A stretch of 43,851 nucleotides of DNA from Candidatus Parepulonipiscium sp. PG-Nuni2H_MBin01 (GTDB taxonomy: Bacteria > Bacillota > Clostridia > Lachnospirales > Cellulosilyticaceae): NCBI GenBank assembly GCA_001994995.1, contig MDJM01000005.1:1-43851 (forward strand). Reading direction: 5' to 3'. Made by a program: the position numbers and the translations under genes. The notes under the pieces are model-generated. The model was not told where the DNA came from and did not search any database. It was given only the letters and a program-made list of their open reading frames with translations. Shown here piece after piece: positions 1 to 43,851 of the stretch; within the stretch, counting starts at the first letter, position 1, and every line of letters starts with the position of its first letter.

Positions 1-99
1 TATACAACAACCGTAGGGACTACGGGGATAGCTTGGTTATGCTTAGTCGGTTGCGACTATCGACCAAGAACCCTGTGACTTTAGTCATGGGAGGTTCAG
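1..99 (+). mobile_element. IStron (IS605/TnpB-type) right end, partial
   Basis: This is the 3' end of an IS200/IS605-type element whose body lies upstream of the window. It shares the hairpin CCGTAG..CTACGG, the phrase GGGGATAGCTTGGT and the terminal segment AAGAACCC..GGGAGGTTCAG with the end of the element at 11573-12768, which is on the opposite strand. The terminal stem (tgactttagtca, 76-88) precedes the final TTCAG, whose last G is base 99. By family knowledge this segment is both the transposon right end and the 3' part of the omega-RNA that guides TnpB. In IStrons it also carries the group I intron 3' splice site. The 5' half cannot be seen, so whether this copy is intact is unknown. 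Confidence 0.75.
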
Positions 100-156
100 A
101 TAAACGACTTAAAAGTACGTGGTATAGATGGTAGTAGTGATTTATCGGTGGATTAA
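100..156 (+). pseudogene. 3' exon: last 18 codons of a gene interrupted by the IStron
   Basis: Immediately after the element's last base an open frame runs ATA AAC GAC TTA through to TAA at 154-156, encoding INDLKVRGIDGSSDLSVD. The other two frames stop after 0 and 10 codons. An intrinsic terminator follows at 232-266, as expected behind the end of a gene. If the IStron splices as a group I intron, these codons would be the C-terminus of the host protein. The 5' exon is outside the window, so the family cannot be named. Confidence 0.4.
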
Positions 157-231
157 TTAGCGACAGTGATGTTAAATTAAGTAGAAGATAAGCACTACTT
201 TAATATTTATCTATATACTCCTTGATACAAT

Positions 232-266
232 GAGTAGTAGGAATAACTTTCCTACTACTTTTTTTT
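232..266 (+). terminator. Intrinsic terminator
   Basis: An 11-bp stem (agtagtaggaa / ttcctactact) with a short loop is followed by eight T's. It ends the transcript of the IStron-interrupted gene upstream and separates it from the next gene. Confidence 0.8.
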
Positions 267-356
267 GGATAAAAATTCGTCAGACAACCTATCATAAATA
301 TAAAAAAAATATGTATAATAAAAGAGTAATAATTTAAACAAAAAGGAGTTGGCATA

Positions 357-1619
357 ATGGCAACGAGATTGACTGAAATTCATATAATAGACAAGAATGA
401 AGAAAATATGTTAAAAATAATAGATATATCAAGACGAAGTATATTAAATGTGAGGTCATTCTTCTACAGAGGCCTTAATGATAATAATGCAATGTTTAAG
501 CCTCATGTAAAGTTAACAATAAATGAGGCCTATAAGCATTTGGGAGATATTGGCGTGCCACATGCTATATATTATGACAAATTAGAAGGCGAGTTTTTTG
601 AATTTACGTTTGGACGGGACGACTTTGAGATTTATTATTATGCTGGCGGAATTATAGAAGTGTATAATAAAGGGATAAGATTGTCCGTATTTACGGTGCT
701 AGATGAGGACGTGGAGTTTAGTATGAAAACTATACCAGTAAGCGAGGATACAAGAGGGCCGTATGAAGGAGTAATTCCGGCGACAAGACCTATGCTAAGA
801 GAAAAGCTACTTAACCTAAATCAGACTGAAGGCGAATTTTTATGCACCGACTTATCTAACCCTAGAGTGATTAAAAAACAAGATGAGAGGGCTTGCTTGC
901 ATAAATATATTATTCTGCAAAATAAAGTACTAGAAAATAGAACCGTAGTAGATGTAAATAAATTTGAACGCCCCTTTATTGAATATATTACATCGGTAAA
1001 TAGCTTTGTAATAACCCAGCATGCATATGAGGTAGTATCTGTATATAACCCTTATTCAAACTTAGTGTATGTGGGACAATGTAAAACTGATAACTTTAAA
1101 GATACCGAGCTAGAAGAGGTGGAAGATAAGAATTTGATGGTGGAATATAGAGTGGCAAACGCTATGTTTAATAACAATAGAAAAGTGAGCGAAGTGGCCA
1201 ACGATATTATGTCATATATAACTAAACCAGCGCAGCTAGAACTGCTAAATAAATATAGAACAGTAAAGATGCTAAGGACAGTGTTATCAACGGATAAAGC
1301 GATTAATGAATTTGTGGCAGATGATTATAGACGAGACTTTATTAAAAAGTTAGCTTATAATGCAGCGCTAGAAAAGACGGTGATAATGGGGATAAATGGT
1401 ATAGACAATGTGTTTTACAACGAAATAATAACGGGCAACTATAGCTTATCAGTTGCTAATGAGGGATATATAAAATTGATTAACAATAGGACAAAGGCTA
1501 TATATATATTAATAACAGATAGGACATATAACCAGAAGCATTATGAATATCTCACTAAAGATTTTACATTAGCTCCAAATTATGATTGGCTAGATAGAAA
1601 AAAGCGTACTATACACTAG
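357..1619 (+). CDS. Hypothetical protein, 420 aa
   Basis: I do not recognise this protein. It starts at an ATG with a well-placed AAGGAG eight bases upstream, and a TATAAT-like -10 hexamer lies at 314-319 without a convincing -35. The sequence is mostly hydrophilic. I see no signal peptide, no membrane helix, no Cys cluster and no nucleotide-binding or catalytic motif. Aromatic beta-rich stretches around residues 80-115 (EFFEFTFGRDDFEIYYYAGG) and charged helical stretches after residue 250 suggest a soluble cytoplasmic protein of two parts. It is flanked by its own terminator at 1627-1658 and is probably monocistronic. The next gene has its own promoter, so context gives no functional hint. 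Confidence 0.85.
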   Translation: MATRLTEIHIIDKNEENMLKIIDISRRSILNVRSFFYRGLNDNNAMFKPHVKLTINEAYKHLGDIGVPHAIYYDKLEGEFFEFTFGRDDFEIYYYAGGIIEVYNKGIRLSVFTVLDEDVEFSMKTIPVSEDTRGPYEGVIPATRPMLREKLLNLNQTEGEFLCTDLSNPRVIKKQDERACLHKYIILQNKVLENRTVVDVNKFERPFIEYITSVNSFVITQHAYEVVSVYNPYSNLVYVGQCKTDNFKDTELEEVEDKNLMVEYRVANAMFNNNRKVSEVANDIMSYITKPAQLELLNKYRTVKMLRTVLSTDKAINEFVADDYRRDFIKKLAYNAALEKTVIMGINGIDNVFYNEIITGNYSLSVANEGYIKLINNRTKAIYILITDRTYNQKHYEYLTKDFTLAPNYDWLDRKKRTIH

Positions 1620-1626
1620 TAGAAAC

Positions 1627-1658
1627 AGCTGATAGTTATTCTATCAGCTATTTTTTTT
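1627..1658 (+). terminator. Intrinsic terminator
   Basis: A 9-bp perfect stem AGCTGATAG/CTATCAGCT with a 5-base loop is followed by A and eight T's, eight bases after the stop codon of the 420-aa gene. Confidence 0.9.
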
Positions 1659-1659
1659 A

Positions 1660-1688
1660 TTATCAAACTTAAGTCCATTGGATATAAT
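1660..1688 (+). promoter_or_regulatory. Sigma-A-type promoter for the alpha/beta hydrolase
   Basis: TTATCA (1660-1665), a 17-base spacer and a perfect TATAAT (1683-1688). Transcription would start near 1695, at the first base of the folded leader described next. Confidence 0.6.
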
Positions 1689-1695
1689 ATATGAT

Positions 1696-1749
1696 AGGCT
1701 GTGAAATCCATAGGACGCAGTACCCACACCCGGCGGAAATCGCTAGCCT
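1696..1749 (+). ncRNA. Candidate structured 5' leader
   Basis: The first bases of the predicted transcript can fold into a compact multi-branch structure. AGGCT (1696-1700) pairs with AGCCT (1745-1749) and closes a junction. Inside it, GTG (1701-1703) can pair with CAC (1725-1727), TCC with GGA across a triloop, and GCG (1733-1735) with CGC (1741-1743) across GAAAT. The segment is more GC-rich than its surroundings. About 50 bases of AT-rich sequence then lead to the ribosome-binding site. I could not match it to a riboswitch class. The stems are short and could be chance. Confidence 0.3.
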
Positions 1750-1801
1750 GAGTATTTATTGCTATAAACTTTAAGCAAGCAGCAATAAGGAGGTGATTAA
1801 C

Positions 1802-2662
1802 ATGAATTTTTCGCACATTGCAGATATACTAACTAAAAAAATTTTGGGGTGGCCTGAAAATCCCGTTGTTCCTACATTTGCCGACTTGCAATTCTCATCA
1901 TTTGAAGGGGAACCATTGTTACTGGATTTATATCTACCTACTTGCTCTAAAGCCGAAAGTTATCCTGTTATTATTTTTATCCATGGCTGTGGATGGCTGG
2001 CAGGTGATAACAAACTTATAGAACCGGGAGTATTTAAATTTTTGGATAAGGGATTTGCAGTAGCAAGCGTAAGTTATACATTAACAGCTAATGCATACTG
2101 GCCTATTCAAGGTCAGCAAATTAAAGGCGCGGTTAGATGGTTGCGTAGTAATGCAAAGGCTTATAATTTAGATGCGAATAGATTTGTGGCGTACGGCGGG
2201 TCATCGGGTGGCCAGTTAGCTAGTTTTTTAGGTACTACTAACGGTATTACTGAATTTGATATTCCGGAGTTTGGTGACATTAGTATTAGTAGCGCTGTGC
2301 AAGCAACTATCGCGCTATATGCGGTTACTAATTTGGTAGAGGAGCAGCCTACTTTTAGTAGCGCTATGTTTACTAAATTTTTGGGTGGCAAAGCTGCTAA
2401 AAATCAGGATATTGCTATTAATGCTAGCCCTATTTTTCATATTTCTAAAGAAACTACTACTCCTTTTCTGCTAATGCATGGTGATAAAGATACTGTAGTT
2501 TTACCGGCGCAAAGTATTGAGTTTAAACATGCTTTAGAGGAAGAAGGAATTTATTGTGAGCTGTATATATTAGACGGTGTAGGTCATGTTGCTTTTGAAT
2601 TTAACGAGGAAGTTGCTTTTATTAGAATGCTTACTTTTATTAATAAAATTTTAGCTATTTAA
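1802..2662 (+). CDS. Alpha/beta hydrolase, esterase/lipase (BD-FAE / HSL-like)
   Basis: A 286-aa serine hydrolase of the alpha/beta-fold family, probably a carboxylesterase acting on small or polysaccharide-linked esters; the true substrate is unknown. The oxyanion-hole motif appears as IFIHGCGW, in place of the commoner HGGG. The nucleophile elbow is YGGSSGGQ. The acid is the first D of HGDKDTVV and the catalytic His lies in DGVGHVAF near the C-terminus. No signal peptide is visible, so it is predicted to be cytoplasmic. The ATG at 1802 is chosen because a very strong AAGGAGG ends 8 bases before it. An earlier in-frame GTG at 1793 overlaps that ribosome-binding site. The gene stands alone behind its own promoter and folded leader. 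Confidence 0.9.
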   Translation: MNFSHIADILTKKILGWPENPVVPTFADLQFSSFEGEPLLLDLYLPTCSKAESYPVIIFIHGCGWLAGDNKLIEPGVFKFLDKGFAVASVSYTLTANAYWPIQGQQIKGAVRWLRSNAKAYNLDANRFVAYGGSSGGQLASFLGTTNGITEFDIPEFGDISISSAVQATIALYAVTNLVEEQPTFSSAMFTKFLGGKAAKNQDIAINASPIFHISKETTTPFLLMHGDKDTVVLPAQSIEFKHALEEEGIYCELYILDGVGHVAFEFNEEVAFIRMLTFINKILAI

Positions 2663-2676
2663 CTCATAGGTAGGGT

Positions 2677-2695
2677 CAAGGGACAGAGTCCCTTG
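2677..2695. repeat. REP-like GC-rich hairpin
   Basis: A perfect 8-bp stem (CAAGGGAC/GTCCCTTG, triloop AGA) sits in a GC-richer patch between two convergent genes. Similar GGGGC..GCCCC hairpins occur at 20316-20410, so this may be a dispersed extragenic palindrome. It lacks a T-tract of its own. Confidence 0.35.
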
Positions 2696-2756
2696 GATGC
2701 CCCATGACTATTTTTTCTATATCAAAATAAAATATAAAAATAAAAAAATAAAATAA

Positions 2757-2783
2757 AAAAAGAAGGAATAGTCCCTCTTTTTT
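2757..2783. terminator. Bidirectional intrinsic terminator between convergent genes
   Basis: AAAAGAAGGA..TCCCTCTTTT forms a stem with one mismatch. It carries T-tracts on both strands, so it can end the hydrolase transcript from the left and the SLH-CAP transcript from the right. Confidence 0.7.
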
Positions 2784-2798
2784 CAATACTTTATGTTA

Positions 2799-4232
2799 TT
2801 ATTTTAAACCACCCACAAAATTTTGCGTCCAATATCGGCCAGTAGGCTCATATCCAACGCCAATTATAGTAAACGATTCACTTAGCATATTTGAACGGTG
2901 GCCATCACTATTCATCCAACCTTCAACAACCTCAGCAGGAGATATATATCCTTGCGCAATATTCTCGCCTGCGCTAACGGTCCAACTAATATCAAATAAA
3001 TTGTATAAATCACTCATACTACCGTAAACCGGGCTTGTGTGAGACAATGTGTTGTGAATTGCCATATCTTCTGCCTTAGCTTGCGAAACTCCGCTTAATT
3101 CTTCGCTAAATTGCAAAGGCGCTAACCCTTCTTTTGCCCGTTCCACATTTACAAGAGCGCATACTTCGCGTGCAAAAGCAAGCACATAATTCACTTGTGC
3201 CTGACTACCAGCCGGTGTTACTTCGCCACCATTTAAATAATACGCCCCCACTTTTACCGGCTCAAAATAACTTAAGTCTATATCTTTAAAGTCGCTGGAT
3301 ATGGTAGCCCATATAATTTGAGGCTCGGCTAAGCTTGTTGAAGTAATTTCTATAGTGTTGTTTACCCCATATACTTTGCCTTCTAAAACCTCATCACTAG
3401 CTGTAACTTCAAATGTAATGTATTTTTTTATAATATCTTCAATTTCAATCAATGATTCATTAGTGCTATCCACTAAAATGGTAAGTTGATTACTTGTGAT
3501 TTCAGGTGTATATGATAAGCTGTATAATAAAGATTTATCTACATCAGCCCCGTATGTTGCTAAAAAAGCTTCTAATAATTCTTTTTCGCCGCTTTGGTTA
3601 TCGCGTGGTATGTTATTAACTAAGTTAGAATTGATTACACGATTAAGTAATGTAGCTATTTCGGCGCGAGTAATGTTGCCTGTCGGGTTTAGTGTTCCAT
3701 CCGAATAGCCACTAAGTAATTCATGCGAAACTAGAATAGCAATTGCATCTTCTGCCCATGCCGAAATTGAAGCAGTGTCTGTAAACGTTGTATCTAAGTT
3801 GATGTTAGCGTCAATATCTTGCAATTGATACGCTTGTACAATGGCATAAGCAACTTCCTGTCGCGTTGCTAATTGGCTAGGATAAAAATTGCCATCAAAA
3901 AATGTATTCATATATCCAAGCTCGGTCACCGCCATTATAGCTCCCGAATACCACGCATCTTCTGCAATATCGGCAAATTTAATTTCGGCGCTTGGCGCTT
4001 CTAAGTCAAATAGTTTCGTTAACAAAGCTGCTAGCTCCGCTCTTGTAATACCATTATTTGGCTTAAAAGTCCCGTCAGTATATCCCCCAAAAACTCCATT
4101 TTGGGCTAGTTCCTCAATGTTTGACTGTGCCCAGTGCGCCTCTACATCAGAAAATGTAACTGTGTTAGCCATAATAGGAGTGCTTAATCCTATTGCTAAA
4201 CATAATGCAAGTTGTTTCATAAATTTATTCAT
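2799..4232 (-). CDS. SLH-domain surface protein with C-terminal CAP (SCP/PR1, YkwD-like) domain
   Basis: A secreted 477-aa protein anchored to the cell wall by S-layer homology domains. A signal peptide occupies residues 1-22 (hydrophobic core LALCLAIGLS, cut near MANT). Three SLH repeats follow at about 26-73, 85-133 and 149-198; the first and third carry the ITRAE motif and the second has LATRQE. The middle part (about 210-350) is not recognisable. The last 125 residues form a CAP domain, with conserved His in LSHTSP, AGENIAQGY and WMNSDGHRSNML, followed by VGYEPTGRYWTQNFVG. CAP domains of this bacterial type are common on Clostridia surfaces, but their activity is mostly unknown. The ATG at 4232 is preferred because GGAG lies 6 bases before it; an ATG at 4247 lies upstream of that site. 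Confidence 0.93.
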   Translation of the reverse strand: MNKFMKQLALCLAIGLSTPIMANTVTFSDVEAHWAQSNIEELAQNGVFGGYTDGTFKPNNGITRAELAALLTKLFDLEAPSAEIKFADIAEDAWYSGAIMAVTELGYMNTFFDGNFYPSQLATRQEVAYAIVQAYQLQDIDANINLDTTFTDTASISAWAEDAIAILVSHELLSGYSDGTLNPTGNITRAEIATLLNRVINSNLVNNIPRDNQSGEKELLEAFLATYGADVDKSLLYSLSYTPEITSNQLTILVDSTNESLIEIEDIIKKYITFEVTASDEVLEGKVYGVNNTIEITSTSLAEPQIIWATISSDFKDIDLSYFEPVKVGAYYLNGGEVTPAGSQAQVNYVLAFAREVCALVNVERAKEGLAPLQFSEELSGVSQAKAEDMAIHNTLSHTSPVYGSMSDLYNLFDISWTVSAGENIAQGYISPAEVVEGWMNSDGHRSNMLSESFTIIGVGYEPTGRYWTQNFVGGLK

Positions 4233-4423
4233 ATTATTCTCCTTCATAAAAATGTGGTTCTGTTAATAAGATTTATTAAATTAATTCATTTTTTATTCCT
4301 ATTTTGACGTACAAAATGTAAAATGTAAAACTTATGTAATAAAACTGTAATATTAAAAGAATACCATAAAAGCTTTCAGTCGGCAATATGAATTTATTAG
4401 GATAATTAGCACTTAAACCACAA

Positions 4424-4447
4424 AAAAAGCCACTATTATAGTGGCTT
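4424..4447 (-). terminator. Intrinsic terminator of the RelA/SpoT-domain gene
   Basis: On the minus strand AAGCCACTA/TAGTGGCTT is followed by T's. The first stem base overlaps the stop codon TAA of the upstream gene. Confidence 0.8.
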
Positions 4448-5921
4448 AAATATATCTTAATAAACTCTTATGCAACTCTATGTCTAATCCATTCGCTCTA
4501 ATTTCATCTATAAATTCAATTATTACTCCTGACTCAATTTCATAATCAAATAACGCTAACATCCTAAATGACAACAGCTTAAGTAATGTGTCTTTTCGTT
4601 GTTCCCATTCGTTTTTTGTCGCTACGTATTTTGAAGTTAAGTCTACTATTCTAGTTAATATGCTTCTAACTTGCTCAATGTAGTTATCATACACTAAATC
4701 TACTAAGTTAATTTGTACAAATGTACTCGCAAACCTTTGTAATAAAGCGTCTAGTATACCGTTAATATAATCTTGGTTAAAGTTTTGCCTAAGCGTAGAC
4801 ATATCTAAATATTTACATAATCTAAGTTTGTAAAATTCAATAAAAGTTTCCAAGTCCCCTGCATTGTTTTCTGGCTCTATATAAAATAGTATTCTAAAAA
4901 ATAAGTTCCATTGAAATTCCACGTTAATTACACTTTGGATATGATTTCCTATAATTAAGCTAAACGAATCGTGAAAGTCTAGCGGCCTTTCAAATTCCAG
5001 CTCGCGGTTAAAGTTAATAGCGTTATCGTCTATTTCATTAAGTCTATTTAGCACAGTAATAAATACTGAATTATACATATCCCCTACATTCGTATCAATT
5101 TCTCTAAACACATATTTTACAAGCGTATCGCATGACTTTCTAAAATCTACCAGCAGTCCTATATCGCGTTTCATACGCTCAGCAAACAGGTCATAGATAA
5201 TTTTAGATAGCATAGTCTCCACCTGCGTTCTACGTGTATCAACTAAATTGTTATTTGCTCGCTCAAATTGATTTGTAATCAGCAGCAACTGTTGGTCTAT
5301 AGTAGTTAAACTGTTTTTTATAGACCTCATTATATCCTTATAAAATCTATCTGCCAGCACGTAGTTATAGTTTTTATATATAACTTTATGCTCAATCTCG
5401 CTCCAAAATATATTAATAAGCGATTTAATTTGAAGCTCAAAATTAATAATTTGCCCTTGGTATAAGTATCTACCGTCAATACGATACATTCCTATTCCGT
5501 TTTTTTGCGATTTAGGCTGTTTAGTTCCTAATTCAAGCAACACATTAGGCATACTGTTATTATAAAAATAGTTATTATAACATTTGTGTGGATATTGAAA
5601 ATGTGCTCGTACTAATTTAAATATAGCTTTCTCATCTTCTACAAATCTACATTCTAGCCTAACCCCTATTAAGTCGGATAAATTATCATATAGCCCATCT
5701 ACAGTTTTATATTTATTATAATAGTCATGACGCAAAATCTTTTCTTTAAGGCTTTCACTTGATTTAACGCGCGAATTAATATTCAAATAGCCTTCACACT
5801 TATTAGCTATTATATTTACAAAGTAATATTCTATCTCCCTACAAGCTATATCTAGGTCAATTTTCATCTCATCTAATCTATCTATAACATCTGATGCATA
5901 GTTAAATATTTTTAATTCCAT
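4446..5921 (-). CDS. RelA/SpoT nucleotidyltransferase-domain protein with a C-terminal helical extension
   Basis: The N-terminal 190 residues match the (p)ppGpp synthetase fold of small alarmone synthetases. The motif RVKSSESLKEKI (51-62) resembles the ATP-binding R-x-K-S segment. DLIGVRLECRF (83-93) is the central strand with the metal-binding Asp. ELQIKS (162-167) and WSEIEHKVIYK (173-183) correspond to the E-x-Q-I-R-T and W-x-x-x-E-H..YK motifs. There is no HD hydrolase domain, so this would be a synthetase without hydrolase. Residues from about 195 to 491 are helical, have no motif I know, and make the protein about twice the length of RelP/RelQ. The Arg of the usual QIRT is Lys here. A strong GGAGGTG ribosome-binding site precedes the ATG. 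The gene is monocistronic, between two terminators. Which nucleotide it makes is unproven. Confidence 0.85.
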   Translation of the reverse strand: MELKIFNYASDVIDRLDEMKIDLDIACREIEYYFVNIIANKCEGYLNINSRVKSSESLKEKILRHDYYNKYKTVDGLYDNLSDLIGVRLECRFVEDEKAIFKLVRAHFQYPHKCYNNYFYNNSMPNVLLELGTKQPKSQKNGIGMYRIDGRYLYQGQIINFELQIKSLINIFWSEIEHKVIYKNYNYVLADRFYKDIMRSIKNSLTTIDQQLLLITNQFERANNNLVDTRRTQVETMLSKIIYDLFAERMKRDIGLLVDFRKSCDTLVKYVFREIDTNVGDMYNSVFITVLNRLNEIDDNAINFNRELEFERPLDFHDSFSLIIGNHIQSVINVEFQWNLFFRILFYIEPENNAGDLETFIEFYKLRLCKYLDMSTLRQNFNQDYINGILDALLQRFASTFVQINLVDLVYDNYIEQVRSILTRIVDLTSKYVATKNEWEQRKDTLLKLLSFRMLALFDYEIESGVIIEFIDEIRANGLDIELHKSLLRYI

Positions 5922-5944
5922 TAATATACACCTCCGGCTTAATA

Positions 5945-5980
5945 ATAAAAAACCCTACTCAACAAATGGTTGGGTAGGGT
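5945..5980 (-). terminator. Intrinsic terminator of infC-rpmI-rplT
   Basis: ACCCTAC pairs with GTAGGGT around a GC-containing loop on the minus strand and is followed by six T's, 12 bases after the rplT stop. Confidence 0.85.
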
Positions 5981-5991
5981 ATAAATTATTA

Positions 5992-6345
5992 TTAAACATT
6001 TGCTTTTGCGGTTTCAACTAGTTGTGTAAATGCTGCAGGGTCGTGTATTGCTATATCTGATAACATTTTTCTATTCATTGTAATATCAGCCTTTTTTAAC
6101 CCATTCATAAATCGGCTATATGACATACCATTCATACGTGCCGCTGCGTTAATACGCACAATCCAAAGTTTTCTAAAATCACGCTTTCTTTGCTTTCTAC
6201 CAGAATATGAGTAGTTTAGAGACTTCATAACAGCTTGTTTTGCTGTTCTAAACTGTTTAGACTTAGCTCCTCTATATCCTTGCGCTAATTTTAATACTCT
6301 ATTTCTTCTTTTTTTAGTTGCCATCGCACCTTTAACTCTTGCCAT
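5992..6345 (-). CDS. rplT: 50S ribosomal protein L20
   Basis: A 117-aa protein of standard length and sequence ([28 protein letters not shown]..). L20 binds 23S rRNA early in 50S assembly. In several bacteria it also represses its own operon by binding the infC leader, and a leader with an attenuator lies upstream here. It is the last gene of infC-rpmI-rplT, 12 bases after rpmI. Confidence 0.98.
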
Positions 6346-6357
6346 TCCCGTACCCTC

Positions 6358-6552
6358 CTACACGTTTAATAAACGTTTCATTTGTTTTTCATTTGATTTA
6401 TCCACAAGTGCCGGATGTCTTAAGTTACGTTTTCTCTTAGGAGATTTCTTTGTTAAGATGTGACTTGTATATGCTTTAGATCTTTTTAATTTGCCTTTAG
6501 CAGTAACTTTAAATCTTTTAGCTGCTGCTCTGTTAGTTTTAATTTTTGGCAT
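6358..6552 (-). CDS. rpmI: 50S ribosomal protein L35
   Basis: 64 aa starting [24 protein letters not shown], the canonical L35 start. An upstream in-frame ATG would add MERTFT, but the AAAGGA ribosome-binding site lies inside that extension, so the start at 6552 is chosen. It is the middle gene of the translation operon, 24 bases after infC. Confidence 0.97.
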
Positions 6553-6576
6553 TGTAAACGTCCTTTCCAATTTGTA

Positions 6577-7095
6577 TTATTTTGGAGATACTAATACCCC
6601 CATACTTCTTCCTTCCAGCTTAGGTTTTGCATCTGCTTCACCAAACTCTTTTAACTGTTCAACAGCCTGTTCCAAGAGTTCAACTCCTCTTTCTTTATGC
6701 ATCATTTCTCTACCTCTAAATACAACAGATATTTTAACCTTATCTCCAGCAGATAGGAACTTTTGAGCGTTACGCAACTTTGTGTTAAGGTCGTTTACTT
6801 GAATACTTGCTGACAGTCTGATTTCTTTAATGGTAATAGTTTTTTGTTTTTTACGGGCTTCTTTATCTTTTTTAGCTGCATCAAATTTAAATTTGCCATA
6901 ATCCATAATTTTGCATACTGGTGGTTTGGCTTGTGGAGCGATTTTTACTAAATCTAAATTTGCTTCGTTTGCTAGCCTCTGAGCTTCCCTACTTGGTACA
7001 ATCCCTATTTGTTCACCGTCCGCTCCTATTAATCTTACCTCTTTATCACGAATTTGTTCGTTAATCATTGCCTCGTTAACCATTGCCTCGTTAAT
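6577..7095 (-). CDS. infC: Translation initiation factor IF-3, AUU start
   Basis: IF-3 binds the 30S subunit and checks the start codon. The mature sequence INEQIRDKEVRLIGADGEQIG..RSMGVLVSPK contains both IF-3 domains and the lysine-rich linker (KFKFDAAKKDKEARKKQK). The most plausible start is an ATT: GGAGG at 7103-7107 lies 7 bases before ATT (7095) and 4 before another ATT (7098), whereas the first ATG (7083) is 19 bases away. The rare AUU start is known from infC of Escherichia coli and Bacillus subtilis, where it allows autoregulation. The frame is open further upstream to an ATG at 7182, but that stretch contains the leader terminator and is unlikely to be translated. Start choice between the two ATTs is uncertain. 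Confidence 0.92.
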   Translation of the reverse strand: MNEAMVNEAMINEQIRDKEVRLIGADGEQIGIVPSREAQRLANEANLDLVKIAPQAKPPVCKIMDYGKFKFDAAKKDKEARKKQKTITIKEIRLSASIQVNDLNTKLRNAQKFLSAGDKVKISVVFRGREMMHKERGVELLEQAVEQLKEFGEADAKPKLEGRSMGVLVSPK

Positions 7096-7271
7096 AATTG
7101 CACCTCCTGAAATTTTGTAGCGTTGATTTAGTGTAACGCACATTAAAAAAAAGTGGACAGACGTAACTACCCACTCATTCATCTTTATATATTATAGATA
7201 GATGACCTTACGAACTTCAGCGTTGTAAGGTGAGAAAGAATAGTTTCTACTTAGTCCTATTTTGTTTAACT
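7096..7271 (-). promoter_or_regulatory. infC operon leader, probable L20-responsive attenuator
   Basis: A leader of about 175 bases separates the promoter from infC. A first hairpin pairs CCTTAC with GTAAGG (7206-7230, minus strand). The terminator at 7145-7175 follows, then the ribosome-binding site. In Bacillus subtilis, L20 binding to the infC leader causes premature termination, and the same layout is seen here. That L20 is the ligand is inferred from family knowledge; the binding site itself was not identified. Confidence 0.6.
7145..7175 (-). terminator. Attenuator terminator in the infC leader
   Basis: On the minus strand AGTGGGTAG pairs with CTGTCCACT (two G-U pairs) around a 6-base loop and is followed by eight T's. 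It lies between the operon promoter and the infC ribosome-binding site, so it would end transcription before the genes. Confidence 0.7.
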
Positions 7272-7277
7272 TTAACA

Positions 7278-7306
7278 ATACTATCATGCTTTATTTTAGG
7301 TGTCAA
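7278..7306 (-). promoter_or_regulatory. Sigma-A promoter of the infC operon
   Basis: Perfect TTGACA (7301-7306), 17-base spacer, TAGTAT (7278-7283) with an upstream TG one base before it (extended -10), all on the minus strand. Confidence 0.75.
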
Positions 7307-7349
7307 GGCTGCTTGGCTTTGTTTTAGCTAAATTGTTGTACGGGGACAA

Positions 7350-8714
7350 TTAAACCATTTTAGTCGCATCAACAAATTTATCAAAATCTTGAGATGTCAC
7401 AAGCTCTAATTTAAGTGCCGCCTCTTTTAATGTTATTTCGTTTTGATATGCGTATTTTGCTACTCTAGCCGCATTTTCATAGCCTATATGATGGTTTAGT
7501 GCTGTCACCAACATTAACGAATTATCTAAGTTAGCTTGTATATTTCCTATATTTGCGCTAATCCCTACTGCGCAGTTGTTATTAAAGCTAGTCATAGCTT
7601 CAGCTAGCAAATTTACAGATTGCAAAAAATCAGTTATGATTACTGGCATAAATACATTAAGCTGAAAATTACCTTGTGAAGCGGCAAATCCTATGCTTGC
7701 GTCATTACCCATCACTTTGCACACCACCATAGTTAGCGCCTCAGCTTGCGTTGGATTTACTTTACCAGGCATAATAGAAGACCCCGGTTCATTTTCCGGA
7801 ATGCTAATTTCACCAATGCCACATCTAGGCCCGCTCGCTAGCCATCTTGTATCATTAGCGATTTTCATTAAGTTAGTTGCTAGAGCTTTTAAAGCACCAT
7901 GCGTATGCACTATAGCATCTTTACTTGTTAGTGCGTGGAATTTATTTGGCGCGCTAATAAAAGCAAATCCAGTTTCTTTTTGGATTTCATTTGCCACTTT
8001 ATCATCAAATCCCTTAGGCGCATTAAGTCCCGTTCCAACCGCTGTTCCTCCTAGAGCCAGTTCGTAAAGGTAATGTTCGCTATCTTTAATCATCAATTTA
8101 GTGTTTTGTAACATACTAACCCAAGCGCTAATTTCCTGCCCTAAAGTTAGTGGGGTTGCATCTTGCAGATGTGTTCTGCCGATTTTAATAATGTTTGCAT
8201 ATTTCTCAGACAGCGATTTAAGTGTAGTCGTTAATAGCTCTAATGCAGGGTATAACTTTTCATTTAATGCTTTAACAGCACTAATATGCATTGCTGTTGG
8301 AAAAGTGTCATTGGAGCTTTGACTTTTGTTAATATCATCGTTAGGGTGCACTTGTCTAACTTGATTGTTTTGATTAATATAATTAGCTATAACCTCGTTT
8401 ACGTTCATATTAGTTTGCGTTCCAGAACCAGTTTGCCACACAACTAACGGAAAGTGCTCGTCTAATTTACCCTTTTGTATTTCATCGCACACCTTACTAA
8501 TCTCTAACGCCACATCAGCCTCTAATTTGCCCATCTGGCAGTTAATGTTAGCACTAGCCTTCTTAACTATAGCAAACGCCTTAATAACTTCTTTAGGCAT
8601 CTTCTCATTGCCTATTTTAAAGTTTTCCAAACTACGCTGAGTTTGCGCCGCCCACAATTTATCTTTACTAACTTTAATATCGCCCATTGTATCTCTTTCA
8701 ATTCTATATTCCAT
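7350..8714 (-). CDS. fumC: Fumarate hydratase, class II
   Basis: A 454-aa enzyme interconverting fumarate and malate; homotetramer without iron-sulfur cluster. It has the superfamily signature GSSIMPGKVNP (311-321), whose serine is the catalytic base. It also has GRTHLQDAT with His182 and the substrate-binding SGTQTNMNVNEV and SQSSNDTFPT segments. Length is normal for FumC. It lies 15 bases after the malic enzyme gene and is almost certainly co-transcribed with it, so the pair links fumarate through malate to pyruvate. Confidence 0.96.
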   Translation of the reverse strand: MEYRIERDTMGDIKVSKDKLWAAQTQRSLENFKIGNEKMPKEVIKAFAIVKKASANINCQMGKLEADVALEISKVCDEIQKGKLDEHFPLVVWQTGSGTQTNMNVNEVIANYINQNNQVRQVHPNDDINKSQSSNDTFPTAMHISAVKALNEKLYPALELLTTTLKSLSEKYANIIKIGRTHLQDATPLTLGQEISAWVSMLQNTKLMIKDSEHYLYELALGGTAVGTGLNAPKGFDDKVANEIQKETGFAFISAPNKFHALTSKDAIVHTHGALKALATNLMKIANDTRWLASGPRCGIGEISIPENEPGSSIMPGKVNPTQAEALTMVVCKVMGNDASIGFAASQGNFQLNVFMPVIITDFLQSVNLLAEAMTSFNNNCAVGISANIGNIQANLDNSLMLVTALNHHIGYENAARVAKYAYQNEITLKEAALKLELVTSQDFDKFVDATKMV

Positions 8715-8729
8715 GTCATATCCTTTCGG

Positions 8730-9902
8730 TTAATTTAGTTTTGCCACTCCAGTTTCAACAGCTGCCTTAGCTACATACTGTGCCACTCTCTCAGCAACTC
8801 TAGCGTCTAGCGCTGATGGTATAATATATTGTGTAGTTAACTCATCATGTTCAATAATGCTAGCAATAGCTTGCGCCGCTGCTATCTTCATTTGGTAGTT
8901 AATCTGTGTTGCGCGCACTTGTAACGCCCCTTTAAATATCCCCGGGAAAGCTAGCACGTTATTAACTTGGTTAGGATAGTCACTTCTGCCCGTTGCCATA
9001 ACTTTAACTCCTGCCTCTTTTGCTTCATCATAACCAATTTCTGGCACTGGATTTGCCATTGCAAATACTATAGGCTCATAGCTCATCTGTTTTATCATTT
9101 GCGTAGTTAATACGTTAGGTGCGGATACCCCTATAAATACATCTGCATTAACTAGAGCATCGGCTAAATCACCTTGCTTATTATCTAGATTAGTTACGTT
9201 ACACAGCTGTTCTTTATGCCCCTCCAATGGGTTTCTTCCTTTATATAGTATTCCATGCTCATCACAAGCAACTATATTTTGAATGCCTGTGTGTAATAAC
9301 ATATTTATAATAGCAACCCCAGCAGCTCCTGGGCCGTTTACTACTACTTTTAAATTTTTATATTGTTTATCTGTTAGTTTCACTGCATTCATTAATGCTG
9401 CAGTAACTACAATAGCCGTCCCATGTTGGTCATCATGAAAAACTGGTATATCTAAATCTTTTTCTAACCGTTGTTCTATCTCAAAACATCGTGGGGATGA
9501 AATATCTTCTAAATTTATACCACCAAAATTTGGTGCGATAGCTTTACACACCTTAATAATTTCTTCTGTATCTTGAGTATTTAGGCAAATTGGAAATGCG
9601 TCTATACCCCCAAATCGCTTAAATAATATGCTTTTACCTTCCATAACAGGTAAACCAGCTAATGCCCCTATATTACCAAGCCCCAATACAGCAGAGCCAT
9701 CACTTACTACAGCTACCAAATTGCCTTTTGATGTATACTTATAAACATCGTCGGGATTTTCCGCAATCTTTAAGCATGGTTGTGCCACTCCTGGGCTATA
9801 TGCTAAACTTAAATCTTCTTTAGTTTCAATTTTAATTTTACTATTAACTTCAATTTTGCCCCTATTGTCTTCATGCAACTTTAATGCCTGTTCTTTTAAC
9901 AT
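8730..9902 (-). CDS. Malic enzyme (malate to pyruvate), bacterial short form
   Basis: 390 aa, the short bacterial NAD(P)-dependent malic enzyme, oxidatively decarboxylating malate to pyruvate. Visible are [11 protein letters not shown] (33-43), [17 protein letters not shown] (74-90) with the substrate lysine, the metal-site segments [13 protein letters not shown] (131-143) and FHDDQHGTA (155-163), and the dinucleotide motif NGPGAAG (189-195). The phosphotransacetylase domain of the long forms is absent. An AGGAG ribosome-binding site precedes the ATG. It forms a two-gene operon with fumC. Whether NAD or NADP is preferred cannot be read from the sequence by eye. Confidence 0.94.
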
Positions 9903-9927
9903 AATTCGCGCTCCTGATTAATATTTT

Positions 9928-9959
9928 AAAAAAAAGAGACTGATATTATAATCAATCTC
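9928..9959 (-). terminator. Intrinsic terminator after efp
   Basis: GAGATTGAT/ATCAGTCTC (one mismatch), loop TATAAT, then a run of T's, on the minus strand. It separates efp from the malic enzyme operon. Confidence 0.8.
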
Positions 9960-9967
9960 CATTTACA

Positions 9968-10525
9968 CTATGCGCGTCCCATATACTCGCCAGTACGTGT
10001 ATCAATTCTAATAGTCTCGCCCTGTTCAATAAATAATGGTACCATAACTCTTGCGCCAGTCTCTACAATCGCTGGTTTAGTTGCACCTTGCGCAGTATCA
10101 CCTTTAATACCAGGCTCTGTTTCAGTTATTTGTAAATCTACATTTATAGGGGCTTCAATACCAAATACCTTACCATCATGAGATAGCACTTTCACCATTT
10201 CGTTCTCTTTAACAAATTTTAAGCTAGCTTCTGCTTCAGACTGGTTAACTGCAATCTGCTCATACGTCTCATTATCCATAAAATGGCATAACTCTCCATC
10301 TGAATATAAATACTGCATGTCTTTCCTATCAATATGAGCTTTTGGTAGTTTCTCATTAGGGCGGAAAGTTCTCTCAATTACACCGCCAGTTTTAACATTT
10401 CTTACTTTACAACGCACAAAAGCCGCACCTTTACCTGGCTTTACATGTTGAAACTCAATAATCTGACATAAATTTCCGTCCAATTCTACTGTTACACCGT
10501 TTTTAAAATCACCTGCTGAAATCAC
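9968..10525 (-). CDS. efp: Elongation factor P
   Basis: 185 aa, full length, with the KOW-like N-terminal domain and two OB domains (C-terminal [13 protein letters not shown]). EF-P relieves ribosomes stalled at polyproline. The tip loop reads KPGKGAA with Lys32 at the position that is modified in many bacteria; no epmA/epmB modification genes are in the window. Polyproline-rich proteins occur nearby (the Cys/Pro-rich protein at 30813-31856). It follows aroQ by 27 bases. Confidence 0.97.
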
Positions 10526-10552
10526 GTTCGTACCTCCTATAATTGTATCTTC

Positions 10553-10999
10553 TTATTTATTATTATCTTTTTTCCTATTACTATACAACAAATGTTCAAG
10601 CGCAAGTCTATAACCAGAAAAACCAAAACCGCTAATAGAACCTATACAACTGCTAGCAGTCACCGAATGTTGCCTAAAAGCTTCCCTTTTATGAATATTT
10701 GATATGTGAACCTCAATTGTAGGTATGTCCACCCCTTTAATCGCATCCGCTATTGCATAGCTATAATGAGTGAAGGCTGCTGGGTTAATTACTATACCAT
10801 CAATTTTATTATGATAACATTCATGAATACAATTAACAATTTCCCCTTCAATGTTAGATTGAAAAAACGTAAGCTCTACATCTTTAACATGCTCTCTTAA
10901 CATCAACTCTAAATCATCTAGCGTTTCAGTTCCATATATATGAGGCTCTCGCGTGCCTAACATATTTAAATTAACACCATTTATTATACAAAAGTGCAT
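10553..10999 (-). CDS. aroQ: 3-dehydroquinate dehydratase, type II
   Basis: 148 aa, normal for the dodecameric type II enzyme that converts 3-dehydroquinate to 3-dehydroshikimate. Motifs: INGVNLNMLGTREPHIYG with Arg17 and Tyr22, FQSNIEGEIV, INPAAFTHYSYAI and EVHISNIHKREAFRQHS with His98. It lies between aroK (21 bases upstream) and efp, the order expected for aromatic amino-acid synthesis genes in Clostridia. Confidence 0.96.
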   Translation of the reverse strand: MHFCIINGVNLNMLGTREPHIYGTETLDDLELMLREHVKDVELTFFQSNIEGEIVNCIHECYHNKIDGIVINPAAFTHYSYAIADAIKGVDIPTIEVHISNIHKREAFRQHSVTASSCIGSISGFGFSGYRLALEHLLYSNRKKDNNK

Positions 11000-11020
11000 T
11001 ACGTTATAGCTCCATTTCTA

Positions 11021-11491
11021 TTAGATTAGACCCATTTCGGTTAAAATTTTATTAGTCACTTCATATTCATTAAAATGCTCACATTGTACCGTTTGAGTGG
11101 CCAAAGCTTCATATAGTGGTACTCTCATATTATATCTTTGCTCAAAATTTTCCTTACAATCTGCTAAAGGCCTGTTTGTATCGTCTTTTACACGCTCATA
11201 CAACGTATTTACATCGCTTTTTAAATACACGCATTTATGCTTATTTAAAAAATCGTAACTTTGCGGATTAGTTACTATACCGCCACCAGTAGCTACAATC
11301 GTTGGCGCATTTTTACTTAACTCCACAAGCGCTTCATATTCAATAGTTCTAAAGTACTCCTCGCCATGTCGCTCAAATATTTGAGGGATAGTCATATTAT
11401 ATTTGTGCTCAACAAACTCATCACAATCTTTAAACGGTATACCTAAAACTGTAGACAACTGCTTTCCTACTGTACTTTTGCCAGCACCCAT
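11021..11491 (-). CDS. aroK: Shikimate kinase, 5' end cut by the IStron
   Basis: The frame from the ATG at 11491 gives 156 aa with the P-loop GAGKST at its very start. It also has the shikimate-binding segments FKDCDEFVE, FERHGEEYFRTIE and ATGGGIV, and the lid NRPLAD. The usual first beta strand before the P-loop (SIYLIGFM) is encoded, but upstream of this ATG. The frame stays open for 27 more codons and ends exactly at the IStron boundary (11572) with no ATG, GTG or TTG start inside. A complete enzyme therefore needs a start supplied by splicing of the IStron or from another joined exon. As drawn, the ATG-initiated product would lack strand beta-1 and is probably poorly functional. Confidence 0.85.
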   Translation of the reverse strand: MGAGKSTVGKQLSTVLGIPFKDCDEFVEHKYNMTIPQIFERHGEEYFRTIEYEALVELSKNAPTIVATGGGIVTNPQSYDFLNKHKCVYLKSDVNTLYERVKDDTNRPLADCKENFEQRYNMRVPLYEALATQTVQCEHFNEYEVTNKILTEMGLI

Positions 11492-11572
11492 AAATCCTAT
11501 TAAATATATAGACTTATGCGACTGTTTTAAATACTTACTAATGTTCTTATAAATATAGTGGTCAATCTGCTT

Positions 11573-11679
11573 CTGAACCTCCCATCACTAAAGTGACGGG
11601 GTTCTTGGGTAAAGACAACCAATGTTATCTAATTTACCAAGCTATCCCCGTAGTTCCTACGGTTCTTGTATTTATTATT
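11573..11679 (-). ncRNA. Omega-RNA scaffold / right end of the IStron
   Basis: Downstream of tnpB the minus strand carries the hairpin CCGTAG-GAA-CTACGG, GGGGATAGCTTGGT, and the terminal stem CCCCGTCACTTTAGTGATGGG before GGTTCAG. The same arrangement occurs at 1-99. By family knowledge this is the omega-RNA scaffold, with the guide taken from the flank beyond 11573 (AAGCAGATTGACC..). It overlaps the intron's 3' splice region. Confidence 0.65.
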
Positions 11680-12126
11680 CTACCTGAGCCTAAATCCCTC
11701 AGTTAATATATTCTTTGCTGCATTATAATCCCTATCATTATTAGATTTACATTCAGGACATTTCCACATTCTAATCGATAAATCCTTAACCTTAGCATTC
11801 TTATACCCACAGCAATTACATATTTGACTACTAGCATAAAAAGTATCTACTTTTACTATCTTTTTATCATGCCAATTCGCCTTATACTTTAATTGCCTTA
11901 CAAACTCACTCCAAGATACATCTGATATAGCCCTGGCCAACTTATGATTTTTCATCATATTAGCCACCTTTAAATCCTCAATACAGATTGTATCATTTTC
12001 TTTTATTAAGTTTGTTGAAAGTTTATGCAAAAAATCTAATCTCTTATTTCTTATTTTTTCATATAACTTAGCTACCTTAATTCGGTTTTTCTCCCAATTA
12101 GCACTGCCTCTTGGTTTTCGTGACAT
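11680..12126 (-). pseudogene. tnpB: TnpB (IS605 OrfB) C-terminal fragment
   Basis: 148 aa representing roughly the last 40% of TnpB. TnpB-like sequence continues 8 codons upstream of the ATG (LARLQRA) to a stop near 12151. The RuvC-II glutamate (CIEDLKV), the zinc ribbon (ICNCCGYKN..KCPECKSNN) and the RuvC-III aspartate (DRDYNAAKNIL) are present. The N-terminal wedge domain and the RuvC-I aspartate are missing. An omega-RNA-guided nuclease needs all three acidic residues, so this product should be inactive, although it might still bind its own RNA end. Full-length TnpB is usually about 370-400 aa. Confidence 0.85.
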
Positions 12127-12213
12127 TGCTCTTTGTAACCTAGCTAACGGTTAATAATATTGTTCCCTAATTCACAAAACAATAATCACCTAATAGGAAT
12201 AAAAATATATTTA

Positions 12214-12232
12214 AATAATAAATACAAGAACC
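12214..12232. repeat. 19-bp inverted repeat arm (partner 11661-11679)
   Basis: The plus strand at 12214-12232 reads aataataaatacaagaacc. The minus strand at 11679-11661 reads the same 19 bases without mismatch, directly after the tnpB stop. A small hairpin follows in both places (GAACC-ATA-GGTTC here). The tnpB fragment is thus flanked by inverted copies of the element's own post-tnpB segment. Confidence 0.8.
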
Positions 12233-12294
12233 ATAGGTTCTAGACTTTAATTTAAGAGGTTGTCGTTCACAACAGGACGCTACTCCTATTGCAG

Positions 12295-12768
12295 TTCTCT
12301 TATGAACTTCTTTATATTTCTATAAAGCACAGACTATATCTTCATCTTCACCCAATATATTTGCTCCTCTTTAGAAGAGTTTATATATACGTGTTAAGCG
12401 TCACCCACTTCCACTGTCAATAGCTTACAGTGTACTTCCCTCAAGAGGAATAGTCGTTGAAGTTTACCTTTCGGCCTTACCTGCTGATTGCCCATTTAAT
12501 ATGCTATCCTCCTCTATGAGGAGGTAAATAAACATAGTGTTTAGGATTTAACCTTGCACCATCTAACTAATTTTTTCTGCTTTCGCCACTTTCACGTTTG
12601 TACCATTTAAGGTACTGCGTTGTAGTTTAGTTAGCTTTAGGGGTTTCCAGCAATTCAAGTGATATTGGACGGTTTTTAAATCCGCCTCTACGTACACATT
12701 TCTGTGTACGCTGACTATGATGGGTTACTTACTCATGACTAAAGTCACGAGTTTGCGTAACCTATTTA
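12295..12768 (-). ncRNA. Group I self-splicing intron core of the IStron
   Basis: All four conserved group I elements are readable on the minus strand in order. P (12632-12660) contains TTGAATTGCTGGAAACCCC. Q (12481-12489) is AATCAGCAG. R (12451-12462) is CTTCAACGACTA. S (12332-12343) is GAAGATATAGTC. Pairings work: P3 is TTGAA/TTCAA, P4 is GCTG/CAGC, and P7 is GACTA/TAGTC. A P2 hairpin (GTACAC/GTGTAC, near 12690) follows a possible internal guide GTCAG (about 12706-12714). That guide pairs with the 5' exon TTGAT and ends in the expected U-G pair at the splice site. The 3' splice site should be the final G of the element (11573). Catalytic activity is not proven, but the core looks intact. 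Confidence 0.85.
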
Positions 12769-15453
12769 ATCAAATCCCTCTCCTGTAGTTGTAATAATTA
12801 CGTTGCTGATGTCAGTTCTACCTTTATTAAAAATTTGCGCTTTTAAATCCGCTTCATTCCCAGCTTCCACAAGCTCCGTTACTACATCCGCCACCTCTAA
12901 CTTAGTCACTTGCTCAACCGGAATACCTAAATATTCAGTTGCCGTAATCTCATTGCCAAACTCATCTTCATATTCCATTACCATAGAAATTTCATACGTT
13001 TTTGGGTCTGCGCTAGGAATTGTATACATAGTAATGTTTTTTACAATCATTTGGTCGGGGCTTAGATGGTCTATAAAAAATGTGTTACTGCCACCAACTG
13101 GCGTAAATACGCTGCCAGAATTGCCATCGCCTTGCTCAGTTACCATAATATTAGCTTTAAAGTTAGACACAGAAACTTCCTTATTAGTGTTTAGGAAACC
13201 AACCGTTAGTTCAAATTCCTCTCCAGCTTGTACAATTGTTGGCACTGATTGATACGCTCCAATTATTACTTTTGGCTTGCTTGTTTTATCTTCATTTTCT
13301 ACTTCATCTTTCTTATCATTTATTATGCTTACAGTTGCGTACTGACTGTAACTTACCGGCACATCGTTTAAAACGTATTCAACGTTAATTTCAATCGGAT
13401 GTGTGCTACTTGTAACAGAGTCAGAAGCTTGAAGCGTTACTGAGTATGAACTGCGTTGACCTGCTGCTAGTTCATTAATAACAAACATACTTTTTGACTT
13501 AGGCAAAATGCCATCAGCTGGCTTAATAGCAACCTTAACATTTTTAGCGCCATCTGGAGCGTAAATATCAAAGCCAATATTAAATTCTTCATTTACATTA
13601 TAGAAATGTGTGGGTTCTATTAAATTATCAATTAAAATCTCTCTATCTAACACTTCATCTTCCTCCTCCTCTTTATCTTCTTCGTTTTCAATACTCACAG
13701 TTGCGTATTGGCTGTAGTTTACATTTTCGCCATTTAGCGCGTATTCTACGTTAATTTCAATTGCATGCGTACTGCTGTTTACTGCGTCAGTAGCTTGTAA
13801 TGTAACTTCAAAAGGTCTAACTTCTCCAGCAGCAAGTTCATTTACCATAAAAAGATTTTTTGATTTAGGCAAAATACCGTCAGCGCCTTTAACTGAAACT
13901 TTAACATTTTTAGCACCGTCTGGGGCTACTAAGTCAAAACCTATGTTAAACGGTTGGTCAACACCGTAAGTGGCAGTTGGCTCTACAATGTTTTCTATAG
14001 ATAACTCAGTGTCTAAAACCTCATCTTCTGGCTCGTTAGAAATGTTTACTGTAGCATATTGGTTGTAAATTACAGTTTCGCCGTTTAAATTGTACTCTAT
14101 GTTAATTTCAATAGGATAAGTCGCGGTAGTAATAGCGTCAGTAGCTTGGAACAATACATCAAACGACTTAGAAGAACCTGCTGTTAGTTCTGGAATCATA
14201 AATAGATTTTGAGAACGAGGAAGAATTCCTTCAGCAGGATTAACAGCAACACGAATGTTACGCGCACCATCAGGAGCGGTTAAATCAAATTTAATTATAA
14301 AATCTTCATTAATGCTAAAAACGCCTGGCGGATTAGCTATGTTAGAAATAGTCACTTCCTTTTTAAGCGCCTCTTCTTCCGCTGAAACTGTTGTTAAATA
14401 AATTAATTGCACATCTTCATGAGTTTCGCCTAAGTCGTCTGTGTAAGTTAACCTAATTTGCTGAGGCAAAGTTTCGGTAGAAATATCGTTAACTTGAAGT
14501 AGCATATCTAGATTAAGCGACTTACCAGGCGCGATATTATCTAAATAACGAACGTTACTACCATCCATAACAAATACATTATCATTTTGAATAAGTTCAA
14601 GCTTAACATTTTTAGCTTCTATCATCCCTAAGTTTTTTAGAGACAATGAAACTGTTTTAGCTACACCTTGCTCAAACGCACTAGTGTTAGCTGCAGAGAT
14701 TTGGAACGAAGGCGGAGTGAAATTGCTTTCTACCTTAAGCGGAATTACAAAAGAAGCGCCGTCAATAGTTGCCACCAAATTGTGAATTCCACGCGGAACA
14801 GATTCGTCTATTGTAATAGAAGCTGTAACTTGCTTAGTTTGATTACGCATAATGGTAGGCACAGAAAGCTCTGACTTAGAAATCGCCATACCTTTAGAAG
14901 CGTTTTCATCTTGCCATGCTAAAGTCATAGTAGCTTTGTCGGTAGTTTGAGAGCCAGAATTAGTAACATCAATAGAAATTTGTTGGCGCTCGCCGGCAAC
15001 GACATTAATAACATTGGTAGAGACTACAACACCTTCTGCAGCAGAAATGTTAGAAGCGACAACATTAAGGTGAACGCTTCTTGTACCAATGTCGCCTAAA
15101 ACGACTTCAACAGAATTACCAGAACCATTATAGTTACAGTTAACTAAATACAACATATATGTAGAATCATCAATCGCGTTAACAAACCAGCCTTCACAAC
15201 TGCTAGTTGCACCCGACATAGAAACGTTACCTAAATTAAAATACTCGCGCGCCTCTTCAATATCGCCACGGATTTCAATACGAATATCAAAAACATCGCC
15301 ATTTTTAATTTGAGATGACGAAACACTAGAATTAGTAATAGTGTGAGAGCCTAAATCGAATTGTTCTTGTGCTGATACCGGAAAATAAGATATATGCGAC
15401 GTAGAATTAACTACCATTAAAGCACTTAAAAATATTGCCCATTTTTTATTCAT
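12766..15453 (-). CDS. Secreted repeat protein (COG1361/CARDB-like), 3' end cut by IStron
   Basis: 895 codons are readable before the stop, which is the first three bases of the IStron, so the native protein was longer. Residues 1-29 form a signal peptide (MNKKWAIFLSALMVVNS..VSAQ). Ig-like CARDB/NEW3-type modules follow, e.g. VVAGERQQISIDVTNSGS. Then come three tandem repeats of about 110 aa, roughly residues 358-715, each built on EP/PP..YxVxxxFxIxFDxxAPDGAxNVxVxVxxAxGILPxSxxxFxxxELxAG and ending SQYATVSI. Acidic linkers rich in E and D (e.g. EDKEEEEDEVLD) separate them. A further module follows. Proteins of this kind usually end in a membrane helix and sit beside a MacB/LolD-type ABC ATPase and permease; the ATPase is directly upstream, but the C-terminus and permease are absent here. 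Start: GGGGG 7 bases before the ATG. Confidence 0.85.
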   Translation of the reverse strand: MNKKWAIFLSALMVVNSTSHISYFPVSAQEQFDLGSHTITNSSVSSSQIKNGDVFDIRIEIRGDIEEAREYFNLGNVSMSGATSSCEGWFVNAIDDSTYMLYLVNCNYNGSGNSVEVVLGDIGTRSVHLNVVASNISAAEGVVVSTNVINVVAGERQQISIDVTNSGSQTTDKATMTLAWQDENASKGMAISKSELSVPTIMRNQTKQVTASITIDESVPRGIHNLVATIDGASFVIPLKVESNFTPPSFQISAANTSAFEQGVAKTVSLSLKNLGMIEAKNVKLELIQNDNVFVMDGSNVRYLDNIAPGKSLNLDMLLQVNDISTETLPQQIRLTYTDDLGETHEDVQLIYLTTVSAEEEALKKEVTISNIANPPGVFSINEDFIIKFDLTAPDGARNIRVAVNPAEGILPRSQNLFMIPELTAGSSKSFDVLFQATDAITTATYPIEINIEYNLNGETVIYNQYATVNISNEPEDEVLDTELSIENIVEPTATYGVDQPFNIGFDLVAPDGAKNVKVSVKGADGILPKSKNLFMVNELAAGEVRPFEVTLQATDAVNSSTHAIEINVEYALNGENVNYSQYATVSIENEEDKEEEEDEVLDREILIDNLIEPTHFYNVNEEFNIGFDIYAPDGAKNVKVAIKPADGILPKSKSMFVINELAAGQRSSYSVTLQASDSVTSSTHPIEINVEYVLNDVPVSYSQYATVSIINDKKDEVENEDKTSKPKVIIGAYQSVPTIVQAGEEFELTVGFLNTNKEVSVSNFKANIMVTEQGDGNSGSVFTPVGGSNTFFIDHLSPDQMIVKNITMYTIPSADPKTYEISMVMEYEDEFGNEITATEYLGIPVEQVTKLEVADVVTELVEAGNEADLKAQIFNKGRTDISNVIITTTGEGFD

Positions 15454-15507
15454 TTACATTCCCCCCTAGTTGTAAAACAAGTAAAAAATATTATGTTTTA
15501 TAATATA

Positions 15508-16182
15508 CTAAACCTTGATATTCTCAATATTGCCATCGCGCATTGTAATTACCTTATGAGCGTAATGAGCAATTTCATCATCATGAGAAACGATAATCAT
15601 AGTTTGATTATGAGCTTTAGCAATGCCAGTTATCATATCCATAATTTCAAGAGTCGTAGCAGTATCCAGATTTCCCGTAGGCTCATCGGCAAATAAAATA
15701 GTAGGATTGTTAACAAAAGCACGCGCAATACTAACACGTTGCTGTTGCCCACCGCTCATTTCTGTAGGTTTATGATGCAGACGTTTACTAAGGCCAACTT
15801 CTTTTAAAATTTTTCTAGCACGCTTTTCTCGCTCAGCTTGAGCAACGCCTTGGAAAATTAGCGGTAATGCCACATTTTCAAGAGCAGTTAAAGCAGGTAA
15901 TAAATTATACGATTGAAAAACAAACCCTATATACTTCTGACGGAAGATAGCAAGCTGAACTTCACTAAGGGTTTCGATGTTTTTCTTTTTTATAATGATA
16001 TTGCCTTTAGTAGGTTTTTCTAAGCCAGCTAACATATTTAATAAAGTAGATTTGCCAGAACCCGACGTGCCAAATAAGCAACAAATTTCGCCTTTGTCCA
16101 CAGTTAAATTAACGTTATTAAGCGCAACGATTTTTTCATTTCCCATTCTATAAATTTTTCTTAAATTTTTTACTTCTATCAA
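15508..16182 (-). CDS. ABC transporter ATP-binding protein (MacB/LolD type)
   Basis: 224 aa, a single nucleotide-binding domain. Walker A is GTSGSGKST, the Q-loop FQSYNLLPALTALENV, the signature MSGGQQQR (Met for the usual Leu), Walker B ILFADEP with the D-loop GNLD, and the H-loop IIVSHD. The FQSYNLLPALTALENV and DEPTGNLD forms are typical of the LolD/MacB subfamily, which pairs with FtsX-like permeases. It starts with TTG at 16182, five bases after GGGGGAG. It lies 55 bases upstream of the repeat protein and is likely co-transcribed. No partner permease is present downstream, because the locus is cut by the IStron. Confidence 0.93.
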   Translation of the reverse strand: MIEVKNLRKIYRMGNEKIVALNNVNLTVDKGEICCLFGTSGSGKSTLLNMLAGLEKPTKGNIIIKKKNIETLSEVQLAIFRQKYIGFVFQSYNLLPALTALENVALPLIFQGVAQAEREKRARKILKEVGLSKRLHHKPTEMSGGQQQRVSIARAFVNNPTILFADEPTGNLDTATTLEIMDMITGIAKAHNQTMIIVSHDDEIAHYAHKVITMRDGNIENIKV

Positions 16183-16204
16183 GTGTACTCCCCCTCCCTA
16201 TAAT

Positions 16205-16234
16205 ATTATATCACTTCTTTTTGTTATATACTAA
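16205..16234 (-). promoter_or_regulatory. Possible promoter of the ABC ATPase gene
   Basis: A perfect TATAAT lies at 16205-16210 on the minus strand, about 23 bases before the TTG start. The -35 match is weak (TTAGTA, 18 bases upstream). Confidence 0.4.
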
Positions 16235-16261
16235 TGGAGGTTGTTGGAAAATTTTTTGCAT

Positions 16262-16296
16262 AAAAAAACGTATCTAGTACTCCACTCCAGATACGT
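16262..16296 (-). terminator. Intrinsic terminator after the activase gene
   Basis: Perfect 8-bp stem ACGTATCT/AGATACGT followed by seven T's, on the minus strand. Confidence 0.9.
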
Positions 16297-16308
16297 AAAT
16301 TCTATACA

Positions 16309-16365
16309 ATTCTATCAACCAACGGCTTATCGTAAAGCTATAAAATTCTATCAAGCAATGGCTTT
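16309..16365 (-). repeat. 36-bp tandem duplication at the 3' end of the activase gene
   Basis: Bases 16345-16365 encode the protein's last residues (KPLLDRI). A copy at 16309-16329 repeats them 36 bases (12 codons) further on, in the same frame but beyond the stop codon (KPLVDRIV then TAG). Confidence 0.65.
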
Positions 16366-19300
16366 AACTTATCTTCGTAGTTTTGCGTTTGCTCAACGCC
16401 GATACAAATAGACGGCACCGCAGCTTGCGCATTTTGCAAAGCAATAAGGTTTTGAACATGCTCATACATACAAACAAACTCGATAATGCCAGAAGACTCC
16501 GTAGTAGTAAGCTTCTTAGCAATACGATACTGCGCATTACCGCCGTTAATCAAAGGCAAATGATTTTCGCCAACTTTTGCAAGCGTTTTTAAATCAGCTT
16601 CAAACTTATAAACACAACTTAACGGACCAAATGCCTCCAATAACTCAAGATGAGCGAACTGCACAAAATCTTTTTCATCTTTAGATTCAGCGCGCTTATA
16701 CCATAAATAAATCATATACTCCGTAAGCGACTGGTATCTAAGCCCAATATTATGCTGCGCCAAATGTTCTTCCACATTGCTTATAAAATACTGATTATAT
16801 ATTACATATGGGTCGCCAATAACATTCACTATATGCTTATACTTAATTACACACATACTAGCCAATATAGCAAGCTCTTTTAAAATTTTCATGGTAATTA
16901 TTCTATGTCCAATTAACCATTCCACTAACTTATATCGGTGCTGTTTAGGAGCGGCTAAAATAATGTCGCCAGCTATAAGCAAATAAAAAATTCGGTCAAA
17001 ATATTGCTTATGCCTAAATAGGACTTCAATCGTAGGTGAAAAATTAGAAAACTCACTGTTAGCATTACCTGTAATAATGTTTATAGACGAACCTATAGTA
17101 GTTAAAATGCCTGCTATAACTCTAGAGTAAACGCCATCTAGCTCCGCACCTTCCGTTTGTGGAATGAAAACTTGTTTTGCATCAGATGTGATAATGTCGC
17201 CAAGTAGCTGTGTAAATGAAATGTATTCTTTAGATAAAGCGAATTTAGTCCCGGCGGTTAAGCTTTCTGCTGTAGTTTCAGGCAACGGTTCTAGTATAAT
17301 TCCAATGGGTTTAAATTTATCTTTGGCTATTTGACTAAAAGGATATAAATTTGGAATGTGTAAAGGATAGAAAATATCTGGGCTATCTTTTACATTGACT
17401 TTACGCTTAGGTAAGTTAGCAAAGTAATTTATGTTAGTAAAGTTAGATGTAGTTGTAACGGTTGGTCTAGCGTTAATCGAGTTTATAAATGCTTCAATTC
17501 TAGTAATAGCACCAACGCGAGAGAAATGTTCATCCACCTCAATATGCAAAAATGGCTTTTCGCTCATCTCCTCTTGGAACAAGTGTAGCAAAGTTGTGTC
17601 TGGTGCGCATCCATGGTTGGTTAGTAATATTGCATATAGATTAGGATGGTTAACGATATATTTAGCGCCCGTTAATATGTGCGCTCCAAATGGCCAGTAT
17701 AAGTTTGGATATTCGTCTGATAAATCCACACTAAAAGCGCTAAGATGTTCAACCGAAAGCACCATGTAACCTCTATCCATTAAAATCGATGGTATCTCTA
17801 AGTTTAGTGCACTTTCTCCAGTGTTATATACTCTAGAAATGATAACGAAAACTTTATCGTTTGCCTCTAATGAGTCTAATAATGCGCGCCCATCTTCTTC
17901 AACCTTTTTAATGTATCTATTAAATACGTACGACGCTTTGTTAACCGCTAAAATGGACCTAGTTTTACTTTTGCCAAGAGAAACTCCTAGTTTGATACAC
18001 GCTTTAGACAGTCCATTATTTACATGATCCAGCTGAATTTGCGGATTAATTAGCTCCACTTTATTATTAATGTTCATCTTTTCGTATAGTATTTTAATTG
18101 ATGATTGCATATACACACACATATAGTTTTTCTCAATGGTGGAAGATTCAAAATCAACAGTAAGCAGTGATGGGATAAATAAGTAATCAATTTCTTGGTC
18201 CAATAACCACGCTATATGCCCGTATAGCAATTTAATAGGATAACACATTTCAGAACCTGCATACATTTGAGCAGCATATGCAATGTCGCTATCTGTTTCA
18301 GGCGAAAGTAATACGTTAAATCCTAACACAGTAAAGAATGCATTAAATAAAGGGAATACTTTATGATTAATCCATGTGTTTGGAATACCAATGGTTTTCT
18401 TCTTTGGGTCTAGTTGAGTTTTGTAACCTTCTAGAAATAGTTTCTTTTCGTCTAAAAAGTGGTTATGGTATTTGTTTACGTTAGAAGCTATTAGCGGAGG
18501 GAATTGTTGTAACTGCAAGCCTCTAAAAGCAGAGTGGCAAAATCCTAATCGATTAATACCGATATAAGCATAAGACATAGATTCTAACGCTAGCTTTGCA
18601 ACTCCAAATGCGCCAGATATTGCAAAGTAGGGTGAAACGTGAATTTTATCGCCAAATTGTTGCTTAAAAGCTGCTACAAATGCTTCATTATAGCACGTAC
18701 CGCCTTGTAAAACGATTGTATTACCAATCGCGCATTTACCAACGACTTTATTTAAATAATTTTTTACAACGCAATGACAAAGGCCAGCTAAAACATCTTC
18801 CACCGAATAACCATCGGCTAAAGCATCTTTAATGTTAGTTTCTATAAAAACAGTGCATCTCTCACCCAAGTCAATAGGTGATTCACTTTTAAAAGCTAGC
18901 TCGCTATACTGTGATAATGGAATATCTAGCTTATTAACTTGCTCCTCTAAAAAACTACCTGTGCCTGCTGAGCAGACTCTATTCATTTGAAAATTAGTAA
19001 CTACACCTTTAGTCATGGAAATAAACTTAGAATCTTGCCCACCAATCTCAATGACAGTGTCAGCGAATTCATTAAAAATATAAGCCGCTTTAGCCTGAGC
19101 AGTAATTTCATCTATAATTAAATCAGCGCCAATTAAATTTCCCACCAAATGCCTACCAGACCCAGTAACGCCAACCGCAACTATATTTACATGGTTGCCA
19201 AAAAGTTTGGAAATTCTATTAAAGCCTCTTTGGATAACATCTTTGGAGCTACCTTTAGTTAACCTATAATCGTAATAAACAATTTCTCCAACCTCGCTTA

Positions 19301-20270
19301 TTAAAACGAAGTTAGTACTTGTGGAACCGATGTCAATACCTAAGCTAACTGGCATGCCATCTACATAGTGACTGCAAATCACTTCCATTGAATTAGTTAC
19401 ATCATTATCGGGGTTAGTTTTTTGCAATTTAGCTAAAGTGTTTCTAGGCGATTTAGTTGCCCTATAGCGTTTAAGAATATGCCGAGCTTCACTAATGCTA
19501 ATATTATTATCACCAGACAGCAGAGCGCACCCAAAAGCCTTAGCACAAACAGTATCATCATTATATATCAACCTATCTTTAGGTATGTTAAATACATCAT
19601 AAGTGGCGCGAATAATACCTTTGTTTTTGGCACAGCCACCGCAAAACATAACAACGCTAGAGCTATCAATGTTACCAACGACTAAAGCTTTATACTTATT
19701 AACAGTAGCATAAGCTAGTCCTAGTAGGATTTCACAAATATCATTACCTTCTTGTTGCCTATGGATAATATCGGTTTTAGAAAATACTGAACATTTGCCA
19801 GAAATTCTAACGGGTGTATTGGCGGCATCTATTAAATTGCCATAGTCTTCAATGGAAAGCCCCAGCCTATGCATTTGGTCTTCAAAAAAAACTCCAGATC
19901 CAGATGAGCATTCGCTATTAAATATACAGCTACCATACTCTATCGCCGCGGGTATATCTGCAATGTATTTGGTGCGATAAGCCCCAATGTCCATTATAGT
20001 ATTAACAGATGGGTTTATTGCAACCGCACCAGTAGCAAGCGCTTTTACGTCGTGGATAACAAAGTTGGCATTGTTAGCAAAGCGCGCACCAGCACCGGTA
20101 AAAGACACTTTTGCCAAAGGATACTCCATATCTAATATAATAAGTAAGTTATCTAATACGGTATACATGTTTCCTTTGTGGCTTAGTACTTTGTGTTCCT
20201 TAATTTGCTTATCATCGTTAACAACACAGTACTTAATCGATGAATACCCAATATCTATACCAATATACAT
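16338..20270 (-). CDS. 2-hydroxyacyl-CoA dehydratase activase-like fusion (two BcrAD/BadFG domains, DUF2229, HgdB-like)
   Basis: A 1310-aa cytoplasmic protein. Two ASKHA-fold activator domains come first: MYIGIDIGYSSIKY at the start and SLGIDIGSTSTNF near residue 305. Each has the cysteine pair that in HgdC-type activators holds a bridging [4Fe-4S] cluster (SECSSGSG and GKCSVF, then NRVCSAGTG and ERCTVF). A DUF2229 region begins near 620 (KKTIGIPNTW), and the rest resembles the HgdB/COG3581 part. HgdC-like activators use ATP to inject an electron into 2-hydroxyacyl-CoA dehydratases. These long fusions are common in Clostridia, but their substrate is unknown and no dehydratase is adjacent. The ATG at 20270 has AAGGAGG 7 bases before it; the frame is open 51 codons further, but through the leader. 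Confidence 0.9.
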   Translation of the reverse strand: MYIGIDIGYSSIKYCVVNDDKQIKEHKVLSHKGNMYTVLDNLLIILDMEYPLAKVSFTGAGARFANNANFVIHDVKALATGAVAINPSVNTIMDIGAYRTKYIADIPAAIEYGSCIFNSECSSGSGVFFEDQMHRLGLSIEDYGNLIDAANTPVRISGKCSVFSKTDIIHRQQEGNDICEILLGLAYATVNKYKALVVGNIDSSSVVMFCGGCAKNKGIIRATYDVFNIPKDRLIYNDDTVCAKAFGCALLSGDNNISISEARHILKRYRATKSPRNTLAKLQKTNPDNDVTNSMEVICSHYVDGMPVSLGIDIGSTSTNFVLISEVGEIVYYDYRLTKGSSKDVIQRGFNRISKLFGNHVNIVAVGVTGSGRHLVGNLIGADLIIDEITAQAKAAYIFNEFADTVIEIGGQDSKFISMTKGVVTNFQMNRVCSAGTGSFLEEQVNKLDIPLSQYSELAFKSESPIDLGERCTVFIETNIKDALADGYSVEDVLAGLCHCVVKNYLNKVVGKCAIGNTIVLQGGTCYNEAFVAAFKQQFGDKIHVSPYFAISGAFGVAKLALESMSYAYIGINRLGFCHSAFRGLQLQQFPPLIASNVNKYHNHFLDEKKLFLEGYKTQLDPKKKTIGIPNTWINHKVFPLFNAFFTVLGFNVLLSPETDSDIAYAAQMYAGSEMCYPIKLLYGHIAWLLDQEIDYLFIPSLLTVDFESSTIEKNYMCVYMQSSIKILYEKMNINNKVELINPQIQLDHVNNGLSKACIKLGVSLGKSKTRSILAVNKASYVFNRYIKKVEEDGRALLDSLEANDKVFVIISRVYNTGESALNLEIPSILMDRGYMVLSVEHLSAFSVDLSDEYPNLYWPFGAHILTGAKYIVNHPNLYAILLTNHGCAPDTTLLHLFQEEMSEKPFLHIEVDEHFSRVGAITRIEAFINSINARPTVTTTSNFTNINYFANLPKRKVNVKDSPDIFYPLHIPNLYPFSQIAKDKFKPIGIILEPLPETTAESLTAGTKFALSKEYISFTQLLGDIITSDAKQVFIPQTEGAELDGVYSRVIAGILTTIGSSINIITGNANSEFSNFSPTIEVLFRHKQYFDRIFYLLIAGDIILAAPKQHRYKLVEWLIGHRIITMKILKELAILASMCVIKYKHIVNVIGDPYVIYNQYFISNVEEHLAQHNIGLRYQSLTEYMIYLWYKRAESKDEKDFVQFAHLELLEAFGPLSCVYKFEADLKTLAKVGENHLPLINGGNAQYRIAKKLTTTESSGIIEFVCMYEHVQNLIALQNAQAAVPSICIGVEQTQNYEDKLKPLLDRIL

Positions 20271-20305
20271 AAATTTACCTCCTTGCTTATAAATTTGTCG
20301 TGTAA

Positions 20306-20412
20306 TACACAGTTTGGGGCTTTGCCCCTGAACCCTCATAATGATTTGCGTCAATTTAGAATGCTTCCACGCAGGGTTGGGGCTTTGCTCCATCACGAGC
20401 GAAGCCCGTGTA
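20306..20412. repeat. Cluster of GC-rich hairpins in the activase leader
   Basis: Three compact palindromes follow one another. They are GGGGC-ttt-GCCCC (20316-20328), TGGGGC-ttt-GCTCCA (20378-20392) and CACGAGC-gaa-GCCCGTG (20394-20410, one mismatch). The first two are near-copies with similar flanks, like a dispersed extragenic palindrome inserted twice. They lie in the untranslated leader between the promoter and the start codon. Confidence 0.5.
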
Positions 20413-20424
20413 CTTCTAATCAAA

Positions 20425-20453
20425 ATTATACCAATAATTTAACAAATTGTAAA
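20425..20453 (-). promoter_or_regulatory. Sigma-A promoter of the activase gene
   Basis: TTTACA (20448-20453), 17-base spacer, perfect TATAAT (20425-20430) with TG one base before it, all on the minus strand. It gives a leader of about 148 bases. Confidence 0.8.
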
Positions 20454-20460
20454 TACGTAC

Positions 20461-20492
20461 AAAAAAAGCTACCCATTTAAAAAATGGATAGC
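20461..20492 (-). terminator. Intrinsic terminator of the ATP synthase operon
   Basis: GCTATCCATTT/AAATGGGTAGC (one mismatch) followed by seven T's on the minus strand, just after the atpC stop. Confidence 0.9.
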
Positions 20493-20498
20493 ATAAAT

Positions 20499-20891
20499 TT
20501 ATTTTGTAGCATTTAATCTGACTAACGCTTTCTTCAATGCAACTTCATTTCTCAGTGCATCAATATCAGTCTGCCCTTTACGAGCCTGCGCACGCTCTTT
20601 TGCTTCACTTGCTCTATTAACATCAATTTCTTCCGCCAACTCAGATGCATCGGTCAAAATAACTACCTTATCTTTTGTTACCTCTGCAAAACCACCCATA
20701 ACAGTAGCTTGCACCTTCTTACCACCTTGAATATAACGAATAACGCCGTATTTAAGCAGTGCCACAACCGGCTCATGGTCATAATAAACTCCCATCTCGC
20801 CTTCTGTTGTCTTAAGCACAACCATATCCACCATCTCGTCAAACACTTTCCTAGTTGGAGTTATAATCTGCAATTTTAACTGATTAGCCAT
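20499..20891 (-). CDS. atpC: ATP synthase F1 epsilon subunit
   Basis: 130 aa, standard length. The N-terminal beta-sandwich begins LKLQIITPTRKVFDEMVDMVVLKTTEGEMGVYYDHEP, and the C-terminal helical hairpin (EEIDVNRASEAKERAQAR..) is the part that can inhibit ATP hydrolysis. It is the last gene of the operon, 11 bases after atpD. Confidence 0.97.
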   Translation of the reverse strand: MANQLKLQIITPTRKVFDEMVDMVVLKTTEGEMGVYYDHEPVVALLKYGVIRYIQGGKKVQATVMGGFAEVTKDKVVILTDASELAEEIDVNRASEAKERAQARKGQTDIDALRNEVALKKALVRLNATK

Positions 20892-20902
20892 TTAAGCACC
20901 TC

Positions 20903-22315
<1,413 letters not shown>

Positions 22316-22322
22316 TTATTTT

Positions 22323-22365
22323 AGCATACAATAGACCGATACTGCAGTTACGGCCCTTGTATGCT
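22323..22365 (-). other. Intercistronic stem-loop between atpG and atpD
   Basis: A 43-base hairpin with a perfect 9-bp base (AGCATACAA/TTGTATGCT). An interrupted inner stem (GGCCG/CGGTC) is capped by the palindrome ACTGCAGT. No T-tract follows, so it is not a terminator. It may protect or mark a processing point of the mRNA upstream of the beta subunit; this is an inference. Confidence 0.6.
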
Positions 22366-22381
22366 TTAAAATGGATTGCTA

Positions 22382-23245
22382 TTATAGAGCCTCTGCTCCA
22401 CTTACGATTTCCGTCAGCTCCTGCGTAATAGCAGCCTGACGCGCTCGGTTATAAACAATGTTTAACTTACCAAGCATCTCTTGTGCGTTTTCGGTTGCTG
22501 TATCCATCGCAGTCATACGAGCACCCTGCTCACTTGCCGCCGCTTCAATCAGCCCACCAAAAGTAATGTCCGCTAGGTATCGTGGAATTATATACCCAAG
22601 TACTTCCTCTACAGAAGGTTCGTACAACAATAAATCTGGAATGTCTTCTTCATCTACAGGTGCATTTTCTTTAATAATATCCAAATCTAGTGGTAACAAT
22701 CTTACCAGAGTTGGCTCTTGTGCAATTGTGGATTTAAAAGAAGTGTATGCTAGGTAAATCTCTGAAACTTCTCCATTTTTATACATGTCTGCCGCAAACT
22801 GTGCTATAGACTGAGCATCCTTATGAACTGGATTTTCAGAAATCCCTGTAACTTCTTTCACAATATCATAACCTTTACTTCTAAATTGGTCTCTAGCCTT
22901 CTTGCCCACTGTAATAATCTTTGCAGTTTCTTGTTCCGTGCTTCTCATAACCAATTTACAAATGTTAGAGTTATACCCTCCTGCTAAACCTCGGTCAGCA
23001 GCCAGTACGATAAAAGCCTTATTCGGTGAATTATTTGGTTTAAGCAGTGGTAAATTTACACTACCAGCATTAGAAGCAATCGAACTAATAGTCTCTTGCA
23101 TTTTCTCAAAAAACGGTCTAGAACGTAGAGCCTTATCTTTCGAGCGCGTAAGCTTTGCAGTCGCTACCAAGTTCATTGCATTCGTAATCTGCTTAGTACT
23201 GTTAATACTTTTCATCCTGCCCTTAATATTCTGAAGTGATGCCAT
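22382..23245 (-). CDS. atpG: ATP synthase F1 gamma subunit
   Basis: 287 aa, the central rotor shaft. N-terminal MASLQNIKGRMKSINSTKQITNAMNLVATAKL and C-terminal RMTAMDTATENAQEMLGKLNIVYNRARQAAITQEL are the conserved coiled-coil ends. Twelve bases after atpA. Confidence 0.97.
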   Translation of the reverse strand: MASLQNIKGRMKSINSTKQITNAMNLVATAKLTRSKDKALRSRPFFEKMQETISSIASNAGSVNLPLLKPNNSPNKAFIVLAADRGLAGGYNSNICKLVMRSTEQETAKIITVGKKARDQFRSKGYDIVKEVTGISENPVHKDAQSIAQFAADMYKNGEVSEIYLAYTSFKSTIAQEPTLVRLLPLDLDIIKENAPVDEEDIPDLLLYEPSVEEVLGYIIPRYLADITFGGLIEAAASEQGARMTAMDTATENAQEMLGKLNIVYNRARQAAITQELTEIVSGAEAL

Positions 23246-23257
23246 ATAATTCCCCCC

Positions 23258-24772
<1,515 letters not shown>

Positions 24773-24784
24773 TTATTTCACTCC

Positions 24785-25315
24785 TTACTTTAATTGATTT
24801 TTCAGCGCATTCATCTCGCCTTTAATGCTACCGTCTACCACCTTATCACCCACGCGAACAACAATACCTCCTAGCACAGACTCATCTACAAAAGTAGTTA
24901 ACTCCACACTGCTTTGTGTACCTTTCTCAATCTTCGCACGAATCTGACTTACCTGCTTTTCATTAAGAGGCACAGCCGATGTCACAGTAGCCTTAATAAA
25001 CCCTCTGTCTATCTTTGCCTTGTCAATAAACTCGTCTAAAATTTCTATAACTAAATTCTGGCGGCGCTTCTTAATTAGCAGGACAAAAAGTCCCACAAAT
25101 TCCTCGCTAGCATTTCCGCCAAAAATTGCCTGCACAACCTCTAACTTCTCCTCAAGAACGATGCTCGGATGCGTTAAAAACGTCATAAAATCCGGCTCGT
25201 TCTCAATAATTTCCTTAATGGCTACAGCTTCCTGCTCATATTCTGCTACCTGGTCCTTATCCTTAGCAAGGTCATACAGGGCTGATGCGTACCTCTTTAT
25301 TGCTATTGTAGCCAT
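24785..25315 (-). CDS. atpH: ATP synthase F1 delta subunit
   Basis: 176 aa, the stator cap linking b to F1. Begins MATIAIKRYASALYDLAKD and ends with the typical VRVGDKVVDGSIKGEMNALKNQLK. It overlaps the end of atpF by 13 bases, suggesting translational coupling. Confidence 0.97.
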   Translation of the reverse strand: MATIAIKRYASALYDLAKDKDQVAEYEQEAVAIKEIIENEPDFMTFLTHPSIVLEEKLEVVQAIFGGNASEEFVGLFVLLIKKRRQNLVIEILDEFIDKAKIDRGFIKATVTSAVPLNEKQVSQIRAKIEKGTQSSVELTTFVDESVLGGIVVRVGDKVVDGSIKGEMNALKNQLK

Positions 25316-25827
25316 GAAACATCACCCATTTCATCTATGATTTCTGCAATTAGAACATCTTGTTTTGATTTATCCATTGAAGACTGTACAAACTTACTTG
25401 CCATAAGAGCTGCAACTTCTATCATCTCAGCTTTAATTTCAGCTTTAACTTTCTCTTGCTCTAAACGAATATCTTCCTGAGCTTTCTCTTTGATTGCAAG
25501 TGCTTCTTGTTTCGCCTCATCAATAATTTGACTCTCACGAGCTAAAGCTTTAGCGCGAGCATCTTTTAAGATCATGTCTGCTTCTTGGTTGATGTGAGCG
25601 ATTTTGTTGTTGTAATCCATTTCCAACGCTTGTGCTTGTTTTCTAGAATTTGCTGCACTCTGTACATCATTTGCTATAAGTTGTCTTCTCTTTTCAAGGA
25701 AATCCGAAACCGGTTTAAATAAAAGTTTCTTAAGGATAAGTACAATAATTACTAATGCAAGTACCTGCCAAAACCATTCCCAGACGGTGACCATTGAAAA
25801 TTCAATAATCTTACTATCCAAAGACAT
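25303..25827 (-). CDS. atpF: ATP synthase F0 b subunit
   Basis: 174 aa. One N-terminal membrane helix (FWQVLALVIIVLILKKLLF, about 19-37) is followed by a long charged coiled coil, the usual peripheral-stalk layout. It lies between the second c gene and atpH. Confidence 0.96.
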   Translation of the reverse strand: MSLDSKIIEFSMVTVWEWFWQVLALVIIVLILKKLLFKPVSDFLEKRRQLIANDVQSAANSRKQAQALEMDYNNKIAHINQEADMILKDARAKALARESQIIDEAKQEALAIKEKAQEDIRLEQEKVKAEIKAEMIEVAALMASKFVQSSMDKSKQDVLIAEIIDEMGDVSWLQ

Positions 25828-25866
25828 ACCCTCCTTTCTGTGGGCCTATCAGACCCAGTATTATTT

Positions 25867-26130
<264 letters not shown>

Positions 26131-26142
26131 TCATAATCCTCC

Positions 26143-26658
<516 letters not shown>

Positions 26659-27357
26659 CTACTCCATAGCGCTAGATACAAACGTCATACTTAACATTAC
26701 AAAAATGAAAGTTTGTAAAACGCCTGCGAAAATGTCAAAATATAAGTGTAATACTGATGGAATACCAATAAGTGCAAACCAAGGCATCATAGTGTAATAA
26801 AGTGCCATGATGATTGTACCACCCAAGATATTACCAAATAGACGGAAACTTAACGAAACTGGGTTAGATAACTCACCAATTACATTAAGTGGAAACAGAA
26901 CTGGAACTGGTTCAAAAAGTTCTTTGTAATATCCTCCAAAGCCTTTAGACCTAACACCATACATCTGTACCATAAAAAACGTTGTAAGCGATAAAGCAAA
27001 CGTAGTTGCGATATCAGCTGTAGGCGGCCTTAGCCCAACTAACCCTGTTAAGTTTGATAACAAAATAAACAGGAAGATTGGCCCATAAAACATAGAAAAC
27101 TTCTTGTTTTTCTCGCCCATCGTACTCATAGTAAACGCTTCAAACCCATCAACTAGAAGTTCAACAAAAACTTGGAACTTAGTATCTGGAATAGTTTTAA
27201 AATTCTTCAGTTTAGCTCTAACGAAAAGTCCAAAAAGAGTTAGGGCTAGTATAACGATTACTGTATTTACATGTGTGGTTGTAAAACCAAACCACTGACC
27301 ATCTACTTCAAATAACTTGATGGGCATTTTAATTCCAAAATCTAGATTACTATCCAC
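26659..27357 (-). CDS. atpB: ATP synthase F0 a subunit
   Basis: 232 aa, membrane-embedded, forming the ion half-channels. The essential stator arginine is Arg172 in SLSFRLFGNILGG. It starts with GTG at 27357 (AGGGG 10 bases upstream). It is the first gene of the main block, but is separated from atpI by 478 bases instead of the usual short gap. Confidence 0.96.
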   Translation of the reverse strand: MDSNLDFGIKMPIKLFEVDGQWFGFTTTHVNTVIVILALTLFGLFVRAKLKNFKTIPDTKFQVFVELLVDGFEAFTMSTMGEKNKKFSMFYGPIFLFILLSNLTGLVGLRPPTADIATTFALSLTTFFMVQMYGVRSKGFGGYYKELFEPVPVLFPLNVIGELSNPVSLSFRLFGNILGGTIIMALYYTMMPWFALIGIPSVLHLYFDIFAGVLQTFIFVMLSMTFVSSAME

Positions 27358-27835
27358 CTACTCACACCCCTTTCTAAAAAAAATTTATGTGCAATAAGCT
27401 CAAAGCTTAGGTTGCCAAATTTAATAGCGACTTATTCAGCTACCATATAATAGAATAATCGCTGTTTAGGAAGCTATTACCTATACCCAAAATGTATAAT
27501 GTCATTGAATTATAGAATTTATATACAATTCAGTATATCAAGTAAATTTTCCCTAATGATTATGTCGAACAATTTAGATAAATACTTTATCATTATTTGA
27601 CATGTTAAATAAGTTTTTTAAAAAACAAGTAGACCCAAGGCCTATATTGCCGAAAAAAAATCAATTGACAGTTTTTGCTAATACTGTCAACTAATAGTAT
27701 TAACTGAAATTGGTAATACTATTAGCAAACAATAGTGGCACTGTGCGCTATATCAATAAAATTAGTAATATTTTCCGCGCTACACATCACTAACTAGTAA
27801 TATTAATTGGATAACTAATATTACCAGTTAATAGG
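27358..27835. other. Palindrome-rich noncoding spacer within the atp locus
   Basis: No reading frame of note. At least three stem-loops cluster at 27664-27824. The first is TTGACAGT/ACTGTCAA (27664-27690). The second is a perfect 12-bp stem CTAATAGTATTA/TAATACTATTAG (27691-27725). The third is a 9-bp perfect stem GTAATATTA/TAATATTAC (27797-27824, extendable with one mismatch). The stems share a TAATATTA/TAATACTATTA core, so they may be related copies. The part next to atpB is AT-rich and may hold a separate atpB promoter, but no convincing -35/-10 pair stands out. Confidence 0.7.
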
Positions 27836-28174
27836 TTAATGTTTATACTGGCGAATGTTAAAGTAAACCCATACTTTAATGCCCATAAGCCCCGCAAACA
27901 CACCAAACAGACAATCTATGCTTATATAAGCCGATATAATTAAAACTAGCGCAGTCAAACCATACCTAACAAAATATCTCCGTTCCAAAAATGACTTGGC
28001 ACTTTTTTCATCAAGATTAATAGCCTTAGATACAGCATTTTCGATAGCCCTAAGTCTAAAGATTGCAAAAATAGCTCCACATAAAACCCCAACGCCCCAC
28101 CAGAGCGGATTAAAAATAACAAGGCCAATCACATAAACGATAAGTGCATAAACTAAAATAACTTTAGCCCCCAT
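27836..28174 (-). CDS. atpI: ATP synthase subunit I
   Basis: 112 aa with four hydrophobic segments (ILVYALIVYVIGLVIF; WWGVGVLCGAIFAIF; YGLTALVLIISAY; CLFGVFAGLMGIKVWVYF). It matches AtpI-type assembly factors for the c ring. The ATG at 28174 follows GGAGG by 5 bases; a longer frame to 28267 would overlap atpZ and is rejected. It follows atpZ by 55 bases. Confidence 0.85.
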   Translation of the reverse strand: MGAKVILVYALIVYVIGLVIFNPLWWGVGVLCGAIFAIFRLRAIENAVSKAINLDEKSAKSFLERRYFVRYGLTALVLIISAYISIDCLFGVFAGLMGIKVWVYFNIRQYKH

Positions 28175-28229
28175 CACTACCTCCTTTATAGGATTAGCTA
28201 CAGCTACATAGTAGTAGCTGTAAACTAAA

Positions 28230-28460
28230 TCATTCTTCAGCTTCAGCCTCAGCCTCCGCCTCAGCACGTTTAACTTCTTTCATAATCATATAAAACATAT
28301 TTCTAAAACCAGCACCAACGCCAAGTAGAAGAAGTATGATTAACAGCAGAGTTGAATCAAATAGCAAACCGATGAATAAGCAAATGAAAATTGGAACGCA
28401 CATAGAAATACCGACTTGCGAAATTAAAGATAAAGTGCGAACCCATTTATTGTTATTCAT
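28230..28460 (-). CDS. atpZ: AtpZ/AtpR-like F0F1-ATPase accessory membrane protein
   Basis: 76 aa with two membrane helices (VGISMCVPIFICLFIGLLFD and LLIILLLLGVGAGFRNMFYMI), the layout of the small AtpZ family encoded ahead of atpI. It ends in an alternating AE run (AEAEAEAEAEE) encoded by a short tandem repeat at 28232-28265, which is liable to slip. Its ATG overlaps the wecB stop (TAATG), so the two are translationally coupled. Confidence 0.85.
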   Translation of the reverse strand: MNNNKWVRTLSLISQVGISMCVPIFICLFIGLLFDSTLLLIILLLLGVGAGFRNMFYMIMKEVKRAEAEAEAEAEE

Positions 28461-30370
28461 TAAACTAAAGTCCGCGTAGTTTCAGTAGGGTCGCTAGCTA
28501 CAGCAAGTGTAGCAAACTCAGATACCGAACTCTCCATAATAGCTGTAATGTCATCTAAAGCTCTCTCAACTGGAGCCTTGCGTTCTAAAACTCCAACTGC
28601 ATTATCCAAATTAAACTTAGTATCTAACTCTTCATCCAATCCAGCCGCCTCCGCAATAGTACGTCTAGCTGCCGCAAGAGCGTTAGATACTGCTGGTTCA
28701 TCGTAAGTCCCAACAATGTTATCTTCCGCTACATCAATAGAGCTATCTTCCGATACATCATAAGCGCTATAATCAGTCGCAACATTAACTGCTGATTTAT
28801 CGTAACTATCAACAACAGTATCTTCAGCAAAATCATAATCAGTCGCAACATTAACTGCTGATTTATCGTAACTATCAACAACAGTATCTTCAGCCATATC
28901 ATAAGCGTTATTATCAGTTACATCATCAGCTAAATCTATAGCATTAGTAGACTCATAAGCAGCCGAATCTTCTAATTCATCAAAATCATCAAACTCCTCA
29001 AACTCTTCTGCCTCAAACTCATCCACTTCATCAACTTCATCAAAGTCATCCACTTCTTCCACACTAACAGCCGCATAAGTTTTATTACCCGTATTAACCA
29101 CTTCAACCAAGTCCTCATCACAAGCCTTAGCATTTTTAGCACGTGCTATAGCATTAGCAACCTCAATAATATCAGCCTCAGTAGCCATATTATCATCAAT
29201 TACACCAGCCTCTGGTACATCTTCAAATTCTAAATTATCCGTCACCGCAACTTCACTCTCCATAGCTTTATTTTGTAAAAATTGATTAATCGCTGTCACA
29301 ATTCTTTGCGAGGCAAACCCATCTCCATACGGATTAACTCCACAAGCCATCTTAGCATGCAAATCATTATCCTCTAACAAAATTGACAGCTCCTCCACAA
29401 TAACATTTGTATCAGTCCCAATAACCTTAAGAACCCCAGCCTCAACCCCCTCTGGTCTTTCTGTAACATTACGCAAAACTAATACAGGTAACTTAAACGA
29501 TGGAGCTTCTTCCTGCAACCCACCCGAATCTGTAAGAATTACAAAAGCTTTATTAAGTAAATTATGCATATCAAAAGTATCCAAAGGCTCTGTTAAAATA
29601 ACTCTATCCACACCATCCAAATACTTAAACACACAATCCCTAACAGCTGGATTTTTATGAACAGGAAAAACCACTTCAACATCCTCATATCGCGAAACAA
29701 TTTTACATATGGCATCACAAATATCAATAAGCGGTTGCCCTAAATTTTCTCGCCTATGAGAAGTAACTACCACTACCCTCTTAGAAAGGCTGTTAAGAAC
29801 CGCGTCCTTAAATACATAATCATCACGCGTAGTCAACTTTAATGTATCCACCACAGTGTTCCCTGTGACAAAAATACAATTGTCAGCTATTCCCTCTTTA
29901 ATAAGATTAAGCCTAGCATTTTCAGTAGGAGCAAAATGCAAAGTCGCTAACGAACTAGTCAACAACCGATTAACTTCCTCTGGAAAAGGCTCATACTTAT
30001 TATAAGTTCTAAGACCAGCCTCAACATGTCCGACTGGCACTCTTTCATAAAACGCAGCTAAAGCTGCTGCAAAAGTAGTAGTAGTATCACCGTGTACTAA
30101 AATAATATCAGGTTTAGATTTTTTAATTACATCGCAAACGCCTTCTAGCACCCTAGTAGTAACTTGCGCTAAAGACTGAGCTGCCTGCATAATGTTTAAA
30201 TCAAAATCTACATCAATGCCAAATTCGCTAAGTACCCCATCAAGCATCTCTCTATGTTGTGCAGTAATACACACTAAACACTCAAGAGCTTTCTCTCTAC
30301 GTAACTGTTCAATCACCGGAGCCATTTTAATAGCCTCGGGTCTGGTACCAAAAATCACTAGCGCTCGCAT
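28460..30370 (-). CDS. wecB: UDP-N-acetylglucosamine 2-epimerase with long acidic C-terminal tail
   Basis: 636 aa. The first 370 or so are a complete non-hydrolysing UDP-GlcNAc 2-epimerase (FGTRPEAIKMAPVI, AQHREML, HGDTTTTFAAALAAFY, VGHVEAGLRT, PFPEEVNRLL, DSGGLQEEAPSFKLPVLVLRNVTERPEGVEAG). This makes UDP-ManNAc for wall polymers. About 260 extra residues follow: a strongly acidic stretch (EEFEEFDDFDELED), two copies of EDTVVDSYDKSAVNVATDY, and a helical end (AAARRTIAEAAGLDEELD..). The tail has no known domain. A wecB/mnaA gene ahead of the atp genes is common in Firmicutes. The tail and the coupling to atpZ are unusual. Confidence 0.92.
   Translation of the reverse strand: MRALVIFGTRPEAIKMAPVIEQLRREKALECLVCITAQHREMLDGVLSEFGIDVDFDLNIMQAAQSLAQVTTRVLEGVCDVIKKSKPDIILVHGDTTTTFAAALAAFYERVPVGHVEAGLRTYNKYEPFPEEVNRLLTSSLATLHFAPTENARLNLIKEGIADNCIFVTGNTVVDTLKLTTRDDYVFKDAVLNSLSKRVVVVTSHRRENLGQPLIDICDAICKIVSRYEDVEVVFPVHKNPAVRDCVFKYLDGVDRVILTEPLDTFDMHNLLNKAFVILTDSGGLQEEAPSFKLPVLVLRNVTERPEGVEAGVLKVIGTDTNVIVEELSILLEDNDLHAKMACGVNPYGDGFASQRIVTAINQFLQNKAMESEVAVTDNLEFEDVPEAGVIDDNMATEADIIEVANAIARAKNAKACDEDLVEVVNTGNKTYAAVSVEEVDDFDEVDEVDEFEAEEFEEFDDFDELEDSAAYESTNAIDLADDVTDNNAYDMAEDTVVDSYDKSAVNVATDYDFAEDTVVDSYDKSAVNVATDYSAYDVSEDSSIDVAEDNIVGTYDEPAVSNALAAARRTIAEAAGLDEELDTKFNLDNAVGVLERKAPVERALDDITAIMESSVSEFATLAVASDPTETTRTLV
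28769..28894 (-). repeat. Exact 60-bp direct repeat in the wecB tail
   Basis: Bases 28769-28828 and 28835-28894 appear identical over 60 bp, period 66 bp (22 codons), keeping the frame. This is a recent in-frame duplication in the acidic tail. Confidence 0.9.
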
Positions 30371-30422
30371 CTATCTTTACCTCACTTTATTTATTCATCA
30401 AATTAATGATATTATTTAGTTC

Positions 30423-30470
30423 ACTATATATTATGTACACTTTTCCTACAAAAAATTATTTTTCCTACAA
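30423..30470 (-). promoter_or_regulatory. Probable wecB promoter with 11-bp direct repeat
   Basis: On the minus strand TTGTAG (30446-30451), 17-base spacer, TATAGT (30423-30428). The 11-mer ttttcctacaa (plus strand) covers the -35 at 30441-30451 and recurs 19 bases upstream at 30460-30470. Two copies on one DNA face near a -35 suggest an activator or repressor site; no regulator is identified. Confidence 0.45.
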
Positions 30471-30737
30471 CATTTTTTATCTTATGCGCTTATTTTACCA
30501 TTTTTTATTTCATTTGGCTACTCATTATTCCTCTTTATTTTTAACAATCTTATAACATATAAGTTTATAAGATTTATTATATTTTTCTTTATTCCCTTAA
30601 GTTGGAAATTAAACTAGCAATTTAGTCAACGTAAATTAAAATATCCATACATTTTTTCTACGGGACTTGTTAACTAATTATATATATATTATGAAGTTTT
30701 AAAAATATACCCAAAACTAAAAAATATTTTTAGCAAA
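30471..30737. other. AT-rich intergenic region
   Basis: With the wecB promoter on one side and a terminator on the other, the 442-base gap between wecB and the Cys-rich gene holds only AT-rich sequence here. One palindromic stretch (ATAAACTTATATG-like, about 30550-30575) is visible. I see no gene. Confidence 0.6.
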
Positions 30738-30771
30738 ATATGGGAGTGCCATTTTTAGCGCTCCCATATTA
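30738..30771 (-). terminator. Intrinsic terminator of the Cys/Pro-rich gene
   Basis: AATATGGGAG/CTCCCATATT, a 10-bp perfect stem with a 14-base loop. TTTTG and more T-rich sequence follow on the minus strand. Confidence 0.75.
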
Positions 30772-30812
30772 CTCCTAATAGTTACTTAATATTCATTTCA
30801 TCCTAAAAATTG

Positions 30813-31856
30813 CTATCTACCCCAACCATCAGGATTAGTTTTCGGTCTACAATTACAGCACTTATTAGTTGGTGGCATCTGTGGGTATGGTCTTTGTACT
30901 GGCTCTGGCTGTGGGTACGGTCTTTGTACTGGTTCTGGCTGTGGGTATGGTCTTTGTACTGGTTCTGGTTGTGGGTATGGCCTTTGTACTGGTTCTGGTT
31001 GTGGGTATGGTCTTTGTACTGGCTCTGGTTGTGGGTACGGTCTTTGTACTGGCTCTGGTTGTGGGTATGGTCTTTGTACTGGCTCTGGCTGTGGGTATGG
31101 CCTTTGTACTGGTTCTGGTCTACATGACTTGCAGTAACAAGGTGGCTTTGGTGGTCTTGGCGCTAAATCTGGATTTGGCTGCCAATGACATGGCTTACAT
31201 GATTTACAATTACAACCTTGCTTTTTACAACATGGCTTTGGTTTATCTGCACAATGACAAGGTGGTTTAGGTGGTTTTGGTAACTCCTTACAACATGGTC
31301 TTTCTTCGCAGTGACAATATGGCTTTGGAGGCTTTGGTTTATCTTCGCAGTAGCAAGGTGGTTTAGGTGGCTTTGGTAACTCCTTACAACATGGTCTTTC
31401 TTCACAGTGACAATATGGTTTTGGAGGCTTTGGTTTATCTTCGCAGTGGCAAGGTGGTTTAGGTGGTTTTGGTAACTCCTTACAACATGGAAGCTCTTCG
31501 CAGTGGCATGGCTCTTCGCAATGACAATGTAATTCACAATGACAATTTGGTTTTGGTCGTTTAGGTTTAAAAATATCAAACGGCTTCAAAAAATCAGACG
31601 GTTTCAATTCTGGATTAAACAAAGGTTTTCTTTTTGGTCTATATGTTTGCTTGCAAGTACATTCTAGTTTTTCACAAATAGGAGGCTCTGGTCTCTCACA
31701 AATAGGAGGCTCTGGTTTTTCGCAAGCACAAGGATTACCTATATCTACACGATGAGGTTTACAATTACAAGGTTTTCTTCTGCATTTATTACAAACACCT
31801 GGCGGTGATAATGGTCTTAAAAACGCTTCTAAGCGGTCATTAGCCATATAACTCAT
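30813..31856 (-). CDS. Cys/Pro-rich repetitive protein, hypothetical
   Basis: 347 aa of unknown function, built almost wholly of repeats. Residues from about 20 to 120 carry CxC and PEPPIC motifs. Then come three copies of a 32-aa unit of the form [32 protein letters not shown]. Last are eight tandem [10 protein letters not shown] decapeptides and a CCNC tail. There is no signal peptide or membrane helix. Clustered CHC, CCK and CNC motifs could bind metal or form disulfide cross-links, as in cysteine-rich spore coat or exosporium proteins; that role is a guess supported only by the spore-forming host. The start at 31856 is chosen for the upstream AAGGAG; an upstream extension to 31922 has a hydrophobic, Cys-rich but unsupported N-terminus. 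Confidence 0.8.
30880..31119. repeat. 30-bp minisatellite, 8 copies
   Basis: Eight uninterrupted 30-bp units (tgtgggtaYggYctttgtac..), differing at a few third positions, encode [10 protein letters not shown]. Units abut with no spacers, which excludes a CRISPR array. Confidence 0.95.
31215..31510. repeat. 96-bp tandem repeat, about 3 copies
   Basis: The segment aaggtggtttaggtgg recurs at 31259, 31355 and 31451, a period of 96 bp (32 codons). It corresponds to the Cys/Pro 32-aa unit of the Cys-rich protein. Confidence 0.9.
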
Positions 31857-31972
31857 AATATAACAACTCCTTAAACAAAATGCTATATGGCATAATATGC
31901 AAAATATAACGTATTTTGACACTATGTAATTAAAAATAATATAAAATTTTCGTATTTATTCGTATTTAAACG

Positions 31973-32014
31973 AAAAAAAAGAGCAATAGTTAAATAACTA
32001 TCACTCTTTTTTTT
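31973..32014 (-). terminator. Intrinsic terminator after tRNA-Met
   Basis: A long stem of A8-GAG..AATAGTTA with TAACTAT..CTC-T8 has two inner mismatches. It works on either strand and ends the tRNA transcript. Confidence 0.8.
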
Positions 32015-32076
32015 ACGCTAATCCATATCATCACCTATAGAGTTAGGAGAATTCTTGCCTTTTTATATAAAATTAG

Positions 32077-32150
32077 TGGCGGAAGAGGGAGTCGAACCCC
32101 CGACACCATGGGTATGAACCATGTGCTCTAGCCAACTGAGCTATTCAGCC
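32077..32150 (-). tRNA. tRNA-Met (CAT anticodon)
   Basis: A 74-base cloverleaf on the minus strand. Acceptor GGCTGAA pairs with TTCCGCC, with a U-C mismatch at position 4-69. The D-stem is GCTC/GAGC. The anticodon arm is CATGG-TTCATAC-CCATG with anticodon CAT, and the T-arm loop is TTCGACT. The discriminator is A and CCA is not encoded (CTA follows). Elongator Met is most likely. A tRNA-Ile2 with modified CAT cannot be excluded by eye. A first base pair G1-C72 argues against initiator tRNA. Confidence 0.93.
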
Positions 32151-32164
32151 CCAAACTTTATTAT

Positions 32165-32193
32165 ATTATATACTACTTTAACATAATTGACAA
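32165..32193 (-). promoter_or_regulatory. Promoter of tRNA-Met
   Basis: TTGTCA (32188-32193), 17-base spacer, perfect TATAAT (32165-32170) on the minus strand, ending 15 bases before the tRNA. Confidence 0.85.
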
Positions 32194-32312
32194 GCCCTTT
32201 TTAAAAAAATATATTTAATATAATGCCTTGACAAAATTTACATACCTTTTGTTAAAACAATATTAAATATACCGCCTTGACAAAATTTACAAGCCCCTTT
32301 TTAAAAAAAATA
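32186..32312. repeat. Imperfect tandem repeats upstream of tRNA-Met
   Basis: The 18-mer gccttgacaaaatttaca occurs at 32225-32242 and again at 32275-32292 (period 50). A related attgacaagccctttttaaaaaaata segment at 32186 matches the one starting near 32288. Each unit carries a TTGTCA on the minus strand (the -35 sequence of the tRNA promoter) followed by AT-rich sequence. They look like duplicated promoter regions. Confidence 0.6.
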
Positions 32313-32314
32313 CT

Positions 32315-33082
32315 TTAGGGCAAAAACTTTGTATACTTAATCTCATCATGATAAATTTTCTGAATTACATTATCTACTTTACCATTAGCTAAAATCATCT
32401 CAATATCATAATCACTACAAATTTTAGCCGCATCTAATTTAGTTTTAATACCACCAGTACCAAATTCATTAGTATCCCCTACTTCAATATTTATCGCTTC
32501 TACATTATCAACTACTTCCACCAAAGTAGCATCACTATGCTCCTTTGGATTTTTATCAAATAACCCATCAATATCACTAAGGATAATCAAAGTATCAGCA
32601 TTCCAAAGCATAGCAGTGTAAGCAGCAAGAGTGTCATTATCCCCAATCTTAAGCTCTTCCACACAAACCGTATCATTCTCATTAATAATAGGCACAACTC
32701 CCTCATCAACTAAAGTAAACAAAGTATTTCTAATATTAAGCACACGATTATCAGCAAAAAAATCATCACGAGTTAGCAAAACCTGTGCAATAGTATAATC
32801 ATACTTAGAAAAAGACTTCTCATAAGAAGCTAACAACCTCACTTGCCCAATAGCACAAAGAGCCTGCTTATAATGCATATCAGCCTTGCGACTCCACTTA
32901 TTAATAGCAGAAATACCCGCAATCTTCGCTCCAGATGACACAATAATTACATCATTCCCCTCTTCCATTAACATAACCGCATCTTTACAAAGAGACTCAA
33001 TAAACTGCTCATTAACAAATCCATCTGCATTAGAAATTGTGTTACTACCAACTTTAATAACTATCTTCTTTGTCTTTTTCAT
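32315..33082 (-). CDS. proB: Glutamate 5-kinase, short form without PUA domain
   Basis: 255 aa, the amino-acid kinase domain alone (KKIVIKVGSNTIS, IVSSGAKIAG, VPIINENDTV, IGDNDTLAAYTA, DIDGLFDKNPKEH, GTGGIKTKLDAAKI). It phosphorylates glutamate in the first step of proline synthesis. The C-terminal PUA domain of the longer forms (about 370 aa) is absent. The ATG at 33082 is 8 bases after GGAGG; an ATG at 33097 precedes that site. It is the last gene of proC-proA-proB, 75 bases after proA, with an intrinsic terminator-like hairpin between. Confidence 0.94.
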   Translation of the reverse strand: MKKTKKIVIKVGSNTISNADGFVNEQFIESLCKDAVMLMEEGNDVIIVSSGAKIAGISAINKWSRKADMHYKQALCAIGQVRLLASYEKSFSKYDYTIAQVLLTRDDFFADNRVLNIRNTLFTLVDEGVVPIINENDTVCVEELKIGDNDTLAAYTAMLWNADTLIILSDIDGLFDKNPKEHSDATLVEVVDNVEAINIEVGDTNEFGTGGIKTKLDAAKICSDYDIEMILANGKVDNVIQKIYHDEIKYTKFLP

Positions 33083-33120
33083 CACATACTCCTCCAAAAC
33101 AATCTGTTATTTTACAAACA

Positions 33121-33146
33121 ACAAAAAGGGAGAAATCCTCCCTTTT
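33121..33146 (-). terminator. Terminator-like hairpin between proA and proB
   Basis: Perfect 9-bp AAAAGGGAG/CTCCCTTTT, 5-base loop, then TG and T-rich sequence on the minus strand. It would reduce read-through into proB, or act as a partial terminator; no separate proB promoter is obvious. Confidence 0.65.
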
Positions 33147-33157
33147 CTTAAAAAATA

Positions 33158-34393
33158 TTAACGAATTTGGCCATCACCATGAATTATATATTTACTAGAA
33201 ACTAAATGGTCTAGTCCAACAGGACCACGCACATGCATCTTCTGGGTACTAATCCCCATCTCACAGCCAAAGCCAAATTCACCCCCATCAGTAAATCTAG
33301 TTGACGCATTAACATAAACACATGCCGCATCAACATGTAGAGTAAACTTATTGGCATTTTCATAGTTATTCGTTACAATACACTCCGAATGCCCTGTAGA
33401 ATACTGCTCAATATGCCTAATAGCCTCATCAATATCCTTAACAACCTTAACTGCAATAACGTAATCTAAAAACTCAGTAGCAAAGTCGCTAGGTGTAGCA
33501 GGCTCACAAGGAATTAACTTGCGAGTCTCTTCACACCCCAAAAACTTAACTACCCCATCAAAGTCCTTTACACATGCACCTAAAAAACTACGAGCAATAT
33601 TTTCGTGCACTAATAAAGTCTCGATAGAATTACAAACTGAAGGACGTTGAATTTTAGCATTCTCAAAAATCCTAAGCGCCATATCCATAGACGCGCTCTC
33701 ATCTATAAACAAATGGCAATTACCCACCCCAGTTTCTACCACTGGAACAGTAGCATTACTAACAACCATATTGATAAGCTCTGCTCCACCACGTGGAATA
33801 ACAAGGTCAATATACTCATTAGCAGTAATAATCTGTTTAACAACATCCCTATTCATATCCTCAATAAGCATAACCGCATCACTAGGAATATTAACATTAC
33901 TAAGCCCTTGCTTAATAGCAGCTACAATAGCCATATTAGAATTATGAGCCATACTACTACCCCTAAGCAAAATCGCATTACCAGACTTAATAGCTAAAAC
34001 TACCGCATCTACAGTAACGTTAGGGCGCGATTCATAAATTATAGATATAACACCCATAGGCACAGTCTTCTTAAGAAGCTCCATCCCATTCTCCATAGTA
34101 TGCCCATAACTACAAACTCCCACCGGGTCCTTTAAACCAATTACTACATCAATACTATTACAAATAGACTCCAAGCGAGCATAAGACAAACTAAGCCTAT
34201 CAATAAGACTTTCACTAATGCCAATCTTCTTAGCTTGCACTACATCCTTATCATTAGCTGTCATAATAGATTGAGAATTTTCCAGCAAAGCATGTTTAAT
34301 TTCATCCAGAACTTCATTCTTCTGCTTAGAACTAAGCGTCCTAAGTACTTTAGCCGCTGCCTTTAACTTCTTACCTTTTACTTCAACTTCCAT
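33158..34393 (-). CDS. proA: Gamma-glutamyl phosphate reductase
   Basis: 411 aa, normal length. Reduces gamma-glutamyl phosphate to glutamate semialdehyde with NADPH. The catalytic Cys is in KIQRPSVCNSIETLLVH, and the aldehyde-dehydrogenase-fold segments PMGVISIIYESRPNVTVDA and SGNAILLRGSS are visible. 25 bases after proC. Confidence 0.97.
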   Translation of the reverse strand: MEVEVKGKKLKAAAKVLRTLSSKQKNEVLDEIKHALLENSQSIMTANDKDVVQAKKIGISESLIDRLSLSYARLESICNSIDVVIGLKDPVGVCSYGHTMENGMELLKKTVPMGVISIIYESRPNVTVDAVVLAIKSGNAILLRGSSMAHNSNMAIVAAIKQGLSNVNIPSDAVMLIEDMNRDVVKQIITANEYIDLVIPRGGAELINMVVSNATVPVVETGVGNCHLFIDESASMDMALRIFENAKIQRPSVCNSIETLLVHENIARSFLGACVKDFDGVVKFLGCEETRKLIPCEPATPSDFATEFLDYVIAVKVVKDIDEAIRHIEQYSTGHSECIVTNNYENANKFTLHVDAACVYVNASTRFTDGGEFGFGCEMGISTQKMHVRGPVGLDHLVSSKYIIHGDGQIR

Positions 34394-34418
34394 TTATATA
34401 CCTCACCTTTCAACTTAC

Positions 34419-35204
34419 TTATAACCTACCTAACTCCTCACTACGATTTACACAAGCCCTTAACCCTTGTACCACACAATTTTCTAACCCTTCAGATTGC
34501 ATAGCATCTAGAGCTGCAAAGGTTGTACCTCCATGAACTTTAATCTTATTCTCTAACTGCTCTAAAGATAGCGTAGAATTTAGAATGGTTTGAGCACTAC
34601 CTTTCATAGATTGAGCAAACAGCCTTCTAGCCGTATTTTCATCAAATCCCATACGAACCGCTTCCTCCACAACAATCCTAGATAAGTAATAAAAATACCC
34701 TGGAGCTGAACCATTTAGCGCAACAACTTTACTCATAAGCTGTTCCTCTACATTTTCTACCACACCACAACTTGAAAAAAACTTAGTAACCTTATTAATC
34801 TGCTCATCAGTTGCCTTATGACAATGAGATAAAGCAAAACTACCCAATTGCTCTTGCGCAGCTAAAGTTGGCATACACCTAAAAAAAGTACAAGTTGACC
34901 CTAAATTATTAGAAAGCCACTCAATAGTAATCCCCGCAACCAAAGAAACTATCACACTTGCACCCTTAAGCTCCTCTACAATACTACGAATCATTTGAGG
35001 TGTCACCGCAATTACTACAACCTTACAATCCCCAACTAACTCAGTTATCGAATTATAAGTACGATAGCCTAAAGCACTATATTTATCTACCACACCTTTA
35101 TTAACATCATACACACCAATTTTAGCATTATCATACTCACCACTCATACTAACACCTGTTAAAATTGCCGTTACTATATTTCCAGCTCCTATAAACCCAA
35201 ACAT
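34419..35204 (-). CDS. proC: Pyrroline-5-carboxylate reductase
   Basis: 261 aa. The N-terminal dinucleotide fold begins MFGFIGAGNIVTAIL. The C-terminal dimerisation part includes VALNGSAPGYFYYL and HGGTTFAALDAM. It makes proline, the last step of the pathway encoded by the next two genes. It follows divIC closely (14 bases). Confidence 0.96.
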   Translation of the reverse strand: MFGFIGAGNIVTAILTGVSMSGEYDNAKIGVYDVNKGVVDKYSALGYRTYNSITELVGDCKVVVIAVTPQMIRSIVEELKGASVIVSLVAGITIEWLSNNLGSTCTFFRCMPTLAAQEQLGSFALSHCHKATDEQINKVTKFFSSCGVVENVEEQLMSKVVALNGSAPGYFYYLSRIVVEEAVRMGFDENTARRLFAQSMKGSAQTILNSTLSLEQLENKIKVHGGTTFAALDAMQSEGLENCVVQGLRACVNRSEELGRL

Positions 35205-35218
35205 ATTAAACCTCTTTT

Positions 35219-35482
35219 CTATTTTTGTTTAAACACAATATCATTTTCTCTAACCATCCCCAACTTCTCTCTAGCCATCTGTTCAATATATTCTAGTGAA
35301 CCCTGGGATATTTCAGTTTCTTGCAACTGCTCCAAAGTCATAGCCTGAAACTCCAGCTCCTCTTCAGTATCCCTAATCTGCAATTTTAACTCCCCTAAAG
35401 CTTGATTAACACTAATAGCACGCACACCTAACAATACAGTTAAACATGCACACCCAATACATATAACTTTATGTGCATTCAT
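35219..35482 (-). CDS. divIC: Septum formation initiator DivIC/FtsB family
   Basis: 87 aa. One N-terminal membrane helix (about 5-22) is followed by a coiled coil (LGELKLQIRDTEEELEFQAMTLEQLQ) and the family end motif IEQMAREKLGMVRENDIVF. It acts in the divisome with FtsL and DivIB. Its place after yabP-yabQ is the conserved Firmicutes order. Confidence 0.93.
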   Translation of the reverse strand: MNAHKVICIGCACLTVLLGVRAISVNQALGELKLQIRDTEEELEFQAMTLEQLQETEISQGSLEYIEQMAREKLGMVRENDIVFKQK

Positions 35483-35542
35483 AAATTTATCCCCCTATGC
35501 TTCTTTTAATCATGATACCTAGTAATTTTATATTTGTAAACC

Positions 35543-35572
35543 CCAAAAAAACAAAATACACCCTTACGGGTG
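35543..35572 (-). terminator. Intrinsic terminator after yabQ
   Basis: CACCC-GTAA-GGGTG stem followed by TATTTTGTTTTTTT on the minus strand, so divIC probably has its own promoter. Confidence 0.75.
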
Positions 35573-35613
35573 CAATTATATGGGGAGTGTTTGTATAAAT
35601 ATGTAAAAAAAGA

Positions 35614-36138
35614 CTACTTCTTCTGAGAAAAACTCTTTTTAGCTATGTTAATTTCCGTCCTAACATCAGCATGTTTTAAAACTAACTGACGCTTTAAATA
35701 ACGAACATGATCACGTCTTACAATATTATATTTGATTAAAAGGTCATTAATAATCCCAAGAGGGATAAGAAGTAATGAGATTGTCCATTTTATTGGAATT
35801 AAAAGCATACGAATGACAGCTTTTCCCCAAGCGATTAATTGATCAGAAATACTCATCAAGAACACACTAAACGTTAGAAAATAAAAGCTTGCCCCTAAAA
35901 CAATCCCGAAAAAAGCAAATATCCGAATATTTGCATAGTTGTGCATATATAAAATTGAAAAAGCTATACAGCTACAAGTAACCCAATATAATAAATCTTC
36001 AATATGTACCATAATATCAAAGTGCTTAATTACCTTTCTAAAAATACGGAGTACATCATAAATAACACCCATCAAGACTCCAATGCGAAGGCACTCAAAA
36101 AACAAAAGAGCCTGTTCACTTACTAACTGATTATCCAT
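35614..36138 (-). CDS. yabQ: Spore cortex biosynthesis protein YabQ
   Basis: 174 aa integral membrane protein. Hydrophobic helices at about 12-30, 45-65, 70-95 and 110-130 and the family segment FFECLRIGVLMGVIYDVLRIFRK are visible. In Bacillus subtilis YabQ is needed for spore cortex formation. The ATG at 36138 has GGGGTGG 6 bases before it; an upstream extension overlaps yabP and is rejected. 13 bases after yabP. Confidence 0.92.
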   Translation of the reverse strand: MDNQLVSEQALLFFECLRIGVLMGVIYDVLRIFRKVIKHFDIMVHIEDLLYWVTCSCIAFSILYMHNYANIRIFAFFGIVLGASFYFLTFSVFLMSISDQLIAWGKAVIRMLLIPIKWTISLLLIPLGIINDLLIKYNIVRRDHVRYLKRQLVLKHADVRTEINIAKKSFSQKK

Positions 36139-36151
36139 AGTTACCACCCCC

Positions 36152-36442
36152 TTATTTAAATATCCCGAACAATCCAGATTTTTTCTTAGCAGGAGCAGCA
36201 CCGCCGCCACTTTCTTCGTATATTAACCCAGAAATATGTCCTTCAACTATAAGCTCGCCACTATCTAAATTCATCTTAATAATATGCAAGTCAGTCCCCT
36301 CAATGTCCAAAAAACCATCGCTTACAGTCTCTAGCTCAATAACCTCCTCATCAAACGAAAACACATCTTTTACCGCAGTTAGTACAAGTCGTTTTCTATC
36401 CACCATGTTAACAGTATGTTTTTTAGTCATTTTATCATCCAT
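36152..36442 (-). CDS. yabP: Sporulation protein YabP
   Basis: 96 aa. Matches YabP/YqfC: VDRKRLVLTAVKDVFSFDEEVIELETVSDGFLDIEGTDLHI. The C-terminus (GGGAAPAKKKSGLFGIFK) is basic and hydrophobic, possibly membrane-associating. Co-transcribed with yabQ. Confidence 0.93.
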   Translation of the reverse strand: MDDKMTKKHTVNMVDRKRLVLTAVKDVFSFDEEVIELETVSDGFLDIEGTDLHIIKMNLDSGELIVEGHISGLIYEESGGGAAPAKKKSGLFGIFK

Positions 36443-36524
36443 TACTCAACCACTCCTTATAATCTCATATACACTAAGTATATTTAGAGGGTAATTATTT
36501 TATTCCAAATACGCAAACTATTTG

Positions 36525-36767
36525 CTAGTCTACAACACGATACATAGCCGACGTATCTTCTTTTTTCACATGCTCCTTTAGCTCCAACACCTCATATTTA
36601 ACAGGAGAAGTACCAAAATTAATCTCAATAACATCACCCACACTAACCTTAGCCCCCGCTTTTGCAACCTTCCCATTAATCATAACCCTATTTTGGTCAC
36701 AAGCCTCTTGCGCTACTGTCCTTCTTTTTATAATCCTACTTACTTTTAAATATTTATCTATCCTCAT
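36525..36767 (-). CDS. rqcP: S4-domain protein RqcP (YabO)
   Basis: 80 aa S4 RNA-binding domain (MRIDKYLKVSRIIKRRTVAQEACDQNRVMINGK). In Bacillus subtilis RqcP works with RqcH in adding alanine tails to stalled chains on 50S subunits. Located between hup and yabP as in other Firmicutes. Confidence 0.94.
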   Translation of the reverse strand: MRIDKYLKVSRIIKRRTVAQEACDQNRVMINGKVAKAGAKVSVGDVIEINFGTSPVKYEVLELKEHVKKEDTSAMYRVVD

Positions 36768-36835
36768 AACTTCTCTCCTTTTATATCCTCTATAAAGAAA
36801 TAATTCCCTTTAAATTTAACTCCTCTAACACGCTT

Positions 36836-36901
36836 TCAATTTCTTAAATATCCTAGTTCTCTTAATTCATACTCAGACCCTACATTAAACCAATCATTCA
36901 T
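36836..36901 (-). CDS. Small ORF, 21 aa
   Basis: MNDWFNVGSEYELRELGYLRN, with a textbook GGAGG 7 bases before the ATG. It lies after the hup terminator and 69 bases upstream of rqcP. Codon use looks ordinary and there is no membrane helix. It is not recognised. It could be a leader peptide for rqcP or a chance frame; the strong ribosome-binding site favours translation. Confidence 0.45.
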   Translation of the reverse strand: MNDWFNVGSEYELRELGYLRN

Positions 36902-36942
36902 ACAAACGCCTCCAAAATAATTAATGCAAACTAAAGAGCTAT

Positions 36943-36967
36943 AAAAAAATCTACACTTAAGTGTAGA
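36943..36967 (-). terminator. Intrinsic terminator of hup
   Basis: Perfect palindrome TCTACACTT/AAGTGTAGA followed by seven T's on the minus strand. Confidence 0.9.
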
Positions 36968-36972
36968 CTTTT

Positions 36973-37248
36973 TTAAGAATTTACTATATCCTTCAAGGCT
37001 TTACCAGCTTTAAACTTAGGCACTTTACAACCTGGGATTGTAATTTCCTCGTTAGTTTTAGGATTTCTACCTTTTCTTTCTTGTCTAAAAGAAACCTCAA
37101 ACGTACCAAAGCCCACAAGCTGGATTTTACCTTCGTTTTTAAGCTCCTGCATAACCACTTCTTCAAATGCTTTAAGCGCTTTTTCTGTATCCTTCTTACT
37201 AAGTTCTGCTTTCTCAGCCATTGCTGATACTAATTCAGATTTATTCAT
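36973..37248 (-). CDS. hup: DNA-binding protein HU
   Basis: 91 aa histone-like protein. MNKSELVSAMAEKAELSKKDTEKALKAFEEVV is the helical dimer base. GFGTFEVSFRQERKGRNPKTNEEITIPGCKVPKFKAGKALKD is the DNA-binding arm and the last helix. Monocistronic. Confidence 0.97.
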   Translation of the reverse strand: MNKSELVSAMAEKAELSKKDTEKALKAFEEVVMQELKNEGKIQLVGFGTFEVSFRQERKGRNPKTNEEITIPGCKVPKFKAGKALKDIVNS

Positions 37249-37416
37249 CTTTTAACCCTCCGTTATTGATTGTATGTATCTAACCTTTATAACAGATAAC
37301 ATACATCTCAAAATAATTTGTACTGGAAATACGTTCCTAAATTATTTATAAATGTTTATTGCTATTTTGTCAAGCCAAAATCCGCAATTAGTACTAATTT
37401 TATGCCATAACTTATC

Positions 37417-37446
37417 AAAAGCCAGCAGATTTACCCTACTGGCTTG
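37417..37446 (-). terminator. Intrinsic terminator of spoVT
   Basis: AAGCCAGTAG/CTGCTGGCTT stem (one G-U pair), 7-base loop, then TTTT, 10 bases after the stop. Confidence 0.75.
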
Positions 37447-37456
37447 ACATAATACC

Positions 37457-38008
37457 TTATTGCTCCATCTGTTTTCCAAGAAACCCGGCAGCAGATTGAA
37501 CGAGCTTTTCTTCCACCTCGCCCATTTCGACCATCTGATTACCACCTAAAAATATAACAGAGCCAATTGCATCCCCTTCACATATAATAGGAGCGATAAT
37601 TTCTGAAAAATAATTATCGGCATTACCATCTGAAAGAATAGGTACAAACTTACTATCATCTTTTCGGGCTTTTAGTATCGTACGACCCTCGATAACCTTC
37701 TCTAAGTTTCTACTAATATTTTTATCAAGAAATTCCTTTTTGGATGCTCCAGAAATCGCGATTATCTGGTCTTTATCTGAAATACAAGTAATATGGCCCG
37801 TTGCTTGTGCTAAAGACTCCGCGTATTCCTTAGCAAACGCACTTAACTCCCCTACAGGAGAATACTTTTTCAATATGACTTGGCCGTGGTTGTCAGTAAA
37901 TATCTCTAACGGGTCTCCCTCTCTAATACGTAACGTTCTTCTTATTTCCTTCGGTATAACTACTCTACCTAAGTCATCTATTCTTCTAACGATGCCTGTT
38001 GCTTTCAA
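37457..38008 (-). CDS. spoVT: Stage V sporulation protein T (SpoVT), forespore regulator
   Basis: 183 aa. The AbrB-type swapped-hairpin DNA-binding domain fills residues 1-50 (MKATGIVRRIDDLGRVVIPKEIRRTLRIREGDPLEIF) and a GAF-like domain the rest. In Bacillus subtilis it tunes sigma-G genes late in spore development. It starts with TTG at 38008, 9 bases after GGAGG; this gives the family's usual MKATGIV start. Confidence 0.95.
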   Translation of the reverse strand: MKATGIVRRIDDLGRVVIPKEIRRTLRIREGDPLEIFTDNHGQVILKKYSPVGELSAFAKEYAESLAQATGHITCISDKDQIIAISGASKKEFLDKNISRNLEKVIEGRTILKARKDDSKFVPILSDGNADNYFSEIIAPIICEGDAIGSVIFLGGNQMVEMGEVEEKLVQSAAGFLGKQMEQ

Positions 38009-38031
38009 GTAAAACAACCTCCTTACTATCT

Positions 38032-38059
38032 GATGTCAAAACTAAACCGATGTCAAAAC
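38032..38059. repeat. 11-bp direct repeat upstream of spoVT
   Basis: gatgtcaaaac occurs twice, at 38032-38042 and 38049-38059 (period 17), immediately before the spoVT ribosome-binding site. Each contains TTGACA on the minus strand. It could be an operator or a regulatory RNA element. Confidence 0.6.
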
Positions 38060-38334
38060 GGATACACCTGTTGTTATATCCTATTTGTATTATGGTAGTT
38101 TTAAGCTGATTATATGCATACATTTACAAAATTTTTCTAAACACAAAAAAATTATCCATTTAACCCCTTATATTCCACCTAAATGTGACACCTATTAGCT
38201 ATTTTTCCATAAATTACATATTATATTCACATTTACATTTTTATACTTTTTTATATTATTATTAATCTAAATTGGGCAAAAATACTCCCTCTTCTATAGG
38301 CCCTTCCCACAGGTTTATTTTTATAAAATGGAAA
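38060..38334. other. AT-rich region between prsA and spoVT
   Basis: The 348-base gap between prsA and spoVT holds the direct repeat and AT-rich sequence with no gene. A sporulation-type promoter for spoVT is expected here. GCATATAATC on the minus strand near 38113-38122 resembles a forespore -10, but I could not find a matching -35. Confidence 0.5.
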
Positions 38335-38357
38335 AAAACTAGAGAAAATCCCTAGTT
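38335..38357 (-). terminator. Intrinsic terminator of prsA
   Basis: AAACTAG/CTAGTTT stem around GGATTTTCT followed by T's on the minus strand; it overlaps the stop codon. Confidence 0.8.
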
Positions 38358-39592
38358 TATTCCGCTGGTATAGCCTCATTATCTACTGCTTCATCCGCTA
38401 CACTAGCCTCATCATTCACTATTTCACCTGTTACATCCGCTTCGTCCACTACTAAATCATCTGCTACAGTCTCATTATTCACTATTTCATCTGTTACATC
38501 CGCTTCGTCCACTACTAAATCATCTGCTACAGTCTCATTATTCACTACTTCGTCCGTTTGAGGCTGTTCTGGTGTTAGTAACGTAATATCCTCAAATAAT
38601 GCTGTTTTTTCCACATTAGCCGCTTCCATAAGGGTAATTAATTCATCCTCAGCAAAAATCATTCTAGCAAAAGTAATATATTCCTCGCGAATTTGTTCCT
38701 CATTTGCTGGAATAAACTCAATAGTTTGCCCAATATGATACCCATAACTAGTTTCTACCGGCTCTGGCCATATCTCTCCATCAGCTGCAGAAAACGCTGC
38801 TTCTTCAAACTCAGCAACCATTCTACCACGCCCAAAAGTATACTCGCCATTATTATATGCTGAACCAGGATCCTCAGAATATTCGCCCGCTAACTCGCCA
38901 ATATCCTCACCTGCTTTAATTCTATCCAACAACTCATTAGCAAGCGCAAGTTTCTCTGCCTTAGCTTCTTCATCTAAAGGTTGATTCATCTCATCCACAG
39001 TGCTAATTAAAATATGTCTAGCTGTTACTGCTTCATAATAATATTTAGCTTCCTCAATCTCAGCCAAAATTTCCTCTTCAGATGGCATATAAACTGATCC
39101 TATTTTATCTTGAACTTTAGTTGAATATTCTGTACCAACTAACAATTTTACAATATCATCTTCACTAAATCTATACGTGTTAGCAATTTCACCGTTTATA
39201 GCCATAAAGTCAGCCGCATACCCCTCAAGCTCACTAATTTCATCTTGCGTCAATTCTATATCCAATTCAGCTGCCTCTTGTGTTGCCACCACCGACAAAA
39301 TAGCAGACTCTAACGCTCTTTCTTTAGCCAAATCACCAATAGTTTGTCCTTCAATCTCCATATCAACTATGCTAGACATAGGGGTTCCTAACTGCATTTC
39401 AAAAAAACTTTGGGCACTCCACAGGTAGGCTCTGTATAATGATTCCGAAATTGATATTCCATTTACTACAGCTACAACATCTGAACTGACTGCTGCTTGA
39501 ACGTTATTTACTGGTTCATTTGCACTACACCCAGTTAATGCTGACATAGACATTGCGGCCATTACTGCTACTGCTAATAATTTTTTACTCAT
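38357..39592 (-). CDS. prsA: PrsA-like lipoprotein foldase (parvulin peptidyl-prolyl isomerase)
   Basis: 411 aa. A lipoprotein signal ends at the lipobox LTGC with Cys22. The SurA-like N-terminal helical part follows. The parvulin domain lies at about 190-290 ([57 protein letters not shown]). It folds exported proteins on the outer face of the membrane. The last 65 residues are an acidic, low-complexity tail with two near-identical repeats containing [17 protein letters not shown], not seen in ordinary PrsA. It sits between mfd and spoVT as in other Firmicutes. AAGGAGCGA precedes the ATG. Confidence 0.93.
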
Positions 39593-39650
39593 CTCATTCG
39601 CTCCTTATGTTTTTTTTTTATTATTGTACCATAGCCTGCCTAATGCAAGC

Positions 39651-42600
39651 CTATGCTAACTCTTTTAAGGCAAGAACTAGTTTTTTAACATGTCCTATTA
39701 GCTCTTTACGATTTATATCTTTAACGTTAAAAGTTAAAGTCACTTGTTTACCTAACGTAACTTTTACTTTATCTTGGTAAATATCTACTACTTTAGAAAG
39801 TATAAGCGGATCTAGATGAACCACTTCATTAAATCTTATCATGATCATGTGTTGATTATGTGATATTAATGAAATTTCCAGGTCATTTGCAATAGCTTTT
39901 ATCAATGCAATATCTACCAAATTATATACACTTTGAGGTAAGTCCCCGTACCTATCTTGCATTTCATCCACTATATTATCTAAATCCTTTTCAGTGCGAA
40001 TTAAAGCAATCTTTTTATAAATATCCAATTTCTGCACTTCATCTATAATAAACGTACTTGGAATAAATGCATTAATTTTAATTTCAATAGTCGTCTCCAC
40101 ACTAGGCTTCACGTTTTCACCTTGCTCATAAAGAATAGCCTCTTTTAACATTTTAGAATACAAATCATACCCAATAGCTTCCATATGCCCATGTTGCTTA
40201 GCTCCTAATAAATCACCAGCACCCCTTATTTCTAAATCCCGCATAGCAATTTTAAAACCAGCTCCAAGTTGGGTAAATTGCCTAATAGCCTGCAATCTTC
40301 TTTCCGCCACCTCACTTAGTACCTTATCTTTTTTATAGAGAAGATACGCATACGCCCCTTTATCAGAACGTCCTACACGCCCTCTAAGTTGATACAATTG
40401 ACTTAGTCCCATCTTATCGGCATCATTTATAATTATAGTATTAGCATTTGCAATGTCAAGACCTGTTTCAATAATTGTTGTACACACTAAAACAGAAATT
40501 TCCTTATTCATAAACTGTATCATAATTTTTTCCAGCTCTCTTTCACTCATTTGTCCATGAGCAAATGCCACTGTCGCTTGTGGTACCATAGCACTAATAG
40601 CCACTGCTGTCTCTTCTATATTTTTCACCTTATTATACAAAAAGTAAACTTGACCATCGCGATTTATTTCACGATTAATTGCATCTTTAATAAATTCGTC
40701 GCTATATTCCATAACATAAGTTTGCACAGGTACCCTTTTAAGAGGCGCTTCTTCAATTACACTCATATCCCGAATTCCAATTAAACTCATATGGAGAGTA
40801 CGTGGAATAGGCGTTGCTGTAAGCGTCAAAACATCCACTTCGGTTCTAAGCTGCTTTAACTTCTCTTTATGAGTAACTCCAAAACGTTGCTCCTCATCAA
40901 TAATAACCAATCCTAAATCATCAAATTTTACATCTTTAGAAAGCAACCTATGAGTACCAATAACAATATCCAATACACCCTTTTCTAAGGCCGCTAAAGT
41001 TTCCTTGATTTGTTTAGGCGTTCTAAATCTAGATAAGACACCAACGGAAATACCTTGAACCTCCATACGCTCCACAAACCGCTGATAATGTTGCTGCGCC
41101 AAAATAGTAGTTGGCACCAAATAAGCAACTTGTTTACGATTCATAACAGCTTTAAAAGCAGCGCGAATAGCAACTTCAGTTTTGCCATACCCAACATCAC
41201 CACAAATTAATCTATCCATAATCTTATTACTTTCCATATCGCTTTTCACAGCATTAATAGCCTCAAGTTGGTCATCGGTTTCGCTGTAAGGAAACAACTC
41301 TTCAAACTCAGTTTGCCATACAGTATCAGGCTCATACGCAAATCCCCTCTGGTTTTCACGTTTGCTATATAAACTTATAAGCTCCTTAGCAATATCCGCA
41401 ACAGCACCTCTAACTTTAGCTTTAGACTTTTTCCACTCAGGAGTACCTAAAGTATGGAGCTTAGGAATGTTATCATCAGAGCCAACATATTTTTGTACCA
41501 TATCCATCTGATTAATATTAACATATAATACAGAATTTTCCGCGTATTGGATTTTTAAATTATCCCTACTTACCCCTTCAATTACAATTTGCTCAATACC
41601 TTGGAACACACCAATACCATGCATCTCATGAACAACATAATCACCAGGAAGTAACTCAAGAAAACTTTCAATTTTAGCCCCTTTATATTTTTTACGACTT
41701 TTATTCCTCTCCTTATCCTTACCAAACAAATCTTTATCAGTTAAAATAACAAAATTAATTCCCTCGTATAAAAAACCCTTACTTAGCGAACCCTTACTAA
41801 TTATAATCTGTTTAGGGGCAGGAGTAGTATCAAGCTTATCACTATAGCTTAAAATAACTCCGCGTTCACTAAGCTCGTTAATGACCCGATCAGTCTTTGC
41901 CTTAGTACCCGAAAGTAAAATAGTAGCAAAACCTCCATTAACATATTTATTTAAGTCATTTTCTAAAATTTCAAAATTTTTATAAATACTGCTAGTTTCA
42001 ACGGTTCTAATAGATAAAATATTTTTAGTCGAAAATTCCTCCATATTTGAGTCTAAATTTAAAAATCCTATACTACGCTTTTCAACCAACATATCTTTTA
42101 CTTTATCAATGTTAAAAATAAATTTAGTTTGTGTTGGTAAAATATATCCAAACTCCAATCTATCCTTAATACTTTGTTCATATTCATGCCAAATTCTATT
42201 TAATCTATCACGACACTTCTTTATTTCAGTAATAAAAATAGTTTTTTCTTTAGTAAAATAATCTAACAAAGTCACTGTTTCAACGTTCATAAAAGGTGCA
42301 TATAATTCAATCCCTGGTCTACTAACCCCATTTAACATAAACTCAATATCTTCAGACACTTTAGTCTTAATACGACTCGCCGCATCGTCTCTACCTAACG
42401 ACTTTAACCTATCCACCGCAATATCTAGCTCTTTATTAATAGCCGGTATAGCGCTACTCACATCATCAAAAATAACCTCTTGATTTGGATAAATTGTAAC
42501 CTTAGTAATATTATCAATAGACCGTTGTGTTAAAGGGCTAAACCTTCTAATTGAATCAATCTCATCATCCCACAGTTCAATACGAATTGGCATAATATGA

Positions 42601-43157
42601 TTTGGGGAGTAAATATCAATAATCCCACCACGCACAGCAAACTGTCCTATGCCTTCAACCTTGGTATGTCTTTCATAACCTATCTTCAATAAAAATTTAG
42701 TTAACTTTTTAATATCTAGATTCTGTTCTTGAGTAATAGTAAGCGTAAACTTTTTCCACACATCTGGTGTAGATAATGGATTTAATAACGCTTCCACCGA
42801 TACTACCACCACCGCATTTTTTTGCTTAGTAACCGCATTTAAAATACGCATTCTCTCTGCTGTAATATCCGTACTATGAACATCTGCATTATAAAATAAA
42901 ATATCTCTACTTGGATATAAATATACTTTATCTTCCCCATATAAAAATTGCATATCTTCATAGATTAGCCTTGCCTCCGACTCATTAGGTGCCACCACTA
43001 TAGGCGACTCGTCTAGATTATTCGCAAGAGCATATATTAAATGTGCTTTACAGGCATCTACGGTACCTGTTATAATCCCTATTCCTTGCTGTGTACACTG
43101 TGAAATAAACCTATGCCAACCGGGCAAACTGGCTAATGGTTCTATAAGTCCTTTCAT
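39651..43157 (-). CDS. mfd: Transcription-repair coupling factor
   Basis: 1168 aa, full length. It removes RNA polymerase stalled at DNA damage and recruits UvrA. In order: a UvrB-like module (NLDESPIVVAPNESEARLIYEDM, LLNPLSTPD), the RNA polymerase-interacting domain (GDYVVHEMHGIGVFQGIE), the RecG-like motor, and the C-terminal D7 domain. The motor has Walker A GDVGYGKTE near 650, DEEQ near 750, TATPIPRTLHM, and QLRGRVGR. It starts 67 bases after pth. Confidence 0.97.
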   Translation of the reverse strand: MKGLIEPLASLPGWHRFISQCTQQGIGIITGTVDACKAHLIYALANNLDESPIVVAPNESEARLIYEDMQFLYGEDKVYLYPSRDILFYNADVHSTDITAERMRILNAVTKQKNAVVVVSVEALLNPLSTPDVWKKFTLTITQEQNLDIKKLTKFLLKIGYERHTKVEGIGQFAVRGGIIDIYSPNHIMPIRIELWDDEIDSIRRFSPLTQRSIDNITKVTIYPNQEVIFDDVSSAIPAINKELDIAVDRLKSLGRDDAASRIKTKVSEDIEFMLNGVSRPGIELYAPFMNVETVTLLDYFTKEKTIFITEIKKCRDRLNRIWHEYEQSIKDRLEFGYILPTQTKFIFNIDKVKDMLVEKRSIGFLNLDSNMEEFSTKNILSIRTVETSSIYKNFEILENDLNKYVNGGFATILLSGTKAKTDRVINELSERGVILSYSDKLDTTPAPKQIIISKGSLSKGFLYEGINFVILTDKDLFGKDKERNKSRKKYKGAKIESFLELLPGDYVVHEMHGIGVFQGIEQIVIEGVSRDNLKIQYAENSVLYVNINQMDMVQKYVGSDDNIPKLHTLGTPEWKKSKAKVRGAVADIAKELISLYSKRENQRGFAYEPDTVWQTEFEELFPYSETDDQLEAINAVKSDMESNKIMDRLICGDVGYGKTEVAIRAAFKAVMNRKQVAYLVPTTILAQQHYQRFVERMEVQGISVGVLSRFRTPKQIKETLAALEKGVLDIVIGTHRLLSKDVKFDDLGLVIIDEEQRFGVTHKEKLKQLRTEVDVLTLTATPIPRTLHMSLIGIRDMSVIEEAPLKRVPVQTYVMEYSDEFIKDAINREINRDGQVYFLYNKVKNIEETAVAISAMVPQATVAFAHGQMSERELEKIMIQFMNKEISVLVCTTIIETGLDIANANTIIINDADKMGLSQLYQLRGRVGRSDKGAYAYLLYKKDKVLSEVAERRLQAIRQFTQLGAGFKIAMRDLEIRGAGDLLGAKQHGHMEAIGYDLYSKMLKEAILYEQGENVKPSVETTIEIKINAFIPSTFIIDEVQKLDIYKKIALIRTEKDLDNIVDEMQDRYGDLPQSVYNLVDIALIKAIANDLEISLISHNQHMIMIRFNEVVHLDPLILSKVVDIYQDKVKVTLGKQVTLTFNVKDINRKELIGHVKKLVLALKELA

Positions 43158-43224
43158 AATTTAAAAACCTCCCTACCATAGCAATACTGTAATTCTCCTA
43201 TAAGATAACGAATTTGTAAAGATG

Positions 43225-43791
43225 CTACCTACTTAAAGCATATTTATTCATCGCTGTATCTAACCCATATATAACGAAATTGTTAATAAAATCCTTAATA
43301 TAAGGCATTTCATTTTTTAAATCTGTCATTTCTTGCTTAGTAAATTTCCCAAGCACATAATCAGCAAGGTCCCACCCTGGTGGTTTTTGTCCAACGCCAA
43401 TTTTAATTCTAGGAAACTCTTTAGTACCTAAATGTTCAATAATATTTTTAATACCGTTATGCCCCCCCGCACTACCAGTCTTTTTTATCTTTGTTACTGC
43501 AACATCAAATGAAACATCATCGTATATTACTATTATATTCTCAGGTTGGAGCTTATAGAAATTCATACACGCTATAACTGCCTCGCCACTTAAATTCATA
43601 TAAGTTTGAGGCTTCATAAAGATAACTTGTTCATTACCAATCTTACCTTCCCCAATATGTGACTTAAACTTATTTTTATCAATACGAATATCAGCGTGGT
43701 GAGCAATGTAGTCCACTGCATCAAATCCTACATTATGTCTTGTACCTAAATATTTTAATCCTGGGTTACCTAATCCTATTATTAATTTCAT
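43225..43791 (-). CDS. pth: Peptidyl-tRNA hydrolase
   Basis: 188 aa. Frees tRNA from prematurely released peptidyl-tRNA. The N-terminal IIGLGNPGLKYLGTRHNVGFDAVD contains the catalytic His of the HNVGF motif. PQTYMNLSGEAV and GSAGGHNGIKNIIEHLGT are also conserved. First gene of the pth-mfd-prsA run visible in the window. Confidence 0.98.
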   Translation of the reverse strand: MKLIIGLGNPGLKYLGTRHNVGFDAVDYIAHHADIRIDKNKFKSHIGEGKIGNEQVIFMKPQTYMNLSGEAVIACMNFYKLQPENIIVIYDDVSFDVAVTKIKKTGSAGGHNGIKNIIEHLGTKEFPRIKIGVGQKPPGWDLADYVLGKFTKQEMTDLKNEMPYIKDFINNFVIYGLDTAMNKYALSR

Positions 43792-43825
43792 ATTTAATTC
43801 TCCTAATTTATGGCCCGTTAATATA

Positions 43826-43851
43826 AAAAAAAATCCCGTAAGTCTCCGGAG
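43826..43851 (-). terminator. Partial intrinsic terminator of the gene upstream of pth
   Basis: On the minus strand the window edge reads CTCCGGAGACTTACGGGA then nine T's. This is the 3' arm of a hairpin whose 5' arm is cut off by the window end. Confidence 0.5.

What the first reader, a model, noticed from the sequence alone, without database searches (positions are those of the whole stretch)
11021..15453. IStron sits exactly at an in-phase junction between two unrelated broken genes
The secreted repeat protein stops on the first three bases of the IStron, right after TTGAT. The shikimate kinase frame is open from its P-loop back to the last base of the element, with no start codon. Removing 11573-12768 as a group I intron joins codon GAT to codon AAG without a frame break, giving a signal-peptide/repeat-protein/shikimate kinase fusion that makes no biological sense. 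Three readings are possible. One is recombination between two IStrons that were inserted in different genes. Another is a rearrangement in which the aroK exon now depends on splicing or trans-splicing for its start. The third is an assembly join at a repeated element. If real, the cell carries two split genes whose halves lie beside other IStron copies.
Basis: partly seen in the sequence, partly recalled or inferred. Interest (0 to 1): 0.78.

Follow-up and report, generated by a model that had tools for sequence, protein, structure and literature searches.

The report
Assembly misjoin across two IStron copies
Two different genes each carry a copy of the same self-splicing mobile element, and the genome assembly very probably glued the front of one to the back of the other; the missing halves of both genes sit on two other contigs that end in the same element.

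Summary
A group A IStron (11573-12768, minus strand) sits between the front of a secreted repeat-protein gene and the back of a shikimate kinase, in phase.

The window is the whole contig C5. The missing repeat-protein C-terminus and its ABC permease lie at the end of contig C60, on a 98-bp IStron 3' end identical to the window's. The missing front of aroK is chorismate mutase-AroE, at the end of contig C47, ending TTTGAT before an IStron 5' end. In eight relatives CM-AroE-AroK is one open frame followed by aroQ. In three relatives the repeat protein is one open frame followed by the permease. So both true genes are ordinary IStron-split genes.

Contigs C60, C77 and C81 break at exactly the same 98-bp 3' end, as a collapsed repeat in a short-read assembly would give. 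The in-phase join is not surprising: 87% of TTGAT sites in coding DNA here are phase 0, so about 76% of random joins would be in phase.

Real IStron-IStron recombination is not formally excluded without reads, but nothing requires it (about 5%).

The parts
12769..15453 (-). 5' part (895 aa) of a secreted repeat protein with CARDB/NEW3-like domains; ends at TTTGAT
   Evidence: ORF and Pfam; unbroken orthologues in three relatives continue into the C-terminus found on contig C60
11573..12768 (-). IStron, group A type: group I intron plus IS200/IS605 remnant, inserted after TTGAT, ending TTCAG
   Evidence: Rfam hit, TnpB fragment, repeated ends on many contig ends
12310..12715 (-). group I intron core (RF00028)
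   Evidence: 81.2 bits, gathering 50
12769..12774 (-). TTTGAT, end of 5' exon and insertion target
   Evidence: same hexamer before the element at C47, C28, C18 and C35
12712..12717 (-). predicted internal guide sequence UAGUCA, pairing with UGAU|UA (P1) and putting the U.G pair at the 5' splice site
   Evidence: RNA fold, z -6.9; same letters in C28, C47 and C18 copies
12731..12752 (-). hairpin inside the P1 loop, at the position of the left-end transposase hairpin of IS200/IS605
   Evidence: role inferred
11680..12126 (-). truncated TnpB (148 aa: OrfB_IS605 C-terminus and Cas12f1-like TNB domain)
   Evidence: Pfam
11573..11670 (-). 98-bp 3' end of the element, 100% identical at the ends of contigs C60, C77 and C81
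11024..11572 (-). shikimate kinase domain, C-terminal part of a CM-AroE-AroK fusion; stop codon 11021-11023
   Evidence: PF01202 1e-43; continuous with AroE in eight relatives
10553..10999 (-). aroQ (type II dehydroquinase), follows CM-aroE-aroK in relatives
15508..16182 (-). ABC transporter ATPase, upstream partner of the repeat protein in relatives

Best explanation
The genome carries several near-identical copies of a group A IStron, each inserted after TTTGAT inside a gene. One copy splits the secreted repeat-protein gene (ATPase - repeat protein - MacB/FtsX permease) and another splits the trifunctional chorismate mutase-AroE-AroK gene (followed by aroQ). The 3' end of the element is shared exactly by at least four copies, so the short-read assembler collapsed them. 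It extended contig C5 from the front of the repeat-protein gene, through the shared element, into the back of the aroE-aroK gene. The other two halves were left as the broken ends of contigs C60 and C47. In the cell each gene is presumably an ordinary IStron-interrupted gene whose transcript is repaired by cis-splicing. Shown: the partner halves, the shared ends and the intact orthologues. Inferred: that the join is the assembler's rather than the cell's, and that splicing occurs.
For: (1) The repeat-protein C-terminus (123 aa, VIDNKQIFGT...) and FtsX/MacB permease are at the end of C60, against a 98-bp IStron 3' end 100% identical to the window's. (2) CM-AroE, ending ...EIWYDSKFD at TTTGAT, is at the end of C47 against an IStron 5' end. 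(3) Eight relatives in the family have one uninterrupted CM-AroE-AroK frame aligning without a gap at the junction, followed by aroQ; seven of them have the preceding C47 gene nearby. (4) Three relatives have one uninterrupted repeat protein across its junction, with the permease after it; two of these also show the ATPase before it. (5) C60, C77 and C81 end exactly 98 bp inside the same 3' end, and C5's own left end shares 99 bp with C56, the signature of k-mer breaks at collapsed repeats; the full element body at high identity occurs only in C5. (6) The C47 copy has a small indel near its 5' end relative to the window's copy, so the window's element joins the repeat-protein copy's 5' end to aroK's 3' flank. 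(7) Control: the same pairing of contig ends rebuilds SpeA-SpeE (C18 + C24), whole in relatives at up to 77% identity. (8) Partial IStrons at scaffold ends were read as unassembled copies in the published survey (PMC4227781).
Against: No reads or coverage are available, so the join was not tested directly. A real reciprocal recombination between two IStrons would leave the same four halves. Contig C5 was extended through the repeat although comparable copies were left broken, and I do not know why the assembler did so.
Confidence: 0.93

Rival explanations
1. A real recombination between two IStron copies exchanged the gene halves, so the cell carries repeat-protein/IStron/aroK and the reciprocal aroE/IStron/repeat-protein-C junction.
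For: The four halves are all present next to IStron ends, as reciprocal recombination would leave them. All arms read in the same sense through the element.
Against: It would break a shikimate-pathway gene and an ABC system that are intact in relatives. No contig shows the reciprocal C47-C60 junction. The ends are exactly where k-mer assembly breaks.
Confidence: 0.05
2. The halves are separate in the cell and the aroK exon is expressed by trans-splicing between IStron transcripts.
For: The group I core and a predicted P1 are intact.
Against: No sequence feature calls for it; cis-splicing at the two normal loci explains everything. No trans-splicing of IStrons turned up in the papers read.
Confidence: 0.01
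3. A strain mixture: a minority population carries the rearranged junction and the assembler used it.
For: The assembly has 88 contigs and 3.3% estimated contamination; copy-to-copy recombination in a subpopulation is possible.
Against: No second version of the aroK flank was seen in the assembly, nor of the repeat-protein halves.
Confidence: 0.01

Closest known systems
CdISt1 and other group A IStrons (Tourasse et al. 2014, PMC4227781)
   Same: Insertion after TTGAT, 3' end TCAG, group I intron followed by an IS200/IS605 TnpB, frequent loss of ORF A, intragenic insertion with a stop codon at the element's first bases, partial copies at scaffold ends
Collapsed-repeat misjoin in a short-read (k-mer) assembly
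   Same: Shared fixed-length ends on several contigs, one body sequence, flanks that belong to different genes
   Different: No difference seen; the reads themselves were not available

Membership tests
Group A IStron | Inserted downstream of TTGAT, ATTAT or TTTAT | tested here: met
   TTTGAT before the element in C5, C47, C28, C18 and C35
Group A IStron | 3' terminus TCAG | tested here: met
   ...GGGAGGTTCAG at 11573
Group A IStron | Group I intron component, class IA2 | tested here: inconclusive
   RF00028 met with 81.2 bits; subclass IA2 was not tested
Group A IStron | U.G pair at the 5' splice site flanked by base pairs in P1 | tested here: met
   Predicted UGAU|UA with UAGUCA, z -6.9; a prediction, not a probing result
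Group A IStron | IS200/IS605-type ORFs | tested here: met
   Truncated TnpB with OrfB_IS605 and TNB domains; no ORF A in this copy, as in many known copies
Group A IStron | Self-splicing | not testable with these tools
   Needs RNA
Assembly misjoin at a repeat | The two flanks belong to different genes whose other halves end at the same repeat elsewhere | tested here: met
   C60 and C47 ends
Assembly misjoin at a repeat | Relatives keep both genes whole, each with its own neighbours | tested here: met
Assembly misjoin at a repeat | Raised read depth over the repeat and no reads spanning the join | not testable with these tools
   No reads available

The most novel reading that the evidence does not exclude
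Two IStron copies recombined in the living cell, so that the shikimate kinase exon and its AroE exon are now in different places and the cell depends on trans-splicing (or on another enzyme) for them.
Probability: 0.03. Interest if true: 0.7.

Novelty: not a real feature. Interest (0 to 1): 0.12.

Why it matters
It warns that genes split by IStrons look broken, and can be wrongly fused, in draft genomes: any two IStron copies in phase 0 give an apparently clean in-frame chimera, and TTGAT targets in coding DNA are mostly phase 0. Pairing IStron-bearing contig ends by the protein they encode is a simple way to detect and sort out such joins. If real, the rearrangement would have been a natural test of trans-splicing.

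Tried and rejected
A scan of GTDB contigs with the rejoined CM-AroE-AroK protein did not return this genome or close relatives and gave no name for the organism. I tested whether the in-phase junction is special: it is not. I looked for partners of other IStron ends: the N-terminal half of coaBC was not found, and none of the IStron 5' ends examined carries the front of the HindVP-type restriction enzyme. In relatives the Hsp70-like pair C28/C81 gave only distant Hsp70 matches, so that pairing rests on frame and family alone. Paper searches for IStrons, TnpB introns and repeat-caused misassembly gave the scaffold-end remark in PMC4227781 as the only directly relevant statement among the papers read. 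One Pfam call failed on a wrong frame and was repeated.

Full report
What is there. The window is the whole of contig C5 of an 88-contig draft genome. On its minus strand a secreted repeat protein (CARDB and NEW3-like domains) is open from 15453 to 12769 and stops on TAA, the first three bases of an IStron that ends at 11573. After the element a shikimate kinase frame is open from 11572 to 11024 without an upstream start, followed by aroQ. The element contains a group I intron core (RF00028, 81.2 bits) and a truncated TnpB. Folding the exon-intron border gives a P1 helix UGAU|UA with UAGUCA, which puts the expected U.G pair at the 5' splice site (z -6.9). Insertion after TTGAT and the TCAG end match group A IStrons (PMC4227781).

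Other copies. Searching the same genome with the element gave 24 matches, nearly all at contig ends. Contigs C60, C77 and C81 end with exactly the same 98 bases as the window's element 3' end; C47 and C28 hold its 5' end. The window's own left end shares 99 bases with the end of C56. Fixed-length shared ends are what a k-mer assembler leaves around a collapsed repeat (inference). The published IStron survey also found partial IStrons at scaffold ends and read them as unassembled copies.

The missing halves. The sequence after the 3' end on C60 reads, in the same phase, VIDNKQIFGTIGKGEIKNYQPTIIPHESG..., followed by an FtsX/MacB permease. The sequence before the 5' end on C47 reads through a chorismate mutase domain and shikimate dehydrogenase to ...EIWYDSKFD at TTTGAT. 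Joining C47 to the window's kinase gives a chorismate mutase-AroE-AroK protein.

Relatives. Eight genomes of the same family have this CM-AroE-AroK protein as a single frame with no stop, aligned without a gap at the junction, followed by aroQ; seven of them also have the gene that precedes it on C47 nearby. Three genomes have the repeat protein as a single frame across its junction. The permease follows it in all three; the ATPase precedes it in G004 and G014, and was not seen next to it in the stretch fetched from G010. No relative searched joins the repeat protein to aroK. The same method rebuilds a SpeA-SpeE protein from C18 and C24 that is whole in relatives.

Hybrid element. The IStron 5' end on C47 differs from the window's by a small indel near its base 13, while the window's 3' end equals that on C60, C77 and C81. 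So the window combines the 5' end of the repeat-protein copy with the 3' flank of the aroE-aroK copy.

Is the in-phase join meaningful? In 134 long ORFs of this genome TTGAT falls in phase 0 in 379 of 436 cases (87%) and never in the phase that would make TGA. Two independent insertions are both phase 0 about 76% of the time, so an in-phase chimera is the expected outcome of a random misjoin. The survey gives a reason why in-frame insertions may also be favoured: the stop codon at the element's start keeps ribosomes out of the intron (PMC4227781).

Verdict. Real recombination between copies would leave the same halves and cannot be excluded without reads, but it would break two systems that these relatives keep, and there is no trace of the reciprocal junction. 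The element itself looks like a new member of a known kind (group A IStron); the junction is very probably not a biological feature.

Noticed in passing
window 1-99: The contig begins with an IS200/IS605 or IStron-like 3' terminus sharing 99 bp with the end of contig C56: another repeat-caused break.
   Followed up: partly
G000:C47:45034-46095 plus window 11021-11572: Trifunctional chorismate mutase-AroE-AroK fusion, conserved in eight relatives of the family; the IStron sits in the linker between AroE and AroK.
   Followed up: partly
L035 (end of contig C57): coaBC is found only as its C-terminal half next to an IStron-like 3' end; the front half was not found in the assembly.
   Followed up: partly
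L030 (end of contig C77): C-terminal end of a HindVP-type restriction endonuclease follows an IStron 3' end, with a DNA methyltransferase-like frame after it; front half not found.
   Followed up: partly
L028 (start of C28) and L029 (end of C81): Probably one Hsp70-like gene split by an IStron, near other Hsp70-like genes.
   Followed up: partly
G010 (relative): 16 group I intron matches in one draft relative, 13 of them over the Rfam cut-off: IStron-like introns may be very abundant in this genus.
   Followed up: no
window 11544-11668: Sub-threshold match to RF02841 (Enterococcus sRNA Ref70, 38.5 bits, gathering 115) over the element's 3' end, possibly a TnpB guide-RNA-like end.
   Followed up: no
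L037 3079-4564 (contig C44): An IS200/IS605-like element with both a TnpA-like and a long TnpB-like frame, a possible source of transposase for the IStrons (named by eye, no family search).
   Followed up: no
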